Positions 1 through 64,000 of a stretch of 64,000 bases of DNA are shown in pieces (the stretch's first letter is position 1; every line of letters starts with the position of its first letter). The notes below the pieces were generated by a model, which saw nothing but the letters and a program-made list of their open reading frames with translations, was not told where the DNA came from and ran no database searches. The DNA lies in NCBI RefSeq assembly GCF_016623615.1, contig NZ_JAEHFX010000009.1:62001-126000 (forward strand), given 5' to 3'. The position numbers were made by a program, and so were the translations under genes. Origin of the DNA: Adhaeribacter terrigena. Its GTDB lineage: Bacteria; Bacteroidota; Bacteroidia; Cytophagales; Hymenobacteraceae.

Positions 1-68
1 TGCGCGCTAACTTCAGCAGCAAAAAATGGTAGGGAAAACAGGATAAAAAGTATGCGGTAAAATTTCAT
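1..68 (-). CDS. Exported protein, N-terminus only (cut by window edge)
   Basis: Reading leftward from the ATG at 66-68, the frame stays open to base 1 and gives 22 residues: a short basic start (MKFYR), a hydrophobic core (ILFILFSLPFF) and an Ala-rich stretch ending EVSA. This is a typical Sec signal peptide. The rest of the gene lies outside the window, so the mature product is unknown. The core is encoded by bases 23-53, which match the window-wide interspersed motif on the complementary strand. Confidence 0.6.
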   Translation of the reverse strand, partial: MKFYRILFILFSLPFFAAEVSA

Positions 69-75
69 TCTGCAA

Positions 76-110
76 TTTGAAAATTTGAAGGTGTGGAAAT
101 TTGAAAATTA
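76..110. repeat. AATTTGAAA-type intergenic repeat, copy 1
   Basis: An AT-rich string built from TTTGAAAATTTGAAG and GTGGAAATTTGAAAAT. A near-identical copy lies at 46460-46493. Function unknown; probably a decayed interspersed repeat. Confidence 0.5.
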
Positions 111-155
111 TCCGGCATCAACATTATTTATTCTCTAATTCACTCATTCAACATT

Positions 156-1310
156 CTAAAACCCCATCCGGCTTTGCGTCAGAATCCAGCGGTTTGGCAC
201 TTCGCCGTTCGTAGCCAACAGATAATCTTCGTAAGTGCAGGGCACAATGTGGTTGTCTTTTTCGGACGTCAGGTTTTCAACTTCCATCCACCATTTGTCG
301 CTCAGGTTGCTTTTGTAGAACGCCATTTTATTCGGATTATCGTGGAAGGCCACCACGTACTTCGTGAATTTTTTGCCCGTAAAATCGAGTTCGTTTTTGC
401 GCTGGTAAAAGCCTTCTATAAAATACCACACCATGGTAGCCAGCAGAAAAGCGCCCTGGCGCTGCGGGTCGTAAGCCGGCTCATATTCGTAAAGCCCGAA
501 AGACGTAAGCTGGTCGTTTTGCCCTCCGTACCAGGTCAGTTGGCAAGCTTCTTCGCCGCTTAAACCAAACGGATTGGCTGGCGCGTATCCCGGCATTTCC
601 TGAAATTTAATGGCCGAAACGTCGAAACTCAGTAGGTCGGCGTGGCGGATAAGCGGCTCGGTTCTGGTAATGTCTTTGTGCACTTCACCAATCCGGATCG
701 TTTCGAAATGCAGTTTTTCCAGCACATTCATCATTTCCGGCTCCGTTAAATAACTCTGGTGTGCGAGTTGGCTAAAACTGAAAAGGTAATTGGGTTCGTG
801 CATTAAAATTTTATGCAGATGTTGCCGGTTTTCAGGCGCTGCAGCATCTTCGGTCATATCCAAAGCGCTGTCTACAGTTACCAGGTTTACCGGCCGGCCC
901 CAGCTTTCGTAGGCCAAAAACTGCCCGTAATCAAGGTCGTGGCTGCTGCCTAAAATTACCGGAATAGTATGGTTGGCTACCAGCGTTTCTACCACTTCTC
1001 TTATCCGGAAATGCGTTTCTTCCAGCGTAATGCCCGGGCGCAGGTTTCCCAGATCGGCAATGCGGTAGCGGCCGGTGCCTTTTTTCAGGCTGTAAAAGCG
1101 GCGGCGAATGGCATTGGCCGGATTTTCGTCCGAAACTGATACCGTTTTGCCTCGGTTATCCAGCACGCCAAAAATGGCAATGTCGGCTTCCTGCCAGTCG
1201 GGGAATTTATAGTGAAAAGCATCGGTATGCGCCGCCACGCTTTTCAGGTCTTGGGCCGCAAATTTTTCAAACTCCTCGGGTAACGCTTCGAACAGGATTC
1301 CTAAATTCAT
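156..1310 (-). CDS. Ureohydrolase (arginase/formimidoylglutamase) family protein
   Basis: This 384-residue protein has the ureohydrolase fold signature in degenerate form. GSSHD (121-125) stands for the usual GG(D/S)H(S/D), DSALD (147-151) replaces the canonical DAHxD, and SFDVSAIK (228-235) replaces SxDxDxxDP. In arginases, agmatinases and formimidoylglutamases these Asp and His residues bind the two Mn ions. Here one His and one Asp are substituted, so metal binding may be altered or the reaction may differ. Bacteroidota genomes often carry such a protein annotated as formimidoylglutamase or arginase (family knowledge). No other histidine-degradation gene lies nearby. It is divergent from the acyl-CoA ligase across a 152 bp gap. 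The family call is firm; the substrate is not. Confidence 0.8.
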   Translation of the reverse strand: MNLGILFEALPEEFEKFAAQDLKSVAAHTDAFHYKFPDWQEADIAIFGVLDNRGKTVSVSDENPANAIRRRFYSLKKGTGRYRIADLGNLRPGITLEETHFRIREVVETLVANHTIPVILGSSHDLDYGQFLAYESWGRPVNLVTVDSALDMTEDAAAPENRQHLHKILMHEPNYLFSFSQLAHQSYLTEPEMMNVLEKLHFETIRIGEVHKDITRTEPLIRHADLLSFDVSAIKFQEMPGYAPANPFGLSGEEACQLTWYGGQNDQLTSFGLYEYEPAYDPQRQGAFLLATMVWYFIEGFYQRKNELDFTGKKFTKYVVAFHDNPNKMAFYKSNLSDKWWMEVENLTSEKDNHIVPCTYEDYLLATNGEVPNRWILTQSRMGF

Positions 1311-1462
1311 AATCTTACTGGTGCCAGCTTCAAAATTAAGAAATTTAAACCGGAATGCCCGTTTTAGCCGTAAGGCAGAAAAAACGGCGTTAATTTGGTT
1401 TTATTCGCCGGAAATCGCTTTATTTAAGAAAAGAAAGAGCCCAACGCTAAATCAAACTTCCC

Positions 1463-3223
1463 ATGGATTTTACCCGCGCCTTCGATATTCTGACCTACCA
1501 GCAAAAAAAATACCCGCAGCCCGATTGCATGGCCGCTAAAATTGACGGTGAATGGCAGAAATACAGCACCCAGGATACCATTGATAAAGCCAACCAGGTG
1601 AGTTTGGGTTTGCTCAAACTCGGGGTTAAAAAAGGCGATAAAGTCGCTATCGTTTCCATGAACCGGCCGGAATGGGTTTTTGCAGATTATGGCATTCAGC
1701 AGATCGGGGCCGTGGGCGTGCCCATGTATCCTACCATTACCGAAGAAGATTACCGCTACATTTTCAACGATGCCGAAGTAAAAGTTATTTTCGTTTCGGA
1801 CCGTAGCTTGTATAATAAAGTAATGGCTGCTACCTCCAATATTTCCGGCATTCAGGAAATTTATACGTTCGATGAGGTGCACGGCGCCAGATGCTGGACC
1901 GAACTTTTAAAGCTGGCCGAAGGCGAAGATCCAAAACAACTGGAACCGCTGAAAGCCGCTATCACCCCCGATGACCTGTTAACGATCATTTATACGTCCG
2001 GCACCACTGGTAACCCCAAAGGCGTAATGCTTACGCACAACAATATTGTCAGCAACGTGAAAGGTGCCGGCCCCTACGTACCCGTAAACGAAAATCACCG
2101 GGCCCTGAGTTTTTTGCCGCTTTGCCACATCTACGAGCGCATGCTGCTGTATTTATACATGGGTTTCGGGGTTTCTATTTACTACGCCGAAGGCATGGAA
2201 ACCATTGCCGATAACCTGAAAGAAGTAAAGCCGCACGTATTTACTACTGTGCCCCGTTTGCTCGAAAAAGTATACGACAAGATCGTAGCCAAAGGCCTGG
2301 AACTGGAAGGGATAAAACGCAAGCTCTTTTTCTGGGCGTTGGAACTGGGCCTGAAATACGATACCCGCAAAGACCAGGGCTTCTTTTACAACATGCAACT
2401 TGCTTTGGCTAATAAGCTCATCTTTAATAAATGGCGCGAAGCACTGGGCGGAAACGTAATTGCCATTGTATCCGGCGGCGCCGCTTTGCAACCGCGTCTG
2501 GCCCGGGTTTTCTGGTCGGCCAATATCCGGGTTATGGAAGGTTACGGATTAACTGAAACCAGTCCCGTAATTGCTGTAAACCGCCACGAGCCGGAAAATA
2601 ACGTGATCGGAACGGTTGGTCCGCCGATTGATGGTGTGGAAGTGAAAATTGCCGCCGATGGCGAGATCCTGACCCGCGGGCCGGGCGTAATGAAAGGCTA
2701 TTACAAGAAACCAGAATTGACAGCCGAAGTGATAGATGCCGATGGGTGGTTCCATACCGGCGATATCGGCCACCTGGAAGAAGGAAAATATCTGAAGATC
2801 ACCGACCGCAAAAAAGAAATGTTCAAGACTTCGGGCGGAAAATACGTGGCCCCGCAGCAGATCGAAAACAAGCTGAAAGAAAGTCTGGTAATAGAGCAGG
2901 CCATGGTGGTAGGCGAAGGCCAGAAGTTTCCGGCTGCGCTCATCGTGCCTTCTTATGCCGGCCTGGAAGACTGGTGCAAAATTCACAATATACCATATAC
3001 TTCCGATGCTGAAATGATCCGCAAACCGGAAGTAATCGAGAAATTTAAAAAGGAAATTGCCGGTTTCAACGAAGGTTTTGCGCAATACGAGCAGATCAAG
3101 AAATTTGAACTGGTGCTGAATCCCTGGACCATTGAAAGCGGGGAGCTTACCCCGTCGCTGAAAGTGAAACGCAAAGTGATCAGCAAGAATTACGAAGCCC
3201 AGATAAACGGTATGTATTCGTAA
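1463..3223 (+). CDS. fadD: Long-chain fatty acid--CoA ligase
   Basis: A 586-residue ATP/AMP-dependent ligase that would activate free fatty acids to acyl-CoA, the entry step of beta-oxidation. It has the adenylate-forming P-loop YTSGTTGNPKG (177-187), the GYGLTETSP motif in the middle, WFHTGDIG with the ribose-binding Asp, and the C-terminal KITDRKKEMFKTSGGKYV segment that carries a lid-domain lysine. The length suits the FadD15-like branch. It begins with ATG and is followed by a clear terminator at 3227-3258, so it is transcribed apart from the downstream marR-fadNAE unit although it works in the same pathway. The symbol reflects function, not strict orthology with the E. coli enzyme. Confidence 0.92.
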   Translation: MDFTRAFDILTYQQKKYPQPDCMAAKIDGEWQKYSTQDTIDKANQVSLGLLKLGVKKGDKVAIVSMNRPEWVFADYGIQQIGAVGVPMYPTITEEDYRYIFNDAEVKVIFVSDRSLYNKVMAATSNISGIQEIYTFDEVHGARCWTELLKLAEGEDPKQLEPLKAAITPDDLLTIIYTSGTTGNPKGVMLTHNNIVSNVKGAGPYVPVNENHRALSFLPLCHIYERMLLYLYMGFGVSIYYAEGMETIADNLKEVKPHVFTTVPRLLEKVYDKIVAKGLELEGIKRKLFFWALELGLKYDTRKDQGFFYNMQLALANKLIFNKWREALGGNVIAIVSGGAALQPRLARVFWSANIRVMEGYGLTETSPVIAVNRHEPENNVIGTVGPPIDGVEVKIAADGEILTRGPGVMKGYYKKPELTAEVIDADGWFHTGDIGHLEEGKYLKITDRKKEMFKTSGGKYVAPQQIENKLKESLVIEQAMVVGEGQKFPAALIVPSYAGLEDWCKIHNIPYTSDAEMIRKPEVIEKFKKEIAGFNEGFAQYEQIKKFELVLNPWTIESGELTPSLKVKRKVISKNYEAQINGMYS

Positions 3224-3226
3224 CGC

Positions 3227-3258
3227 AAAACCCGGCCGCTCTGTGCGCCGGGTTTTTT
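3227..3258 (+). terminator. Rho-independent terminator after acyl-CoA ligase
   Basis: The stem AACCCGGC / GCCGGGTT has a short loop and is followed by six T, starting three bases past the stop codon. Confidence 0.85.
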
Positions 3259-3272
3259 GTTTGTCGGGATTT

Positions 3273-3379
3273 GGATCCGCCAGGTTTAGGGATTTTTTGT
3301 CAGCATTAGGATTTATTGGATCCAAGGATTAACGGATTCTAATTTTGAACATCCTTTAATCCCTAAACCTGGCGGATCC
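3273..3379. repeat. 22 bp perfect inverted repeat with 63 bp spacer
   Basis: Bases 3273-3294 (starting GGATCCGCCAGG) are exactly complementary to 3358-3379. The spacer holds further GGATT/AATCC words of the oligonucleotide-repeat type common between Bacteroidota genes. It sits between the ligase terminator and the marR promoter. Confidence 0.8.
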
Positions 3380-3407
3380 TGATTCAGGCGGAAAAATATT
3401 TTTAAAA

Positions 3408-3431
3408 ATTTAGTATGCAAGCATAATAAAT
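3408..3431. promoter_or_regulatory. Palindromic operator candidate (MarR autoregulation)
   Basis: ATTTAGTATGC, then AA, then GCATAATAAAT: 10 of 11 arm positions pair. It lies 6 bp upstream of the -7 element, where the -33 element should sit, so a bound MarR dimer would block transcription. Size and position suit MarR-family operators; binding by the adjacent protein is inferred. Confidence 0.6.
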
Positions 3432-3436
3432 TTCGT

Positions 3437-3444
3437 TATATTTG
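3437..3444 (+). promoter_or_regulatory. Bacteroidota -7 promoter element for marR
   Basis: TATATTTG, an exact match to TAnnTTTG, 35 bp upstream of the marR ATG. No clear -33 TTTG is present; the palindrome occupies that place. Confidence 0.65.
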
Positions 3445-3478
3445 GTTTAACCTATAGACGCTAACCTTTACGATTACT

Positions 3479-3913
3479 ATGAAACCAGAAGAAACCGTAG
3501 ATTATAATATAAAAGTATGTTGGCACGCCATTTCCCGCATGTACAACGTGCAGGCCGCGCAACACGATATTACTACTTCCATCGGGTTTGTGCTGCTCAA
3601 TATCGATTCTACGGAAGGAACGCCGGCTACTAAAATTGCGCCGTTACTGGGTCTGGAAGCGCGCAGTTTAACGCGCATTTTAAAAAGCATGGAAGAAAAA
3701 GGCCTGATCTATAAAATGGCCGACGAAAAAGATAAACGTTCCGTAAGAATAATGCTTACCGAACTGGGCCTGAAAAAGAAAGAAGTGTCGCGGCAAACGG
3801 TACGGAAATTCAATCAAAAAGTGCGCGAAACCATTCCGCAGGAAGACCTCGATAGTTTTTTCAGCGTGATAAGCCGCATCAACGGCCTGATCGAAAGCAA
3901 AAGCGTTTATTAA
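3479..3913 (+). CDS. MarR-family transcriptional regulator
   Basis: A 144-residue winged-helix protein of usual MarR length. The recognition region reads LLGLEARSLTRILKSMEEKGLI and is followed by the wing, DEKDKRSVRIMLTELG, the most conserved MarR segment. It stands between the acyl-CoA ligase and the fadNAE genes, and a 24 bp palindrome overlaps its own promoter. By context it probably represses itself and perhaps the downstream beta-oxidation genes, with an acyl-CoA or fatty acid as possible ligand (inference). In Bacillus the same gene set is controlled by a TetR-type FadR, so a MarR protein in this place would be a different solution. Confidence 0.9.
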   Translation: MKPEETVDYNIKVCWHAISRMYNVQAAQHDITTSIGFVLLNIDSTEGTPATKIAPLLGLEARSLTRILKSMEEKGLIYKMADEKDKRSVRIMLTELGLKKKEVSRQTVRKFNQKVRETIPQEDLDSFFSVISRINGLIESKSVY

Positions 3914-3987
3914 TGTGTTAACGGTTTAATGTGAAAAGGTGCTGTTAAGGAAATGTGAAAATGAGGTAAAGCGAAAAATCGTGGGAG

Positions 3988-4030
3988 CGTCTTCTTTCCC
4001 TGTCTTCCTTCGCTCACGTTCAGGATGGCA
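3988..4030. repeat. REP-like GTCATCCTGA-type sequence
   Basis: Contains CTTCGCTCACGTTCAGGATG, a variant of the GTCATCCTGAACG...AGGATCTC family that also occurs near 28.7, 35.8, 45.7, 46.6 and 60.3 kb. Confidence 0.45.
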
Positions 4031-4039
4031 GTATGTGAA

Positions 4040-4068
4040 AAAATGGTAGGCTTTTGCCCTTAAAACCA
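4040..4068 (+). repeat. Interspersed AACGSTA motif, diverged copy
   Basis: Begins AAAATGGTAGGCTTTT and ends TTAAAACC. It sits about 100 bp before fadN. Confidence 0.45.
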
Positions 4069-4171
4069 AAAGCTTCAGAAACAGTTAGAAGTATTCCCAC
4101 CTTTCATCATGCTCGCATTCAAGAAAATAAAAGAGTCTAATATCTAACATCCAGATACTAAAATCTTACCA

Positions 4172-6574
4172 ATGAAAAGAAACATCAACAAAGTAGCGGT
4201 GCTCGGCTCCGGCGTAATGGGTTCGCGGATCGCGGCGCATTTTGCCAACATCGGCGTGCAGGTGCTGCTCTTAGACATTGCCCCCAACGAACTCTCACCC
4301 GAAGAACAGGCGAAAGGCCTGGCTTTAGAAAACCCGCAGGTGCGCAACCGCATTGTGAATACCGCGTTGCAAACCGCCATTGCTTCCAATCCGGCGCCGC
4401 TGTACAAAAAGGACTTCGCCAAACGCATTACCACCGGCAACTTCACCGACAACATGAAGGACATTGCCACCGCCGACTGGATCATTGAGGTGGTGGTAGA
4501 AAACCTGAAAATTAAGCAGCAGGTTTTTGCGCAGGTAGAAGAATTCCGGAAACCGGGAACACTCATCACTTCCAACACCTCCGGCATTCCGATCCATTTC
4601 ATGCTTGAAGGCCGTTCCGAAGATTTTCAAAAGCATTTCTGCGGCACGCACTTTTTCAACCCGCCGCGCTATTTAAAACTGCTGGAAATTATTCCTACTC
4701 CGAAAACTGATCCGGAAGTGGTAAAATTCTTAATGCACTACGGCGATCTGTATTTAGGCAAAACCACGGTGTTGGCAAAAGATACGCCGGCTTTTATTGC
4801 GAACCGCGTGGGCATTTACGCCATCATGCAGGGTTTACAGGTAATGAACAAACTCGGCCTGAACGTAGATGAAATTGATCGCATTACCGGTCCGGCCATT
4901 GGTCGCCCGAAATCGGCTACGTTTAGAACTTTAGATGTAGTTGGTTTGGATACGTTGGCGAAAGTTGCCCAAGGGTTATACCAGACCGGCGAAAAAGACG
5001 AAAGCCGCGACCTGTTTCAGCTGCCGGGTTACATTCAGAAAATGGTAGAAAATAACTGGCTCGGCGATAAATCGAAACAGGGCTTCTACAAGAAAACCAA
5101 AACTGAAAGCGGTGCTACCGAAATTCTGACCTTAGACCTGAATACGCTGGAATACGGTCCGAAGAACAAGGTGAAATTCCAGAGTATGGAAACCATCAAG
5201 CCGATCGAAGACCTGCGTGCCCGTTTAAAAGCCTTCGCTTCCGCGTCCGACAAAGCGGCTGACTTTTTCCGCGAAACTTCCTACGGTTTGTTCCAATATT
5301 CCTCGAACCGCATACCAGAGATCTCCGACGAACTTTACAGGATCGACGATGCCATGAAAGCCGGCTTCGGCTGGGATCTTGGTCCGTTCGAAGTCTGGGA
5401 TGCTTTAGGCGTAAAAGAAACCGTAGCCAACATGGAAAAAGCCGGTTACAAGCCAGCCGCCTGGGTTTCCGAAATGCTGCAAAACGGCGCTGAAACCTTC
5501 TATAAAAGTGAAGCCGGAAAACGCCTGTATTACGACATTCCTTCAAAAACCTACAAGCAAATTCCGGGTACCGAGAACTTCATTATTCTGGACAATTACC
5601 GCAGCAACAACGTGGTCTGGAAAAACAAAGGCGCTACGCTGCACGACATCGGCGACGGCATTCTGAACCTGGAATTCCACACCAAAATGAATACCATGGG
5701 CTCCGAAGTGGTGCAGGGCATTCACAAAGCCATTGACTTGGCCGAGAAAGATTTCCGTGGATTGGTTATTGGTAACAATGCTCCGAATTTCTCCGCCGGC
5801 GCGAACCTGGCTTTGCTGTACATGAACGCGCTGGAACAGGAATACGATGAGATAAACCTCATGATCAAACAGTTCCAGAATACCATGATGCGGGTGCGTT
5901 ATTCGGCTATTCCGGTTGTAGTGGCGCCGCACGGTTTAACGCTGGGCGGCGGCTGCGAAATCACCCTCCACGCCGATCACGTCCAAGCCGCCGCCGAAAC
6001 CTACATTGGCTTAGTTGAATTTGGCGTAGGCTTAATTCCGGCCGGTGGCGGTACCAAAGAAATGACCTTGCGCACCGCAGCCGCTTTTGAAGAAGGCGAC
6101 CCGGAACTGAACCGTTTGCGCAACGCTTTCATGAACATCGGTATGGCCAAAGTTGCCACTTCTGCGCACGAAGCCCGTGACATGAATTACCTGCGCCCCG
6201 GCGACGAAATCTCGATCAATCAGAACCGTTTGATCGCCGATGCCAAAGCGGCTGCTATACGTTTAGCTGAAACCGGTTACACCAAGCCAACGCAGAAAAC
6301 CAACATTAAAGTGGAAGGCAAAAGCGGTTTAGGCATGTTCCTGACCGGCGCCCACGCCATGTACGAAGGCGGTTACATTTCGCAGCACGATAAAAAGATC
6401 ACCGAAAAACTGGCTTACATCATGTGCGGCGGTGACCTCTCAGCTCCAACCGAAGTTTCCGAGCAATACCTGTTGGACCTGGAACGCGAAGCTTTCCTGT
6501 CGCTGACCGGCGAACGCAAAACGCTGGAACGCATTCAAAGCATTCTGACGACTGGCAAACCGCTCCGGAATTAA
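4172..6574 (+). CDS. fadN: 3-hydroxyacyl-CoA dehydrogenase / enoyl-CoA hydratase
   Basis: An 800-residue bifunctional beta-oxidation enzyme. The N-terminus carries the NAD-binding Rossmann motif VAVLGSGVMGSRIAAHFA (residues 8-25) of 3-hydroxyacyl-CoA dehydrogenase. The C-terminal half contains the enoyl-CoA hydratase (crotonase) region with GGGCEITLHAD and an oxyanion-hole segment around NFSAGANLALL. Dehydrogenase-first order and a length near 790 match Bacillus FadN rather than E. coli FadB, where the hydratase comes first. The next two genes are the thiolase and acyl-CoA dehydrogenase, so the three give the FadN-FadA-FadE set. Thiolase follows after 117 bp. Transcription probably comes from the marR promoter region. 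Confidence 0.92.
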   Translation: MKRNINKVAVLGSGVMGSRIAAHFANIGVQVLLLDIAPNELSPEEQAKGLALENPQVRNRIVNTALQTAIASNPAPLYKKDFAKRITTGNFTDNMKDIATADWIIEVVVENLKIKQQVFAQVEEFRKPGTLITSNTSGIPIHFMLEGRSEDFQKHFCGTHFFNPPRYLKLLEIIPTPKTDPEVVKFLMHYGDLYLGKTTVLAKDTPAFIANRVGIYAIMQGLQVMNKLGLNVDEIDRITGPAIGRPKSATFRTLDVVGLDTLAKVAQGLYQTGEKDESRDLFQLPGYIQKMVENNWLGDKSKQGFYKKTKTESGATEILTLDLNTLEYGPKNKVKFQSMETIKPIEDLRARLKAFASASDKAADFFRETSYGLFQYSSNRIPEISDELYRIDDAMKAGFGWDLGPFEVWDALGVKETVANMEKAGYKPAAWVSEMLQNGAETFYKSEAGKRLYYDIPSKTYKQIPGTENFIILDNYRSNNVVWKNKGATLHDIGDGILNLEFHTKMNTMGSEVVQGIHKAIDLAEKDFRGLVIGNNAPNFSAGANLALLYMNALEQEYDEINLMIKQFQNTMMRVRYSAIPVVVAPHGLTLGGGCEITLHADHVQAAAETYIGLVEFGVGLIPAGGGTKEMTLRTAAAFEEGDPELNRLRNAFMNIGMAKVATSAHEARDMNYLRPGDEISINQNRLIADAKAAAIRLAETGYTKPTQKTNIKVEGKSGLGMFLTGAHAMYEGGYISQHDKKITEKLAYIMCGGDLSAPTEVSEQYLLDLEREAFLSLTGERKTLERIQSILTTGKPLRN

Positions 6575-6615
6575 TAAAATTAAATGGTTAAATGGCTGTC
6601 TTGTTAAATGATTAA

Positions 6616-6645
6616 AAAACGCTAGGGTTTTCGATCAAAAAACTC
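6616..6645 (+). repeat. Interspersed AACGSTA motif
   Basis: AAAACGCTAGGGTTTTC, then GATC, then AAAAAACTC. It lies inside the fadN-fadA gap, hence within the presumed transcript. Confidence 0.65.
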
Positions 6646-6691
6646 AAACCCCAATTAACAAGCAGCAATCAACAATTAACAATTAAGAAAA

Positions 6692-7870
6692 ATGAACCAA
6701 GCATATATCGTTACCGGATTTCGGACGGCCGTTGGCAAAGCAACCCGCGGTGGTTTCCGGTTTACCCGCCCCGATGACCTGGCTGCCGATGTGATCAAAC
6801 ATTTGCTCGCTTCGGTACCTTCTTTAGACCCCGCCCGGGTAGATGATCTGATCGTAGGCAACGCTGTTCCGGAAGCGGAGCAGGGCTTACAAATTGGCCG
6901 GATGATCTCCTTATTGTCGCTGCCAATCAACGTTTCCGGGCAGACCGTGAACAGGTATTGCGGCTCCGGCATCGAAACCATTTCCATGGCGGTAGCTAAA
7001 ATTACGGCGGGTATGGCCGATTGTATTATTGCTGGTGGCACCGAATCGATGTCTCTGGTACCAACCGTAGGCTGGAAAACCGTGCCGAATTACAATATTT
7101 CGGTAAAGCATCCGGAGTATTATCTAGGCATGGGTTTAACCGCCGAAGCGGTAGCGAAAGATTACAATATCAGCCGTGAAGATCAGGATCAGTTTGCCTA
7201 TAATTCCCACCAGAAAGCTATCAACGCCATTCAGAACGGGTATTTCAAAGATCAGATCGTACCGATAAATGTGGAGGAAACCTACCTCAATGAAGCTGGT
7301 AAAAAGAAAACCCGCAGCTACGTGGTTGATACCGACGAGGGCCCAAGAGCTGATACATCAGTAGAGAAACTTAGCAAACTGAAGCCGGTTTTTGCTCAAA
7401 ACGGTAGCGTTACGGCGGGAAATTCCTCCCAAACCTCCGATGGGGCTTCGTTTGTTTTGGTTATGTCGGAACGCATGATCAAGGAACTGAACCTGGAGCC
7501 GATTGCCCGGATGGTAACGTATACTACCGAAGGAATTGATCCGCGAATTATGGGCATGGGGCCGGTAAAAGCTATTCCGAAAGCGCTGAAAATGGCCGGC
7601 ATGAAACTCGAAGATCTGGACCTGATTGAACTGAACGAAGCGTTTGCTTCTCAATCTATAGCCGTGATGCGGGAATTAAACATCGATCCGGAAAAAGTGA
7701 ATGTAAACGGTGGGGCCATTGCTTTAGGTCACCCGCTGGGCTGCTCCGGTTCCAAATTATCAGTTCAGCTTTTCTCAGAACTTCGCAGAAGAAATAAAAA
7801 GTACGGGATGGTTACGGCCTGCGTTGGCGGCGGACAAGGCGTAGCGGGGATTTACGAATTATTGAAATAG
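6692..7870 (+). CDS. fadA: Acetyl-CoA C-acyltransferase (thiolase)
   Basis: A 392-residue thiolase of normal length that cleaves 3-ketoacyl-CoA with CoA, the last step of each beta-oxidation cycle. The nucleophilic cysteine is Cys90 in NRYCGSGIE. The GHPLG loop supplies His347, and the second cysteine, Cys377, lies in TACVGGGQG. All three catalytic positions are intact. It follows the hydratase/dehydrogenase gene and precedes the acyl-CoA dehydrogenase by 23 bp, so the three are very likely co-transcribed. Biosynthetic acetyl-CoA acetyltransferase activity cannot be excluded from sequence, but context favours degradation. Confidence 0.93.
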   Translation: MNQAYIVTGFRTAVGKATRGGFRFTRPDDLAADVIKHLLASVPSLDPARVDDLIVGNAVPEAEQGLQIGRMISLLSLPINVSGQTVNRYCGSGIETISMAVAKITAGMADCIIAGGTESMSLVPTVGWKTVPNYNISVKHPEYYLGMGLTAEAVAKDYNISREDQDQFAYNSHQKAINAIQNGYFKDQIVPINVEETYLNEAGKKKTRSYVVDTDEGPRADTSVEKLSKLKPVFAQNGSVTAGNSSQTSDGASFVLVMSERMIKELNLEPIARMVTYTTEGIDPRIMGMGPVKAIPKALKMAGMKLEDLDLIELNEAFASQSIAVMRELNIDPEKVNVNGGAIALGHPLGCSGSKLSVQLFSELRRRNKKYGMVTACVGGGQGVAGIYELLK

Positions 7871-7893
7871 TTATTAGTTTTTAAGATACTACC

Positions 7894-9678
7894 ATGGAAA
7901 CTACAGATAAAAAGATTCTAAAAGGTGGCGAATTCCTGATCAAGGAAACCCAGGCTGCCGATATTTTTACCCCGGAAGATTTCAACGAAGAACAGAAAAT
8001 GATGGCGGAAACCACCCATCAGTTCGTAGATTCGGAAGTTACCCCGGTGTTGGACCGCCTCGATAACCACGAGGAAGGCCTGATGGAAAGCCTGATGAAA
8101 AAAGCCGGTGAGCTGGGTTTATTCGGCATTTCCATTCCGGAAGAATACGGCGGCTTCGATAAGGATTTCAATACCTCGCTGCTGGTAACCGAAGCAGCCG
8201 GTGGCGGACATTCGTTTCCGGTGGCATTTGCGGCACATACCGGCATTGGAACCTTGCCAATTTTGTACTTCGGGAACAAGGAACAAAAACTGAAATACCT
8301 GCCGAAATTAGCTTCCGGCGAATGGATGGCTTCTTACTGCTTAACCGAGCCGGAATCTGGATCAGATGCGCTGGCGGCCAAAACCAAAGCGGTACTGGAA
8401 GGCGATCATTACGTGCTGAACGGCCAGAAAATGTGGATAACGAACGCGGGTTTTGCCGACGTGTTCATCGTTTTTGCGCAGGTAAACGGCGATAAATTTA
8501 CCGGCTTCATTGTAGAGAAAGGCACGCCGGGTTTAAGTTTAGGACCGGAAGAGCATAAAATGGGCATTAAAGGTTCGTCTACCCGGCAGGTGTTTTTAAC
8601 CGATTGCAAAGTGCCGAAAGAAAATGTGCTGGGCGAAATTGGCAAGGGGCACTTGATTGCTTTCAACATTCTGAACCTGGGCCGGATTAAACTGGCAGCA
8701 GCAACCTTAGGCGCGGCCAAAAAAGTGTCGAACCTTTCGGTGCAGTATGCCAACGAACGCATTCAGTTCAAAATTCCGATCGCGAAATTCGGTGCCATCC
8801 GGCATAAACTGGCCGAGCAGGCTATTAAAATTTATGCCCTGGAATCGGCCCTGTACCGTTGCGGCAACGATATTTTCTTAAAAGAAGAAGAACTGAAAGC
8901 GGCCGGACAAGGCTACAACGAAGCATTATTGGGTGCGGCCAAAGAGTTTGCCGTGGAAGCCGCTATTCTGAAAGTGGAAGGTTCTGAAGTGCTCGATTAC
9001 GTAACCGACGAAGGCGTGCAGATCTACGGTGGTTACGGTTTTTCGGCCGATTACCCGATGGACCGCGCTTACCGAGATTCGCGCATCAACCGCATTTTTG
9101 AAGGTACGAACGAAATTAACCGCATGCTCACCGTGGATATGTTGCTGAAACGAGCCATGAAAGGCGAACTCGATCTGATGAGTCCGGCCAAAGCCGTTCA
9201 AGACGAACTGATGAGCATTCCGGATTTCGGCGACGAAGAAGAAACGCTATTCTCTCAGGAGAAAAAAGTCATTAAAAACCTGAAAAAAGCGATCCTGATG
9301 ACGGCTGGCACGGCGGTGCAAAAGTTCATGATGAGCCTGGCCAAAGAACAGGAAGTGCTCATGAATATTGCTGACATGGCCATTAAAACCTATGTAGCCG
9401 AATCGCTATTGCTACGGGTGGAAAAACTGGTTCAGAATCAGGGCGAAGAAGCGGCGGCGTTACAAATGGACATGCTGCGCGTGTACCTGGAAGAAGCCAT
9501 CAATACCACCTACCTGGCCGGCAAAGAAGCCATCGGTGCCATGGCGGAAGGCGACGAGCAGAAAATGCTGTTCATTGGCCTGAAGCGCTTCACCAAAACG
9601 TCGGAATTATTCAACGCTAAAGAAGCAAGAAGAAGAGTTGCGGCTAAACTGATCAGCGAAAATCGCTATGCTTTTTAA
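7894..9678 (+). CDS. fadE: Acyl-CoA dehydrogenase
   Basis: A 594-residue flavoprotein, the same length class as Bacillus FadE. The FAD/substrate region YCLTEPESGSDA lies near residue 150, and the C-terminal signature YGGYGF...RIFEGTNEINR contains the expected catalytic Glu in EGT. About 150 extra residues after the core dehydrogenase fold match the long (very-long-chain type) dehydrogenases. It would carry out the first oxidation of acyl-CoA and pass electrons to an electron-transferring flavoprotein, which is not encoded here. It is the last gene of the presumed marR-fadNAE operon and is followed by a terminator. Confidence 0.93.
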   Translation: METTDKKILKGGEFLIKETQAADIFTPEDFNEEQKMMAETTHQFVDSEVTPVLDRLDNHEEGLMESLMKKAGELGLFGISIPEEYGGFDKDFNTSLLVTEAAGGGHSFPVAFAAHTGIGTLPILYFGNKEQKLKYLPKLASGEWMASYCLTEPESGSDALAAKTKAVLEGDHYVLNGQKMWITNAGFADVFIVFAQVNGDKFTGFIVEKGTPGLSLGPEEHKMGIKGSSTRQVFLTDCKVPKENVLGEIGKGHLIAFNILNLGRIKLAAATLGAAKKVSNLSVQYANERIQFKIPIAKFGAIRHKLAEQAIKIYALESALYRCGNDIFLKEEELKAAGQGYNEALLGAAKEFAVEAAILKVEGSEVLDYVTDEGVQIYGGYGFSADYPMDRAYRDSRINRIFEGTNEINRMLTVDMLLKRAMKGELDLMSPAKAVQDELMSIPDFGDEEETLFSQEKKVIKNLKKAILMTAGTAVQKFMMSLAKEQEVLMNIADMAIKTYVAESLLLRVEKLVQNQGEEAAALQMDMLRVYLEEAINTTYLAGKEAIGAMAEGDEQKMLFIGLKRFTKTSELFNAKEARRRVAAKLISENRYAF

Positions 9679-9706
9679 GTAAAAAAGTCTTTGGGTTTAA
9701 AATAGG

Positions 9707-9737
9707 AAAGCCGGTTTGTGAAAGCAGCCGGCTTTTT
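9707..9737 (+). terminator. Terminator after fadE
   Basis: The stem AAAGCCGG / CCGGCTTT with a 13-base loop is followed by a T run. Confidence 0.8.
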
Positions 9738-9806
9738 GTTTTGGAGCTTAGTTGTTTAGTAAGTAGAATGTTATAAATTTACTTTTTCACACCTGAATCT
9801 GCTTCT

Positions 9807-10862
9807 ATGAAAAGACTTTTACTGCCGTTTTTGATAGCGCTTTTCTGTCTGAATTTCTCCGGAAGATTGAAAGCACAACCAACGCTTACGGCGGTAGATC
9901 TTGCTAAGCAGGCTGGAGAGCAATATTTAATGGCTCAGTTTAATGAGCCGCCTTTCCCTCAATCTTCTTATTCTTATATGTTTTTTAGCTCGCCCGTGGT
10001 CGGACCAAATCAGACCTGGAATTACAGTGCTTTTACGCCGGCAAATAGCTATACTATAAGTGTTTTGAACCGGAATACAGCACCTTTTTCAAACGCATTT
10101 CCGGCTGCAACGATGGTTGAGAAAAAAGGAGGAAGGTATGAATATTTGCAAAATGCAGGAAACCGGATTACAAACCTGGGTGCTGTATCAATTACTCCTT
10201 ACGATACTTCTAAATGGGAATATGATATTCCTTACGATGAAATGCGATTTCCGGTAACTACCACCACTACTTATACTGATAGTTTTTCATACAAAGTGCC
10301 TGGCTACTACAATAATGTGTGCACGGCAATTAACTATTTTACTTTTGAAACGGTGGGCTATGGTACGTTAATAACGCCACTTGGTACATTCAATTCTGCT
10401 GTTCTGGTCAAAACTATCAGGCAATTGAAACCTGATACCTGTGGGCCCTTATTTGGACATTCAAAAACTACGGAATATAAATGGTATGCACCTGGTTTTC
10501 ATCAGCCATTAGTTTGTTTTACGAAGGCAGAAGCGCTATTGGGCGAATTTTTTTCCGGGTACTACCTGCAAGCGAATATAACCGGAAGACGCGAAGAGCA
10601 AATTGCAAATGCTCTTCTCCAAACCTTCCCCAACCCGGCCACTTCAGAAGTTACCATCCAATACCATTTAAACACACTTTCTGAAACAAGTTTGACTGTA
10701 ACCGATGCTCTGGGAAAAGATATGCTACTCAGAGAGGAAGGAACCCGGGCGCCCGGCAATTATTCCCATAAATTCGATGTAAGGAATCTGCCGAAAGGTG
10801 TTTATCTTGTACGCTTAAAAACTGCTGATCAGGTAGCCGTAAAAAAGCTGCTGGTACAATAA
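9807..10862 (+). CDS. T9SS-secreted protein of unknown function, paralogue 1
   Basis: A 351-residue exported protein. Residues 1-23 form a signal peptide (MKRLLLPFLIALFC then a polar end at LKA). The last about 80 residues are a T9SS type A sorting domain: FPNPATSEVTIQY, a beta-rich middle, then GVYLVRLKTADQVAVKKLLV. The central part is beta-rich with no recognised domain; it contains the phrase NQTWNYS shared with the next gene. The next gene has the same architecture and start (MKRLLLP), so the two arose by tandem duplication. Probably surface-attached or released. Signal-peptide bases 9815-9844 resemble the interspersed motif. Confidence 0.85.
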   Translation: MKRLLLPFLIALFCLNFSGRLKAQPTLTAVDLAKQAGEQYLMAQFNEPPFPQSSYSYMFFSSPVVGPNQTWNYSAFTPANSYTISVLNRNTAPFSNAFPAATMVEKKGGRYEYLQNAGNRITNLGAVSITPYDTSKWEYDIPYDEMRFPVTTTTTYTDSFSYKVPGYYNNVCTAINYFTFETVGYGTLITPLGTFNSAVLVKTIRQLKPDTCGPLFGHSKTTEYKWYAPGFHQPLVCFTKAEALLGEFFSGYYLQANITGRREEQIANALLQTFPNPATSEVTIQYHLNTLSETSLTVTDALGKDMLLREEGTRAPGNYSHKFDVRNLPKGVYLVRLKTADQVAVKKLLVQ

Positions 10863-10902
10863 ATTTATTCCAAACATTCCAAAAAAACTCAGAGCTCCAA
10901 TT

Positions 10903-11913
10903 ATGAAAAGACTTTTACTCCCGGTTTGTATAGCGTTTTTTAGCGCTGCCGGTAACCAGTTAGCAGCCCAACCTTCGCTTACGGCTGCCAGCAACAACCT
11001 CCAGATCGGCGACCGGTTCCATGCCCACCAGACGATAATAGGCGCTCCGGAAATGACGACCGGTGCCTTGGCCGGAGCCAACCAGACCTGGAATTTCAGT
11101 ACGCTTACCTCGGCAGGAGTGCAGCAGGCCGAAGTGCTGGGTCGGGCCGCTGCGCCCAAACCTACCGACTACCCGGCAGCCAACATGGTAGTAAAGATCG
11201 GCAACGAATACGCCTATCTCGAAAATAATGGCACCGTGTTGAAGGAGCATGCCTTATTTGAATCCGTGCAGAGTTATACTCTGGAAAATACCGATCCGGC
11301 CGAAAAACTAAAATTCCCGCTGGCGTTTAACGATACCTTCACCGATACGTATGCCGGAACCGTGGTTTTGGCCGGTAATACCATTCCGCGTATCGGCAAC
11401 GTAACCGTAACCGCCGAAGGGTATGGCACCCTGGTCTTGCCGTCGGGAACCACCCAGAACGTGCTGAAACTGAAAACCGAAGAAATTTCCAATGCCGGTA
11501 CCATGTTTTCCGAAAACACCGTTACCTACGACTGGTTTCAGCCCGGCATCCATTTTCCGCTGCTGCGCATGACCCGCCGCGTTTCTTTAATGGGCACCAT
11601 CTTTTCCGGCGTTTACCTCGATCTGAAAAAACTGGGTGCTAAAGAAGATCTGGCGGCCCAAATAAACCTGCAACTATTCCCGAATCCGACCTCCAACGTA
11701 GCCCATATTCAGTTCGAACTTAAAAAAGTGGGGGCCGCAAAACTGACAATCACCAACTTATTAGGTCAGGAAGTTGCAGTTTTAGCGCTCGATAAAGCGG
11801 AAGCCGGTTTACAAAACCATACTTTAGATGTTGCAGGATATGCCAAAGGAATTTACCTGGTGCAGCTCGAAATGGAAGGAAAAGTAGCGGTAAAAAGGCT
11901 CGTAGTGCAATAA
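10903..11913 (+). CDS. T9SS-secreted protein of unknown function, paralogue 2
   Basis: A 336-residue paralogue of the preceding gene, 40 bp downstream. It has a signal peptide (MKRLLLPVCIAFFSAAG to LAAQ), the shared NQTWNFSTLT motif, a related beta-rich middle (TYDWFQPGIHFPLLRMT corresponds to TEYKWYAPGFHQPLVCFT upstream) and a C-terminal T9SS type A sorting domain (LFPNPTSNVAHIQFEL ... GIYLVQLEMEGKVAVKRLVV). This copy is visibly more GC-rich than paralogue 1, so the duplication is not recent or one copy drifted. Probably co-transcribed with it. Bases 10911-10940 in the signal peptide fit the reverse form of the interspersed motif. Confidence 0.87.
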   Translation: MKRLLLPVCIAFFSAAGNQLAAQPSLTAASNNLQIGDRFHAHQTIIGAPEMTTGALAGANQTWNFSTLTSAGVQQAEVLGRAAAPKPTDYPAANMVVKIGNEYAYLENNGTVLKEHALFESVQSYTLENTDPAEKLKFPLAFNDTFTDTYAGTVVLAGNTIPRIGNVTVTAEGYGTLVLPSGTTQNVLKLKTEEISNAGTMFSENTVTYDWFQPGIHFPLLRMTRRVSLMGTIFSGVYLDLKKLGAKEDLAAQINLQLFPNPTSNVAHIQFELKKVGAAKLTITNLLGQEVAVLALDKAEAGLQNHTLDVAGYAKGIYLVQLEMEGKVAVKRLVVQ

Positions 11914-11929
11914 GACAATTCTAAAAAAC

Positions 11930-11960
11930 GCTTCTGGTTTTCAGCCTGAAAACCAGAAGC
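11930..11960. repeat. Perfect 15 bp hairpin grown on an interspersed motif
   Basis: GCTTCTGGTTTTCAG, one base, then its exact complement. Preceded by AAAAC, it looks like a copy of the AAAACGCT...TTTTCAGCCTGAAAA motif whose arms became fully self-complementary. Confidence 0.75.
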
Positions 11961-11970
11961 GCAGAAGCAT

Positions 11971-12012
11971 AAAAAAGTCCCGACCTCTTTTATAGAAGCC
12001 GGGACTTTTTTT
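11971..12012. terminator. Bidirectional terminator between convergent genes
   Basis: AAAAAAGTCCCG and CGGGACTTTTTT flank an 18-base loop. The A run on one side and T run on the other serve both the upstream plus-strand gene and the downstream minus-strand gene. Confidence 0.85.
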
Positions 12013-12017
12013 ATGCG

Positions 12018-12047
12018 AAAACGCTAGGGTTTTGCTATTGAAAACTC
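12018..12047 (+). repeat. Interspersed AACGSTA motif abutting a stop codon
   Basis: AAAACGCTAGGGTTTTG then GAAAACTC. Its right end overlaps the last codons (Ser-Phe-Gln-stop) of the minus-strand lipoprotein gene. Confidence 0.65.
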
Positions 12048-12769
12048 ACGTTCGAGAAAGTGCCGTTGGTTACCGTTTTGGTGCCGGAAGCATTCGGATC
12101 GGCAGGCGTAGCTATAAAGCTGAACGTGCCCGAAACCTGCTTGTTATTGCTATCGAAGCGGGAAATATTTACAAGGCACTGCCCCATGCTGGAGTTCCAG
12201 TTCTGCATGTTGCCCGATAACGAAACCGAGGTGAAGGTTGCGCTGGCATCGGCAGGGCCGGAATATACGCCGGTACCGGCAAAATCAGGCAGCATAAGCG
12301 TAATGATCTCGGTGTTGCCATTCAGGTTTACCTGCGTGCCCGTTACGATCAGGCTGTTGCTGTTCAGGGTGCCCAGCGGCAGCGGAGAATTCCAGCTGCT
12401 GCCGTTAAGCGTAGCCGAAAACGAACCGGTATCCACTACTTTTTCAATGGCAATAGTACCAAGGTCGGTTTGGTTGTTGGCCGTTATTTCGGCCAGGCGC
12501 TTAGCAGGCTCTCTATAGTTTGGGTTGGTCTGAAACGAAACCGTGTACTGGCCCGGAGGCAGGTTTCCGATCACGAAAGAATTGTCAGCTTCGGGCAGGG
12601 CTGTGTAGATGGTGCCGCCCGCCGTAACGCTCATGGATTTTACCGCACCGGCCGGGCTTACAACGCAGCGCACACTGCCTACGAGTGGCTTGGGATCTTT
12701 GTCTTTATCTTTGCAGCTAACCAACAATAAGCCGAATACCGCAAATACGAGCAAATAAATGTTTTTCAT
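12035..12769 (-). CDS. Lipoprotein of unknown function
   Basis: The ATG at 12767-12769 is chosen because it begins a clean lipoprotein signal, MKNIYLLVFAVFGLLLVSC, with the lipobox LVSC at residues 16-19. A start 51 bases upstream would add an unlikely polar extension. The 244-residue precursor continues with KDKDKDPK, a charged linker typical of Bacteroidota lipoproteins. A beta-sandwich-like segment follows (VRCVVSPAGAVKSMSVTAGG) resembling carboxypeptidase-regulatory/DUF4382-type folds, then a second beta-rich part. It lies 55 bp downstream of the 486-residue secreted protein gene on the same strand, so the two may form an operon. No specific function is recognised. Confidence 0.75.
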   Translation of the reverse strand: MKNIYLLVFAVFGLLLVSCKDKDKDPKPLVGSVRCVVSPAGAVKSMSVTAGGTIYTALPEADNSFVIGNLPPGQYTVSFQTNPNYREPAKRLAEITANNQTDLGTIAIEKVVDTGSFSATLNGSSWNSPLPLGTLNSNSLIVTGTQVNLNGNTEIITLMLPDFAGTGVYSGPADASATFTSVSLSGNMQNWNSSMGQCLVNISRFDSNNKQVSGTFSFIATPADPNASGTKTVTNGTFSNVSFQ

Positions 12770-12824
12770 GGAAGTTGAATTATACCGCAAAGATACAAAA
12801 CGATTCCGGCTGAAAAGCAAGCGC

Positions 12825-14285
12825 TTACTTAAAAATTATTCTGTTAAGCTGCAAAGATGCTGATTTTTTGCTTGGCCGGCTCACCACTACCAACGTCCGG
12901 TCGTTGAGCCAGGCGGTGAAATCTTTGATGTAAGCCACATTTTTGTCGTTGGCTACGTTCAGGCCAATGGCTTTCGGGTTTTCGCCGGCGCCGTTGTGCG
13001 CGTTTATGCGACGATTATAGAGGTCGGTTTTGCCGTTTATGGTTTCCAGCGTAAGGATATGCAGCGCACCGTTTACGTAATTGGCCAGGTAAGAAATGCC
13101 ACTGAAGCCTTCGTCGGGCGGCGAAACCTGGTTTTTCATGAGAATGGAGCGCCAAGCCAGGTTCAGGTATTCGTCGTAAGTAAAAAGGTGCAATTCTTTG
13201 GCCACGTAATTCGAGTTTTCGGAGCCTTCGGTATAGCGTTTTTCGGCGATCAGCACCACATCTTTTTCGGGCGTAATTACCATTTGCGAAAGCTCAATGT
13301 CTTCCAGGCGTTTTACCGGTTTATCGGAAGGGTAATATTTGTTCAGGCTGTCGATGTATTCCTGGGTGAATTTGAATTCCGGTGCAAAGGCCATTTCACT
13401 GGCGGCAAAATCGAATTTCACCAGTTTCAGGCTATGATAATCGGAAGTGTTGCGGTCTAAAGTAAGGGCGGCGGCGTAAAGCAAACCGTTCTGCTGCAAC
13501 TGGTACTGGGTCTGGAAAACGTAAACCTGCCGGCCCGAAAACATGCCGCCTAATTGTACCGACATCACTTTTACTTCGTCCGAAGCATTGGTGTATTTGC
13601 GCACGGTAAGTTTGGTGGCGTTATCGGAAAGCAGACACAAAAACTGGTCGCCGCGGTTGTCTATTTTCAGGCTGGCCGAAATGTTGGTGGCAATGTCGCG
13701 GAGGTTGTAATTCTGATCTTTGAGTTTCTGAAACCGGCTGTCGAAAATACCGGCCTGGATGGCTTTGATCTTTGCTTCCTGCATTAAATACTGGAAAGCC
13801 GCAATTTTGCTGCCGTCTTCGGAAATGCTCACGGCAATTTTCCGGCTTTTGGCGGGCGCTTCAAACAGTTTTTTGGTTTCCAGTTTGCTTCCGTTCTTCA
13901 GATCGAACAAATGCCCGGTTAAGGTCTGGGAGCCCACTTCCTCGTTCGTGCGGTGGGTAAGCACACTCACGCCGGCTTCACTTTTAGAAAAAGCTTCCAC
14001 GGTTTCGCCGCTGGTTAAAGGCAGCACCGCGCTCCAGGTTTTTTCGAGGCGTTCGTTGTAGCGTTCCACGGCAAATTCGGTATCGGTTTTCTTGCTCAAT
14101 ATCACAAAATCGGTTTCGCTCACGGGCAGGGTTTTGTGTTTCAGGCGCTGGTTGTAGCGGTCGTCGGAAGCATCGGGGCGGTAGGCAAAAGGCACCGATT
14201 TAATTTTGGATTGGGCCTGTAAATCAGCGGCCGAAATAACCAGAAACGGTAGGGAAAAAAGCAGAAAAAGTATGTGCTTGTTCAC
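12825..14285 (-). CDS. Secreted protein of unknown function, possibly beta-propeller
   Basis: A 486-residue exported protein with signal peptide MNKHILFLLFSLPFLVISA and a probable cleavage after LQA. The mature part has repeated blocks of the type (charged)-FDLKNG / ISEDGSKIAAF / LDRNTSDYHSLKLVKFD, which look like successive blades of a propeller (inference from spacing only). No catalytic motif is visible. The signal-peptide core is encoded by bases 14243-14273, which match the interspersed motif closely on the coding strand (ACTTTTTCTGC ... CCCTACCGTTT). It is followed by a lipoprotein gene in the same direction. Confidence 0.75.
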   Translation of the reverse strand: MNKHILFLLFSLPFLVISAADLQAQSKIKSVPFAYRPDASDDRYNQRLKHKTLPVSETDFVILSKKTDTEFAVERYNERLEKTWSAVLPLTSGETVEAFSKSEAGVSVLTHRTNEEVGSQTLTGHLFDLKNGSKLETKKLFEAPAKSRKIAVSISEDGSKIAAFQYLMQEAKIKAIQAGIFDSRFQKLKDQNYNLRDIATNISASLKIDNRGDQFLCLLSDNATKLTVRKYTNASDEVKVMSVQLGGMFSGRQVYVFQTQYQLQQNGLLYAAALTLDRNTSDYHSLKLVKFDFAASEMAFAPEFKFTQEYIDSLNKYYPSDKPVKRLEDIELSQMVITPEKDVVLIAEKRYTEGSENSNYVAKELHLFTYDEYLNLAWRSILMKNQVSPPDEGFSGISYLANYVNGALHILTLETINGKTDLYNRRINAHNGAGENPKAIGLNVANDKNVAYIKDFTAWLNDRTLVVVSRPSKKSASLQLNRIIFK

Positions 14286-14628
14286 GGAGGAAATTTTTAA
14301 ATGATAACGGTGGTAACCTTACCGGCAGGCAAATATAAAAGTTTCAAAACTGAAAAAACCGGTCCGGCCGCGGTTTGTTGTATATTCAAAATCATGCCGT
14401 TTTTAAGTGTTTTACGCTCTTTCCGGTGCAAAATTAAATAGGCCCAACGCATGTTTGTTTTTAGTGAATGGTTAAAAATGAACGGCGAAGCCCGCGTAAT
14501 GTGTTGTTAATAAATAAATTATATAAACTTAATATAAAAAAGGGTCATATATTTGCTTGCCGACGTAACTTTGAGACGGTTTATCAGTATAGTTCTCTGT
14601 TGCCTTTTCCAGAAAAGAATTAATTGCT
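14286..14628. other. Divergent intergenic region
   Basis: It separates two divergent genes. Apart from the -7 element at 14548-14555, only AT-rich sequence without repeats or open frames is seen. Confidence 0.6.
14548..14555 (+). promoter_or_regulatory. -7 promoter element for small exported protein gene
   Basis: TATATTTG, an exact TAnnTTTG match, 73 bp before the ATG at 14629; no convincing -33 element. Confidence 0.6.
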
Positions 14629-14850
14629 ATGAAATTTGTACTGAAAGTTTTAGTGTTAGTGTGTTTGATCGTAATGAGTAAGCTTGCTAAAGATGAAGCC
14701 ATAACCCTTCAGGCGCCGGTTGCCACCACGGCGGATACGCAAGAATCGGACGCTTTTTTTACCTCCAATGTCGAGCGTTCACCAATAGCTGAAAGACAGC
14801 ATTCGCCGGTTTCGGTTAAATTCGAGAAAGGCTCACTGCAACTCAATTAA
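14629..14850 (+). CDS. Small exported or membrane protein
   Basis: A 73-residue product whose N-terminus, MKFVLKVLVLVCLIVMSKL, is a basic-hydrophobic segment fitting a signal peptide or single membrane anchor. The remaining about 50 residues are polar and unstructured-looking, with no motif. Support for a real gene: an exact promoter element upstream, a normal signal-like start, and an interspersed motif immediately after the stop, as for many genes here. Not recognised. Confidence 0.5.
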   Translation: MKFVLKVLVLVCLIVMSKLAKDEAITLQAPVATTADTQESDAFFTSNVERSPIAERQHSPVSVKFEKGSLQLN

Positions 14851-14851
14851 T

Positions 14852-14880
14852 ACTTTTTCCTTCCGAAAACCTACCGTTTT
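14852..14880 (-). repeat. Interspersed AACGSTA motif
   Basis: ACTTTTTCCTTCCG then AAAACCTACCGTTTT, one base after the stop codon of the small gene. Confidence 0.7.
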
Positions 14881-14969
14881 CCCCTACCTTATCCGGTGTT
14901 GCTTTTTTGTATTCTTTACCAGAATGCTAAAGCGTGGCCGGATTTTTTGCGTTCCGGGCTTTCAGGTAA

Positions 14970-14999
14970 AAAACGCTATGGTTTAGCCGCTGAAAAGTC
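14970..14999 (+). repeat. Interspersed AACGSTA motif
   Basis: AAAACGCTATGGTTTAGC, then CGCTGAAAAGTC; opposite in orientation to the copy 90 bp upstream. Confidence 0.7.
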
Positions 15000-15155
15000 T
15001 GAAACTCGGAGGTTTAATTGTTTGATCTTCAGTTGTTAATAGGTTGGTTTTTGTTGCAATTGAAGTCTGAAGAACTGAAAACCTGCCTTGTTAAAGTCTG
15101 TTATTCGCAGTAAATAGCCTGAAACTAATTTCAACTGTTTATTCTTAAAGCTCTT

Positions 15156-15812
15156 ATGTGGAACTACCTGGCTTTTCTTTGCGGATTTTTGATTTTGCTT
15201 TTCTGTTCCTGCGAACGCTTAGATGGGGAAACGGTGGTGGAAGGAAAAGTTGTTGACCGGCATACCGGAGACGCAATTCCAAATGCTACGGTTGTAGTTC
15301 ATTCTGGAAAAATCAGCAATGGCTTTACTGGCGGTGCTTACAATACTTTTGAGTTTGAAAAGCAGGCTGATAATAAAGGGAATTTTGCTTTTAGGTTTGA
15401 AGGCAAAGGCGACCGAAACTATGTTTTGCGGGCTTTTAAAGACCCCGGTTACTATACAGCCTTCGATGATGCAGCATATTTAGAAGAAGGCCGTAACAAT
15501 AAAAAGCTGAAAATTAAAATGCAGGCCCCGGCTTGGGTACGGGTGAAATTGGTGAATACACCGCCAAAGGATGTAGTTCAAGTTTTTTATATGCAGGGTT
15601 TTTCAGATATGATTAATGGAGAACAAGGCTCTATTTTCTACAGATTGCATCGAGATACAATATTTGTAAGAATGGTAATGGGAAATAGAGAAACTACTTT
15701 TTTAGTGGATATAGATACCGTTGGAAATAGTCAAGTTGAAAATATGATTCGGTTAAATCCCTTAGCCTATTTCCCGGCTTTAGATACAACGAACTTAGTA
15801 ATTCATTACTAA
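15156..15812 (+). CDS. Lipoprotein with carboxypeptidase-regulatory-like domain
   Basis: A 218-residue protein beginning MWNYLAFLCGFLILLFCSC; the lipid-modified Cys is probably Cys19. The early mature part, VEGKVVDRHTGDAIPNATVVV, is the typical opening strand of a carboxypeptidase D regulatory-like (CarboxypepD_reg) beta-sandwich. The C-terminal half has no known motif. More AT-rich than its neighbours. It stands alone between a motif-bearing gap and recG, which is convergent. Likely outer-membrane anchored; function unknown. Confidence 0.75.
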   Translation: MWNYLAFLCGFLILLFCSCERLDGETVVEGKVVDRHTGDAIPNATVVVHSGKISNGFTGGAYNTFEFEKQADNKGNFAFRFEGKGDRNYVLRAFKDPGYYTAFDDAAYLEEGRNNKKLKIKMQAPAWVRVKLVNTPPKDVVQVFYMQGFSDMINGEQGSIFYRLHRDTIFVRMVMGNRETTFLVDIDTVGNSQVENMIRLNPLAYFPALDTTNLVIHY

Positions 15813-15820
15813 GACTTGTT

Positions 15821-15850
15821 ATTTTTACAGCCCAAACCCTACCGTTTTTC
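15821..15850 (-). repeat. Interspersed AACGSTA motif between convergent genes
   Basis: ATTTTTACAGCCC then AAACCCTACCGTTTTTC, reaching the recG stop codon at 15850. Confidence 0.65.
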
Positions 15851-17946
15851 TAACTAATCCGGCTCCAGTTTACCGTATGCTTGCTTAGCGAACGGATGTG
15901 CTGCCGGATATTTTCGTTTTCCGGTTTTTCCATTTTTGGGTCTTCTTCCAGCAACTGCATGGCGGCATAACGCGCTTCCTGCAGAATTTTAGCGTCTTTC
16001 GAAAGGTCGGAAATCAGTAAGTCTAAAACCCCGCTTTGCTGCGTTCCCATCAAGTCTCCCGGGCCGCGCAGCTTCAGATCGATATCCGCAATCTCGAAAC
16101 CGTTGTTGGTACGCACCATGGTTTCTATGCGGATCTTGGTGTCTTTGCCGAGTTTGTAATCCGTCATCAGAATGCAGTAGCTTTGTTCGGCGCCCCGGCC
16201 CACGCGGCCGCGTAACTGGTGCAACTGGCTCAAACCAAACCGTTCGGCACTTTCAATTACCATCACGCTGGCATTCGGCACGTTCACGCCCACTTCAATT
16301 ACGGTAGTTGCCACCATGATCTGCGTTTCATTCCGTACAAAGCGCTGCATTTCGAAATCTTTATCGGCAGGTTTCATTCTGCCGTGCACGATGCTGATCT
16401 CGAATTCCGGGAAGGCCCGTTTGATGCTTTCGTAACCGTCGGTCAGGTCTTTGTAATCCATCGTTTCCGATTCTTCGATGAGCGGATACACAATGTAAAC
16501 CTGGCGGCCCAGCTTAATTTGTTCGCGCATAAATCCGAAAACCCGCAGCCGTTTGCTATCGAAGCGGTGCACCGTTACAATTTCTTTCCGGCCAGCCGGC
16601 ATTTCATCGATCACCGAAACATCCAGGTCGCCGTAAAGCGTCATCGCCAACGTGCGCGGAATTGGCGTAGCGGTCATTACCAAAACGTGTGGAATTACCC
16701 GTGGATTTTTCTGCCACAGTTTAGAACGTTGCGCCACGCCAAAACGGTGCTGTTCGTCCACAATGCAAAGCCCTAGATTCTGGAACTGCACCACGTCTTC
16801 GAGCAAAGCATGCGTACCCACGATCATTTTCATTTCGCCGTTCTGCAGCTGCTCGTGAATTACTTTGCGTTCCGATTTTTTAGTGGAGCCGGTCAGTTTC
16901 CCCAGGTTGATTCCGAGCTTATCGGCAAATTCCTTCAGACCGGTATAATGCTGTTCGGCCAGAATTTCAGTCGGAGCCATTAAACACGCCTGCGCGCCAT
17001 TGTCTACCGCCATCAGCATAGAAATGAACGCCACAATGGTTTTTCCCGAACCTACGTCGCCCTGCAACAGCCGGTTCATTTGCTTGCCCGAGGTAACGTC
17101 TTTGTAAATTTCCTTGATCACCCGTTTCTGCGCGCCGGTCAGGTCGAAGACCATGTGGTTCTGGTAGAATTCGGTAATGGTGGCGGTGTTTTTGAAAACC
17201 TGTCCGAAAAGATCGGCTTTGCGCACTACTTTCTGGCGCAGCAATTTCAGCTGCACGTAAAACAGCTCTTCAAACTTCAACCGGAAACGCGCTGCCTGTA
17301 ATTTTTCGGCACTTTCCGGGAAATGGATGTTCACCAGCGCTTCCTGCTTCGACACCAGTTTGTACTGATCGATGAGGTGTTTTGGCAGCGTTTCCTGGAT
17401 GTGCGGCTTGGCCATGTTCACCAAAACCTGCGTGATCCGGCTGAAAGCTTTACTATCGAGCCGATGTACTTTCATTTTTTCGGAAGTGTGGTAAACGGGC
17501 TGCAGAAAGCCGGTTTCCGTTTTGAGTTCGGCCGTGTCTTCCATTTCTGGATGCGCCATATTCAGGCTGCTGTTGAACAAGGTCGGTTTGCCGAAAGCCA
17601 AATATTCCGTGAAATTCTTGAGCGTTTTATCGAGCCATTTTACGCCTTTGAACCACACCAGTTCTATTTCGCCGGTATCATCCACCAACACCGCGGAAAG
17701 TCTTTGTTTGCGGCCTTCGCCTAAGAGTTGCTTGCGTTTTAAAATGCCTTTGATCTGCACCATCGGCAAATCTTCGTGCAGATCACCGATCTTGTAAACC
17801 TGGGTGCGGTCTAAATACCGGAAAGGATAATGCTGAATGAGGTCGCCGTAGGTGAAAATGCCAAGTTCGGTTTGCAGCAAAGCCGCGCGTTGTGGACCTA
17901 CGCCTTTCAGAAATTCGATCTTGGTATGGAAGAAATTAGACGACAA
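15850..17946 (-). CDS. recG: ATP-dependent DNA helicase RecG
   Basis: A 698-residue helicase that remodels stalled replication forks and Holliday junctions. An N-terminal wedge/OB region (residues about 50-150) precedes the superfamily 2 motor: Walker A GDVGSGKT (296-303), DEQH box (397-400), TATPIPRTLAM (425-435), and motif VI QLRGRVGRG near the C-terminal third. Length and motif order are those of RecG. All key residues are present. An interspersed motif lies just upstream (17955-17983). It is not tightly linked to its neighbours. Confidence 0.96.
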   Translation of the reverse strand: MSSNFFHTKIEFLKGVGPQRAALLQTELGIFTYGDLIQHYPFRYLDRTQVYKIGDLHEDLPMVQIKGILKRKQLLGEGRKQRLSAVLVDDTGEIELVWFKGVKWLDKTLKNFTEYLAFGKPTLFNSSLNMAHPEMEDTAELKTETGFLQPVYHTSEKMKVHRLDSKAFSRITQVLVNMAKPHIQETLPKHLIDQYKLVSKQEALVNIHFPESAEKLQAARFRLKFEELFYVQLKLLRQKVVRKADLFGQVFKNTATITEFYQNHMVFDLTGAQKRVIKEIYKDVTSGKQMNRLLQGDVGSGKTIVAFISMLMAVDNGAQACLMAPTEILAEQHYTGLKEFADKLGINLGKLTGSTKKSERKVIHEQLQNGEMKMIVGTHALLEDVVQFQNLGLCIVDEQHRFGVAQRSKLWQKNPRVIPHVLVMTATPIPRTLAMTLYGDLDVSVIDEMPAGRKEIVTVHRFDSKRLRVFGFMREQIKLGRQVYIVYPLIEESETMDYKDLTDGYESIKRAFPEFEISIVHGRMKPADKDFEMQRFVRNETQIMVATTVIEVGVNVPNASVMVIESAERFGLSQLHQLRGRVGRGAEQSYCILMTDYKLGKDTKIRIETMVRTNNGFEIADIDLKLRGPGDLMGTQQSGVLDLLISDLSKDAKILQEARYAAMQLLEEDPKMEKPENENIRQHIRSLSKHTVNWSRIS

Positions 17947-17954
17947 GGTTGCTG

Positions 17955-17983
17955 AAAACGCTATGGATTTGGGCCGAAAAAGT
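17955..17983 (+). repeat. Interspersed AACGSTA motif upstream of recG
   Basis: AAAACGCTATGGATTT then GGGCCGAAAAAGT, nine bases before the recG start codon, so it should lie in the recG leader. Confidence 0.7.
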
Positions 17984-18059
17984 GCTTTTCGGCTTTCCGG
18001 ATTCTAAGGTAAAATTACGGAATTCCGGACAGGTTTTCAAGCTGAAACACCTGGCGCGC

Positions 18060-18692
18060 TTACAGATCACTTAACTCCCGTTGCAGGTTTTTCCGGGCCG
18101 CTTCTTCATATAGTTGGTAAAAGCTGTCGGTTTTGTAAATACGGGGTTGGTCTAAAAGCTGCTGCAGGATCTTTTTCCGGCCGGGTTTATAAAGAAGATC
18201 CGGAAAAAGACTGTATTCTTTTCGGATCTGCTGGCGGTATTGGTCGTATTTTTCCCAGTCCGAAGCCAGGATATGGAGGTCCAGATCCATGAGCAGGTTT
18301 ATATCAGAATCGGAATGCTGTTCGTGTTTCTTGGTGGCCAGAATGGCTTCGGTAATAAAATGGAGTTGCTGCCGGTTCAGGTCAAGATCTTCCAGAGACA
18401 GCACCGCCAGGTGTGCACTTTTTTCTTCGTTGTTGGTGCTGTTCGGGTCGTAAATGGCATCGTGGTAAAAGATCGCAAACCGGATCTCGTCATAGAGGCT
18501 GAATTTATCCCGGTTTTCGGCGGCCAGCTGCAGCAGTTCCTGAATATGGTCCAGATTGTGGTAATGGCGGTCAGGGCTGGAGTAATAGACTTCCAGGTCA
18601 TGCCAGAGCCTGCGAACCAGGTTCAGGTTTTTGGTAAAGCGGCCAGCCAGTTCCTTCCATTCTTGTTTCGGGTTCAGTTCAGGGTTTTTCAT
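18060..18692 (-). CDS. HD-superfamily metal-dependent phosphohydrolase
   Basis: A 210-residue protein of the HD family (COG4339 type). HYHNLDH (43-49) supplies the first metal-binding His residues, and FYHDAIYDP carries the HD dyad (77-78). A later EEKSAHLA segment follows in the usual place. HD proteins of this group are predicted phosphohydrolases; the substrate is unknown. It is followed by a 114 bp spacer to recG on the same strand, so co-transcription is possible. All expected metal ligands are visible. Confidence 0.85.
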   Translation of the reverse strand: MKNPELNPKQEWKELAGRFTKNLNLVRRLWHDLEVYYSSPDRHYHNLDHIQELLQLAAENRDKFSLYDEIRFAIFYHDAIYDPNSTNNEEKSAHLAVLSLEDLDLNRQQLHFITEAILATKKHEQHSDSDINLLMDLDLHILASDWEKYDQYRQQIRKEYSLFPDLLYKPGRKKILQQLLDQPRIYKTDSFYQLYEEAARKNLQRELSDL

Positions 18693-18859
18693 GGTTCAGG
18701 AATTTTGCTAGGTCTGCTGTTCGTTCTTTACGGTAAGGGGTTAAATGGTTTTCGTGGCTAGCGGCCGGGAAGGTTTTTTAGGTTTTAATCGGCTCAGCAA
18801 AAAGTTGTTGGGGAAAACATTAATTACGACGAGATAACAGCCGCCAATCAATTATGAGT

Positions 18860-19708
18860 TTAAAAACAGGTGTCTATTGGATTGTTATTTTTGTTTTCTG
18901 TTGAGCCGTATTGATAAGCGCAACTGTTTAGCATCCACTTGTATATTGTTTTTAGTTTTGAATAAACCAATTCTGAATCATTTATTAAAATTGTTTGATA
19001 AGCATTATGAAGATTTATCTTGCTAAAAAATTTGATCTTTCCATCCTCAGGAATTACACCATAGACCCGATGGCAAACATCTAATTCATATTGGTTATCT
19101 GCGGTTTTCCGAACTTCTCCATAAACCAAAATGGAACTTTTATTAATGACTGGATCTAATTCTGATCGAATCAATTTTCCTGTTTTAATATCAAAGTTAA
19201 GTTTTCTGAATTCGAAAGAATGAAAGCTCCACTGGTCTTTGTGTGCTAAAAAATCCGAATCTGAAAACCATTTGAAATGACTGGCAGAAGTTGATATATT
19301 CTTAGCTGAGCATAGGAGTTGCCCCAAAGAATAGGAAATAGTAGGTTTACCTTCCGTAAAAAACTCTAAAACAACTAAACTGTCAGTAGGAGAAGCTTCG
19401 CTATAATCATCAACAACAATTATGTACTTACCATTATTGGAAATTAAGGCTGTTTTGGAAGTAAAGTCTCCTTTAAAATTATATAGTTGTTTATTAGTTT
19501 GTGAATTGAAAAGTCCCCAGGTAGTTTCTAAAACGATCTCATATTCCCATCCGGATTCATCTTTCCTTTTTTCTGACTTTTGGTCAATAATGCGAAATTC
19601 ATATTTCCCATTATTACTTTTGAAGCTACTTCGGTAAATACCTTGGTCGGCAAAGCCATAAGGGGTAAGCCAAAAAAACAGGAATATAAGAATTAGGAAA
19701 TTTTTCAA
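18860..19708 (-). CDS. Secreted protein of unknown function, AT-rich gene
   Basis: A 282-residue product with signal peptide MKNFLILIFLFFWLTPYGFA. The mature protein alternates strands and turns (NNGKYEFRI ... NNGKYIIVV ... KTADNQYELDV), suggesting WD/propeller-like repeats, but no family is recognised. The gene is much more AT-rich than recG and gldD on either side and uses many A/T-ending codons, which suggests a later acquisition or relaxed selection. Two Cys pairs occur late in the protein. Start chosen at the ATG that opens the signal peptide. Confidence 0.65.
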   Translation of the reverse strand: MKNFLILIFLFFWLTPYGFADQGIYRSSFKSNNGKYEFRIIDQKSEKRKDESGWEYEIVLETTWGLFNSQTNKQLYNFKGDFTSKTALISNNGKYIIVVDDYSEASPTDSLVVLEFFTEGKPTISYSLGQLLCSAKNISTSASHFKWFSDSDFLAHKDQWSFHSFEFRKLNFDIKTGKLIRSELDPVINKSSILVYGEVRKTADNQYELDVCHRVYGVIPEDGKIKFFSKINLHNAYQTILINDSELVYSKLKTIYKWMLNSCAYQYGSTENKNNNPIDTCF

Positions 19709-19740
19709 TGCTAATTTATCTCAAAGAAGGTTGAAAAAAA

Positions 19741-19764
19741 AGACGCAGCATGCTGCGGCTCTAC
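19741..19764. repeat. Short REP-like palindrome
   Basis: AGACGCAGCATGCTGCGGCT: the centre GCAGCATGCTGC is a perfect 12 bp palindrome. It sits just past the gldD stop and may terminate transcription or be a REP remnant. Confidence 0.5.
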
Positions 19765-19766
19765 AT

Positions 19767-20411
19767 TTACTTCTTCGTTTTCCCCAGCGTTTCGCCCGTT
19801 TTCATATCCGTCCATTCGAGTGTATTGAGCAAATGCACCACATCTTTTTTAATGTATTCAATAACCGGGGCTAAAGAATCGTTGGCCGTGGCAGTGCGGA
19901 AATAAAGCGCGCCGCGCAGAAAATGCTGCGTAGAATCGGAAACGTAGAACTGGAACTGGCTGGGTACTTCGCCGCTCAGTTCGAAAACGAAAGCCGTATT
20001 GCCGTTGGGCGTTTTGATCTGAGCTTCGTCTATAGAATATGCTTTTATCTGGTGCTTCGAGGTTAGTTTACGGGCATCTTCCACCAGGCTGTTAAACGTT
20101 TTCGGGTCGTTATTCAGGGCTTTGTAGGTTAACTGCACGTTGGCTTTGTGGGCCGGGTAATACACGTTTATCCAGTGCGGTTCGCTCAGGCGGCTCGAAT
20201 CGCGCAAAATTTTAGCGTAAGCCGAATACTCGAATTTGTAAGGATGCTTTTCGGTTAAAGGCCGGTATTTAGCCGGCATCAGATCGATGCGGTTATAGCC
20301 TTTGGGTTTGGGTGTATATTCCGGCTCGCAGCCAACTAAAAACGGTACCAGAAACAGGCAGAAAAGTCGGTTTAGCGGGGAGTTATAAAATGTTGTTTTC
20401 AGGATTGACAT
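19767..20411 (-). CDS. gldD: Gliding motility lipoprotein GldD
   Basis: A 214-residue lipoprotein with hydrophobic segment LNRLFCLFLVPFLVGC and lipid-attachment Cys28. The mature start TPKPKGYNRIDL and the following YPFEYS-like block (HPYKFEYSAYAKI) are characteristic of GldD, needed for gliding and T9SS function in Bacteroidota. The gene overlaps the end of gldE by 29 bp, indicating translational coupling; gldE-gldD adjacency is conserved in the phylum. Codons for the hydrophobic core (20339-20368) resemble the interspersed motif. No better downstream start exists before the lipobox. Confidence 0.93.
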   Translation of the reverse strand: MSILKTTFYNSPLNRLFCLFLVPFLVGCEPEYTPKPKGYNRIDLMPAKYRPLTEKHPYKFEYSAYAKILRDSSRLSEPHWINVYYPAHKANVQLTYKALNNDPKTFNSLVEDARKLTSKHQIKAYSIDEAQIKTPNGNTAFVFELSGEVPSQFQFYVSDSTQHFLRGALYFRTATANDSLAPVIEYIKKDVVHLLNTLEWTDMKTGETLGKTKK

Positions 20412-21717
20412 GCACTTTTACGGTTATCACTTTTTTGCTGTCGGCGGCTTCAATTTTGAAACGGTACGGAGCCAGGGTAGTTTCGGCGCCGGTGCGCGGA
20501 ATGCGGGAAAATAATTCGAGCATCAGGCCGGCCAGCGTTTCGTTTTCGCCTTTCACTTCTTCCAGTTTTTCGTATTGGGTTCCGGTAATTTTGCAGAAGT
20601 TATGCAGCGAGGTTTTGGCATCAAAGATATAGGTATTTTCGTCGGGTTGCGAATAAACCAGCTCGTCTTCGTCGTCGAACTCGTCTTTAATGTCGCCCAC
20701 AATCTCCTCAATAATATCTTCCAGCGTTACCAGGCCCGACGTGCCGCCATACTCATCCACCACAATGGCCATGTGCACGTGCATCTCCTGGAAATCTTTC
20801 AGCAGATCGCCCACTTTCTTGCTTTCCGGCACAAAGAACGGCGACCGCAGCAAGCTTTGCCACTTAAAATCCGCTCCGGCATCGAGGTGCGGCAACAGAT
20901 CTTTCATGTACAGAATGCCTTCAATGGTATCAATATCTTCCAGGAAAACGGGCACCCGCGAATAATTATTTTCCTCGATCAGGGGAATAAGTTCGGGCAA
21001 GGTAAGCTGATAGTCGAAGGCAACAATATTGGTGCGGGAACGCATGATCTGCTTGGCCGAAAAGGAACCGAACGCCACAATGCCGCGCAGAATTTCTTTT
21101 TCTTCGCTAGTAGTTTCTTCGCTGATCGTCGCATCAAGGGCTTCCTGCAGATCTTCGATCGGGCTCTGGTTCATTTTCAGGTTAAATTTGCGGCTTACGG
21201 CGGTTTCAGTAGCTAAAAACAAACCGGTAAAGGGGCTCAGTATTTTCTGAAAAAAATTCAGGAAAGGGGCCAGGCTGCGGGCCAGTCCTTCCGGGTGGTG
21301 CGTGTAGTAAACTTTCGGCAGAATTTCGGCCAGGAAAACAAGGGCCAGGAAAAGCAGAAAAGCTACAAAAACAGTAAAGCTGTCGTTTTCGGGGGTTGTG
21401 TTAAAAGCTTGCCAGCTGAACCAGAAAACCAGGCACAGCATAAGTGCATAAGCAAAACTCTTGGCAAAGAAAATGGTAGATAAGGTGCGCCGCGGGTTTT
21501 CCAGTAGTTTCCAGACGCGGGTATCGGTTTTGTTGCTGCTGTGCCGGTAATGTTCCAGCATTTCGTCGGGCAGCGAAAAATAAGCCTTTTCGGCCCCGGA
21601 AAGCAGGGCCGAAAAGAATAATAAAAACGGTATTAAAAGATAGGAAAAAACCTGAATGGTATCGGCCTGCAAAAACAAAGCACTGAGGTTGTTCCAACTA
21701 TAGGGGTCTGGTTCCAA
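20383..21717 (-). CDS. gldE: Gliding motility-associated protein GldE (CNNM/CBS transporter family)
   Basis: A 444-residue membrane protein of the CNNM/CorC (hemolysin-C-like) type. The N-terminal transmembrane block is about 180 residues long (segments near 20-42, 85-110, 115-135 and 150-170). A pair of CBS domains follows (RSRTNIVAFDYQL to KDLLPHL, and FVPESKKVGDLLKDF to GLVTLEDIIEEIVGDIKDE), then a C-terminal CorC-type domain. GldE partners GldD; its transport substrate is unknown. It lies directly downstream of ssb (26 bp) and overlaps gldD, giving the order mutY-ssb-gldE-gldD. Confidence 0.93.
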   Translation of the reverse strand: MEPDPYSWNNLSALFLQADTIQVFSYLLIPFLLFFSALLSGAEKAYFSLPDEMLEHYRHSSNKTDTRVWKLLENPRRTLSTIFFAKSFAYALMLCLVFWFSWQAFNTTPENDSFTVFVAFLLFLALVFLAEILPKVYYTHHPEGLARSLAPFLNFFQKILSPFTGLFLATETAVSRKFNLKMNQSPIEDLQEALDATISEETTSEEKEILRGIVAFGSFSAKQIMRSRTNIVAFDYQLTLPELIPLIEENNYSRVPVFLEDIDTIEGILYMKDLLPHLDAGADFKWQSLLRSPFFVPESKKVGDLLKDFQEMHVHMAIVVDEYGGTSGLVTLEDIIEEIVGDIKDEFDDEDELVYSQPDENTYIFDAKTSLHNFCKITGTQYEKLEEVKGENETLAGLMLELFSRIPRTGAETTLAPYRFKIEAADSKKVITVKVHVNPENNIL

Positions 21718-21743
21718 AATGTAATGGTTACGTATAACTTAGA

Positions 21744-22202
21744 TTAAAAAGGAAGGTCGTCTGGTTCTTCCTCGTAAGCCGGCGGCGTGTGCCCTACCGG
21801 TGCGGCGGCGTTTTGCGCAGCAGTGCTTTGCGTGCCGGCGTTAGAGGTGTTGCCTCCCTGGCTGCCATCCGGACGTGCGCCTAACATGGTCATTTCATCG
21901 GCTACAATTTCGGTGGTGTAGCGGGTCTGGCCTTCTTTATCCTGGTAGCTGCGGTTGCGGATCTTGCCTTCAATGTACACCATCTGGCCTTTTTTCAGGT
22001 ATTTCTCTGCCACATCGGCCAAGCCGCGCCACATTACAATGTTGTGCCACTCGGTTTTATCTACGCGCTGGCCGTTTTTGTCTTTATAGCTTTCAGAAGT
22101 TGCCAGTGAAAAAGTGGCTACGGCTACATTATTTTCTAAATGGCGTACTTCCGGGTCTTTGCCCAGGTTGCCCACTAATATTACTTTGTTAATTCCTGCC
22201 AT
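21744..22202 (-). CDS. ssb: Single-stranded DNA-binding protein
   Basis: A 152-residue SSB. An N-terminal OB fold ([20 protein letters not shown], then [23 protein letters not shown]) is followed by a flexible Gly/Ala/Gln-rich linker and the acidic tip EEEPDDLPF that recruits partner proteins. Length and tail are typical. It is the first of ssb-gldE-gldD on the minus strand; a -7-like TATATTTC lies at 22242-22249 on that strand. Confidence 0.96.
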
Positions 22203-22275
22203 GTTTTTTAATTAGAAATTAAAAATTACGAATTAGAAATTGAAATATAAGAATTAAAATCTGAATGAAAAACTT

Positions 22276-22306
22276 AGTTTTTCAACTTAAAAGCCTACCG
22301 TTTTTT
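22276..22306 (-). repeat. Interspersed AACGSTA motif between mutY and ssb
   Basis: AGTTTTTCAACTTAAAAG then CCTACCGTTTTTT, in the 147 bp gap between the two minus-strand genes. Confidence 0.65.
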
Positions 22307-22349
22307 AGCCGGATCAATTCCAGATCATCAGGTTTTTGAACCTTCAAAT

Positions 22350-23432
22350 TTACTTAAAGATCGCGTCTTTCAGGTAATTGTTTATCAGCACCGGCTTGGG
22401 CAGTGCTTCTATTTCAGATTTCGAATAAAACGACAAGCCTGTGCTATTTGTTACATTTTGGCTTAAAGGAGATTCCAGCAAGATGTGGTAAAAAGCAGCA
22501 AAAACCTTCTGATGGCTCAATACATGTTTGTAGGCCGGCGAAGGCATTTTAATGTTCGGCATGGGCACGTCCTGTTGTAGAATTCCCAGCTCCGCGATCA
22601 TTTCATCTAAACTCAGCGCCTTCGTGTCCGATTCCAGCAAATGAAAATCGTAAAGGCCCTGCCAGATATCGCCGGGCAAACGCTTTTTCAGGTAAAAATC
22701 TTCGCCGAACTGGAATACGAAATAATGAAAATGACGTACGCGCGGGGCCTTGGCTTTGCTTTTGTGCGGCAATACGGTTACCAAACCGTGTTTAAAAGCA
22801 TAGCAATGGTCCTGGAGCGGGCAGAAAAGGCAGTCAGGCATAACCGGCGTGCATTGAATGGCTCCGAACTCCATGATAGCCTGGTTGTAGGTATCTGGTT
22901 CATTTGCAGGCACCAGTTTGTTGGCCAGATCCTGAAACGTTCGCTTGCCCAGCGGGCTCAGAATATCGTCGGAAATACCGAAAACCCGGGAAAGTACCCG
23001 AAAAACGTTGCCGTCTAAAACCGCCACCTGTTCTTTAAAAGCAAAGCTGGCAATGGCCGCCGCCGTGTACGTTCCCACGCCTTTCAATTTCAGCAAATCG
23101 GTATAGTTTTCGGGGAAAAAACCGCCCAGTTCTTCGCTTACAAATTTGGCCGTCTGGTGCAGGTTACGGGCACGGGAATAGTACCCTAAACCCTGCCAGT
23201 GGCGCAATACTTCGTCTTCGGGTGCGTTAGCTAGATCGTGAACGGTAGGGTAGGCGGTTAAAAAAGTATGGTAGTAGGGCAGGCCCTGGTTTACCCGGGT
23301 TTGTTGCAGAATAATTTCAGAAAGCCAGATCGCATAAGGGTTGGTCGTTTCGCGCCAGGGCAGCGGACGGAAATGCTTTTTGTACCAGTTTAAAAGTGTT
23401 TCGGCAAAAAAAGCGGGTTCGGGAGGCAGCAT
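22350..23432 (-). CDS. mutY: A/G-specific adenine glycosylase MutY
   Basis: A 360-residue base-excision repair enzyme that removes A mispaired with 8-oxoG. It shows catalytic Glu39 (WLSEIILQQTRV), the helix-hairpin-helix LKGVGTYTAAAI (115-126), catalytic Asp140 (VLDGNVFRVLSR), and a [4Fe-4S] loop with Cys194, 201, 204 and 210. The C-terminal NUDIX-like domain recognises 8-oxoG. All key residues are intact. The gene starts the mutY-ssb-gldE-gldD cluster and is divergent from the HU gene across 196 bp. Confidence 0.96.
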   Translation of the reverse strand: MLPPEPAFFAETLLNWYKKHFRPLPWRETTNPYAIWLSEIILQQTRVNQGLPYYHTFLTAYPTVHDLANAPEDEVLRHWQGLGYYSRARNLHQTAKFVSEELGGFFPENYTDLLKLKGVGTYTAAAIASFAFKEQVAVLDGNVFRVLSRVFGISDDILSPLGKRTFQDLANKLVPANEPDTYNQAIMEFGAIQCTPVMPDCLFCPLQDHCYAFKHGLVTVLPHKSKAKAPRVRHFHYFVFQFGEDFYLKKRLPGDIWQGLYDFHLLESDTKALSLDEMIAELGILQQDVPMPNIKMPSPAYKHVLSHQKVFAAFYHILLESPLSQNVTNSTGLSFYSKSEIEALPKPVLINNYLKDAIFK

Positions 23433-23536
23433 TTACAAGTAATTTGAACGCAAAAATACAGATAAGCGCTTTATAATGAAGTAAAAAGGTAATATGAAAT
23501 TTTAGGGGCAATAGTTTTTATATTAAAAATAAGACT

Positions 23537-23544
23537 TACCTTTG
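23537..23544 (+). promoter_or_regulatory. -7 promoter element for HU gene
   Basis: TACCTTTG (TAnnTTTG) with a T-rich stretch about 20 bp upstream as a weak -33; 85 bp before the GTG start. Confidence 0.6.
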
Positions 23545-23628
23545 TGCCCCGATTTGCACGGATTGGATGTTAAAAGGCAGGTTCGGGCAGCTCAAAAAAG
23601 AGAAAACTAACTTAAACGAATAAATAAA

Positions 23629-23934
23629 GTGACAAAAGCAGAAGTAATATCAGAAATTGCTGACAAGACCGGAATTGAGAAATCTGATGTGCAGGCGACC
23701 GTAGAAGCGTTTTTCAAAGTGGTGAAAGATTCTATGGCAGACGGGAACAATATTTACGTAAGAGGCTTCGGCAGCTTTGTCAATAAAAAAAGAGCTCGTA
23801 AAGTAGCGCGTAACATCTCTAAAAACACCTCTATTATCATCGACGAGCATTTTATTCCAAGCTTTAAGCCGTCTAAAACCTTCGTACAGAAGATAAAAAA
23901 CAGCAAAAAGATCAAGGAAGCGGTAGCAGCCTAA
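23629..23934 (+). CDS. HU/IHF-family nucleoid protein
   Basis: A 101-residue DNA-bending protein. It starts with GTG (VTKAEVISEIADKTGI, translated as Met). The conserved arm region reads IYVRGFGSFVNKKRAR (residues 43-58), followed by the DNA-embracing ribbon ending in IPSFKPSK. The C-terminal extension KNSKKIKEAVAA is common in Bacteroidota members. Its place upstream of the RNase G gene is conserved in the phylum, although two genes are inserted here. GTG is accepted because no ATG precedes the conserved N-terminus. Confidence 0.93.
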   Translation: MTKAEVISEIADKTGIEKSDVQATVEAFFKVVKDSMADGNNIYVRGFGSFVNKKRARKVARNISKNTSIIIDEHFIPSFKPSKTFVQKIKNSKKIKEAVAA

Positions 23935-24003
23935 GGAATTTTGCGTATTTTTGCGCTTTCAATTGATTTTTAACCAATTAAACGCCGGAGGAAAGTAACC
24001 GAA

Positions 24004-24885
24004 ATGTCAAGATCCCAGATTGTTGTAATAGTTGTTGCATTAGTGCTGGTTATTGGGATGTTCTTTCTGCCGAAGGTGGTTATAAATAAAGAAGATCAGA
24101 AAGCCGACCTTACGGGCGCAACTGCCAACCGTGATAAAGCTGCTGCTACTGAAGAAGAAGATCATTCCGGCCACGATCATGCGCCGGGCGAACACCCTTC
24201 CGATGAACCGGTAGCGCACACGGCTGTTTCGCCGGGCCAGCTGAAAGTAATTGCAGACCTGCGCAAACAATTTGAGAACGCTCCGAGTGCTGCCAGAAAA
24301 ACAGAACTCGCTGCCGAGCTTGGTCAGAAATACCAGCAGATCAGTAAGTTCGATAGTGCCGGTTATTACTACGAAACCGTAGCCAATGCCAAACCTACCG
24401 AAAAGAACTTCGAGAAAGCCGGAAATCAATATTTTGAAGCGTTCAGCTTTGCGGCAACCGAGGAACGGACGAAGTTTTTAAGTGAAAAAGTACAGGCCAT
24501 GTACGATAAAGTGCTTAAAACCAACCCCGATAACCTGGATGCCAAAACCAATCTGGCTATGACCTACATTGCCGGTCCGAACCCGATGCAGGGCGTTGCT
24601 TTGCTGCGGGAAGTGCTGGAAAAAGACCCGAACAACGAGAAAGCGATCTATAATATGGGTTACTTATCGTTGCAGAGCCGCCAGTACGACAAAGCGGCCG
24701 AACGTTTTCGAAAGCTGGTGGAAGTTAACCCGAAAAGCGTGAACGGTAATTTTTACCTGGGCGTTTCTTTAGCCGAAACCGGCAAAAATGCGGAAGCCAT
24801 TGAAGTATTCAAAAAGGTGAAAACCCTGAAAAACGACCCGGAGCTGCACGCTTCGGTAGATGAATACCTGAAAAAGCTTCAGTAG
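24004..24885 (+). CDS. Membrane-anchored TPR protein
   Basis: A 293-residue protein with a single N-terminal membrane segment (SQIVVIVVALVLVIGMFFLP, residues 4-23). A charged, His-rich linker follows (EEEDHSGHDHAPGEHP), then TPR helices to the end (clear units at YDKVLKTNPDNLDAKTNLA, LREVLEKDPNNEKAIYNMG and FRKLVEVNPKSVNGNFYLG). The TPR part is probably periplasmic and binds partners. The His/Asp linker could bind metal, but this is speculative. It lies between HU and the 29-residue ribosomal-type gene, so the four genes HU to rng may be read together. Confidence 0.85.
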   Translation: MSRSQIVVIVVALVLVIGMFFLPKVVINKEDQKADLTGATANRDKAAATEEEDHSGHDHAPGEHPSDEPVAHTAVSPGQLKVIADLRKQFENAPSAARKTELAAELGQKYQQISKFDSAGYYYETVANAKPTEKNFEKAGNQYFEAFSFAATEERTKFLSEKVQAMYDKVLKTNPDNLDAKTNLAMTYIAGPNPMQGVALLREVLEKDPNNEKAIYNMGYLSLQSRQYDKAAERFRKLVEVNPKSVNGNFYLGVSLAETGKNAEAIEVFKKVKTLKNDPELHASVDEYLKKLQ

Positions 24886-24933
24886 TAAAAATTTTGAGTA
24901 AACTTATTTTAATCATTTAAATAACCTAATACT

Positions 24934-25023
24934 ATGCCTTGCGGAAAAAAGAGAAAAAGACATAAGATTTCAACTCACAAGAGAAAGAAACGCCTTAGAA
25001 AAAACCGTCATAAGAAGAAGTAA
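24934..25023 (+). CDS. 29-residue AURKAIP1/COX24 (mS38-like) ribosomal protein
   Basis: Starts MPCGKKRKRHKISTHKRKKR and ends in a Lys/Arg-rich tail: 29 residues, almost half Lys or Arg. This matches the tiny Bacteroidota proteins annotated AURKAIP1/COX24-domain, homologues of mitochondrial small-subunit protein mS38 (family knowledge). It would bind rRNA in the 30S subunit. A hairpin terminator lies 18 bp after the stop. The gene is easily missed because of its size. Position between the TPR gene and rng fits a translation/RNA neighbourhood. Confidence 0.85.
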   Translation: MPCGKKRKRHKISTHKRKKRLRKNRHKKK

Positions 25024-25040
25024 TTAACCGCTTCTTTTAT

Positions 25041-25072
25041 AAAGCCCACCTTGCTTGAGCAGGGTGGGCTTT
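25041..25072 (+). terminator. Strong hairpin between the small ribosomal gene and rng
   Basis: AAAGCCCACCTTGC and GCAGGGTGGGCTTT pair around TTGA with one mismatch. The T run is short (TTT), so termination may be partial. Confidence 0.65.
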
Positions 25073-25105
25073 GGTACATTTGTTCATTCCTAAATCCTAA
25101 ACACA

Positions 25106-26716
25106 TTGAGTAACGAATTAATCATCAATTCTACTCAGGATGGAGAACGCATTGCCTTATTGCAGGATAAACGCCTGGTTGAATATCATTACGAAAAGAA
25201 TGATACCAACTACACCGTAGGAGATATTTTCCTGGGTTCTGTAAAAAAAGTAATGCCGGGGCTGAACGCTGCTTTTATCGATATCGGGTACCAGAAAGAT
25301 GCCTTTCTGCACTACCACGACCTGGGCGTACAAATTCGTTCGCTCAATAAATACGTAAAGCAGACGCAAAGCCAGAAAAGTGCAACTGCAAAACTAAACG
25401 GGTTCAAATTCGAGCCGGAAATAGATAAACTCGGCAAAATGGCCGACGTTCTGAAAAAAGGCCAGCAGGTTTTGGTTCAGATCGTAAAAGAACCTATTTC
25501 CACCAAAGGCCCGCGTTTATCCTGTGAGATTTCCCTTGCCGGTCGTTATTTAGTGCTCGTGCCGTTTTCAAACACGGTAAGCGTTTCTAAAAAGATCGTC
25601 AGCAAAGAAGAGCGCCAGCGCCTGAAAAGGTTAATTACGTCTATAAAGCCTGAAAACTTTGGCGTGATCATCCGCACAGTAGCTGAAGGCCGTGATGTGG
25701 CCGAGCTCGACAAAGACCTTCGCAGCATGGTTGCGAACTGGGAAGAAGGTTTTAAAGTTCTCCGGACAGCCAAAGACCGCGATAAAATTATCGGCGAGCT
25801 TGGTCGTTCGTCCTCCATATTGAGAGACATTCTAAACGAAAGTTTTGACAGCATCATCGTCGATAATGCAGAGATGCACGACGAAATTAAGGCGTACCTT
25901 GAGAAAATTGCGCCCGACAAATTAAAGATCCTGAAGCACTATACCGGGAAGGTAAAAACGTTTGAGCATTTCGGGATCGAGAAACAATTGAAGGCCCTGT
26001 TCGGCAAAACGGTAACCATTCCGGGCGGCGGCTATTTAGTGATAGAGCATACCGAAGCCCTGCACGTAATAGACGTGAACAGTGGCAATAAATCGAATTC
26101 GGAAAGCGACCAGGAAGGAACGGCGCTGAACGTAAACACGATGGCGGCGAAAGAAATTGCCCGGCAGCTGCGTTTGCGCGATATCGGCGGCATTATTGTC
26201 TGCGATTTTATTGATATGAAATCGGCTGAGCACCGCAACCGGGTTTTTGAGGTGATGAAAGAAGAAATGAAGTACGACCGTTCGAAGTACACCATTCTTC
26301 CCATTTCAAAATTCGGTTTAATGCAGATCACGCGGCAACGCGTGCGCCCGGAACAGAATATTGCCACCGGCGAAGTTTGCCCGACCTGCCACGGAACCGG
26401 TAAAATTTCGGCCAGTATCCTGGTTACCGACGAGATCGACAACACGATCGATGACTTGCTCACGAACCAGAACCAGCGCGGCATTACGCTTTTTGTGCAT
26501 CCGTTTTTACACGCGTATTACACAAAAGGCTTTATTTCGCGCCAGATGAAGTGGTACACCCGTTACCTGAAATGGGTAAAAGTGATGAAAGACACATCGC
26601 TGGGTTTAACCGACTTTAAAGTGGTAGACGAACGCGGCGAAGAAATTGAACTGCACTCCAGCGCTACCGAAGTAAATTCGATGCAGGATAAGCATGTTCA
26701 CGCTGACGTAGATTAG
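25106..26716 (+). CDS. rng: Ribonuclease E/G
   Basis: A 536-residue endoribonuclease of the RNase G type for rRNA maturation and mRNA decay. An S1 domain spans about residues 37-130, and the catalytic Mg sites are Asp323 (HVIDVNSGN) and Asp367 (IVCDFIDM). The Zn-link Cys425/Cys428 in CPTCHGTG joins dimer halves. It starts with TTG at 25106: the N-terminus SNELIINSTQDG is the conserved family start and no ATG precedes it. The long RNase E degradosome tail is absent. A hairpin before the gene and a terminator after it delimit the transcript. Confidence 0.95.
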   Translation: MSNELIINSTQDGERIALLQDKRLVEYHYEKNDTNYTVGDIFLGSVKKVMPGLNAAFIDIGYQKDAFLHYHDLGVQIRSLNKYVKQTQSQKSATAKLNGFKFEPEIDKLGKMADVLKKGQQVLVQIVKEPISTKGPRLSCEISLAGRYLVLVPFSNTVSVSKKIVSKEERQRLKRLITSIKPENFGVIIRTVAEGRDVAELDKDLRSMVANWEEGFKVLRTAKDRDKIIGELGRSSSILRDILNESFDSIIVDNAEMHDEIKAYLEKIAPDKLKILKHYTGKVKTFEHFGIEKQLKALFGKTVTIPGGGYLVIEHTEALHVIDVNSGNKSNSESDQEGTALNVNTMAAKEIARQLRLRDIGGIIVCDFIDMKSAEHRNRVFEVMKEEMKYDRSKYTILPISKFGLMQITRQRVRPEQNIATGEVCPTCHGTGKISASILVTDEIDNTIDDLLTNQNQRGITLFVHPFLHAYYTKGFISRQMKWYTRYLKWVKVMKDTSLGLTDFKVVDERGEEIELHSSATEVNSMQDKHVHADVD

Positions 26717-26752
26717 AAACCGGTAGCTTATCAGCACTAAAAACGCTTGCGT

Positions 26753-26789
26753 AAACCTCACAGATTTTTAAAACCTGTGAGGTTTTTTT
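26753..26789 (+). terminator. Terminator after rng
   Basis: AACCTCACAG and CTGTGAGGTT pair around a 12-base loop, followed by a long T run. Confidence 0.88.
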
Positions 26790-26805
26790 GCACCTGAAAG
26801 GTTTG

Positions 26806-26834
26806 AAAACGCTAGGGTTTCGGGGCGAAAAAGT
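26806..26834 (+). repeat. Interspersed AACGSTA motif
   Basis: AAAACGCTAGGGTTTC then GGGGCGAAAAAGT, placed between two terminators. Confidence 0.72.
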
Positions 26835-26837
26835 CTG

Positions 26838-26885
26838 AAAAACTAAAAGCCACGGCTCATTGCTGAACCGTGGCTTTTAGTTTTT
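26838..26885. terminator. Bidirectional terminator
   Basis: AAAAACTAAAAGCCACGG and its exact complement around a 12-base loop, with A and T runs at the ends. Serves the minus-strand beta-barrel gene. Confidence 0.88.
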
Positions 26886-26906
26886 CCGGTAAAAAGGCTA
26901 CCGTTT
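26880..26906 (-). repeat. Interspersed AACGSTA motif, partial
   Basis: GTTTTTCCGGTAAAAA then GGCTACCGTTT, sharing its left end with the terminator T run. Confidence 0.5.
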
Positions 26907-26912
26907 AAGCAA

Positions 26913-27611
26913 TTAAAACTTCAGGCCGAGGTCTAAAGCAAAGGTGTTGTTGCGGATCGCGATCTTTTTATCATTGAGGGCTTTTTCGTAATAACGGTCT
27001 ATGTCAATTAAACCGCGGTGATAAGAAAGTCCGCCGAAGACTTTGGTGTTGGTACCTAACTGCCACTCGGCACCTGCACCAATAATGGCATCGGCTTCGA
27101 AGAAATTATAGCGTTTGTTGGCTTTAATTTCATCGTTATTATTGCCATAAAAGTTATCGCCGTTAATCTTTGAAGAAATGCGGAAGTTTAGGGACGTGCC
27201 TAAATTAAAGTAAATACGTGTATCAGTGGCTACTTCATTTGTGTAAAGCTTGATGCCGAGTGGAATGGCGAGGTATTGAATATTCAGCTCATCGGTTGTT
27301 TTTGCCTCGGCAGTTGAGTCGGTAGCCTGGCTGGATACGTACGTTATTTTTCCGCCTTTTACGCTGTATTCCAGACCCGTATTAAAAGCATAGTTCTTTC
27401 CGAAAAAATAATCGAGCACCAGACCAAAGCTGCCACGGAGTTTTGCATTTTCGTTTTCAAATTTAAACCGGGAAGGCGCCTGGAAACGGTTCGTAGCAAT
27501 GGCCGGCGATACTTTCAGGCCAATTTCCAGACCGGTATCCGATTCCATGTCCTGGGCCTGGGAAAAGAAAGCAGCAAAAACAAAGGAAGCCAACAGCGTG
27601 AGCTTTTTCAT
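26913..27611 (-). CDS. Outer-membrane beta-barrel (PorT-like) protein
   Basis: A 232-residue protein with signal peptide MKKLTLLASFVFAAFFSQA. The mature part has the alternating strands and aromatic girdle of small barrels: FGLVLDYFFGKNYAFNTGLEY, IQYLAIPLGIKLYT, ARIYFNLGTSLNF-type segments, ending FALDLGLKF with terminal Phe. This matches the PorT/OmpA-like beta-barrel family of Bacteroidota. Specific cargo or partner unknown. It is divergent from gldB across 74 bp, so the two share a promoter region. Confidence 0.85.
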   Translation of the reverse strand: MKKLTLLASFVFAAFFSQAQDMESDTGLEIGLKVSPAIATNRFQAPSRFKFENENAKLRGSFGLVLDYFFGKNYAFNTGLEYSVKGGKITYVSSQATDSTAEAKTTDELNIQYLAIPLGIKLYTNEVATDTRIYFNLGTSLNFRISSKINGDNFYGNNNDEIKANKRYNFFEADAIIGAGAEWQLGTNTKVFGGLSYHRGLIDIDRYYEKALNDKKIAIRNNTFALDLGLKF

Positions 27612-27685
27612 AGTAGATATTTAATAAGGATTAATAAGTTAGTCTTCGTAAATTCGTTTCTAATTTGCGCTAAAGATAGAAAATA

Positions 27686-28684
27686 ATGCGAATTCCTGTT
27701 AGATTATTGTTGTGCTGTACGCTATTGGCGTTTTTTGGATGTCAGAAAAACAAATGCGAAATACCTTCCGAAATTGCTGATATAGAGGTTGATTTTAAGG
27801 CGCAACGCCTGGAAAAGGAATTGTTCAGTGTAAAATCAAAAGAAGAGGTTTCGGCATTTCTGAATAAACACCCGCTCTTTGCCGACCGTTTTCTGCAACG
27901 CAAACGTTACCAGACTGAAGAGGAACTGGTAAACAACTTGTATGGCATGGCTACCGAGCCCAACCTGAAACAACTGGCCGCCGAAGCCGACGAGCGTTTT
28001 AAAGATATGGATGGGTTGGAAACAGATCTGGAAACGGCTTTTAAGCACCTGAAACATTATTACCCGGAAACCAAAATTCCCCAACTGGCTACGTTTGTAA
28101 CCGGCATGGGCCAGGACCTTTATTTAGACGATAGTCTGGTAGTTTGGGGCCTCGATTTTTTCATCGGTCCGAAAGCAAAATACCGTCCCCCGTTCCCGAA
28201 ATACATTCTTTACCGTTACGATAAGCCTTATGTAGTGCCTACTACCCTTCTGCTGCTTTCTGATAAATACAACAAGACCGATCCGGATAACAGTACCATG
28301 CTCGGGGAAATGATCGCCAACGGCAAGTCGTTGTATTTTACCCAAAAAATGCTGCCCTGCACGCCCGATTCGCTCATTATTGGCTACACCAACCAGCAAA
28401 TTGCCGATGTGTATTACAACCAGGAACGCATCTGGGGCCACTTTGTAGAAAAAGGTTTATTGTTTGAAACAGACCAGTTCAAGATAAAGAAATACGTAGG
28501 CGAACGCCCGAATGTGCCGGAAATAGGGAAGCAATGCCCGGGCCGGATCGGGGCTTGGGTAGGCTGGCAGATCGTGCGCAAGTACATGGAAGAGCATCCG
28601 GAGGTAACGCTCCAGCAACTCATGGAAGAAACCAACGCGCAAAAGATCCTGACGCAGTCGAAGTATAAACCGAAGAAAAGGTAA
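27686..28684 (+). CDS. gldB: Gliding motility lipoprotein GldB
   Basis: A 332-residue lipoprotein with signal MRIPVRLLLCCTLLAFFGC and lipid-attachment Cys19. The conserved family core is visible: IPQLATFVTGMGQDLYLDDSLVVWGLDFFIG in the middle and GRIGAWVGWQIVRKYM near the C-terminus, both hallmarks of GldB (zincin-like DUF2268 relatives). GldB is needed for gliding and T9SS function in Flavobacterium. It stands alone here, about 7 kb from gldD/gldE. The start ATG opens the lipoprotein signal. Confidence 0.92.
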   Translation: MRIPVRLLLCCTLLAFFGCQKNKCEIPSEIADIEVDFKAQRLEKELFSVKSKEEVSAFLNKHPLFADRFLQRKRYQTEEELVNNLYGMATEPNLKQLAAEADERFKDMDGLETDLETAFKHLKHYYPETKIPQLATFVTGMGQDLYLDDSLVVWGLDFFIGPKAKYRPPFPKYILYRYDKPYVVPTTLLLLSDKYNKTDPDNSTMLGEMIANGKSLYFTQKMLPCTPDSLIIGYTNQQIADVYYNQERIWGHFVEKGLLFETDQFKIKKYVGERPNVPEIGKQCPGRIGAWVGWQIVRKYMEEHPEVTLQQLMEETNAQKILTQSKYKPKKR

Positions 28685-28739
28685 AAGCGTTGGTTGATTC
28701 TTCGTAGTTTTTCAGCAACGAAGGGTACTTTTTTTGTTT

Positions 28740-28770
28740 CGTCATTCTGAGCATAAGCGAAGAATCTCGT
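28740..28770. repeat. REP-like GTCATTCTGAGC sequence
   Basis: GTCATTCTGAGC then GCGAAGAATCTCG, a member of the GTCATYCYGA...RRATCTC family of short palindromic repeats. Confidence 0.55.
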
Positions 28771-28867
28771 TGGCGGGCAGTAGTTTTTAAACTACGAAGG
28801 ATGCTGTTTTTTCGTCATCCCGACGATAGGAGGGATTTCATACGGTTAGTAGTGAAGTTTGCTATTG

Positions 28868-28896
28868 ACTTTTGAAACTCAAAATGATACCGTTTT
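28868..28896 (-). repeat. Interspersed AACGSTA motif inside element C1
   Basis: ACTTTTGAAACTC then AAAATGATACCGTTTT. Confidence 0.65.
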
Positions 28897-28930
28897 TCCC
28901 GCAGTTGTTGGTGTTTTCATCAACAACTAT

Positions 28931-28959
28931 ACTTTTTTACCTCTAAAGGATACCGTTTT
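28931..28959 (-). repeat. Interspersed AACGSTA motif inside element C1
   Basis: ACTTTTTTACCTCT then AAAGGATACCGTTTT, 63 bp after the previous copy. Confidence 0.65.
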
Positions 28960-29348
28960 CATCTTTATCTCATTGATCAATTGCCTCAGTAGTTCTTCTC
29001 TTACTTTAGTGTTCTTTTTGTCCCCGAAATGCTTCGGGATGTTCCACTTGATACAAACAGAACCAACGAAAATCAAGCGGCACGTCCCGAAGCATTTCGG
29101 GAGCAAGCGCAAACTTCCCGCAAGCCTGCGGGACAGGCGCTGACCGCTCAAACAGTGCGCTTGACAAAAGCGCACCCTGATAACTTTCTGCATTTCATAG
29201 CAAAATGAACAGTGCCTAAATAGTAGACTTCAGTGGCTGTGTAAACGGTCAAATCTTTCGCTGGTAGCGAAGATTTGACTTGTAGTTCTTCGTCTTTTCG
29301 TTGATCGTACTCCGCTTCGCGTTCGAAGCATTTTGTTTTGTATAAAAG

Positions 29349-30533
29349 TTACTGATTGACTTTGATTGAATTGTTTTCAAACATTGCTACGAATTTCCGG
29401 CTGAGTTTTTCGCGTGAAAATTCCCGTTCCGCCAGTTCGCGGGCATTACGCTGGCAGGTTTTTAAAAGTGTGGGGTCGGTTAAATATGGCAGCAATTTCT
29501 GCACAAAAGCTGTTGGTTGATTCGGGTCGGCGTAAAAACCGCAGTTATTTTTCTCCACCAGATCCTGCAACCAGCCTTTGGTGTTTACCAGGCAAAGTTT
29601 TCCGGCGGCCAGGCTGTCGAAGAATTTGTTCGGGCTGTTGGTTTCCAGCACCGGAAATTTAGCGAAAGAAGTGTAGGTTGCTGCCGAGCGGTTCAGCAAT
29701 TCCTGTACCTGATGGCGGTTGAAATGTCCGGTAAAGGTTACGTTGTGCAGGTTTAGTTTTTGTGCTTTTTGTTTCAGATGTCTGCTTTCGGCACCGCTGC
29801 CGGCAATCAGGAATTTTACCTGGTGCAGGTTCATTTCCTGGCATAATTTAGCAATATCGAGCAGGAAATCTACCCGGTTGGCCCGGCCCAACGTACCCAG
29901 GTAACTGATCACGAAAGGCGTTGAGGCAGAAACCTTTTCAGTAAAAACCGGCTGGTAAAACCGGCAATCAGCAATGTTGGGAATTAGAAAAACCGGTACC
30001 GGAAGTTTGTATTTTTTTACGCCCGCAACCATTCCTGGCGAAAGCGCCACGATTTTAGTTGCATTCCGGTAAAGCAGTTTTTCGAACCAGAACAATACCG
30101 TTTTTAACAATTCATTCCGGATAAAACCCAGTTGCACCGGCGCTTCCGGCCAGAGATCACGCACTTCAAAAAAATAAGGCGTGCCCCGGAATTTCTTCAG
30201 CAATAAAGCCGGAATGCCGATGGTAAGCGGGGTGGAGGTGGCAAAGCAAACATCAACGTTTTTTAGTTTAAAAGCCAGCCGCGTGCTTTGCCAGCTGAAT
30301 TTCAAGAATGCTTTAATGCGTGCCGGAAAGCCATAGCGGTTATCGTACGCCACCGGAAGGTAATGCACTTTAACGCCCGCAATAATTTCGGTTTTGTAGG
30401 TTTTGCCGTTGTAGGCCGTTACCAGTTCTACCTCGTGGCCGGCTTTGGCCAGGGCCGTGCTGAGGTAATACGAACGCAAGGCGCCGCCTTCCGAGGGTTT
30501 CCGGAAATACTGGTGCAGGTACAGAATTCTCAT
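29349..30533 (-). CDS. Glycosyltransferase family 4 (WbuB-like)
   Basis: A 394-residue GT-B glycosyltransferase. The start is placed at the ATG at 30531-30533 because it overlaps the asnB stop in ATGA and opens the family N-terminus MRILYLHQYFRKPSEGGALR; an upstream start would intrude 48 bases into asnB. The N-domain contains the EVRDLWPEAPVQLG acceptor-side motif seen in WbuB/WcaI-like enzymes. The C-domain has SYLGTLGRANRVDFLL and ETNSPNKFFDSLAAGK, the nucleotide-sugar binding region. It probably adds a sugar to a polysaccharide repeat unit at the inner membrane. Tight coupling with asnB points to a small exopolysaccharide or O-antigen unit. Confidence 0.88.
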   Translation of the reverse strand: MRILYLHQYFRKPSEGGALRSYYLSTALAKAGHEVELVTAYNGKTYKTEIIAGVKVHYLPVAYDNRYGFPARIKAFLKFSWQSTRLAFKLKNVDVCFATSTPLTIGIPALLLKKFRGTPYFFEVRDLWPEAPVQLGFIRNELLKTVLFWFEKLLYRNATKIVALSPGMVAGVKKYKLPVPVFLIPNIADCRFYQPVFTEKVSASTPFVISYLGTLGRANRVDFLLDIAKLCQEMNLHQVKFLIAGSGAESRHLKQKAQKLNLHNVTFTGHFNRHQVQELLNRSAATYTSFAKFPVLETNSPNKFFDSLAAGKLCLVNTKGWLQDLVEKNNCGFYADPNQPTAFVQKLLPYLTDPTLLKTCQRNARELAEREFSREKLSRKFVAMFENNSIKVNQ

Positions 30534-32410
30534 GCGCCGAAATGTTTTTCGAGCCAGAAAGCCAATGTGATCAAAGCCCAAAGCTCTACGCTGAAATCGT
30601 GTTTGCCCCGTTGATTTTTATAACGCAATTGTTGCACGGCATCGAAATCGAGGTACAGAAAAATCTGGCTTTTACGGTTTTGCAGCGGTTCAAGCAGCCA
30701 CTGGTTATTCGGTTTGCGCAGCCAAAGCCCCAGCGGCATCCCAAAACCTTCTTTTGGCCGGCTATTAAACATGTCGCCTTCCTGTTGCCGAAGCAAGGCT
30801 TTCAGGATCCATTTCTGACCGTGCTGAAAAAGCAGATCGGGGCGCAGGCTGCTGGTAAACGCATGCAGATCGTTATCCAGGTAAGGCAAACGCACTTCCA
30901 GGCTGTTGTGCATGGAAGTCTGGTCAGTTAAAGCCAATATGTCGGAAATTAAATATTCGTGCTGATCCAGCGTAAGCGCCCAGTTAAGCCAGTCGTTTTT
31001 GTGCTTGAAATCGGTAGGGTTTTCGGCCGGAAAAGTCTTATTCCGGTTTTTCAGGCAGTATCTCAATTCGGCATCCATGGCGGTAAAAAGCCGGAACGTT
31101 TTACCGGGATCGTGCTTTAATTTAACCGCCATTTTTTTCAACAACCGGAATTGTTTGCGCCACGGATGTGCCATTCCGGTGGGCAAAGTAGGTGCGATCA
31201 TCCGCAGAAAAGGCTTAGCCAGCAACAGCAAAGAGCGGTTTTGCAGGTACGAATAAAATGCCCGGTGCCGGTTGTAGCCGCCAAAAAGCTCGTCGGCACC
31301 CGCTCCAGACAATGCCACTTTTACCTGCGTACGCGCTTTTTTTGCCAGGAAATCGGTAAGCAAAGTAGCCCCGTCGGCAATGGGTTGGTCCAGGCAGTCG
31401 ATAAGCGGCAGAAATCCCTGGAAAATTGAATCGTCGATCTCAAAAACGGTGTGACGTGCGCCGTATTGCTGGGCAGCCTGGCGGGCAAAATGAAAATCGT
31501 CGGAACCAAAAGAACGTTCTGAAGCTTGATTAGCTACCGAAAAAGCCGGAAAATTAGCGTGACCAGCCTGCGCCAGCAAGGCTAAAAGCAAGGTAGAATC
31601 GATGCCGCCACTCAGAAATAAACCCAGGGGAACATCGCTTTGTAATTGCCGCGAAAGCGAACCTTGTAACAGTTCTTCGGTGCGCGCTACAATTTTTGCG
31701 GGTTCCAAAGTGGTAGCTTTTTCCGGCGGAAAAGTGCTTAGGTAAGATCTTGTTTCGAACCCGTTTTCGGAGTAGATTCCGTATTTGCCTTCTTCCAGCT
31801 CCTGAATATGCCGGAAAAAAGTTTCGGGTTTGCGGGCGTGTTTATAGGTTAAATAATGCGCTAACTGGCTTTCGTTCAGTTCTTTTTTAATCAAACCTGA
31901 AGCCTGAATGCCTTTTATTTCTGACGAAAGCAAGAAAAAATCTTCGGTCTGGGCGTAGTAAAGAGGTTTCTGGCCGAAACGGTCGCGGGCAATGAGCAGC
32001 TCGTTGGTGTGCAGATCAAAGAAAGCCAGCGCAAACATGCCGTTCAGTTTTTCCACACCGGCGGCGCCCTGCTGAATAAGCAGCTTTAAAACCACTTCCG
32101 TATCCGATTCGGTACGAAAGGTATAACCGGCCGTTTTCAGGTCGCGGCGAAGGTCGCGGTAATTGTAAATTTCGCCGTTGTAAAGCAGCAGGTAACGTTC
32201 GTTAACCGAAAAAAGAGGCTGGTTGGCGGCGTCGGAACAGTCTATTATTTTAAGGCGGTTGTGCCCGAAGAAGTAGGTTTTTCCGTGGGACCGGTGTACG
32301 TAAAGCCCGGTATTATCCGGCCCGCGGTGCTGGGTAGCGCGGTTCATCCGCAAGATCAGCTCCGGCGATAAATTGCTTTTTTTATCAAGAATTACGTTCA
32401 GTCCGCACAT
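30530..32410 (-). CDS. asnB: Asparagine synthase (glutamine-hydrolysing)
   Basis: A 626-residue two-domain amidotransferase. Cys2 directly after the initiator Met is the class II glutaminase nucleophile (MCGLNV), followed by RGPD (30-32) and YNGEIYNY (77-84). The synthetase domain carries the PP-loop SGGIDS (267-272) and the later GAGADELFGGYNRH and DQTSMHNSLEVRLPYLD segments. It could make asparagine, or amidate a sugar acid or surface glycan, as many AsnB copies do in polysaccharide loci. Its 4 bp overlap with a glycosyltransferase gene favours the latter (inference). Confidence 0.92.
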   Translation of the reverse strand: MCGLNVILDKKSNLSPELILRMNRATQHRGPDNTGLYVHRSHGKTYFFGHNRLKIIDCSDAANQPLFSVNERYLLLYNGEIYNYRDLRRDLKTAGYTFRTESDTEVVLKLLIQQGAAGVEKLNGMFALAFFDLHTNELLIARDRFGQKPLYYAQTEDFFLLSSEIKGIQASGLIKKELNESQLAHYLTYKHARKPETFFRHIQELEEGKYGIYSENGFETRSYLSTFPPEKATTLEPAKIVARTEELLQGSLSRQLQSDVPLGLFLSGGIDSTLLLALLAQAGHANFPAFSVANQASERSFGSDDFHFARQAAQQYGARHTVFEIDDSIFQGFLPLIDCLDQPIADGATLLTDFLAKKARTQVKVALSGAGADELFGGYNRHRAFYSYLQNRSLLLLAKPFLRMIAPTLPTGMAHPWRKQFRLLKKMAVKLKHDPGKTFRLFTAMDAELRYCLKNRNKTFPAENPTDFKHKNDWLNWALTLDQHEYLISDILALTDQTSMHNSLEVRLPYLDNDLHAFTSSLRPDLLFQHGQKWILKALLRQQEGDMFNSRPKEGFGMPLGLWLRKPNNQWLLEPLQNRKSQIFLYLDFDAVQQLRYKNQRGKHDFSVELWALITLAFWLEKHFGA

Positions 32411-32429
32411 GCTGGAAGTTTCGGGCTAC

Positions 32430-32458
32430 AAAAACGGTATCAAAAACGCGATAAAAAC
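32430..32458 (+). repeat. Interspersed AACGSTA motif, weak copy upstream of asnB
   Basis: AAAAACGGTATCAAAAAC then GCGATAAAAAC, in the asnB-nth gap. Confidence 0.4.
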
Positions 32459-32473
32459 CCAGACCACCAAACG

Positions 32474-33148
32474 CTACAACCGGTTTTCCGGATCGTCGGG
32501 GATATTCGGCCAGTTTTTCTGGTAAAAAGCGCAGAAATGGGTAAGCGGGCAAATTTCACACTTCGGCCGGCGCGCCACGCAAATGTAACGCCCGTGCAAA
32601 ATCAGCCAATGGTGCGCCTTCGGAACCAGCTCGAGCGGAATATGTTTCATTAGTTCATTTTCCACTTCCAGCGGCGTTTTAGCTTCTTTCGCAACCAGCC
32701 CCAACCGTTTGGAAACCCGGAAAACGTGCGTATCTACTGCCATGGCCGGCAGATTATAAATAACCGAAGCAATAACGTTGGCGGTTTTTCTGCCAACGCC
32801 CGGCAGTTTCTGTAAATCGTCTATGCTGCTGGGTACTTCGGAATTAAAATCGGAAACCAGCTTTTTGCCCAAACCCGAAAGGTGTTTGGCTTTGTTGTTG
32901 GGGTACGAAATGCTTTTAATGTAGGGGAAAATCTCATCCGATGAAGCGGCCGCTAAATGTTCCGGTGTCGGGAATTGCCTTAAAAGCTCCGGCGTAACCA
33001 TATTCACGCGCTTATCGGTGCATTGCGCGCTGAGCACCACGGCCACTAAAAGTTCGTAGGCGTTGGTGTAGTGCAGCTCGGTTTCGGCTTCCGGAAAGTT
33101 GGTGGTAAAATACTGGATTAAGTGCTTGTAGCGTTCGGTTTTGCGCAT
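32474..33148 (-). CDS. nth: Endonuclease III
   Basis: A 224-residue DNA glycosylase/AP lyase for oxidised pyrimidines. It has the helix-hairpin-helix LQKLPGVGRKTANVIA with catalytic Lys121, the general-base Asp139 (VDTHVFRVSKRLG), and the C-terminal [4Fe-4S] cluster with Cys190, 197, 200 and 206 (C-x6-C-x2-C-x5-C). Every catalytic residue is present and the length is normal. Upstream, a small plus-strand gene is divergent. Confidence 0.96.
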   Translation of the reverse strand: MRKTERYKHLIQYFTTNFPEAETELHYTNAYELLVAVVLSAQCTDKRVNMVTPELLRQFPTPEHLAAASSDEIFPYIKSISYPNNKAKHLSGLGKKLVSDFNSEVPSSIDDLQKLPGVGRKTANVIASVIYNLPAMAVDTHVFRVSKRLGLVAKEAKTPLEVENELMKHIPLELVPKAHHWLILHGRYICVARRPKCEICPLTHFCAFYQKNWPNIPDDPENRL

Positions 33149-33263
33149 AATGTTTGTTCCCAGCCCAAAATTACGGCAATACCCGCAGAAAGGCTAATGC
33201 CCGGATTAAAAAGGTTTTTGCTAAATAATTGCGCCTTTCTTCGGGATTTGAGGCTTTGTTGCG

Positions 33264-33271
33264 TAACTTTG
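33264..33271 (+). promoter_or_regulatory. -7 promoter element
   Basis: TAACTTTG (TAnnTTTG), 46 bp before the ATG of the 58-residue protein gene. Confidence 0.55.
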
Positions 33272-33316
33272 CGGGCTAAAATCAGGCCCAGGGAAACTGA
33301 CTATTTTACCTATAAC

Positions 33317-33493
33317 ATGGACGCTTCAGAAAGAAAAAAATTGGAAGAACAAATTAAAACCGATCAGTATTTTATTGAGAAAATGCTTAGCAAAGGCGAA
33401 AAATTCTGCAGTTACCCGCTCATAATAGATGCCATGCGCGATGCCGAAGACCGCATAAAAGCTAATAAAGCCGCCCTGGAAACACAGGAATAA
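33317..33493 (+). CDS. Small conserved-looking protein, 58 residues
   Basis: Reads MDASERKKLEEQIKTDQYF and continues as a charged, mostly helical protein with one Cys (KFCSYPLIIDAMRDAEDRI). The ATG at 33317 is chosen over a much longer upstream frame because a promoter element lies at 33264-33271, downstream of the alternative start, and because the added segment overlaps nth with low-quality sequence. No domain recognised. An interspersed motif follows the stop by 12 bp. Confidence 0.6.
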   Translation: MDASERKKLEEQIKTDQYFIEKMLSKGEKFCSYPLIIDAMRDAEDRIKANKAALETQE

Positions 33494-33505
33494 GCTTAAA
33501 AAAAC

Positions 33506-33536
33506 AGTTTTTAGCCTTAAAAGTATACCGTTTTTC
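33506..33536 (-). repeat. Interspersed AACGSTA motif
   Basis: AGTTTTTAGCCTTAAAAG then TATACCGTTTTTC, just after the small gene. Confidence 0.7.
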
Positions 33537-33649
33537 CGCCTTTGCTTTGGTTGCCTGTAGCAGCCAGGGCAGAGGCGTTTTGGTTTCCGGCCGTTTCCAC
33601 AGGTGCTTGCTTTCTGGAACCAACAGCTAAAAAAAATGCAGTCCCGGGG

Positions 33650-33880
33650 TCAGGACTGCATGTTAAAGGTTTTCGAATAAAGCAGAATGTTGCTGATGCA
33701 GCTTTGGCGCGGGCCTTTGCTTACTCTTTCCAGACTGCGTTTCGAGATCAGCAGTTCGGCGCATTCTTCGGCCAGGTCATCGTCGGTTTGCAGCGCGCAT
33801 TCCAGGTTGGTTTTTACATCATTCGGCAGTTCGTCATATACGTACTGAATGAGTTCATTGTGTGTAAAGGTTTTGATCAT
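33650..33880 (-). CDS. Small protein coupled to ECF sigma factor (possible anti-sigma)
   Basis: A 76-residue soluble protein starting MIKTFTHNELIQYVYDELP, with an acidic middle (ALQTDDDLAEECAELLISKRSL). It overlaps the 3' end of the sigma factor gene by 26 bp, so the two are translationally coupled. Bacteroidota ECF genes often carry such a short helical partner with the same opening pattern (family knowledge). It lacks the HxxxCxxC zinc motif and any membrane segment, so it is not a classical ZAS anti-sigma; a regulatory role is inferred from position only. Confidence 0.65.
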   Translation of the reverse strand: MIKTFTHNELIQYVYDELPNDVKTNLECALQTDDDLAEECAELLISKRSLERVSKGPRQSCISNILLYSKTFNMQS

Positions 33881-34454
33881 ATACTTTCGGTTGGTTGCTC
33901 ATTTTCTTCCGAAGATTGATCAACGCATAGCGCATTCTTCCCAGCGCCGTGTTGATGCTCACCCCGGTTGCGTCAGCAATTTCCTGAAAGCTCATGTCTG
34001 CGTAGTGGCGCATGATAAGCACCTCTTTTTGGTTTTCGGGCAATAATTCGATCATTGCTTTTAACCGGGCAAACGTTTCTTCCCGAATCTGCAGCGCTTC
34101 CGCGGAATCTTCTGCATAGCTTAACGAGTTGAACGCTTTGATATTGTCTTCCAGCTGAATGGTCGGATTTCTTTTTTCTTTCCGGAAGTGGTCGATGGCC
34201 AGGTTATGGGCAATGCGGCTGATCCAGGAAGAGAACTTGCCTTCCTCGTTATAGCGCCCGCCTTTCATGGTGTGAATTGCTTTAATAAAAGAATCCTGCA
34301 AAAGATCTTCGGCCACATCTTCGTCTTTCACAATTAGCATAATGCTTGTGAAAACGCGGTTTTTGTGGCGGTTAACCAGTATTTCGAATGCTTTTTCGTT
34401 ACCCGTGATGTACAGCGATACCAATTCGGAGTCGCTTCTCTGCGAAATATTCAT
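33855..34454 (-). CDS. ECF RNA polymerase sigma factor
   Basis: A 199-residue sigma-70 family protein. Region 2 includes EILVNRHKNRVFTSIMLIVKDEDVAEDLLQDSFIKA and the -10 contact FSSWISRIAHNLAIDHFRKEKR. Region 4 contains LPENQKEVLIMRHYADMSFQEIADATGVSINTALGRMRYAL, a complete helix-turn-helix. The start MNISQRSDSEL at 34452-34454 is preferred: the next upstream start (34544) lies within a promoter element (34542-34549), so it could not be translated from that transcript. Target genes unknown. Confidence 0.93.
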   Translation of the reverse strand: MNISQRSDSELVSLYITGNEKAFEILVNRHKNRVFTSIMLIVKDEDVAEDLLQDSFIKAIHTMKGGRYNEEGKFSSWISRIAHNLAIDHFRKEKRNPTIQLEDNIKAFNSLSYAEDSAEALQIREETFARLKAMIELLPENQKEVLIMRHYADMSFQEIADATGVSINTALGRMRYALINLRKKMSNQPKVYDQNLYTQ

Positions 34455-34541
34455 ATAAACGTACAAGATAAAAGTAATGTAGCCGTTTATATCATAAGCA
34501 AGAGTTTGGGTTTTAGGTGAATTGGTATAAAAGTGATATAT

Positions 34542-34549
34542 CAAATATA
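34542..34549 (-). promoter_or_regulatory. -7 promoter element for ECF sigma gene
   Basis: On the minus strand reads TATATTTG, exact TAnnTTTG, 87 bp upstream of the chosen start. This decides between the two candidate starts. Confidence 0.65.
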
Positions 34550-34643
34550 AGCTTCTTTTTTTCGAAAGTCAAGCCTTGAACTGATATTTTGCATTTTTTT
34601 TCATGATAAAGATCAGCTGCTTCGTTTCGGTGCTGCCAGGCCA

Positions 34644-34670
34644 TATTTTAGACCCGAATCTTACCGTTTG
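34644..34670 (-). repeat. Interspersed AACGSTA motif, diverged
   Basis: ATATTTTAGACCCGAATC then TTACCGTTTGG. Confidence 0.4.
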
Positions 34671-34720
34671 GTTTAATTGAAAAGCCTCGTTTCCGGAGGT
34701 TTTTTTACCCGACCCGGAAA

Positions 34721-35185
34721 TTATTTTGTTTCTACGGTCCGGATGGTGTCGTAAACCGCTTTGCGGCCGGTGCTATCGTTAATGATCAGGCGGGTTTTTT
34801 CGGTTATAGTAACTGATGTTTCATCTTTTCCGGTTACTTCTTTCTGGTGTTTGCGTATTTTTTCCGGGGCGATCATATCATCCATCAGGATCACCTTTTC
34901 GCCTTGCTTGTTTATCGCGTAGCCTTCGGGAAGTTTCTCTTTGGTGCCATCTGCATAATGCACCATCCCACTGTTGCTGACTTTGGTGCCACCCGCTGAG
35001 TAAGCACCGCGCAACGGCATTTCTTTACCGTTTTTAAACTCCACCATCTTCCCGAATTTCCGGGCCACACCATCGCGCATAGTTTGCTTAGGGGCGCCTT
35101 TGCGGGGCATGGTGGCTTGGGCTTGTGCCTCTACACCCAAAAAAGTCAGCGCCAGAAAGAAACAAAGTTTGGTTAGTATTTTCAT
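34721..35185 (-). CDS. Exported protein of unknown function
   Basis: A 154-residue product with signal peptide MKILTKLCFFLALTFLGVEA and a cleavage site after AQA. The start at 35183-35185 is chosen because it opens the signal peptide; a longer frame would add 24 polar residues. The mature part has a tract, KFGKMVEFKNGKEMPLRGAY, then HYADGTKEKLPEGYAI, two similar (K)-x-NG/DGTKE-MPL units that suggest a repeated beta-hairpin domain found in hymenobacterial exported proteins (tentative). Downstream is a weak hairpin (34685-34706). Function unknown. Confidence 0.7.
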   Translation of the reverse strand: MKILTKLCFFLALTFLGVEAQAQATMPRKGAPKQTMRDGVARKFGKMVEFKNGKEMPLRGAYSAGGTKVSNSGMVHYADGTKEKLPEGYAINKQGEKVILMDDMIAPEKIRKHQKEVTGKDETSVTITEKTRLIINDSTGRKAVYDTIRTVETK

Positions 35186-35319
35186 ATAAAAGTAAAACTG
35201 AAATTGAAAAGCCATTTGTATTAAAGGCTTTGCAGTTTTATACGGCCTTCTTTCCAAACCGGTAACACTTTTTCAGGGAATTTTAAAATTGCTTTCGCGA
35301 AAGAATTATAAAGCAAAGT

Positions 35320-35349
35320 AAAACGCTATGGTTTCCAGTCTTAAAACTC
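35320..35349 (+). repeat. Interspersed AACGSTA motif
   Basis: AAAACGCTATGGTTTCC then AGTCTTAAAACTC. Confidence 0.7.
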
Positions 35350-35633
35350 CCTGCCGCCTGAGCATGATTTGGATGATTATTGCCTGAATCAGGATTTACT
35401 GAAACGAAGTTCTGCTTATCTAATTTGAGAATTTACAGAATTGTTTAGACGGTGATTGGTGATTCTTTTGATCCCTGTGGTTTTTGTCTGAACACGATTT
35501 TAAGGATTAAAAGATGGACAGGATTATTTTCACATTTCCATTTCACGCACCTCGCCAGCGCAGCGTACCCTGAAAATTACGCTATCTGAGAAACTAACTA
35601 AAAAGAAGTTCGCTACGAAGGAGCATGACACCA

Positions 35634-35739
35634 GTTTCTGTGAGAGCGGCCTCCAAGACTTCCGGTGCCGAGGCACGAGGCAGCCCGCAAGGGCAGGAAG
35701 GGTTGCAGCCGCGAACGCAGAAACGAAGCCGCCCGGCTT
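35634..35739 (+). ncRNA. Structured RNA-like core, copy A
   Basis: Paper folding gives an outer stem GTTTCTGTG (35634-35642) with CGCAGAAAC (35716-35724), an internal loop AGA/GAA, and GCGGC with GCCGC. Inside are CTTCC/GGAAG, a GTGC/GCAC hairpin, and GCCC-GCAA-GGGC with a GNRA tetraloop. AAGCCG-CC-CGGCTT follows. The strand is assigned by the GNRA loop and is uncertain. It could also be a DNA-level mobile element. Confidence 0.4.
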
Positions 35740-35799
35740 GAGGGAGAAAGCTTCATTGAAAGTTAAGAGCTAATAGTTAGGAACGAAAAGCAAGCTATA

Positions 35800-35829
35800 A
35801 AAACGGTATCGTTTTGAGCTTACAAACTG
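35800..35829 (+). repeat. Interspersed AACGSTA motif inside element A
   Basis: AAAACGGTATCGTTTTG then AGCTTACAAACTG. Confidence 0.6.
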
Positions 35830-35876
35830 CTTGCCGACGACGAGATCCTTCACTAACGTTCAGGATGACAAGGTGT

Positions 35877-35906
35877 AAAACGCTATACTTTCAAACTCAA
35901 AAACTC
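35877..35906 (+). repeat. Interspersed AACGSTA motif inside element A
   Basis: AAAACGCTATACTTTC then AAACTCAAAAACTC. Confidence 0.65.
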
Positions 35907-36034
35907 AATTGCAACCTTTCTAATTAGCTTAAATAGATCCCTCTTTATCGTCTGGATGACGGAAACAGTCGGGATAATTACAAAGCGCTATCCTTAGTAA
36001 CAGAAAAACTACTTTAAACCACAACAGATTCCCG

Positions 36035-36042
36035 TACCTTTG
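36035..36042 (+). promoter_or_regulatory. -7 promoter element for MFS gene
   Basis: TACCTTTG (TAnnTTTG) only 20 bp before the ATG, giving a very short leader; TTTA about 20 bp upstream is a weak -33. Confidence 0.6.
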
Positions 36043-36061
36043 CCACCCTTAAATTTCCCCC

Positions 36062-37315
36062 ATGCAAGAACCTTCTTTTGAAATAAAACACGACCCCTAC
36101 GCTGCCCTCAAGATCCCTGAATTCCGGCTATATGTAGCGGCGCGTTTCTGCATTACCATTGCTTTGCAGATCCAGGCGGTAATTGTGGGCTGGCAAATTT
36201 ACCAGATCACCAAAGATCCGCTTTCGCTGGGCTTAATTGGTCTTGCCGAAGCGCTGCCCTCTATTTTTGTGGCTTTGTATGCCGGTTATGTAGCCGATAG
36301 TTATAACCGCAAAGCCATAATTGTAAGTGCCGTGAGCGTGCTGGTGGTTTGTTCGTCGGCGCTTTGGTTTTTTACCATAGATACCGGCGCTTTTGTGTTG
36401 CATAACGGCGTGCTGCCAATTTATGCGGTTATTTTCCTGAGCGGCATTGCCCGGGGTTTTATGGGACCGGCCACGTTTTCGTTTATGCCCCAGCTCATGC
36501 CCGACCGGAAGTTTTACGCCAATGCCATCACCTGGAGCAGTACCACCTGGCAGGCTGCTTCCGTAGCCGGACCTGCAATTGGCGGTCTGCTTTTTGGTTT
36601 TTTTGGTATTTCTGCCGCGTATGCCATAGATGCTTTACTTACCGTTTTTGCCTTCGTATTTTACTTCCTGATCAAAGCTAAACCGCTGCCGCCTACCACC
36701 GAAGCAAAACAAAGTATGAAAGAAAGCCTGCTTTCCGGTTTTCGGTTCGTGTTTAGCAACCAGATCATTTTAGGGGCTATCTCTTTAGATCTTTTTGCCG
36801 TGCTTTTTGGCGGAGCCGTAGCCTTGCTGCCGGTTTTTGCTTCCGAAATCCTGGAGGCTGGTCCGCAGGGGTTAGGTTTCCTGCGTGCCGCGCCTGCCGT
36901 AGGTTCCGTGCTCATGGCCATTTACCTGGCGCACCGGCCGGTAAGCGTAAATGCCGGCAAAAAAATGCTGTTGTGCGTAGCTGGTTTCGGGGTTTGTATC
37001 ATCCTGTTCGGGCTTTCCAGAAGTTTCTGGTTTTCGCTGGTTTTGCTGGCGCTCAGCGGGGTTTTCGATTCCATCAGCGTCATCATCCGTTCTACGCTTA
37101 TTCACACCTTTACGCCCGAACACATGAAAGGCAGGGTTTCGGCGGTGAATAATATTTTTGTGGGTTCTTCCAACGAGATCGGGGCATTTGAATCAGGTTT
37201 TGCGGCCAGGATCATGGGGGTGGTTCCATCGGTAGTTTTCGGCGGCGCCATGACTTTGCTGGTGGTTGGCATTACCGCTTTCAAAGCTAAAAAACTCCGC
37301 GATCTGCAACTTTAG
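36062..37315 (+). CDS. MFS transporter (EntS-like exporter family)
   Basis: A 417-residue membrane protein with about 12 hydrophobic segments. Motif A between helices 2 and 3 appears as GYVADSYNRKA (75-85). The N-terminus, HDPYAALKIPEFRLYVAARF, is typical of the MFS_3 (enterobactin-exporter-like) group. Segments such as GFMGPATFSFMPQLMP and DSISVIIRSTLIHTFTPEHMKGRVSAVN also match that group. Substrate unknown; there is no siderophore gene nearby. Its own promoter lies immediately upstream, after element A. Confidence 0.9.
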   Translation: MQEPSFEIKHDPYAALKIPEFRLYVAARFCITIALQIQAVIVGWQIYQITKDPLSLGLIGLAEALPSIFVALYAGYVADSYNRKAIIVSAVSVLVVCSSALWFFTIDTGAFVLHNGVLPIYAVIFLSGIARGFMGPATFSFMPQLMPDRKFYANAITWSSTTWQAASVAGPAIGGLLFGFFGISAAYAIDALLTVFAFVFYFLIKAKPLPPTTEAKQSMKESLLSGFRFVFSNQIILGAISLDLFAVLFGGAVALLPVFASEILEAGPQGLGFLRAAPAVGSVLMAIYLAHRPVSVNAGKKMLLCVAGFGVCIILFGLSRSFWFSLVLLALSGVFDSISVIIRSTLIHTFTPEHMKGRVSAVNNIFVGSSNEIGAFESGFAARIMGVVPSVVFGGAMTLLVVGITAFKAKKLRDLQL

Positions 37316-37378
37316 GTTCGATTGTTCGAATGTCAAATTTTCGATTATCCGAAGAACAGGTGGTTGGAATCTGAAGTA

Positions 37379-37409
37379 CTTTTCCAGGCCAAAACCCTAT
37401 CGTTTTTTC
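37379..37409 (-). repeat. Interspersed AACGSTA motif
   Basis: ACTTTTCCAGGCC then AAAACCCTATCGTTTTTT; the opposed copy at 37485 is 106 bp away. Confidence 0.7.
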
Positions 37410-37484
37410 TGACTTCCTGCAAACGCAACACAATTTTATATCTAATAGGAAGAAATTAAAAATCGAAAATTCGAACCATCGAAA

Positions 37485-37514
37485 AAAACGCTATGGTTTT
37501 CAGGCTGAAAAGTC
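37485..37514 (+). repeat. Interspersed AACGSTA motif, near-consensus
   Basis: AAAACGCTATGGTTTTC then AGGCTGAAAAGTC; the centre TTTTCAG/CTGAAAA can form a small hairpin. Confidence 0.75.
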
Positions 37515-37536
37515 AGCATATATGCGAAGGGTTACG

Positions 37537-37575
37537 AAAAAAAAATCCCGGTAGAATCTACCGGGATTTTTTTTT
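37537..37575. terminator. Bidirectional terminator
   Basis: AAAAATCCCGGTAGA and TCTACCGGGATTTTT form a 15 bp stem with a 3-base loop, with long A and T runs on the two sides. Serves the minus-strand T9SS gene. Confidence 0.9.
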
Positions 37576-37600
37576 GAAAAAGGATGTTTAATTTCGGTTT

Positions 37601-39154
37601 TTACTGGATGATCACTTTCTGGTGCGCGGCATACTTGCCGTTTTTAGCCGAGAGAATGTAAACCCCGCCGCCGGTATCCAGTCTAGGCAATTGAAATGAA
37701 CTTTGGTCGCCCGGGATCTGCTTGCTGAAAATGGTTCGTCCGGCCAGATCCTGCAATTCTATGGTGATCGGAGCGCTGGTATCGGTGGCCTGTAAGCGGA
37801 CGCTGCAATTTTCGCCGTGGCAAGGGTTTGGTACCAGCATCACAGCCAGCGATTTTGCTTTTCCGCCCTCATTGTTTACCGTAATGATCCGGGAATATTC
37901 GTGGGCGCCGTTAAAGTCAACTTGTTTCAGGCGGTAGTAATTCATGCTCTTAGGCGCGCTGGCATCCAGGTAACCGTAGTTAATGGCGCTGCTGGAACTA
38001 CCGTTGCCTTTTACGGTGGCTATTCTTTCAAAATTACGGCCGTTAACGCTGCGTTCTATTTCAAACCGGTCGTTGTCTTTTTCCGAAACCGTGGTCCAGT
38101 TCAGGGAAATTCCTTCCGGCGAGGCTTTACCGGCAAATTTAGAAAGCTCCACTGGTAAAGGATTGATACCGCAATTAGGGTCGGTGTTCAGCAGATCGAA
38201 GGTTTGCGAATAGGTGCCGCCAGTGGTGGTTATGGTTACGGTTACCAGGTTGCCGCCGGCCGCGGTAACCGCGCTTTCCGGTAGTAAATAAGCAAAGTCG
38301 TCGAATTCACCTACCGAGTCAAAATCGGCAGTGGTAGCAGTGAATGTGAGCAACGTGCTGGTTACGCTGGTGGTGTAGGCATAAGTGCTGGCAAACGGAT
38401 CGAGGGCAGCTTGCTGTTCAGGGCTTAAGTTAGGCAGCGAAAAACTTACCGAAGTAACCTGCTGACCGCAAATTTCGGTTAACGTAAAGTCTGGCCGGAA
38501 TTGGCCCGGGCCTGCGCCAATCTGGGTGCCGTTCAGCTGGTAACCAAAGCAGCAATCTTCTTTGTAGCAGGTTTCATTTACTACGGTTGGGCATTGTTCA
38601 CCCTGGCAAACATCGAAATCGAAATTAACGGTACCGGTGCGCTGCAGCTGCCATGGCCGGCCGGCTTTGGCGGTTACCTGGGCTTTGCGGCCATAAGGCG
38701 CATTCAGATCGGCGTTATTAACGATATAGTAATACACTTCAAACCCACCGTAGCTGAAAGTACCGGCATTAATGGCATTAAAAGCGATCAGCGAATCGTT
38801 GAATTTGTTAATGACGCTGTGGTTATACCGGTTCCGGAAAACGGAAGTTGGCGAAACGGCTGCCGGGGTAGAAGCACCTTGTCCGGGTAATTCGAAAGTA
38901 GCCTGTTTAAAAGTAGATTCACTGTAATTGGTGATTTTGTACTTCAGGGCGCTGGTTCCGTTGCCCAGGTCTTTCGGGGCGTAAAAGTCAAAACGGAAAC
39001 AATCGTCGTATAACGTACAGATCGGTTCTTCCTGGCATCCAGGCGGCACGTTGCAGATGGCTAATATAGTATTATCGAGTTTCTGGCTGTAAGCAGGAAA
39101 AGAGAAGAATAATAGTACAATAGCGAGCTTCGAAAGTAAAATTATGTTTTTCAT
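37601..39154 (-). CDS. Large T9SS-secreted protein
   Basis: A 517-residue exported protein. The signal peptide is MKNIILLSKLAIVLLFFSFPAYS. The first 330 residues are Cys-rich and beta-rich (ICNVPPGCQEEPIC, CQGEQCPTVVNETCYKEDCC). A fibronectin-like segment follows (PVELSKFAGKASPEGISLNWTTVSEKDNDRFEIERS, a very common module in Bacteroidota T9SS cargo), and then a T9SS type A sorting domain (LVPNPCHGENCSVRLQ ... GGVYILSAKNGKYAAHQKVIIQ). Probably surface-bound, with disulphides in the N-terminal part. No enzymatic motif. About 1 kb of non-coding DNA lies upstream. Confidence 0.87.
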   Translation of the reverse strand: MKNIILLSKLAIVLLFFSFPAYSQKLDNTILAICNVPPGCQEEPICTLYDDCFRFDFYAPKDLGNGTSALKYKITNYSESTFKQATFELPGQGASTPAAVSPTSVFRNRYNHSVINKFNDSLIAFNAINAGTFSYGGFEVYYYIVNNADLNAPYGRKAQVTAKAGRPWQLQRTGTVNFDFDVCQGEQCPTVVNETCYKEDCCFGYQLNGTQIGAGPGQFRPDFTLTEICGQQVTSVSFSLPNLSPEQQAALDPFASTYAYTTSVTSTLLTFTATTADFDSVGEFDDFAYLLPESAVTAAGGNLVTVTITTTGGTYSQTFDLLNTDPNCGINPLPVELSKFAGKASPEGISLNWTTVSEKDNDRFEIERSVNGRNFERIATVKGNGSSSSAINYGYLDASAPKSMNYYRLKQVDFNGAHEYSRIITVNNEGGKAKSLAVMLVPNPCHGENCSVRLQATDTSAPITIELQDLAGRTIFSKQIPGDQSSFQLPRLDTGGGVYILSAKNGKYAAHQKVIIQ

Positions 39155-39556
39155 AATAATGTGATGATTAAATTTGAATGCTGCGATTCAGTAATTAAAA
39201 ACTAAGTTTGTTTTAATAGGTCAAGAAGCTGTGAGGAAAGGAAAATCAACAGATATGCCTTTCCGGCTTACCAGATCAGTTTTTACTGTCCGGCGGGGAA
39301 GCAGAAGGGAAAAAAAGGATATAGAAATTCCGTTACCGTAACGTGCTGATATTGGGTTTAAATATTACTATTCCAATATGGCAAGCACGCGGCCTGCACA
39401 AATAAGACATGATCGGTACGGGTAAATTCGAAAGGAAAGTACTTTGTTTTCATAGCAGGTAAAGAGTAGCCTTGGGTTGAATTACAATCAAGCATCAGGA
39501 TCGACACCGGTTTAGCCGGGTACAGCGGTGTAATTCGGAAGGGGGAAAATCAGGTT

Positions 39557-39585
39557 GTAATAATAAATCTGGAGGTTATTATTAC
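39557..39585. repeat. 10 bp perfect inverted repeat
   Basis: GTAATAATAA, nine bases (ATCTGGAGG), TTATTATTAC. It could be an operator or a weak hairpin; no gene begins close by. Confidence 0.55.
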
Positions 39586-39997
39586 GCTAGAGCAAGGTGA
39601 ATTTACAGTTTTAAAAATCTGCCGTTAAAAATTTGGTTGCCGGTGATGCATGCGGTATGTCGGCTTTTACTAAATTTTTTAACAGATCTTCTTTCTGTAA
39701 TTCTTATTGTATTTAACGATTGCTTGAAAAAATGGGTAAGCGTAGAAATTGAATTATGCTGATATGAAAAGAAGAACTCTTCCAAATGATATGGATTTAT
39801 TCCTAAAGTGCAATTCGTTGCCTTGCTAAGCACCCCCATCCCTGTTGCGGGAGCTAAATTACAAAGTGTTACAAGCAACTGATCTCTACTGCTTCAGTTG
39901 ATAGTTAGGGGAAGCGAGGGGAGGTGAATAAACTTTTCAGATTCCCAACCCTTATCCGTAATTTTACCAAACCTTTCCGGTCACAATCGGTAATTCC

Positions 39998-40139
39998 AAA
40001 ACGGTATGCTTTCAGGCGAAAAAACTGCTGGCAAAACGCTAGGCTTTTCCCCTGAAAAAGTCCCGTAAAAACGCTAGGCAAATTGCCCGAAAAAGTCAGC
40101 GCTAAAACGCTATGCTTTCGGCACGAAAAAGTACCCGGA
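39998..40139 (+). repeat. Tandem array of four interspersed motifs
   Basis: Units start at 39998, 40033, 40068 and 40104, a period of 35, 35 and 36 bp. Each begins AAAACGSTAKGC and has GAAAAA near position 21-26; the middle and the last 8 bases vary. The array ends 16 bp before the uvrA ATG, so it occupies the place of the uvrA promoter and leader. No -7 TAnnTTTG element is visible between the array and the gene. Confidence 0.85.
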
Positions 40140-40155
40140 AACGTTAAGAACAACT

Positions 40156-43059
40156 ATGGCAAAAGCAAAAACTTCAGCTCAAGAAAAAGCTGCTAAAAAT
40201 ACTCCCGCAAAAACCAAAACTGCCACTTCCAAAACCGATATTACTTCGCCGGAGGTAATGGAAGAAATGGATGGCATAGACGCTTTGAACCCGCGGGAAT
40301 ACATTATTATAAAAGGTGCGCGCGTGCACAACCTCAAAAACCTGAGCGTAGCACTGCCCCGCAATAAATTCATCGTGATCACTGGCCTTTCCGGCTCCGG
40401 CAAATCTTCCCTGGCATTCGACACGCTTTATGCGGAAGGCCAGCGGATGTACGTTGAAAGCTTAAGTTCCTACGCCCGTCAGTTCCTGGGTAGAATGGAC
40501 AAGCCCGATGTAGACTATATTAAAGGCATCAGCCCGGCCATTGCCATCGAGCAGAAAGTAAACATAAAGAACAACCGCTCTACCGTTGGCACCAGCACCG
40601 AAATTTACGATTACCTGAAACTGCTTTACGCCCGCATCGGCCAGACCTTTTCGCCGGTTTCCGGCAAGCAGGTGCGTAAAGATTCCGTTTCCGATGTAGT
40701 AGATTTTATCTTCAGTTTGCCCGAAGGCAGCCGCGTAATGATCTTAGCGCCTTTGCCTTTGGACCGCCAGCGCGATATGAAACGCGAACTGGAATTGCTT
40801 CTGCAGAAAGGTTATACCAGAATTGTGGTAGACGAAGAAGTGCTTTTCATTGAAGAAGCCCTGGAAAACGCTATCCCGAAAGCCGGAAAAAACCTATACA
40901 TATTAGTGGATCGCGCCATTGTGCAGCCCAACGACGAAGACCTGCAATTCCGCATTGCCGACTCCGTACAGACCGCTTTCTTCGAAGGCCATTCCGAATG
41001 CCACGTGCGCACCGACGAAAAGAACCACGTTTTCTCCGACCGTTTCGAACTGGACGGCATTGTTTTCGAAGAACCGAACGTAAATTTCTTCAGCTTCAAC
41101 AACTCCTACGGCGCCTGCCCAAGATGTGAAGGTTTTGGCAGTGTGCTGGGCATTGACGAAGACCTGGTAATTCCGGATAAAAGCCTGACGGTTTACGAAG
41201 GCGCGATTGCCCCGTGGCGTTCCGATAAAATGAACGAGGAATTCCAGCAGCCGCTCATCAAGAACGGCATTCGTTTCGATTTCCCAATTCACCGGCCCTA
41301 CAACGAACTTTCCGAAAAAGAACAGCAACTCCTCTGGACCGGCAACAAGTATTTCAAAGGCCTCGACGCGTTTTTCAAGTTCGTTGAAGCGCAGAGCTAT
41401 AAAATTCAGTACCGCGTAATGATGAGCCGTTACCGCGGCCGCACCGTTTGCCCCGATTGTCGTGGAACGCGCCTGCGTAAAGATGCCGGCTACGTAAAAA
41501 TAAACGGCGTAAACATTATGGACCTGGTGCTGAAACCGATAACTGAAACCCTCGATTTCTTCGAAAATATTCAGCTTACCCAGCACGAAACCAGCATTGC
41601 CGAACGCCTGGTGCTGGAAGTTACCAACCGCCTCAATTATTTAAAGCGCGTTGGCCTAGGCTACCTCACCTTGAACCGCTTATCTAACACGCTTTCCGGC
41701 GGCGAAAGCCAGCGCATTAACCTGGCTACTTCGCTGGGTTCGGCGTTAGTGGGTTCGATGTACATTCTGGATGAGCCAAGCATCGGCCTGCACCCGCGCG
41801 ACGGCGAACAATTAATTGGCGTACTGAAATCCCTGCAAAAGTTGGGGAACACGGTAATTGTGGTGGAGCACGACGAAAAAATGATGGAAATTGCCGACCA
41901 GATAATCGATATTGGCCCGGAAGCGGGGACCGGCGGCGGAAACCTGATGTTCCAGGGCAAGTATGCCGAGATCCTAAAAGACAATACTACCTATACCGGC
42001 AAATACCTGAGCGGGAAAATGGGCGTGCCCGTACCGCCAACCCGCCGCAAAGCCCGCAACTTTATAGAAGTGAGTGGCGCGCGCGAAAACAACCTGAAAA
42101 ACGTTAGCGTGAATTTCCCGCTGGGCGTAATGACGGTGGTAACGGGCGTAAGCGGTTCCGGAAAATCGACTTTAATTAAGCGCATCCTGCACCCGGCCTT
42201 GCAGAAACATCTCGGCGGCCATTCCGATGCTACCGGCAAGTTCGACAAGATAGGAGGGGCTACGAACAAGATTTCGCACGTAGAATTTGTGGACCAGAAC
42301 CCGATTGGGAAGTCGTCGCGCTCCAACCCGGTAACTTACGTGAAAGCCTACGACGCCATCCGGACCCTTTTTTCCGACCAACCGCTGGCCAAAGCCCGCG
42401 GTTTTAAGCCGTCGCATTTCTCTTTTAATATTGAAGGGGGCCGCTGCGAAGTGTGCCAGGGCGAAGGTCAGGTGAAGATCGAGATGCAGTTTATGGCCGA
42501 TATTTACCTGACCTGCGAAAGCTGCAACGGCCAGAAATTCAAGCAGGACATTCTGGACGTAAAATTCCAGGATAAAAGCATTGCCGAAGTGCTGGATATG
42601 ACCATTTCCGACAGCATCGAGTTCTTTAAAGACCAGCCGAAAGTAGCCGAAAAAATGAAGCCGCTCGATGACGTTGGGTTGGGTTACATCCGGTTGGGGC
42701 AATCGAGCAACACGCTTTCCGGCGGCGAGGCGCAGCGCGTAAAACTGGCTTCCTTCCTCACCAAAGGCGCCACCACGCACAACGAAAACGTGCTCTTCAT
42801 CTTCGACGAACCCAGCACCGGCCTCCACTTCCACGACATCAGCAAACTGCTCTCCGCCATCAACGCCCTCATCGACAAAGGCAATTCCGTGGTCATCATC
42901 GAGCACAATATGGATATCGTAAAATGCGCCGACTGGATCATCGATATGGGCCCCGAAGGCGGCATCAACGGCGGATATTTATTGTTTGAAGGCACCCCGG
43001 AAGATATGGTAAAGCTGGATGATAATTACACCGCGCAGTATTTGAAGGAGAAGTTGTAG
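40156..43059 (+). CDS. uvrA: Excinuclease ABC subunit A
   Basis: A 967-residue damage-recognition ATPase of nucleotide excision repair. Walker A of the first cassette is GLSGSGKS (77-84) and of the second GVSGSGKS. ABC signatures LSGGESQRINLA and LSGGEAQRVKLA are both present. Zinc-module cysteines appear as CPRC, CPDC, CEVC and CESC pairs. The first about 46 residues form an extra Lys/Ala/Thr-rich, low-complexity extension (MAKAKTSAQEKAAKNTPAKT...) before the conserved start REYIIIKGARVHNLKN. Upstream is the tandem motif array. The gene appears to be a single unit. Confidence 0.96.
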   Translation: MAKAKTSAQEKAAKNTPAKTKTATSKTDITSPEVMEEMDGIDALNPREYIIIKGARVHNLKNLSVALPRNKFIVITGLSGSGKSSLAFDTLYAEGQRMYVESLSSYARQFLGRMDKPDVDYIKGISPAIAIEQKVNIKNNRSTVGTSTEIYDYLKLLYARIGQTFSPVSGKQVRKDSVSDVVDFIFSLPEGSRVMILAPLPLDRQRDMKRELELLLQKGYTRIVVDEEVLFIEEALENAIPKAGKNLYILVDRAIVQPNDEDLQFRIADSVQTAFFEGHSECHVRTDEKNHVFSDRFELDGIVFEEPNVNFFSFNNSYGACPRCEGFGSVLGIDEDLVIPDKSLTVYEGAIAPWRSDKMNEEFQQPLIKNGIRFDFPIHRPYNELSEKEQQLLWTGNKYFKGLDAFFKFVEAQSYKIQYRVMMSRYRGRTVCPDCRGTRLRKDAGYVKINGVNIMDLVLKPITETLDFFENIQLTQHETSIAERLVLEVTNRLNYLKRVGLGYLTLNRLSNTLSGGESQRINLATSLGSALVGSMYILDEPSIGLHPRDGEQLIGVLKSLQKLGNTVIVVEHDEKMMEIADQIIDIGPEAGTGGGNLMFQGKYAEILKDNTTYTGKYLSGKMGVPVPPTRRKARNFIEVSGARENNLKNVSVNFPLGVMTVVTGVSGSGKSTLIKRILHPALQKHLGGHSDATGKFDKIGGATNKISHVEFVDQNPIGKSSRSNPVTYVKAYDAIRTLFSDQPLAKARGFKPSHFSFNIEGGRCEVCQGEGQVKIEMQFMADIYLTCESCNGQKFKQDILDVKFQDKSIAEVLDMTISDSIEFFKDQPKVAEKMKPLDDVGLGYIRLGQSSNTLSGGEAQRVKLASFLTKGATTHNENVLFIFDEPSTGLHFHDISKLLSAINALIDKGNSVVIIEHNMDIVKCADWIIDMGPEGGINGGYLLFEGTPEDMVKLDDNYTAQYLKEKL

Positions 43060-43178
43060 GGAGGGAAATATTATTTGGTAGAAATGAAAAACTTTGGTGA
43101 TAATGATCTAATTGAAGGATATATTTATAGAGAAAGGACTTGGTATTGATGAAAAATTAAGAATATGTTGTTTGCGAT

Positions 43179-43610
43179 TTAATCATTATCAAAAACATAA
43201 CAGCTAGGGCAAGGATTAGCTTCTAAATTTTCAATGACTTTTTTAGAAACTATGATCATTTCCATTTCCTCTAGGTTTATAAAATCTCTAACTTGGTTAG
43301 CATTCTTGATATAATCGCAGAATTGACCTTTACTTAAGACTTTATGAAAAACAACCCCTTTGGTTTCACGTGGTATCATGAAGTGTTTTTTATCAAAACG
43401 CTGGATATATACTAGAGAGAATACGCATATTAAGCAGAAGACCCAAAATAAAAATTCTATCAAAACTCCATTATTAAAGATAAAACCTAAGTTGTCAATA
43501 TTTTCAGACACAACAATTGAACTCCGAGCTATTAAGAAGACTGCTGCGAAGCTTGCAATGTAAGGTAATAGATCCATTAATAAACCAGACAAAACTCGGG
43601 CATATTTCAT
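43179..43610 (-). CDS. Small membrane protein of unknown function
   Basis: A 143-residue product with two hydrophobic segments (PYIASFAAVFLIARSSIVV, about 16-34, and LIEFLFWVFCLICVFSLVYI, about 50-69) and a soluble C-terminal half ending NPCPSCYVFDND with a CxxC pair. Strongly AT-rich, unlike uvrA beside it, which suggests acquired DNA. No family recognised. It is followed by uvrA tail-to-tail; the start is taken at the first ATG. Confidence 0.5.
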   Translation of the reverse strand: MKYARVLSGLLMDLLPYIASFAAVFLIARSSIVVSENIDNLGFIFNNGVLIEFLFWVFCLICVFSLVYIQRFDKKHFMIPRETKGVVFHKVLSKGQFCDYIKNANQVRDFINLEEMEMIIVSKKVIENLEANPCPSCYVFDND

Positions 43611-43689
43611 AAATGTATCTTTTGGTATTTTTAATGAATGAACTATTTATTTTGAAATTTAATTAAAATTAATGGTAGCAATAAATAAT

Positions 43690-43719
43690 AAAAAAACCTC
43701 TCAATTGAGAGGTTTTTTT
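43690..43719. terminator. Terminator whose stem includes a stop codon
   Basis: AAAAAACCTCTC, AATT, GAGAGGTTTTTT. The minus-strand gene ends inside it: the stem encodes Lys-Lys-Pro-Leu-Asn-stop. Confidence 0.85.
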
Positions 43720-44048
43720 ATTGCCATTTGCGCAATCAAAGTACTTAATCCGTGAATGGAAGTAGGCTTGGCTTTCCATTCATCATTTGAAAATTCAACA
43801 ATAAAAGGATTAGCCCCTGTTTTTTCGTTAATTGGTAGGGTGAAATTAACCTCATTAACTACCGCTGAAAATTCTATAAATGCAACTTCCTTAGTAGTGT
43901 CCGGTTTAACTACCGTAGTATTAGGCAAGGACACAACTTTTCCTTGGTCATCAATAATATAATCAAAATAGCCTTTGGCTTTAAGCCCATTTTTAACTTC
44001 AATATGCTTTGAAGTTAGATCATAAGTAATTTGTACAAAATTTGCCAT
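43701..44048 (-). CDS. Unknown protein, 115 residues
   Basis: Reads MANFVQITYDLTSKHIEVKN and continues with strand-rich sequence and a helical end (HGLSTLIAQMAIKK). No signal peptide and no motif; probably cytoplasmic. The terminator stem overlapping its last codons and the AT-rich leader with palindromes support a real, regulated gene. It belongs to the same AT-rich stretch as the neighbouring membrane protein gene and is divergent from the pentapeptide gene. Confidence 0.6.
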   Translation of the reverse strand: MANFVQITYDLTSKHIEVKNGLKAKGYFDYIIDDQGKVVSLPNTTVVKPDTTKEVAFIEFSAVVNEVNFTLPINEKTGANPFIVEFSNDEWKAKPTSIHGLSTLIAQMAIKKPLN

Positions 44049-44148
44049 AGTTAAATTTTTTTGGTTTTAAGAATTGTTTAATCAATAATGAAACCAATAT
44101 GCCCAAAATTTTGGAAAATAATACGTTATCCGACATATATTCAGGAAC

Positions 44149-44186
44149 TTGCGATATAAGCGCAAGAACTTGCGATTATATCGCAA
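44149..44186. promoter_or_regulatory. 38 bp near-perfect palindrome, operator candidate
   Basis: Left arm TTGCGATATAAGCGCAAG, loop AA, right arm CTTGCGATTATATCGCAA, with a single mismatch. It lies between two divergent genes. Confidence 0.6.
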
Positions 44187-44227
44187 TGACAAAATAATCA
44201 ATGTTAATTAATTGTATATTTTGTCAT
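44186..44227. promoter_or_regulatory. 11 bp inverted repeat, operator candidate
   Basis: ATGACAAAATA (44186-44196) pairs with TATTTTGTCAT (44217-44227) across 20 bp; it abuts the 38 bp palindrome. Confidence 0.5.
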
Positions 44228-44314
44228 GATATATTTTGTTAGAAGATCTGAGTTTTTAATAATTGATTATAAAACTTGAAACGAATAATTTCCCTTTTTA
44301 ACATTAAGTTTATT

Positions 44315-44887
44315 ATGCAAGAACTCCTGCAAGAGCAGCAAACCTTCGAAAAGCTCGATTATTCCGAAAAGAAACTCAACGGACGGGAGTTCATAGACTG
44401 CACATTTAAGCACTGCAATTTCGCCAATGCCGACCTGTCGCGCAACGAGTTCACCGACTGCCTTTTCGAAGACTGTAACCTCAGTATGGCCAAATTTGCC
44501 AATGCCAAACTCAACAACGTTCGGTTCCTGAACTGCAAACTGATCGGGGTAAGCTTTACCGCTTGCAACGATTTTCTCTTCGAGGTCGGCTTCGAAAAAT
44601 GCGCCTTAGACCTTACCGACTTCTTCAAAAAGAAACTAAAGAAAACCATTTTCCAGGATTGCAGCATCAAAGAAGCCAACTTCGCCGAAGCCGACCTCAC
44701 CGAAGCCAAATTCCTCAACTGCGACCTCTTCCAAACCACCTTCGATCGTACCAACCTCGAAAAAGCCGACTTTCTCACCGCTTATAATTATACCATAGAT
44801 CCCGAACTCAACCGCCTGAAAAAAGCGAAGTTCTCTACTAATGGCTTGGCTGGCTTGCTGGGAAAATACGGTATCGATATCCGGTAA
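44315..44887 (+). CDS. Pentapeptide repeat protein
   Basis: A 190-residue right-handed quadrilateral beta-helix made of A(D/N)Lxx-type repeats: FANADLS, FEDCNLSMAKFANAKLNNVRF, EANFAEADLTEAKF, FDRTNLEKADF. The ATG at 44315 (MQELLQEQQTF) is preferred to a TTG 39 bases upstream because homologous proteins start this way. Such proteins (QnrB/MfpA-like) can mimic DNA and protect gyrase, but many have no known role, so a specific function is not claimed. The gene has high GC compared with the region before it. Confidence 0.88.
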   Translation: MQELLQEQQTFEKLDYSEKKLNGREFIDCTFKHCNFANADLSRNEFTDCLFEDCNLSMAKFANAKLNNVRFLNCKLIGVSFTACNDFLFEVGFEKCALDLTDFFKKKLKKTIFQDCSIKEANFAEADLTEAKFLNCDLFQTTFDRTNLEKADFLTAYNYTIDPELNRLKKAKFSTNGLAGLLGKYGIDIR

Positions 44888-44902
44888 AAAAGTGCTTTAG
44901 AA

Positions 44903-45097
44903 ATGAAAGACGAAAACGCAAAAACCACCATTTCCTGTTTCCACTGCGGGGCGGTATTAGTTTGTGGCGCCATTAATGGCGATGCAATCTGCTGGTGCGA
45001 TAGTTTGCCGAATCTTATGCCGTTGAACGAGAAAACTACCAGTTGCTATTGTCAGGAATGTCTGGAAAAGGAGCTTCAAAAATCAATCAAAAATTAA
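44903..45097 (+). CDS. Cysteine-rich CWC-type protein
   Basis: A 64-residue protein with eight Cys at positions 12, 15, 21, 30, 32, 48, 50 and 53. The spacing CxHC ... CGA ... CWC ... CxCxxC is the signature of the Cysteine-rich CWC family, presumed to bind zinc. It starts 16 bp after the pentapeptide gene and is probably co-transcribed. The biochemical role of this family is unknown. Confidence 0.85.
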   Translation: MKDENAKTTISCFHCGAVLVCGAINGDAICWCDSLPNLMPLNEKTTSCYCQECLEKELQKSIKN

Positions 45098-45119
45098 TGA
45101 CAATTATCACCTCTTTTTA

Positions 45120-45151
45120 TTTGGACTAATTCTAAATTGAACTTATATTTG
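45120..45151 (+). promoter_or_regulatory. Consensus Bacteroidota promoter (-33 and -7)
   Basis: TTTG at 45120-45123 and TATATTTG at 45144-45151, 20 bp apart: the best full match to TTTG-N19-20-TAnnTTTG in the window. It drives the gene at 45193. Confidence 0.75.
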
Positions 45152-45192
45152 CAGCAGATTCGTTTTTAAAGCTACCTCACCGCTTACAAACT

Positions 45193-45546
45193 ATGGGAAC
45201 CGCTGCCAATACTTTATCAGAAATTTTCCGGACCGAATACGGCGCTGTGTTTCAATGCAACCGCTATAACGTGTACTGGATCGAGTTCGCCGGTGGATTT
45301 TCTTCCTTTAAATTCAACGATTTCTTTCATTTAAAGCAGACCTTAGAAACCATCGATGTAAAAGAAATGGCCCAGAACCCGGCGCGTTTTGCCGATGTAG
45401 TGGTGTTGAATCCGCTTTGCTCAGACCGTTGCTTTGTACTGACGCTGACCGATGTGCTGAATTTCCGGGAACTGTTGCAGGGGGCTAAAGCCATGATGGA
45501 ACTGAATAGCATTATCTATGAAAGTCTGCATGCCATGGCGGTTTAA
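45193..45546 (+). CDS. Unknown conserved-looking protein, 117 residues
   Basis: Reads MGTAANTLSEIFRTEYGAVFQ, then an aromatic-rich stretch (NVYWIEFAGGFSSFKFNDFFHLKQTL) and a helical end. No signal peptide, and two Cys near each other (LNPLCSDRCFVLT). This looks like a small cytoplasmic Bacteroidota-specific family; I do not recognise a function. It has the strongest promoter in the window 42 bp upstream, so it is likely well expressed. Confidence 0.7.
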   Translation: MGTAANTLSEIFRTEYGAVFQCNRYNVYWIEFAGGFSSFKFNDFFHLKQTLETIDVKEMAQNPARFADVVVLNPLCSDRCFVLTLTDVLNFRELLQGAKAMMELNSIIYESLHAMAV

Positions 45547-45615
45547 TTCAGACACAAGTAGCAAGATTTAAGTATCAAGATTCAGGCCTGCATGCGCAGG
45601 CTTTTTTTATTGCGC

Positions 45616-45645
45616 ACTTTTTAGCCGAAAAAGTATACCGTTTTT
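45616..45645 (-). repeat. Interspersed AACGSTA motif
   Basis: ACTTTTTAGCCG then AAAAAGTATACCGTTTTT, six bases before the big hairpin. Confidence 0.7.
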
Positions 45646-45651
45646 CACTCG

Positions 45652-45709
45652 CTGCCATCCTGCGCACAAGTGAGCGCTACCTCGCGCTCACTTGTGCGCA
45701 GGATGGCAG
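45652..45709. repeat. 26 bp perfect inverted repeat (large hairpin)
   Basis: Bases 45652-45677 (starting CTGCCATCCTGCGCAC) pair exactly with 45684-45709 around TACCTC. It contains GCCATCCTG/CAGGATGGC words of the REP-like GTCATCC family. Confidence 0.9.
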
Positions 45710-45930
45710 GCAAGGAATATCCATTTTCAAATTCCCTCATTTTCTCATAAGGTGTTTTTCACATTCTTCATTAGCACATTTCCACCTTAACCCATTTGCA
45801 CATTAATTTAGACCAATTCCGTATTAAGCTCATTTCGGCTCTGCGGGTAACCAATTCTGAAAATATCAGTTAAATTTAAGTCAGGGAATATACTTCATTC
45901 CTGACTTTTTATATTAAAAACGATACAGTT

Positions 45931-46455
45931 ATGAAAGACTTACTCCGGCTTAAAACTTCGCTTACCGAAGAAATAGAAACACTCTTAAACGAACAGATAA
46001 AAGTAGAAGCGCATTCCTCGGCCGTTTACCTGGCCATGTCGTCGTGGTGCGATCGCAACGGTTTTGACTGCAGCGCCAAGTATTTTCAGAAGCAATCCGG
46101 CGAAGAGCGCGAGCACATGCTCAAGCTTTTCAATTACGTAAGCGATTTGGGTGGCCGCGCCGTTTCGCCGGAAATAACCAACATTCCGCAGGAATTCGAG
46201 TCGTTCCGGAGCGTGTTTGAGCAGGCTTTGCAGCAGGAAATTTACGTGACCCAGCAGTTCAACCGCATGGCCGCCCGCTGCATGAAAGCCAGCGATTTTG
46301 TTACCTTCCAGTTCATTCAGTGGTTCCTGGAAGAGCAGATCGAAGAAGAATACGTGGCCCGCAGAGCGCTCGAGTTATTCGATGTAATTGGCGAAGAAGG
46401 CACCGGCCGCTACGAAATAGACAAACGTGTGCCGAAGATCAAATACCATAAGTAA
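45931..46455 (+). CDS. ftnA: Ferritin
   Basis: A 174-residue four-helix ferritin without haem-binding features. Ferroxidase ligands fit by alignment: Glu26 (KVEAHSSAVY), Glu59 and His62 (GEEREHM), a Glu in QEIYVTQQF, and Gln/Glu in FLEEQIEEE. It stores iron as a 24-mer in the cytoplasm and limits Fenton chemistry. The gene is monocistronic, with a terminator at 46509-46551. A Bfr-type Met ligand is absent. Confidence 0.93.
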   Translation: MKDLLRLKTSLTEEIETLLNEQIKVEAHSSAVYLAMSSWCDRNGFDCSAKYFQKQSGEEREHMLKLFNYVSDLGGRAVSPEITNIPQEFESFRSVFEQALQQEIYVTQQFNRMAARCMKASDFVTFQFIQWFLEEQIEEEYVARRALELFDVIGEEGTGRYEIDKRVPKIKYHK

Positions 46456-46459
46456 TCGA

Positions 46460-46493
46460 TTTGGAAATTTGAAGATGTGGAAATTTGAAAATG
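46460..46493. repeat. AATTTGAAA-type intergenic repeat, copy 2
   Basis: Near-identical to 76-110; lies just after the ferritin stop. Confidence 0.5.
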
Positions 46494-46508
46494 ATTTCCG
46501 CAGAAAGC

Positions 46509-46551
46509 AAAAAAGGTAGCGCAGGATTTAAACCCAGTGCTACCTTTTTTT
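46509..46551 (+). terminator. Terminator after ferritin
   Basis: AAAAAAGGTAGCGC and GTGCTACCTTTTTT pair with one G-T across a 15-base loop. Confidence 0.8.
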
Positions 46552-46596
46552 ATTTTAGCGCTACCATTTTTATTTTCAAAACGCTTTAATTTATCC

Positions 46597-46756
46597 GGTC
46601 ATCCCGAGCTTGTCGAGGGAACTAATGCGTACCGAACCCGCAAGATTTCCAACCCGCAAGAAGGATAGGATGGGGCTACGCCGAACTTCGTTTATCGCTC
46701 AGCGCTCAAAATGCCATAATAGTACCAAATATTTCTTCGACAAGCTCAGAATGACC
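46597..46756. repeat. Inverted pair of REP-like sequences
   Basis: GGTCATCCCGAGCTTGTCGA (46597-46616) and its imperfect complement ending CAAGCTCAGAATGACC (46756) flank about 110 bp. GTCATTCTGAGCTTGTCGAA-type repeats are common in many bacteria; this pair differs at about four positions per arm. Confidence 0.6.
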
Positions 46757-46828
46757 AGCTAATCTGAATTCGCTGTTTCCTTTTATTGTTTTACGCCGTT
46801 ATTGGTGTTTTTTACCAATAATTCAACT

Positions 46829-47140
46829 TTATTTTTCAGAATTCGAACCGGAAGGATTTTGGCTTTTCCCGGCATTAAGAATATGCTGCTGAAAAAGGTG
46901 TTGCACTTTGTGTTCGTTTACTTCATAAAGCCACAGGTTCTGCGGCTGAATGCAGATGACCGGCGCGAGTTTGCAGCGGTCGGTGCAGTCGGTTTTAATG
47001 ATTTCCACGTCGTTTTTCAACCCGTAACTTTTACACAATTCCCGGAAGGCTTTGCCTGCATCTTTGCCGCCGCGCTTTTTGCATTTGTCGCCGGTGCACA
47101 CGTAAATTACCTGTTTCGGGATCTTGTATTCTCTGCTCAT
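46829..47140 (-). CDS. Thioredoxin-like [2Fe-2S] ferredoxin domain protein
   Basis: A 103-residue protein. The ATG at 47138-47140 (MSREYKIPKQVIYVC) is preferred over one 42 bases upstream because it gives the normal family start. Cys15 and Cys20 (CTGDKC), and Cys52 and Cys56 (CTDRC), fit the C-x4-C...C-x3-C ligand pattern of thioredoxin-fold [2Fe-2S] ferredoxins. It may pass electrons or act in metal or cofactor metabolism; the partner is unknown. An interspersed motif lies 83 bp upstream. Confidence 0.85.
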   Translation of the reverse strand: MSREYKIPKQVIYVCTGDKCKKRGGKDAGKAFRELCKSYGLKNDVEIIKTDCTDRCKLAPVICIQPQNLWLYEVNEHKVQHLFQQHILNAGKSQNPSGSNSEK

Positions 47141-47222
47141 TTCGGGTTTATGAATTTGAATCTTTTCTACGCACAAACGCAAATATAGCTGCCTTAGTAT
47201 TAGCAGAATTTGGTTTCAGCAG

Positions 47223-47252
47223 ACTTTTAGGGACGAAAAGCCTACCGTTTTG
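47223..47252 (-). repeat. Interspersed AACGSTA motif
   Basis: ACTTTTAGGGACG then AAAAGCCTACCGTTTTG. Confidence 0.7.
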
Positions 47253-47383
47253 CGGGCCGTTTCAGGTTTTAAAGCAAGGTAATAATTGGCTATTTATGGT
47301 TTGGTTTCGTGGCAGGAGAGAAGGATTTAAGCGGGTAAACTAGGCTTTCCGGCGCAAAATTCTTAACTATGCAGGCAAACTAA

Positions 47384-47412
47384 AAACGCTATCAAAATTC
47401 AACTATAAAACG
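47384..47412 (+). repeat. Interspersed AACGSTA motif, weak
   Basis: AAAACGCTATCAAAATTC then AACTATAAAAC, immediately before the tpiA start codon. Confidence 0.4.
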
Positions 47413-47413
47413 C

Positions 47414-48175
47414 ATGAGAAGACAAATTGTAGCCGGAAACTGGAAAATGAACAAAACGTATCCGGAGGCTTTAGCCTTGGTAAACGAACTTGCGACCGAT
47501 CTGCAAAACAACCCGGTTAGCAACGTGGAAGTAATTGTGGCCCCGCCGTTCCCTTACTTAGCTGCTTTATCCGATAAAAAAGGCGATGCTATCCAGCTTT
47601 CCGCACAAAATTGTCATCAGAAAGATAGCGGCGCGTTTACCGGCGAAGTTTCGGCAACGATGTTAGCTTCAGTGGGTTGCGAATACGTGATCCTGGGCCA
47701 CAGCGAGCGCCGTCAGTATTTTCAGGAAGACAGTATGCTGCTGGAGCAGAAACTGAAAGCTGCGCTGGCGGCCGGTTTAAAGCCAATTTTCTGCTGCGGC
47801 GAAAGCCTGGAGCAGCGGGAGCAAGAGATCCATTTCGATTTTGTGGCCCAGCAGCTAAAAGATGGATTATTCCATTTAAGCAACGAAGAATTCGATAAAG
47901 TAATTATTGCCTACGAACCGATCTGGGCCATTGGCACCGGTCGCACCGCAAGCTCAGAACAGGCCCAGGAAATGCACGAATTCATCCGCGAGCAGGTTTC
48001 CCGCGCTTACGATGCTGAAGCTGCCCTGAAAACGCCAATTCTGTACGGTGGTAGCTGCAACGCCCAGAACGCCAAAGAGTTATTCGCCTGCAAAGACGTA
48101 GACGGCGGCCTGATTGGCGGCGCGGCATTAAAATCAGCCGATTTCCTGACCATTATCCGCTCGTTCCAGCAATAA
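47414..48175 (+). CDS. tpiA: Triosephosphate isomerase
   Basis: A 253-residue TIM barrel of glycolysis interconverting dihydroxyacetone phosphate and glyceraldehyde 3-phosphate. All catalytic residues are present: Lys11 (NWKMN), His96 (GHSERR) and Glu168 (AYEPIWAIGTG). The phosphate loop GGSCNAQNA and the terminal GGAALKSADF are intact. tpiA upstream of prmA is a common Bacteroidota arrangement, although here a 1 kb repeat-bearing gap and one small gene intervene. The stop codon TAA shares bases with an interspersed motif. Confidence 0.97.
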   Translation: MRRQIVAGNWKMNKTYPEALALVNELATDLQNNPVSNVEVIVAPPFPYLAALSDKKGDAIQLSAQNCHQKDSGAFTGEVSATMLASVGCEYVILGHSERRQYFQEDSMLLEQKLKAALAAGLKPIFCCGESLEQREQEIHFDFVAQQLKDGLFHLSNEEFDKVIIAYEPIWAIGTGRTASSEQAQEMHEFIREQVSRAYDAEAALKTPILYGGSCNAQNAKELFACKDVDGGLIGGAALKSADFLTIIRSFQQ

Positions 48176-48202
48176 AACGGTAGGGTTTCAGCCTGAAAAA
48201 GT
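48174..48202 (+). repeat. Interspersed AACGSTA motif fused to the tpiA stop
   Basis: AAAACGGTAGGGTTTC then AGCCTGAAAAAGT; its first A residues complete the TAA stop. Confidence 0.75.
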
Positions 48203-48213
48203 ACCCCACCCAA

Positions 48214-48247
48214 CCCTCCCCTAAAAACAGGGGAGGGCTTTTTTTTT
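48214..48247 (+). terminator. Terminator after tpiA
   Basis: CCCTCCCCT and AGGGGAGGG pair around a short A-rich loop, followed by a long T run. Confidence 0.85.
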
Positions 48248-48448
48248 GATCAGGATTTTCAGGATAATTGTCTGAACGGTAATTCTATTGATTCATGTGA
48301 AGTTTGTCTGAACACGATTTTAAGGATTAAAAGATGAACAGGATTTTAACACCTGATTTCACTATATCGCCAGCGCAGCGTAACCTGAAATCAAGGACTG
48401 AAGAAAAGTAAACTAAAAAGAAGCGAGCTACGAAGGGAACTGACACCA

Positions 48449-48548
48449 GTTTCTGTGCGAGCGGCCTCCAAGACTTCCGGTGCCACAGGCAGCCCGCAAG
48501 GGCAGGAAGGGTTGCAGCCGCGAACGCAGAAACGAAGCCGCCCGGCTT
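48449..48548 (+). ncRNA. Structured RNA-like core, copy B
   Basis: The same pairing as copy A: GTTTCTGTG (48449-48457) with CGCAGAAAC (48525-48533), then GCGGC (48461-48465) with GCCGC (48517-48521), and CTTCC/GGAAG. A shortened hairpin TGCC-ACA-GGCA replaces the longer one of copy A. GCCC-GCAA-GGGC (48492-48503) and AAGCCG-CC-CGGCTT (48535-48548) are kept. The 6 bp deletion keeps the hairpin, as expected of a selected structure. Confidence 0.4.
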
Positions 48549-48607
48549 GAGGGAGAAAGCTTCATTGAAAGTATAATACTTGTAGCTAAGAACAGAAGCA
48601 AACTATG

Positions 48608-48637
48608 AAAACGGTATCCTTTCAGGTATAAAAAGTC
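48608..48637 (+). repeat. Interspersed AACGSTA motif inside element B
   Basis: AAAACGGTATCCTTTC then AGGTATAAAAAGTC. Confidence 0.7.
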
Positions 48638-48694
48638 AATTCTGCAACCTTTCTACCAACTTGATGCGATCTCTCCTGACGTCGAAATGACGAA

Positions 48695-48724
48695 AAAACG
48701 CTATACTTTCACCGTTAAAAAGGC
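48695..48724 (+). repeat. Interspersed AACGSTA motif inside element B
   Basis: AAAACGCTATACTTTC then ACCGTTAAAAAGGC. Confidence 0.65.
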
Positions 48725-48843
48725 AGCGAAATCCATGCAGACTACCTGCCATTAAAAATTAAACCTATCAAAACAAAACCAACCGGCTGATTTATATTAT
48801 TTTCCCGCAGATTTTCGTTAATTTTAAGGTTTAAGACTGCTAA

Positions 48844-49227
48844 ATGCGAATACTTTTTATATTAACTTTCCTGCTTTGGGTATTTCCGGCGAAGTTTGTT
48901 TCGGCAGAAACGACTTTTTTGCCTGAAAAACCTACCGTGTTGCCGCCCGATTTCTGCCGCATTTACGGCTCGGTTTATTTTGAGCGCGACCCGCGCAAGC
49001 AGGCCGGTACGCAGTTTACCATTTACGAAGAAACCGAGGAAGCTTTTGCCAACCTGGTGGTTTATAAAGAAGATAACAAACTTTTTGCCGATGCCCCCGG
49101 CTTGTGGTATCCCGCGCCGAACCGCGACTTTGCCGATTTCGTAGTGTTCGTTTCGCCTAACCGCAACCTGGCCGATTTCGGCGTTTATTTTACCAAGATC
49201 CGGTCTTTTGCCGGTTGTAAAGAATAG
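48844..49227 (+). CDS. Small exported repeat protein (DUF6150-like)
   Basis: A 127-residue product with signal peptide MRILFILTFLLWVFPAKFVSA. The mature part carries short aromatic repeats: FANLVVYKEDNKL, FADAPGLWYPAPNRD, FADFVVFVSPNRN, LADFGVYFTKIRS, FAG. Each has a FAD/FAN start and a VY/VF strand, as in the small DUF6150-type beta-repeat proteins (family assignment moderate). It ends 8 bp before prmA, so they are co-transcribed. Bases 48913-48942, just after the signal peptide, are a clear reverse copy of the interspersed motif lying inside the coding frame (Thr-Phe-Leu-Pro-Glu-Lys-Pro-Thr-Val). Confidence 0.7.
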   Translation: MRILFILTFLLWVFPAKFVSAETTFLPEKPTVLPPDFCRIYGSVYFERDPRKQAGTQFTIYEETEEAFANLVVYKEDNKLFADAPGLWYPAPNRDFADFVVFVSPNRNLADFGVYFTKIRSFAGCKE

Positions 49228-49235
49228 ATTTTTAA

Positions 49236-50072
49236 ATGGATTTTATTGAAGTTGCCGTACAGGCGCCCCAGGATTTTGCCGATATTTTAACCGCCGAACT
49301 CAGCGAGATAGGTTACGATACGTTCATGGATACCGAAAGCGGTTTCAACGCCTACATTACCGAAGATATTTTCAGTGAACCGGAATTGCAGGAAGTAGTA
49401 GAAAAATATGCGGCCATGGCTCAGATCTCTTACGCCACCAGCAAAATTGCCAAACAGAACTGGAACGAAGAATGGGAAAAGAATTTCGAACCCCTCATTA
49501 TTGGTAACCAGGTTTCCGTGCGCGCTTCCTTTCATCCGAAACCGGAAAGCGTGCAATACGACATTGTGATCAACCCGAAAATGACTTTCGGCACCGGCCA
49601 CCACGAAACCACCACGCTCATGATCGAAAACCAGCTCACGGTAGATCATAAAAACAAGCGTGTGCTGGATATGGGCACCGGCACCGGCATTCTGGCTATT
49701 ATGGCCTGCAAACTGGGTGCTTCCGAAGTAGTTGGCGTAGAAGTAGAAGACTGGAGCGTGGAAAACGCGCGGGAAAATGCCGAACTGAACCAATGCCCGA
49801 ACATTGTGGTGCATTTCGGCGACGTAACGGCCGTAGAAAGCGACCAGCCTTACGACGTGGTGCTGGCCAATATTAACCGCAACGTGTTGCTGGCCGATAT
49901 GGCGGCTTATACCAAACTGCTGAAAAATGGCGGACCGTTGGTTTTAAGCGGTTTTTACACCGAAGATCTGGCTGTGCTGCAAGAAGAAGCAACCCGTTGC
50001 GGCCTGATTTTTGAGTCCAGCCGTGAAAAGAACAACTGGGTTTCGGCAATTTTCCGGAAACCGCTTATGTAA
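49236..50072 (+). CDS. prmA: Ribosomal protein L11 methyltransferase
   Basis: A 278-residue SAM-dependent methyltransferase that trimethylates ribosomal protein L11. The N-terminal substrate-recruiting domain (residues about 1-80, MDFIEVAVQAPQDFADILTAE) is followed by the catalytic domain with FGTGHHETT, motif I VLDMGTGTGILAIMA, and ANINRNVLL, where the NxxR/N pocket is the family hallmark. Complete and of normal length. It sits between the small exported repeat protein and the giant exported protein with 8 and 18 bp gaps, so these three appear to share a transcript. Confidence 0.95.
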   Translation: MDFIEVAVQAPQDFADILTAELSEIGYDTFMDTESGFNAYITEDIFSEPELQEVVEKYAAMAQISYATSKIAKQNWNEEWEKNFEPLIIGNQVSVRASFHPKPESVQYDIVINPKMTFGTGHHETTTLMIENQLTVDHKNKRVLDMGTGTGILAIMACKLGASEVVGVEVEDWSVENARENAELNQCPNIVVHFGDVTAVESDQPYDVVLANINRNVLLADMAAYTKLLKNGGPLVLSGFYTEDLAVLQEEATRCGLIFESSREKNNWVSAIFRKPLM

Positions 50073-50090
50073 TCTGAATTTCCCCTTTTT

Positions 50091-53000
50091 ATGAGGTCTT
50101 TTTTACTTTTTTGTTTTTTCTGTTTCAGCTTTGTAACTGCGTTTGCGCAGGTGCCTAAGTTTTCTGAAGATCCGGATCTTTTTATCGGGGAAGTACAGAC
50201 GATGATGGCGCCTACCCGGAACGAACGGGCTGTGCAGGTTGCTTCCATGCTCGATATGGCCTGGAAAAGCGGCCTCATCAGCCCCGATCAGAAAACCCGC
50301 GTCATAAAGTTTGCCAAGGGCCTGCAGGCTAAAAAGTATAAGGCTTACCCGCACTTCGTAAATTATTTCGGAGCCATTGGCAGCGCCGTAAACGTGCACA
50401 GCATCACCGGCAAAGAGCTCGATAAGATCATGAACGTGATCGACGAGACTTACCAGAAAGAAGACCCGAAATCGGTAGAAACGTTTATGGCTACGGCCTA
50501 CCGGTTTTTAGATACCAAAGCCCTTTACCGTACTAAAACCAATGCCCTGCGCGTGATCGGGGGCACTTTCTCTTTCGAATACCGCTATGGCAACGAAGTA
50601 GATGAACCGGAACCGGTAAAAACGGTACCTAAACCAGCCCCAAAACCCAAAGCTGAACCGAAGAAGACCGCTAAAAAGACCGAGAAAAAGAAAAGCAACG
50701 ACGGCTGGGACGACTGGTCGGGCTGGGATGATGCTGAAACCACTGCCAAAACTGAAGACGATGGCTGGGGAACTGCTCCGGAACCGGAAGTGGTGCCCGA
50801 AGAAAGCAGCATGCGTGCCAGTTATTTAACCGAAGAAGTGCCCATTATTAAAGGCCCGGCCATTGTCATAAAAGACGCCGATATTTATATGGTAAGCCAG
50901 TTCGATTCGGTTACCATTTATAAAACCAGCGGGGTAGCATCCTTGCTATCAAACAAATTTGTGGGCAAAGGCGGCCATTTCGATTGGGATATCAATGGCA
51001 ACCCGGCTTCGGTAGAACTCAAAAAATACAATTTCGACGTTACCAAGTCCGAGTTTAAAGCGGAAGGCGCTACGCTGACTTACAACGCCATTCTGGAAGA
51101 ACCCATAGAAGGGGTGTTTGAATACAAAGCCAAACGCCGCGTGATCAATGTAGATTACGGCTACCCGCGGTTTGCGTCTTTTACCAACAATGCCAAGCTT
51201 AAGAATTTAGGCGAGAATTTAGCGTACCGCGGCGGTTTTTCGTTGCAGGGCGCTAAAATTATGAGTGCGGCTTTAGATAACAGCTTTTCTTACCTGGTAG
51301 CCAAATATAACGGCGAACGGAAATTCAAATCGTATTCGCGCAACTACATCCTCGGCGATACTTTAATTTCGGCGGAGCGCGCGGGTATTACCATTTTCCA
51401 GGAAAAAGATTCCATTATCCACCCGGGCATGGAATTCAAGTTTTCGCGGGAGCGGAACCTGCTGAAAATGATGGAGAATAATAACAGCGCACTAAAAGAG
51501 ATTCCCTTTCTCGATTCGTACCATAAAATGGAGATCACCGCCGATCTGCTGATCTGGAGCCTGGCAGAACCACAAATGGTATTCTCCATTATTACGGCCA
51601 AAGAAATGGTGCCGGCCCAGATCGAATCTGCCGATTATTTCTCCGACAAGCGTTACCAGCAACTAAAAGGCATTTCCAGCTTCCACCCGCTGCAGATGCT
51701 GGTGGGCTATTCGCAACGCAAGAAAACCGATAAATTCTATGCCATAGATGTGGCCCAGGATGTAAAAATTAAAGAAGCCACGTTGAAGAAATCGATGGCG
51801 GCCATGGCGCGGCTGGGGTATATTGAATACAACAGCGTTACCGGTTATATCATTCTCAAGCCCAAAGCGATTCACTACGTTAATGCGCACCGCGATAAAA
51901 AAGACTTCGACCATATTTCTATAAAGTCGTATTCCGGCGCCGGTAAAAATGCTACGCTCAATATGGCCAGCAAAGAACTGGTGCTGCGCGGCGTAAAACA
52001 ATTTGCCTTTAATGCCGATTCCGGGGCTATTATTGCCGTGCCCGATAGCGGCATTGTGCGCGTAAGAAAGAACCGCGATATGGAATTTGCCGGCCGGGTT
52101 ACCACCCCGAATTTTATCTTCAAAGGTTCCGGTTTCAAATTCAGCTACAACGATTACTGGATCGATATGACCAAAATCGACTCGCTGATCTTCCGGACCA
52201 AAAAAGGCAAAAAAGGCGCGAAGGAAAAACTGGATATTAAAGGCGCTGATCTGGCCAATGCTGGCAACGCCAAAACTGCGGAAGATAGAGCCCGGGCCAC
52301 CGCCGATTCCTTAGCCCTGGTTTCTGCACCCGATGATTTTCCGGAAGACGATTCGGTGCGGATCCAGAAATTGCAGGCGGCCAAAGCGGCTAAGAAACTG
52401 GCGAAGCAGAAAAAGAAAGAAGAAAAGAAAAAAGCCCGCGAAATAGCTAAAGCTAAAAAAGCCAAAAAGAAAAAACCGCAGCTCGATGAATGGGGTGACC
52501 CGATCATTGAAGAAGAAGCCGTGGCCGATGAAACGACCGGCGAACCGAAACCGGTTGTAAAAAAGAAACCGAAAGTAAGTACCGAAAAAGCCCTGACCGG
52601 CCTGAACGGCAAGCTCTACCTGAATAAACCGAACAACAAATCGGGTCGCAAGAAAATACCGGGCTACCCGATGTTCGATGCTTCTACCGGGGCGGTGGTT
52701 TATTTTAACAAGCCCGATGTGCTCGACGGCGCTTACGACAGCAGTGTTTACTTTACCATTCCGCCGTTCAAATTAGACAGCATCAGCAGCTCGAGCCAGA
52801 GCGCCGTTAACTTTAAAGGTACCTTCCATTCCGGCAATATTTTCCCGCCAATAGAAACGCGCCTTACCGTTATGCCGGATCAGAGTCTGGGTTTTGAGTA
52901 CGAAATGCCGAAGGAAGGCCTGGCGCTTTATGGTGGGAAAGGCAAAGCAACCGGTAAGATCACGCTGAACGAAAACGGCCTTCAGACCAACGGCTCTATT

Positions 53001-55673
53001 AACTACCTGACCTCCACGCTCAAATCCGATACGTTTACGTTATACCTCGATTCGGTAATGACCAAGCGCGGAATTTCGGGGGCCATTGCGGCCGGCAGCG
53101 GCAACCTTTTCCCGGATGCTGAAATTGGGCATTACGAGATGAAGTGGCACGTAAGTGCTGACAGCCTGGCGCTGAACAAACCGGATTCGCTCTTTAACGA
53201 GAAATACATGGACCCGATAAAGCTTTACAACGGGCAGTTTGCTTATAAAGGCCGGGCCGTGATCACGCCTGATGGCCTGAAAGGAAACGGTATGGTGGAG
53301 AGCAATGAAACTAAAATAAAGTCGCCGTATTTCAATTTCCAGGGAACGCACTTTAAGGGAAATAATGCCGTCATGGAAATCAAATCGGATAACCCTGATA
53401 AGCCGGCTTTGCTTGCTACCGACGTGCACATGAACTACGACCTGAAAAAAGGCTATGCCGAATTCAGCCCGGAAAGGGTAGGTTTTGCAAGCACCGAACT
53501 CCCGAATGCGCAGTATAAAACCTCGCTCAGCGGTGGTAAATGGGATTTCAAGCAGAAGATCGTAACCATGAAAGAGCCGGAAGGCAAAGAAGATATTACG
53601 AGTTCATTCTTCTATTCTACCAACCCCGACCAGGATACGCTGAAGTTTTACGCCAAAAGTGCTTTCTACGACCTGAATACCAATACCCTGAAAGCGGGCG
53701 GTGTGCCCTACATCCGGGCGAACGACGCGCATATTTATCCGGGCGATGGCAACGTGGAAATTACCGAAGGCGCAGACGTGAAAGTGTTGCAGAATTCCAA
53801 AATTGTAATGGATACGCTGAACCGCTACCACGAACTGGTACAGGGCGAAATCGATATTATGTCGCGGCGGGAATTCCAGGGGTATGCTACATTGGAATAT
53901 AAGAATTCGCAGGGCAAAGCCTTCCCGATCAAGTTTGGCAGCTTTACCCGCGATTCAGTATTAGTGGAAAAAGGCCAGCCTTACGAGTATGTTACCAAAG
54001 CGGTAGGCGAGGTGGCGGAAGAAACCCGCATGGAGCTATTGCCGAAAATTCTGTATAAAGGCGCTGTAAACCTTACTTCGAATAAACAACTGCTCGATTT
54101 TGACGGGGAAATGAAACTAGCCTTTGGCGATGAAGCCGCTTCGGCCTGGTTCCCTTATAAGAATACGGTAAACCCGGATTCGATCCGGGTAACGATCAAG
54201 AACATGAAAACCGTGGACGATGTGCCGCTGGTAACCGGTTTGCACGTTTCTGGCAATTCCTCTAAAATTTACAACACGTTTGTGTCGGAGAAAACCGATG
54301 AAACCGACCTGAGCGTTTTTGAAGTGGATGGCTTGCTTTCGTACGATAAATATAGCCGCGAATTTAAGCTCGGTGATGAATCGCGGGCGTACGCCGATTC
54401 TTATGAAGGCAACGTGATGCTTTATAACGATTCGTCTAAAGTAGCGAAGTACGAAGGGAAGTTCAACCTGATAAAATCGGAAAAGGACTTTAAATTGCTT
54501 ACTTCGGGTAGCGCCCGCGCCAACCTGGATAGTAACCGCGTAAATATGGATGCTTTCATGGCTTTCGATATTAATTTACCGGCGCAGGCCTGGGCGCAGA
54601 TGGGCACCATGCTCGTAGATAATACCAGTGGTGCACCGGAGGCGGTTAGCAGCGGCAATTCAGCGTTGCTTTTCAAGTTAGGCGAATTCCTGGGTAATAA
54701 AGGCGTGGAAAGTTACATCAACAGAACATCTGCCGGTTACGTGTCTTTTCCGAAAATTTCGCCTAAACTGATCCATAGCCTGGTGCTTAACGAAGTGCAG
54801 CTGCGCTGGAGCCCGAAAACGAGCGCCTGGTACAGCGTAGGTCCGATAAGCGTGGCCAACATAGATAAGACCGATGTAAACGTGCAGATGCCGGGCCACA
54901 TCGAAATAAAACGGAACGGCGAATACGACGTGGTGAATATTTACCTGGAAGCCAACCCGACTACCTGGTACTACTTCAGCTACACCGAAAATACCCTGAC
55001 CGTAGCTTCATCGGACGGAAAATTTAACCAGATACTGGCGCCGAAACTGAAACCGGCCGGAACGGTGGCTTCTACCTTTACCCCGATAGCCGGCGAAACC
55101 ATGGACCGGAACCAGTTTGTAATGAATTTCCGGAATACGTATTTGGGCGGTAAAGGCGAAAAACTGGTGGATGCGCCAGCTGTTCAGATAAACGAAGACC
55201 CGGCTACGGAACCTGCTGAAGGAGATGGTACGGAAGTGGCAGCCGGAACTAAAAAGAAAAAAGCGAAAAAGAAAAAGCCGAAGCTGGATGAATTTGGCGA
55301 GCCGATAGAAGAAGAACCGGTAGCCGACGTGCCGGCGGAAGAGCCGGCAGCAGCCGCTCCAACCGATACGCCAACCGAAGAAGCCCCGGCCGAAGAAACC
55401 GAAGCTCCGGCTAAGAAAAAGAAAAAAGAGAAAGTAAAAGCGCAGGAAGAAGTACCGGCAGATGTACCGGTAGAGGAAGCCCCGGCCGAGCCAGCAGAAG
55501 AAAAGCCGGCGAAGAAAAAGAAAGAAAAAGTGAAAAAAGAAGCTCCGGCTGAAGAAGCTCCGGTGGATGAACCAGCCATAGAGGAGGCACCGGCAGAAGA
55601 GGCTCCGGTAAAAAAGAAGAAAAAAAGTAAAAAAGGAGAAGACGAAGATCCTGATGCAGACATGGCCCCGTAA
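50091..55673 (+). CDS. Giant exported protein of unknown function, 1860 residues
   Basis: A signal peptide (MRSFLLFCFFCFSFVTAFA) is followed by several regions. Residues 30-160 form a helical domain. Residues 190-240 are a Trp/Asp-rich linker (DGWDDWSGWDD). Residues about 250-720 form a beta-rich domain, and 740-830 a Lys/Glu linker. Residues about 830-1700 form a second, very long beta-rich domain of short strands (AFYDLNTNTLKAGGVPYIR, IYPGDGNVEITEGADV), somewhat like LptA/OstA or AsmA-type sheets (weak). Residues 1710-1860 are a tail of PAEE/APAEE and KKKKEK blocks. The linker and tail share a motif: KKKKPQLDEWGDPI (792-805) and KKKKPKLDEFGEPI (1726-1739). No T9SS sorting domain or membrane anchor is seen. 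It lies 18 bp after prmA. Confidence 0.85.
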   Translation: MRSFLLFCFFCFSFVTAFAQVPKFSEDPDLFIGEVQTMMAPTRNERAVQVASMLDMAWKSGLISPDQKTRVIKFAKGLQAKKYKAYPHFVNYFGAIGSAVNVHSITGKELDKIMNVIDETYQKEDPKSVETFMATAYRFLDTKALYRTKTNALRVIGGTFSFEYRYGNEVDEPEPVKTVPKPAPKPKAEPKKTAKKTEKKKSNDGWDDWSGWDDAETTAKTEDDGWGTAPEPEVVPEESSMRASYLTEEVPIIKGPAIVIKDADIYMVSQFDSVTIYKTSGVASLLSNKFVGKGGHFDWDINGNPASVELKKYNFDVTKSEFKAEGATLTYNAILEEPIEGVFEYKAKRRVINVDYGYPRFASFTNNAKLKNLGENLAYRGGFSLQGAKIMSAALDNSFSYLVAKYNGERKFKSYSRNYILGDTLISAERAGITIFQEKDSIIHPGMEFKFSRERNLLKMMENNNSALKEIPFLDSYHKMEITADLLIWSLAEPQMVFSIITAKEMVPAQIESADYFSDKRYQQLKGISSFHPLQMLVGYSQRKKTDKFYAIDVAQDVKIKEATLKKSMAAMARLGYIEYNSVTGYIILKPKAIHYVNAHRDKKDFDHISIKSYSGAGKNATLNMASKELVLRGVKQFAFNADSGAIIAVPDSGIVRVRKNRDMEFAGRVTTPNFIFKGSGFKFSYNDYWIDMTKIDSLIFRTKKGKKGAKEKLDIKGADLANAGNAKTAEDRARATADSLALVSAPDDFPEDDSVRIQKLQAAKAAKKLAKQKKKEEKKKAREIAKAKKAKKKKPQLDEWGDPIIEEEAVADETTGEPKPVVKKKPKVSTEKALTGLNGKLYLNKPNNKSGRKKIPGYPMFDASTGAVVYFNKPDVLDGAYDSSVYFTIPPFKLDSISSSSQSAVNFKGTFHSGNIFPPIETRLTVMPDQSLGFEYEMPKEGLALYGGKGKATGKITLNENGLQTNGSINYLTSTLKSDTFTLYLDSVMTKRGISGAIAAGSGNLFPDAEIGHYEMKWHVSADSLALNKPDSLFNEKYMDPIKLYNGQFAYKGRAVITPDGLKGNGMVESNETKIKSPYFNFQGTHFKGNNAVMEIKSDNPDKPALLATDVHMNYDLKKGYAEFSPERVGFASTELPNAQYKTSLSGGKWDFKQKIVTMKEPEGKEDITSSFFYSTNPDQDTLKFYAKSAFYDLNTNTLKAGGVPYIRANDAHIYPGDGNVEITEGADVKVLQNSKIVMDTLNRYHELVQGEIDIMSRREFQGYATLEYKNSQGKAFPIKFGSFTRDSVLVEKGQPYEYVTKAVGEVAEETRMELLPKILYKGAVNLTSNKQLLDFDGEMKLAFGDEAASAWFPYKNTVNPDSIRVTIKNMKTVDDVPLVTGLHVSGNSSKIYNTFVSEKTDETDLSVFEVDGLLSYDKYSREFKLGDESRAYADSYEGNVMLYNDSSKVAKYEGKFNLIKSEKDFKLLTSGSARANLDSNRVNMDAFMAFDINLPAQAWAQMGTMLVDNTSGAPEAVSSGNSALLFKLGEFLGNKGVESYINRTSAGYVSFPKISPKLIHSLVLNEVQLRWSPKTSAWYSVGPISVANIDKTDVNVQMPGHIEIKRNGEYDVVNIYLEANPTTWYYFSYTENTLTVASSDGKFNQILAPKLKPAGTVASTFTPIAGETMDRNQFVMNFRNTYLGGKGEKLVDAPAVQINEDPATEPAEGDGTEVAAGTKKKKAKKKKPKLDEFGEPIEEEPVADVPAEEPAAAAPTDTPTEEAPAEETEAPAKKKKKEKVKAQEEVPADVPVEEAPAEPAEEKPAKKKKEKVKKEAPAEEAPVDEPAIEEAPAEEAPVKKKKKSKKGEDEDPDADMAP

Positions 55674-55694
55674 CTACGGGGCTATGCCTTTTTT
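55665..55694 (+). terminator. Terminator over the stop codon of the giant gene
   Basis: GCCCCGTA, AC, TACGGGGC. The stop TAA lies in the stem and loop; a six-T run follows after eight bases. Confidence 0.7.
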
Positions 55695-55744
55695 ACGGCC
55701 AAAGGTAAAAGTAAAAGCCTATGATCTGGCGGTAATTATTTAGG

Positions 55745-55775
55745 AGTTTTTCTGCCCGAAACCCTAGCGTTTTTC
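55745..55775 (-). repeat. Interspersed AACGSTA motif
   Basis: AGTTTTTCTGCCCG then AAACCCTAGCGTTTTTC. Confidence 0.7.
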
Positions 55776-55817
55776 TGGCCGGGGAAACAAGATTGTACTC
55801 CTGCCGGGCTTTTTTTT

Positions 55818-55825
55818 TATCTTTG
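55818..55825 (+). promoter_or_regulatory. -7 promoter element for plsY
   Basis: TATCTTTG (TAnnTTTG) with TTG at 55793-55795, 22 bp upstream, as a possible -33. Confidence 0.55.
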
Positions 55826-55859
55826 ACTTTACTAACTTACTGAATTGGTTTTTACGGGT

Positions 55860-55890
55860 ACTTTTATCGGCAGGTAACATACCGTTTTTT
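55860..55890 (-). repeat. Interspersed AACGSTA motif upstream of plsY
   Basis: ACTTTTATCGGCAGGTAAC then ATACCGTTTTTT, 19 bases before the plsY start. Confidence 0.65.
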
Positions 55891-55909
55891 TTGAAATTCT
55901 GAATACATT

Positions 55910-56551
55910 ATGGATTTTCTCCTGATTGGGATATTTGCGGTGGTTGCCTATTTAATAGGAGCTGTGCCTACCGCTTTATGGGTGGGCAAGGCTTATTTTG
56001 GGATCGATATCCGGGAACATGGCAGTGGCAATTCCGGGGCTACCAATACCTTCCGGGTGCTGGGTAAAAAACCGGGTTCCGTGGTAATGCTTGTCGATAT
56101 TTTTAAAGGCTGGACCGCAACTTCGCTCGTAGGCTTCCTGGTGATCTTCAACGCTATCCCGGCCGAAAATGTGGTGCCGTTTCAGTTAGCTTATGGTTTT
56201 CTGGCGGTTTTAGGGCACGTTTTTCCGGTGTATGCCGGTTTTAAAGGCGGGAAAGGTGTGGCTACGTTGCTGGGCATGGTACTGGCCATTCAAACCGAAG
56301 CGGCTTTGGTTTGCCTGGGCATTTTTATTGTAGTGCTGCTGATTTCAAAATACGTATCGCTGGGCTCTATGCTGGCGGCGCTGGCTTTTCCGTTGCTGCT
56401 GCTGTTGCCCTGGTTCCGGCCTGAGCATTCTACCTGGCTGTTGATCGGGTTTGGTTTTGTGGTAGCGGTGCTGGTTATTTTTACGCACCGCAAAAATATA
56501 TCCCGCCTGATTCAGGGTACTGAGAGTAGGGCAAATATCCGGTTCTGGTAG
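55910..56551 (+). CDS. plsY: Acyl-phosphate glycerol-3-phosphate acyltransferase PlsY
   Basis: A 213-residue inner-membrane enzyme with about five hydrophobic helices. It transfers acyl groups from acyl-phosphate to glycerol 3-phosphate, the first committed step of phospholipid synthesis. Three cytoplasmic signature loops are visible: DIREHGSGNSGATNTFRVLG (motif 1), HVFPVYAGFKGGKGVAT (motif 2) and the last loop before the final helix, KYVSLGS. All key Gly and Ser residues are present. Monocistronic, with its own promoter element and terminator. Confidence 0.95.
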   Translation: MDFLLIGIFAVVAYLIGAVPTALWVGKAYFGIDIREHGSGNSGATNTFRVLGKKPGSVVMLVDIFKGWTATSLVGFLVIFNAIPAENVVPFQLAYGFLAVLGHVFPVYAGFKGGKGVATLLGMVLAIQTEAALVCLGIFIVVLLISKYVSLGSMLAALAFPLLLLLPWFRPEHSTWLLIGFGFVVAVLVIFTHRKNISRLIQGTESRANIRFW

Positions 56552-56594
56552 CTGGGCTCTGCTAACTGAAAAGTCTTTTAGATTATATAAGATC

Positions 56595-56627
56595 AGCCTT
56601 TCTCTGGTGCAGGGGAAGGCTTTTTTT
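56595..56627 (+). terminator. Terminator after plsY
   Basis: AGCCTTTCTCT and AGGGGAAGGCT (with G-T pairs) followed by seven T. Confidence 0.75.
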
Positions 56628-56861
56628 ATAGGTTTCAGGGCAAAAAAAAAGCCACCCCAGGCGGAGTGGTTCTTTTTGCGTAGTTGTTCGTTTAAAACGA
56701 TTCGATAACGATTTGATGCCGGAAATGTTTTAGAAGATTTTAACTTGCAGGGCAGAAACATGTTTCGGGCTTAAAAACAGTATGTGCATTTGCAAATTCT
56801 GGAATAACCTCGTACTTTTAGAGGCGATAAACAGCTTATTTATTAATAATTCATCTTACTT

Positions 56862-58730
56862 ATGAAAAAAATTTTTACTCTGCTGCTTGCCATGGTTGCA
56901 GCCAGTGGTACAATTATGGCCCAGAACTCGGGAGGACCGGATGCTTACGGTTATACCTGGAAAAATAACGCCGCTGCAGGTGGTCCGGCTTATAACTGGA
57001 TCAACATTGTTGGTAAGCCCGGCACTACGCAGATCACGGGTTTAGGCGACGATAACTCGGTAGGTATGCTCCCATTAGGTTTCTCCATGAAATATTACTG
57101 GGTAGATGTGAACAGCATCAAGATCGGATCCAACGGCTGGATCTCTTTCAGCAATATTGGTAATATTGCCCACGGTTTCCCAAATATCCCGCAATCAGGT
57201 TCAGGGGCTAACTTTGTTGCTCCATTCCTGGCTGACCTTACTTTAGAGGCTGCTGCCGGCGCGACAAATCCGGGCAGCGTTTATATGTATACCAATAACG
57301 TAGATACGGCTATTGTTTCTTACGTGAACGTGCCTTTCTGGCAATCTGCTGCCCCGGAATATATTGGTTCAAATACATTCCAGGTAATTTTTACCAAAGC
57401 CGACAACGGTATTAAATTCCAGTACAATACCATGAACCCGGTAATTCCAAACCTGACTCCTAACTTTAACGATGCAGTAGTAGGTATTGAAAATATCACC
57501 GAAACCATTGGTATCCAGATCATGGCCGATCAGATGCCGGCCAGCAATACTGCTATCAAGTTTGACCGTCCGGTTAACTCACCTTACCAGGTTACCGATG
57601 TGAAAGCGAACTGGGTGAATAACAGCCAGAATGGTGCTTTTACTGCCTTAAAAGGCAAACCGATGAACCTGACTGCCAACGTAGCGAACGTGGGTAACGT
57701 AAATATTTCCACTCCGATCGCTTCCCGCCTTACCATTACCAAGCCAGGAAACGGTACCTACAATCAGACGGTGAACCTGCCTAAATTACGCGTAGGAACA
57801 GATACTGCGCATGTTTTTACTACCCCTTTCACTCCTAATGTTGATGGTGCTTATACCATTCAGCATAATGTTACTTTAACCGGCGACGTGAATGCTGCCA
57901 ATAATTTAAATCTTACCGAACTTGTAGTAGTAGATACCGTTGGCAGACAGGAAGTTTCTCTGAGCTACAACAATGCATCGCCGGAAGGTTTAACCAGCTT
58001 TGGTGCTGCGGTATATTATCCGATGCCGTTCTATCCTACTGAAGTTCGCTCTGTAGATTTCGACGTGACTGGCGTACAAGGTTCTACGACAGCTGATAAC
58101 GGCTTCATTGTGCGTGTTTATGGCGAGAACGCTACCGGCGGTTTAGGCGCTCTTTTATTCGATACTACTCTGGCAGCTGCTGATGTATTATTGAACACAA
58201 ACAACCTGATCGAAATTCCGCAGAAAGAATATTACATGATCACCAGCGGTGGTGTATATGTAATGGTAATTCCTGACGTACCAACCGGAGTTGATCAAAA
58301 TGCATACCTGTTAGTAGACGAAGATGGTCCATTCTCTTACCGTACTTTTGAAGTGCAGAACGGTGCCCTTACTCCATACCGTACTGCCGACACGGAAGAC
58401 TTCATGATCAATATCAACATTGGTACTAAAATCCTGTCGCCAATGGGTGTGTCTAAAGACCGTAACAGCAATGTTGGTTTAACCAATATTTATCCAAACC
58501 CTGCTTCAAACAGCGCAACGTTGTTTTACGATCTGAAACAGCCGGTTGCTGTAGAGCTTACAATTACCAACATTATTGGTTCAAAAATTAAAACCCTTGA
58601 TCTGGGTAAGAAAACAGTTGGCTCACACGAGGCGAAACTGAACATCAGCGATCTAAAAGCTGGTGTTTATATCTGCACCCTGAAAGCGGGCGAAACTGTG
58701 GTAACCAAACGTCTGGTTGTAACCAAGTAA
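56862..58730 (+). CDS. T9SS-secreted adhesin-like protein
   Basis: A 622-residue exported protein. The signal peptide MKKIFTLLLAMVAASGTIMA precedes a mature N-terminus QNSGGPDAYGYTWKNN. Beta-sandwich domains fill most of the chain; one (ADVKANWVNNSQNG, then LTANVANVGNVN and HNVTLTGDVNAANN) resembles CARDB-like modules. The C-terminus is a T9SS type A sorting domain (IYPNPASNSATLFYDL ... AGVYICTLKAGETVVTKRLVV). Codon use is less GC-rich and uniform, with many AAC/GGT/ACC codons, hinting at strong expression (inference). Likely a major surface or adhesion protein. A terminator follows. Confidence 0.87.
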   Translation: MKKIFTLLLAMVAASGTIMAQNSGGPDAYGYTWKNNAAAGGPAYNWINIVGKPGTTQITGLGDDNSVGMLPLGFSMKYYWVDVNSIKIGSNGWISFSNIGNIAHGFPNIPQSGSGANFVAPFLADLTLEAAAGATNPGSVYMYTNNVDTAIVSYVNVPFWQSAAPEYIGSNTFQVIFTKADNGIKFQYNTMNPVIPNLTPNFNDAVVGIENITETIGIQIMADQMPASNTAIKFDRPVNSPYQVTDVKANWVNNSQNGAFTALKGKPMNLTANVANVGNVNISTPIASRLTITKPGNGTYNQTVNLPKLRVGTDTAHVFTTPFTPNVDGAYTIQHNVTLTGDVNAANNLNLTELVVVDTVGRQEVSLSYNNASPEGLTSFGAAVYYPMPFYPTEVRSVDFDVTGVQGSTTADNGFIVRVYGENATGGLGALLFDTTLAAADVLLNTNNLIEIPQKEYYMITSGGVYVMVIPDVPTGVDQNAYLLVDEDGPFSYRTFEVQNGALTPYRTADTEDFMININIGTKILSPMGVSKDRNSNVGLTNIYPNPASNSATLFYDLKQPVAVELTITNIIGSKIKTLDLGKKTVGSHEAKLNISDLKAGVYICTLKAGETVVTKRLVVTK

Positions 58731-58751
58731 TTCCATTCTGAAATGCTTTTT

Positions 58752-58787
58752 AAAAAGCCGCTCCGAAATTGTTTCGGGCGGCTTTTT
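58752..58787 (+). terminator. Terminator after the T9SS adhesin-like gene
   Basis: AAAAAGCCGCTCCGAAA and TTTCGGGCGGCTTTTTT pair with one mismatch around TTG. Confidence 0.9.
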
Positions 58788-58821
58788 TCTTTTAATTTTA
58801 AGCCGTTAAAAAAACTGACCT

Positions 58822-60189
58822 ATGAACGATTTCCTGACTCAGAATAAAGACCGTTTCCTGAATGAGCTGCTGGATCTGCTCCGCATGCCCAGTGTAAGTG
58901 CCGATCCGAAATTTAAAGACGATGTAAATGCCACGGCCCAATTCCTGAAAAAAAAACTGGAAGCGGCCGGCGCCGATAACGTAGAGCTTTGCCAGACGGC
59001 CGGCTACCCGATCGTGTACGGCGAGAAAATAATAGACCCGAGTCTGCCAACGGTACTGGTTTACGGCCACTACGATGTGCAACCCGCCGACCCGTATGAA
59101 CTCTGGGATTCGCCGCCGTTTGAACCGGTAATTAAAAACGATAAGATCTACGCGCGCGGCGCCTGCGACGATAAAGGGCAGATGTACATGCACGTAAAAG
59201 CCTTCGAGATGATGATGCGGGAAAATAAAGTGGCCTGCAACGTAAAATTCATGATAGAAGGCGAGGAAGAAGTAGGTTCTGAAAACCTGGGCACGTTCGT
59301 TAAGAACAACAAAGAAAAACTGAAAGCCGACGTAATTTTAATTTCTGATACCGGCATTATTGCCAACGATACGCCGTCTATCACGTCTGGTTTGCGCGGT
59401 TTAAGTTACCTGGAAGTGGAAGTTACCGGCCCGAACCGCGATCTGCATTCCGGTTTGTACGGCGGCGCAGTGGCAAACCCGATCAATATTCTTTGTAAGA
59501 TGATTGCCAGCCTGCACGACGATAATAACCACATTACCATTCCCGGGTTTTACGACAACGTAGACGAACTTTCGGCTGAAGAACGCGCTGAAATGGCCAA
59601 AGCGCCTTTCGATCTGGAAAAATACAAGAAAGCCTTAGACCTCGGCGATATTCACGGCGAAACGGGTTATTCAACCCTGGAAAGAACTTCTATCCGTCCG
59701 ACCTTGGATGTGAACGGGATCTGGGGCGGTTACACCGGCGAAGGCGCCAAAACGGTAATTGCTTCCAAGGCGTTTGCTAAAATTTCTATGCGTTTGGTGC
59801 CGCACCAGACTTCGGAAGAAATAACCGAGAAATTTCAGAAACATTTTGAAAGCATTGCCCCGAAAAGCGTGAAGGTACTGGTGAAACCGCACCACGGCGG
59901 CGAGCCGGTGGTTACGCCAACCAATTCGGTAGCGTACCAGGCGGCCAGCAAAGCCTACGAAACTACGTTCGGCAAGAAACCAATTCCGGTGCGCAGCGGC
60001 GGCAGTATTCCCATTGTAGCCATGTTTAAATCGGAGCTGGGCATTGATTCGGTAATGATGGGTTTTGGGCTTGATTCGGATGCGATCCATTCGCCGAACG
60101 AAAGCTACGGGCTGTTCAATTATTTTAAAGGCATTGAAACGATTCCGTATTTTTACCAATATTATGCGGAAATGAGTGCCGGGAAATAA
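58822..60189 (+). CDS. M20-family dipeptidase/carboxypeptidase
   Basis: A 455-residue metallopeptidase. Zinc ligands and catalytic residues are recognisable: GHYDVQP with His83 and Asp85, GACDDKGQ (114-120) with the bridging Asp, and EGEEEVGS (147-154) with the catalytic Glu pair. A dimerisation lid domain lies between about residues 190 and 310, and a late His is present (DAIHSPNESY). This is the M20 subfamily of dipeptidases such as CNDP-like enzymes. It probably trims dipeptides in the cytoplasm, since no signal peptide is seen. Monocistronic with a terminator. Confidence 0.92.
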   Translation: MNDFLTQNKDRFLNELLDLLRMPSVSADPKFKDDVNATAQFLKKKLEAAGADNVELCQTAGYPIVYGEKIIDPSLPTVLVYGHYDVQPADPYELWDSPPFEPVIKNDKIYARGACDDKGQMYMHVKAFEMMMRENKVACNVKFMIEGEEEVGSENLGTFVKNNKEKLKADVILISDTGIIANDTPSITSGLRGLSYLEVEVTGPNRDLHSGLYGGAVANPINILCKMIASLHDDNNHITIPGFYDNVDELSAEERAEMAKAPFDLEKYKKALDLGDIHGETGYSTLERTSIRPTLDVNGIWGGYTGEGAKTVIASKAFAKISMRLVPHQTSEEITEKFQKHFESIAPKSVKVLVKPHHGGEPVVTPTNSVAYQAASKAYETTFGKKPIPVRSGGSIPIVAMFKSELGIDSVMMGFGLDSDAIHSPNESYGLFNYFKGIETIPYFYQYYAEMSAGK

Positions 60190-60210
60190 AAATTTTTCCT
60201 TCAGGTTTTT

Positions 60211-60242
60211 AAAAAGTCCTGCTATAATGGCAGGACTTTTTT
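60211..60242 (+). terminator. Terminator after the M20 peptidase
   Basis: AAAAAGTCCTGC and GCAGGACTTTTTT around a 7-base loop. Confidence 0.88.
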
Positions 60243-60321
60243 GTGTTAATAGCATATTGTTTTTTCGGTCATCCCGACGATAGGAGGAATCTCTTTCAGT
60301 TGGTAGTTTTGTTTGATATTG

Positions 60322-60350
60322 ACTTTTTCAGCCTTAATGTATACTGTTTT
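60322..60350 (-). repeat. Interspersed AACGSTA motif inside element C2
   Basis: ACTTTTTCAGCCTTAATG then TATACTGTTTT. Confidence 0.6.
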
Positions 60351-60383
60351 CCCTGCCGTTGTTGGTGTGTTTACCAACAACTT

Positions 60384-60413
60384 GCATTTCTGCTATATAC
60401 CATACCGTTTTTC
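60384..60413 (-). repeat. Interspersed AACGSTA motif inside element C2, diverged
   Basis: CATTTCTGCTATATACC then ATACCGTTTTTC; the left end is degraded. Confidence 0.45.
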
Positions 60414-60790
60414 ATATTAAGCTTTCTACCTTTGATCAATTGGCTGAACTAGCTTCTAACTCACTCCTCTGTTCTTTTTGTCTTGATACAAAAAGAACCA
60501 AAAAAATCAAGTCAACAAAAACTCGCTGACCGCTCAAACAGTTTGTTGACAAAAAGCCACCGTGATACTTTTCCTTATTCGTAGCGAACCGCACAGTGCC
60601 TATATAGTAAGCTTCAGAGGCTAGGCAAACGGTCAAATCTTTCGCTAGTAGCGAAGATTTGACTTATTTTCATCGCTTTCGTTGATCGTGCTCCGCTACG
60701 CGTTCGAAGGGGAATTATATAATTTTATTGAATTCTGACAATTCTCTAATTCTATAAATTCAGACAAATCACAAAAATCAAAGAAATCAT

Positions 60791-60840
60791 AGTTCAGACA
60801 AAAATCCTGGCAAATCCTTTAATCCTGCAAATCCTGATCT
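60791..60840. repeat. ATCCTN oligonucleotide repeat
   Basis: GTTCAGACAAAAATCCTGG then AAATCCTTTAATCCTG and CAAATCCTG. Words like those at 35481-35526 and 48303-48345 recur in many Bacteroidota gaps. Confidence 0.6.
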
Positions 60841-60887
60841 AAAACTGCTTAAATCTTTCAACATCGTTTAGCGTATGGCATAAAAAC

Positions 60888-60895
60888 TATATTTG
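60888..60895 (+). promoter_or_regulatory. -7 promoter element for the SDR operon
   Basis: TATATTTG (exact TAnnTTTG), 23 bp before the ATG at 60918; TTTA 17 bp upstream is a weak -33. Confidence 0.65.
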
Positions 60896-60917
60896 TTTGC
60901 TTTCCAAATAGTTATTC

Positions 60918-61703
60918 ATGCGAATGAAAAAAGCTACTGTTTTAATTACCGGCGCTTCCGGCGGGATCGGGGAAGAATTTGCCCGTATCTTTGCCCGGAA
61001 TGGTTTTGATCTGGTGTTGGTAGCACGGCAGGGAGATAAATTACAGGAACTGGCCCGGAAGTTTTCGGACCAATTTAAAACGGAAACCTTTGTTTTGCCC
61101 GTCGATCTGGTGCAGCGCGCTTCGCCGGAACATATTTTTGAAACCCTGAAAACTAAAAATATTCAGGTGGAGGTATTGGTAAATAATGCCGGTTTTGGCG
61201 AATACGGTCATTTTGAAGAAATTAGCTTGCAGCGGCAACTCGATATGATGCAACTGAATATGACGGCCGTGGTGCATTTAAGCAAACTTTTTCTGGAGCA
61301 GCTGTCACCAACTGCGGAGGGCAAAATACTGAATGTAGCCTCTACGGCAGCTTTTCAGCCGGGGCCTTTAATGGCCGTTTATTTTGCCACCAAAGCGTTT
61401 GTACTGTCCTTTTCCGAAGCCATTGCCAACGAACTGAAGGCGCGCCGCGTAACTGTAACGGCATTATGCCCAGGACCTACTGCAACTGATTTCGAAAAGC
61501 AGGCCAATTTAGGCGGCTCCGATCTTTTTGCGGGTAAAATTGCTACGCCGCAGGAAGTGGCAGAGGCTGGTTACGAAGGCCTGATGGCCGGAAAAACAGT
61601 AGTAATTCCCGGAATAAAAAATAAAGTATTAGCGCTGAGCAGCCGCTTTGCGCCCCGAGATCTGGTAACCAGAATAGTGCGCTTTATGCAGGAAAAAAGA
61701 TGA
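60918..61703 (+). CDS. Short-chain dehydrogenase/reductase
   Basis: A 261-residue Rossmann-fold oxidoreductase. TGASGGIG (11-18) binds NAD(P), NNAG is at 89-92, and the catalytic Ser142 is followed by Tyr155 and Lys159 in YFATK. An Arg soon after the first motif (VARQGD) favours NADP. Substrate unknown. The first ATG gives MRMKKA; an alternative is the second Met two codons on. It overlaps the next gene by 4 bp (ATGA), so the pair forms an operon. Confidence 0.92.
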   Translation: MRMKKATVLITGASGGIGEEFARIFARNGFDLVLVARQGDKLQELARKFSDQFKTETFVLPVDLVQRASPEHIFETLKTKNIQVEVLVNNAGFGEYGHFEEISLQRQLDMMQLNMTAVVHLSKLFLEQLSPTAEGKILNVASTAAFQPGPLMAVYFATKAFVLSFSEAIANELKARRVTVTALCPGPTATDFEKQANLGGSDLFAGKIATPQEVAEAGYEGLMAGKTVVIPGIKNKVLALSSRFAPRDLVTRIVRFMQEKR

Positions 61704-62287
61704 AACCATACCTACAAACCGAAACCTCTAATATAACCCTGGAAGATATTAATTATCGCATTTCCAGCTTTATAAATACGTTTACTACCATTTTGTACGT
61801 GGCCCTGGCCATGGCAGTAGGCGGCGTGATCATGAAATTTCTGCAGATTAACGGCGGTAATTACGTATTCATATTTTCGATCATTGTCCTCACGCTTATT
61901 TTTCTGGTGCAGATCGGGCTGTCGTTCTTTTTTATTGTGAGCCACGTAAAACTGGCCCTGCTGGGAGCTTTTGGCAGTCTGGCGCTGGGCCTGGGCTTTC
62001 TGGCAATTTTGTTTCGTTACCAGGGCTGGATGGGTTGGCAGATCATGTATTTTATTGCGCTGCCAATTTTTCTGATCACCGCATTTTTGCTCGGGAAATA
62101 CCGCTCCAGGCACGAAAAACTACATCATAACCAGTTAAGGTTCCTGAACCGGAATTTGCTTTATCCTTATATTCTGGCGTTTGTGCTGGGGGTTGCTTCG
62201 TTTGTGATCGATTTCCAGGACCGGAAACCCAGCCGCAACATTATCCTGGAAAATGCGCCTCCGGAAGCCCTCGATTCTGTAAGATAA
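61700..62287 (+). CDS. Polytopic membrane protein of unknown function
   Basis: A 195-residue protein with about five hydrophobic helices (near residues 29-48, 52-75, 80-101, 112-128 and 150-168). The N-terminus TSNITLEDINYRISSF is cytoplasmic-looking and amphipathic. Its start codon overlaps the SDR stop (ATGA), so translation is coupled. I do not recognise the family; a role in lipid metabolism with the SDR is possible but unsupported. A minus-strand lipocalin is convergent, 6 bp after the stop. Confidence 0.75.
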   Translation: MKPYLQTETSNITLEDINYRISSFINTFTTILYVALAMAVGGVIMKFLQINGGNYVFIFSIIVLTLIFLVQIGLSFFFIVSHVKLALLGAFGSLALGLGFLAILFRYQGWMGWQIMYFIALPIFLITAFLLGKYRSRHEKLHHNQLRFLNRNLLYPYILAFVLGVASFVIDFQDRKPSRNIILENAPPEALDSVR

Positions 62288-62293
62288 TAAAAT

Positions 62294-62836
62294 TCAGTTA
62301 CAGCTTTGATCCGATAAGACCAGCCGGGAAACATCGAAGCCTTTTGCCTGTATGCGGGCTACTATTTTTTGATAAAGGGCTTGGTCCATTTGTTTTTGCC
62401 GGCTCAGGATCCACAAATATTCGCGGTTGGGTGCGCCTACCACGGCGTAGCTGTAATCTTCGGCCAGGTCTATGATCCAGTAATCGCCTTTAAAAGGCCA
62501 GAAGAATTGCACTTTTAACTTCGCGTTGGTTTTTTTGTCTTTTATAGTTGCTTTGCCGGTAGCAGTGTCTAATTTTCCGGTCGCGCTATTTTTGCGGCAG
62601 CTGTTTTTAACTTCTACGTAGCCTTCGGGGTGCATTTTATATTCCGCTTTGGTGCAGTGGCAACCTTTTTGAAAGCGCTGCGGAAAAGCTGCAATTTCGT
62701 ACCAGGTACCCATATATTTTTGCAGATCTACGTAAGCCACCGTTTCCAGCGGTTCGTTTTGGGGCCGGAAAGCCATAAATGCCAGTCCGCCGGCCAGCGC
62801 AGTCACGCCCAAAAGTATTTTCGTTGGGTTCTTCAT
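62294..62836 (-). CDS. blc: Lipocalin (Blc-like)
   Basis: A 180-residue bacterial lipocalin. The start is the ATG at 62834-62836 (MKNPTKILLG); an upstream Met would read through an interspersed motif. A hydrophobic segment at residues 7-23 anchors or exports it, but there is no lipobox Cys. GTWYEIA (43-49) is the diagnostic lipocalin motif. Later strands WPFKGDYWIIDLAEDYSYAVVGAPNREYLWILSRQ match the conserved outer-membrane lipocalin end. It probably binds lysophospholipids or other lipids in the envelope. Confidence 0.92.
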   Translation of the reverse strand: MKNPTKILLGVTALAGGLAFMAFRPQNEPLETVAYVDLQKYMGTWYEIAAFPQRFQKGCHCTKAEYKMHPEGYVEVKNSCRKNSATGKLDTATGKATIKDKKTNAKLKVQFFWPFKGDYWIIDLAEDYSYAVVGAPNREYLWILSRQKQMDQALYQKIVARIQAKGFDVSRLVLSDQSCN

Positions 62837-62867
62837 AGTTTTCAGTGCTAAAAACATAGCGTTTTTT
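62837..62867 (-). repeat. Interspersed AACGSTA motif at the lipocalin start
   Basis: AGTTTTCAGTGCTAAAAAC then ATAGCGTTTTTT, touching the lipocalin initiation codon. Confidence 0.7.
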
Positions 62868-62884
62868 ATATTAATCCGGGGACT

Positions 62885-63316
62885 TTACAATTGTTTTTCC
62901 ATCTGGTAGTGCTGGATGCTGCCAAAAAGCAGGTGCGTTTTTTTTATTACTTTATAGCCGTGCTTTTTGTAGAAATTTACGGCCAGTTCGCGGGCTTGCA
63001 GGGTGAGGTATTTGCAGCCGGCAGCGCGGGCTTTTTCTTCCAGATAATGCATTAAATATTTGCCTAAACCCTGGCCCTGAAGATCTTCCCTTATAGCCAT
63101 AAACCGTAATTGCCCTTCCGCGGCGCTTTCGAAATGCAAACGGCAAACGCCGGCAGCCTGGCTTTCGGCATCCAGCAGCATGGCGTGAATGGCGCTTTCA
63201 TCATCGGGTGCGCGTTCGGTGCCCGGCGGTTGTTGCCAGGGCGCGCGTAAAACCTGCCAGCGCAAGTGGTAATATTGTTCAAACTCTGCTTCCGAAATCG
63301 GTTCTGTAACTCTCAT
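62885..63316 (-). CDS. GNAT-family N-acetyltransferase
   Basis: A 143-residue acetyltransferase. The acetyl-CoA pyrophosphate loop QGQGLG (80-85) lies in the typical MAIREDLQGQGLGKYLMHYLE segment. AREL is followed by the conserved VNFYKKHGYKVI strand-helix near residue 110-122. Substrate unknown; it could be a small-molecule or protein acetylase. The gene is upstream of the lipocalin on the same strand with a 48 bp gap and may be co-transcribed with it. Confidence 0.9.
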   Translation of the reverse strand: MRVTEPISEAEFEQYYHLRWQVLRAPWQQPPGTERAPDDESAIHAMLLDAESQAAGVCRLHFESAAEGQLRFMAIREDLQGQGLGKYLMHYLEEKARAAGCKYLTLQARELAVNFYKKHGYKVIKKTHLLFGSIQHYQMEKQL

Positions 63317-63318
63317 GA

Positions 63319-63347
63319 AAAACGCAATGCTTTTATGACGAAAAACG
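63319..63347 (+). repeat. Interspersed AACGSTA motif, diverged
   Basis: AAAACGCAATGCTTTTATG then ACGAAAAACG, just upstream of the GNAT start codon. Confidence 0.5.
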
Positions 63348-63423
63348 AAATTGTTGACCTAAAATACTAACTTTACCGCTTCATATACGTGTAAGTTTTT
63401 TTGTTAGCCAAATACTTAAAAAT

Positions 63424-63915
63424 ATGCCTTCTTTCGACATTGTAAGCAAAGTAGATCCGCAAACCCTCGATAACGCCCTGAACACCGTAAACAAGGAAAT
63501 TCAGAACCGCTACGATTTCCGCGACACCAAAGGCAGCATCGATTTCGATAAGAAAACGAACGTGATTTTGGTTACAACCGAAAATACCATGCGCCTGGGC
63601 CAGATCGAAGACATCATCATCAGTAAATTCGTGAAGCAGAATATTGACGCTACTGCCCTCGATTTTACCAGCGAAGACTATGCTTCCGGGCCGATGATCA
63701 AGAAAGAAATCAAGGTACGCGCCGGCCTCGATAAAGAGGTTTCCAAAAAGATCGTGAAGATCATTAAAGATCAGAAACTGAAAGTGCAGCCCGCCATCAT
63801 GGACGATCAGATCCGGGTTACCGGCAAAAAGATCGACGACCTTCAGGAAGCCATTGCCGCGCTCCGCAAAGCCGATATCGGCCAGCCGCTGCAGTTCGTA
63901 AACATGAAGAGCTAG
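63424..63915 (+). CDS. yajQ: YajQ-family nucleotide-binding protein
   Basis: A 163-residue protein of the YajQ/DUF520 family. The N-terminus MPSFDIVSKVD, the central NRYDFRDTKGSIDF, and the C-terminal KKIVKIIKDQKLKVQPAIMDDQIRVTGKKIDDLQ are its hallmarks. Relatives bind c-di-GMP or tRNA; which applies here is unknown. It is complete and of normal length. A weak -7 element, TAACTTTA, lies at 63368-63375. A short AT-rich tail of the aattaaaaatt type follows the stop. Confidence 0.95.
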   Translation: MPSFDIVSKVDPQTLDNALNTVNKEIQNRYDFRDTKGSIDFDKKTNVILVTTENTMRLGQIEDIIISKFVKQNIDATALDFTSEDYASGPMIKKEIKVRAGLDKEVSKKIVKIIKDQKLKVQPAIMDDQIRVTGKKIDDLQEAIAALRKADIGQPLQFVNMKS

Positions 63916-64000
63916 CGCTTAATTAAAAATTAGAAATTAAAAATTGGTAAGATTTCTTTCACTTCAAATCTGGATTATTCCGATGTAAACCGTTTTTCTG

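Follow-up and report, generated by a model that had tools for sequence, protein, structure and literature searches.

High-copy repeats of bacterial genomes are in most cases short hairpins that are recognised at the DNA level. The REP, BIME and REPIN sequences of REP/RAYT systems are palindromes of 20-40 bp (REP size: PMC3733652), dispersed in intergenic DNA in tens of copies that include inverted pairs, and the repeat flanks the RAYT gene. Atypical secondary structures have also been reported beside Bacteroidetes genes of subclass 2.6 of the RAYT superfamily (PMC6006769); the sections of that paper we examined give no sequence for them. MITEs, ERIC, BOX and RUP elements are non-autonomous, intergenic, multicopy and foldable, while the HEARO/OMEGA RNAs of IscB elements are multicopy structured RNAs tied to mobile elements. 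Lastly, covarying noncoding RNA candidates such as 6S-flavo, Bacteroidales-1, Flavo-1 and GUCCY-hairpin have been described in the phylum (PMC2864571).

The element analyzed here shares something with each of these. Like the REP family it is a dispersed intergenic hairpin repeat with tens of copies, some in inverted pairs, but it has a core of about 137 nt that is branched and pseudoknotted, and the RAYT-like genes examined are not flanked by it. It has the general properties of MITEs and their kin but, as far as g3 ends read by eye show, no terminal inverted repeats or target duplications, and its selected features are compensatory change on the given strand and a pseudoknot. It resembles the HEARO/OMEGA RNAs in being multicopy and apparently structured as RNA, without a HEARO match or a recurrent nearby gene. 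The candidates of PMC2864571 likewise covary; those having Rfam models in the library we scanned gave no match to the element. We found no paper on such a repeat in the literature searched, which mostly excluded subscription papers, and none of the searched terms occurred in PMC2267715.

The window (the whole stretch of 64,000 nucleotides of Adhaeribacter terrigena DNA under analysis) holds two copies of the element, A and B, both matched by R1, a covariance model that we derived from 24 sequences (Table 1). A weak match at 61296-61332 (E 0.24) was not accepted as a copy. The first-pass annotation had described near-identical cores at 35595-35765 and 48411-48580, and both copies are present at these places. 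The pairings it named (GTTTCTGTG/CGCAGAAAC, GCGGC/GCCGC, CTTCC/GGAAG and GCCC-GCAA-GGGC) all exist, and the deletion it saw in copy B does spare the hairpin, being a short indel in the loop of TGCC...GGCA with the stem intact. Its claim that the flanks differ held only in part: a stretch 5′ of the cores is 86% alike (35453-35525 vs. 48273-48345), and blocks flanking the core on both sides are conserved in 30 aligned genome copies. The core is richer in G+C than the window (63% vs. 46%). Copy A is flanked by genes for a DUF6799 protein and an MFS transporter, both directed away from it; the neighbours of copy B are the gene for triosephosphate isomerase and one for a DUF6150 protein, which run in the same direction as the copy.

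Table 1. Coordinates in the window of the two copies and of the parts of their fold
Feature	Position	Strand	Basis
Copy A core	35619..35755	+	covariance model R1 match, 148.5 bits
Conserved upstream block, genus-level unit: TCGCCAGCGCAGCGT...GAAAATTACG	35552..35588	+	30-copy alignment
Outer stem P1, 5′ strand GTTTCTGTG	35634..35642	+	helix 1 of A4
Outer stem P1, 3′ strand CGCAGAAAC	35716..35724	+	helix 1 of A4
Stem P1b, 5′ strand GCGGC	35646..35650	+	helix 2 of A4
Stem P1b, 3′ strand GCCGC	35708..35712	+	helix 2 of A4
Inner stem, 5′ strand CTTCC	35659..35663	+	sequence and fold, outside the A4 model
Inner stem, 3′ strand GGAAG	35696..35700	+	sequence and fold, outside the A4 model
Hairpin P2a, TGCC-GA-G(GCA)C-GA-GGCA	35666..35682	+	helix 4 of A4; apical motif by eye
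Hairpin P2b, GCCC-GCAA-GGGC	35683..35694	+	counterparts in other copies, by eye
Hairpin P3, AAGCC-GCCC-GGCTT	35726..35739	+	stem variants among copies
Pseudoknot, P3 loop CCC 35732-35734 with GGG 35742-35744	35732..35744	+	loop/partner covariation
Copy B core, short-loop variant	48434..48564	+	covariance model R1 match, 131.7 bits
Copy B, same folded domain	48449..48553	+	sequence and model match
Copy B P1	48449-48457/48525-48533	+	sequence and model match
Copy B P3	48535-48548	+	sequence and model match
Copy B pseudoknot	48541-48543/48551-48553	+	sequence and model match

The fold consists of a long stem with internal loops at similar positions, two capping hairpins, and then a small H-type pseudoknot and an A-rich tail. 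We followed its parts in A4, an alignment of 88 sequences fitted to a second covariance model, R2, built from 103 sequences. Cells of the outer stem P1 are paired in 98.3% of cases, with double-sided changes in 8 of its 9 pairs; helix 2 models 4 of the 5 pairs of P1b, all 4 with double-sided changes, and P2a is 99.1% paired, with such changes in 3 of 4 pairs. In the rows of genus g1 the register of helix 5 in A4 does not fit P2b, and counterparts of this hairpin were read by eye (GGCC/GGCC, TTCC/GGAA, TTGT/ACAA, TTGC/GCAA and TTTC/GAAA). Its loop, which the first-pass annotation had called a GNRA tetraloop, is more correctly GNNA (GCAA, GCCA, GGCA, GATA, GGTA or GGAA). The tip of either apical hairpin is often a GNA triloop closed by one pair and flanked by GA on each side, as in GA-G(GCA)C-GA and GA-C(GAA)G-GA, with the closing pair swapping between G-C and C-G (by eye). 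The last hairpin, P3, had been given as AAGCCG/CGGCTT; we correct this to 5 bp, AAGCC/GGCTT with a loop of GCCC or ACCC, because a common A variant would break the sixth pair. Its stem also occurs as AGGCC/GGCCT, AGTCC/GGACT, ATGCC/GGCAT and AGCCC/GGGCT. We also observed two copies, L034 and L056, whose predicted stems run unbroken for 30 and 24 bp, without the internal loops present in most copies; these stems look as though the sequence of one arm had been copied from the other.

The fold is kept by selection while its letters change. Copy A (35595-35790) folds with a z-score of -3.3, none of 200 shuffles being as good, and eight copies folded singly gave values from -8.5 to -1.4. It should be noted that two copies from genus g3, L050 and L053, are unexceptional (z of -1.4 and -1.6), with many shuffles equally stable. 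Since A4 is biased towards its model by construction, we place first the result from A2, a structure-blind MAFFT alignment of 24 sequences: here RNAalifold proposed 24 pairs, 10 of them with at least one double-sided change. In A4, 97.6% of 2062 cells are standard pairs and 20 of 24 pairs show double-sided changes; leaving out helices 3 and 5 (one and two pairs, respectively), which join wrong partners in g1 rows, gives 17 of 21. The number of cells changed on both sides was 402 vs. 107.6 ± 7.9 in shuffles, 0 of 500 shuffles reached the real value on any of five measures, and pairing fell to 33-45% in controls where the partners were slid by 1 to 3 columns. One could suppose that the hairpins are chance palindromes within a local duplication and that their fold is unselected. 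Its only support is that the window contains two copies, and the covariation over 88 sequences, together with the double-sided pairs of the structure-blind alignment, all but rules it out. The first-pass suggestion of a structured RNA, or of a mobile element with RNA-like folding, is supported by this strong covariation among many copies. It was to be refuted by the lack of both covariation and a transcript, or by identity with a known transposon end; covariation is strong, there is no credible Rfam match, and no transposase gene lies beside the copies examined.

The non-Watson-Crick pairs point to the strand that folds. Leaving out one row that is a 56-nt fragment, the 2057 base-pair cells in 87 rows comprise 1895 Watson-Crick, 113 G.T, 4 A.C and 45 other combinations (1703, 73, 3 and 30, respectively, among the 1809 cells that remain without helices 3 and 5). 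In a cruciform, or if the other strand folded, A.C should be no rarer than G.T; the large excess of G.T over A.C therefore indicates that the given strand folds. These counts are of cells, not events, and many G.T were inherited together, 43 of them in two columns. The selected molecule is thus the given strand and not a two-strand cruciform; this result does not separate RNA from single-stranded DNA.

Sequence covariation shows that the P3 loop forms an H-type pseudoknot with the bases just 3′ of the hairpin. The pairs are CCC/GGG in the window, GCTC/GAGC in G195, CGC/GCG in genus g6, GCC/GGC in g3 and TGC/GCA in G174; by eye, we also read CAC/GTG in family f19 and both GCCC/GGGC and TCTCC/GGAGA in family f5, where our script picked different partners or gave no result. 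It could parse 104 of 124 sequences, the 20 failures coming from a wrong choice of stem, and a few of the parsed sequences are also wrong, which counts against covariation. Among the 93 positions in 31 distinct loop/partner types, 77 were Watson-Crick vs. 54.1 ± 3.0 after permutation, and 0 of 10,000 permutations were as high as observed. This test leaves shared descent in.

The window core is one member of a large dispersed family in Adhaeribacter and related bacteria. Of 80 candidates from a DNA search of the A. terrigena genome, 40 were scored and all 40 matched; scoring 150 of 1055 first-look candidates gave 77 R1 matches at E <= 0.001. Across the Hymenobacteraceae, with no more than 15 candidates scored in each genome, R1 matched in 69 of 204. 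In genera g1, g2, g3 and g6 a large share of the genomes hold several copies or many; g5 gave single borderline matches in only four genomes, and g4 no match under the same limit. R2 matched in 32 of 390 Cytophagales genomes (at most 8 scored per genome), two further families included; two genomes of f5 had 4 and 7 matches and two of f19 had 3 and 1. At the level of the class, 3 of 395 genomes gave R2 matches: A. terrigena itself, G880 of family f56, whose two copies both keep the order of parts by eye, and G851, whose match (22.9 bits) does not show that order. BLAST with a g3 locus returned 43 to 71 matches in each of four genomes (G013, G003, G008 and G040), some of these being hits to the flanking genes. 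An 18-base pattern run against genome contigs hit 14 places. Eight of these lie in Adhaeribacter soli; the remaining 6, by eye, have nothing beyond the 18 bases in common with the element and were set aside. Rfam 15 gave no match to the whole window at the gathering score and none to region 35400-36000 (601 bases) up to E 10, and for 15 more loci, searched with limits of E <= 1 or 2, there were five miRNA/sRNA hits in total, each far below its cut-off.

Copies fall into at least four stem subfamilies in A. terrigena and A. soli taken together, at least three of them in A. terrigena alone; the outer and apical parts are common to all, while the long stem differs and yet remains paired. An insert of about 22 nt between stem and last hairpin occurs in six A. 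terrigena copies of three stem types, and modules therefore recombine. Within the main subfamily, mean core identity was 95.2% among A. terrigena copies, 94.7% among A. soli copies and 90.0% between the two (11 and 7 copies, respectively, hand-picked, gaps excluded). Two orthologous pairs, identified through shared neighbour genes, were 113/124 (91.1%) and 113/126 (89.7%) identical, no closer than the mean between-species pair. The 5′ strand of the inner stem reads ACTTCC in 29 of 30 A. terrigena copies; A. soli copies of the main type have CTTA in 8 of 8, extended to CTTAC in most, and the partner GTAAG in 7 of 8, and a minority A. terrigena subtype likewise has CTTAC/GTAAG. Copies are homogenised within each genome, that is, they undergo concerted evolution. 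As a separate observation, the 3′ stem strand of four loci in G003 and G008 (L033, L039, L040 and L044) is replaced by a CTCCTCCCCTGTTTTTAGGGGAGG repeat, after which the last hairpin region still follows in some.

Among 98 loci of four groups, the element lies between tandem genes in their direction at 40 and against it at 21, between convergent genes at 30 and between divergent genes at 7; one further locus has a gene on one side only. No copy overlaps a gene (ORFs of <200 aa overlapping the element were ignored). Copies therefore lie outside genes and rarely between two promoters. The placement bears on the main rival to a mobile element, namely a multicopy RNA that serves the host, transcribed from each copy or by readthrough from the upstream gene, and acting as a 3′-region or trans-acting regulator that binds a host protein. 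Its multiplicity would reflect many regulated sites and its concerted evolution gene conversion. In its favour, the upstream gene is co-directional with the element at 70 of 98 loci, tandem pairs show the excess along gene direction given above, the pseudoknot and A-rich tail are RNA-like, and cores are about 90% alike at two orthologous sites where the intergenic flanks have diverged. Against it, 28 of 98 copies have no co-directional upstream gene, neighbour genes vary between copies, presence varies at one site among congeners, and the borderline matches in genus g5 imply that the element is not essential in the family. We lean away from this explanation, without being able to dismiss it.

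Other repeats were seen in the same DNA. A second repeat, GATCCCTCC...CGTCGGGATGAC, lies 3′ of the core in many copies (35844-35869 and 48668-48691 in the window), with a similar one in g2; by eye, changes in one arm seem to be matched in the other (ATCCC/GGGAT, ATTTC/GAAAT, ATCTC/GAGAT, ATCCT/AGGAT), and it is possible that this is a covarying hairpin in its own right. The window also has long repeats about 31.4 kb apart (28807-28928 with 60261-60382, 77% alike; 29194-29281 with 60578-60665, 85% alike and containing palindromic CAAATCTTTCGCT...AGCGAAGATTTG), and inverted arms with AAAACGCTAGGGTTTCG at 26806-26852 and 55727-55773 that resemble the AAAACGCTAT words after the element.

Presence of the element varies at one locus in genus g2, searched in 47 genomes and read in six. 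G017 and G203 carry it, while in G181, G195, G185 and G210 the two genes almost touch, with a terminator-like hairpin alone between them. This shows gain or loss at one site; loss in four lineages is not excluded. In the filled site the element sits inside composite repeats, about 770 nt in G017, and the difference between filled and empty sites, the only one resolved, is this composite and not the element alone. The composite is bounded by the words ATTATAG and ACTATAC, where an empty congener has ACTATAG, and ACTATAG-like words also punctuate other composites. A further observation in g2 (L092, 500-2637, and L105-L114) is of intergenic composites of different repeats punctuated by palindromic AACTATAGTT, with several BLAST matches stopping at these words. 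In g1 and g2 the core is embedded in composites with other repeats, and in g3 BLAST matches end at recurrent places, defining a unit of about 190-215 nt; 21 left and 16 right g3 ends showed no terminal inverted repeats or target duplication by eye, our script having found no right end in 5 of 21 rows. Two sites are common to A. terrigena and A. soli, and some copies are therefore old. G013 and G040 both carry an element or its decayed remains at the L053 locus, and no clean empty site was obtained for L056 or L116 (g3). For spread by phages or plasmids, two exact patterns had no match in IMG/VR, nor did the window core in plasmids or a g2 core in plasmids and phages; these collections may contain few Hymenobacteraceae records.

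A search for a protein that travels with the element was equally negative: when 349 neighbour ORFs of >=100 aa from 158 loci were clustered, the largest cluster covered 3 loci (ORFs overlapping the element were omitted and the flank was 0.7-1.5 kb at most loci). None of the ORFs beside copies in low-copy genomes was recurrent or mobile-looking, some being judged by their first residues only. These data bear on the idea of a decayed guide-RNA element of IscB/TnpB type (HEARO, OMEGA) that has lost its protein gene. The high copy number and pseudoknotted, RNA-like shape are in its favour, but there was no HEARO match to the 601-base query up to E = 10 or to the 15 additional loci (E <= 1 or 2), and no neighbour ORF recurs over the 158 loci. 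We consider this explanation very improbable.

A different possibility is a REP/REPIN-like hairpin of single-stranded DNA, handled at the replication fork by an HUH (Y1) or similar enzyme. Three points favour it. All six distinct close pairs of copies are inverted and divergent, with 5′ ends facing, some copies being partial; Y1_Tnp matches occur in 156 of 204 genomes of the family, with seven (PF01797) in A. soli; and GNA and GNNA loops with tandem G.A would suit DNA hairpins as well. Against it, the A. terrigena genome, with its 77 copies, has no Y1_Tnp (PF01797) match at E <= 0.001 (8 candidates scored), and the size and pseudoknot of the element differ from those of REPs. Moreover, the 16 RAYT-like loci (about 3.7 to 5.3 kb) contained no element by R2 at E <= 0.01, the best score being 12.6 bits (E 0.021, L200); for 15 of these loci we inspected the flanks by eye, and many had other short hairpins there. 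In several g3 copies a GTAGC, which would fit the GT[AG]G foot at the base of REP hairpins, lies upstream of the stem and not at its foot (by eye). A RAYT as mobiliser is not supported, given the lack of a Y1_Tnp match among the 8 candidates scored in the A. terrigena genome and of the element at E <= 0.01 in any of the 16 loci, and we regard a REP/REPIN-like element as unlikely. Identity with the structures of PMC6006769 cannot be fully excluded, and is doubtful since the RAYT-like loci seen here speak against it. The RAYT-like genes themselves (L193-L208, in g1, g2 and g3), mostly of 181-197 aa, have NH[VL]H or SHVH, then WQ or WLD, then YIHNNP or YIHQNP, and often adjoin hairpins such as GCACGAGCTGCAAGCTCGCGCCAGC or CCGCAAGTTTAGCG...CAACTTGTGGC, which resemble REPs of their own.

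Our best explanation is a non-autonomous mobile element whose folded strand is probably RNA and which is recognised in trans. We hold this reading to be as likely to be wrong as right, and the RNA nature, transcription, need of the fold for spreading and the trans factor are all inferred. In this proposal, selection would keep a folded single strand, most likely RNA; a putative trans factor would recognise its shape and conserved nucleotides rather than the letters of the stem, and would place the element in intergenic DNA by copying or insertion, most often downstream of genes; and repeated spreading or gene conversion would keep copies within a genome alike. The reading is based on 77 copies in one genome, dozens in its relatives and one site of presence or absence; on the covarying fold and pseudoknot, the choice of strand and the stem subfamilies that share modules; and on concerted evolution and intergenic placement, with convergent outnumbering divergent gene pairs. 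For mobility itself the basis is the high copy number and that single site, and the agent is not identified. Several results weigh against it: no mobilising protein was found (largest neighbour cluster, 3 of 158 loci), the g3 ends show no terminal inverted repeats or target duplication by eye, the phage, plasmid and viral-contig collections searched gave no match, some copies are old, the folds of L050 and L053 are unexceptional, and a host function could also explain conservation.

A bolder form of the mobile reading, which is no more than possible, sees the element as the bacterial equivalent of a SINE. Its copies would be short RNAs whose identity lies in their shape and pseudoknot and not in their sequence; they would multiply by way of RNA, using an enzyme that acts in trans, and their exchange of whole stem modules would give rise to homogenised, genome-specific subfamilies. 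Here, a larger, branched and pseudoknotted fold spans several families, with stem letters replaced in step in each genome. If the element spreads through RNA, bacteria would harbour a SINE-like parasite and an unidentified trans enzyme; if it serves the host, several genera would possess an abundant RNA absent from the Rfam families. Either way, the covariance model provides a concrete handle, and the sister genera that are nearly without the element offer a natural comparison.
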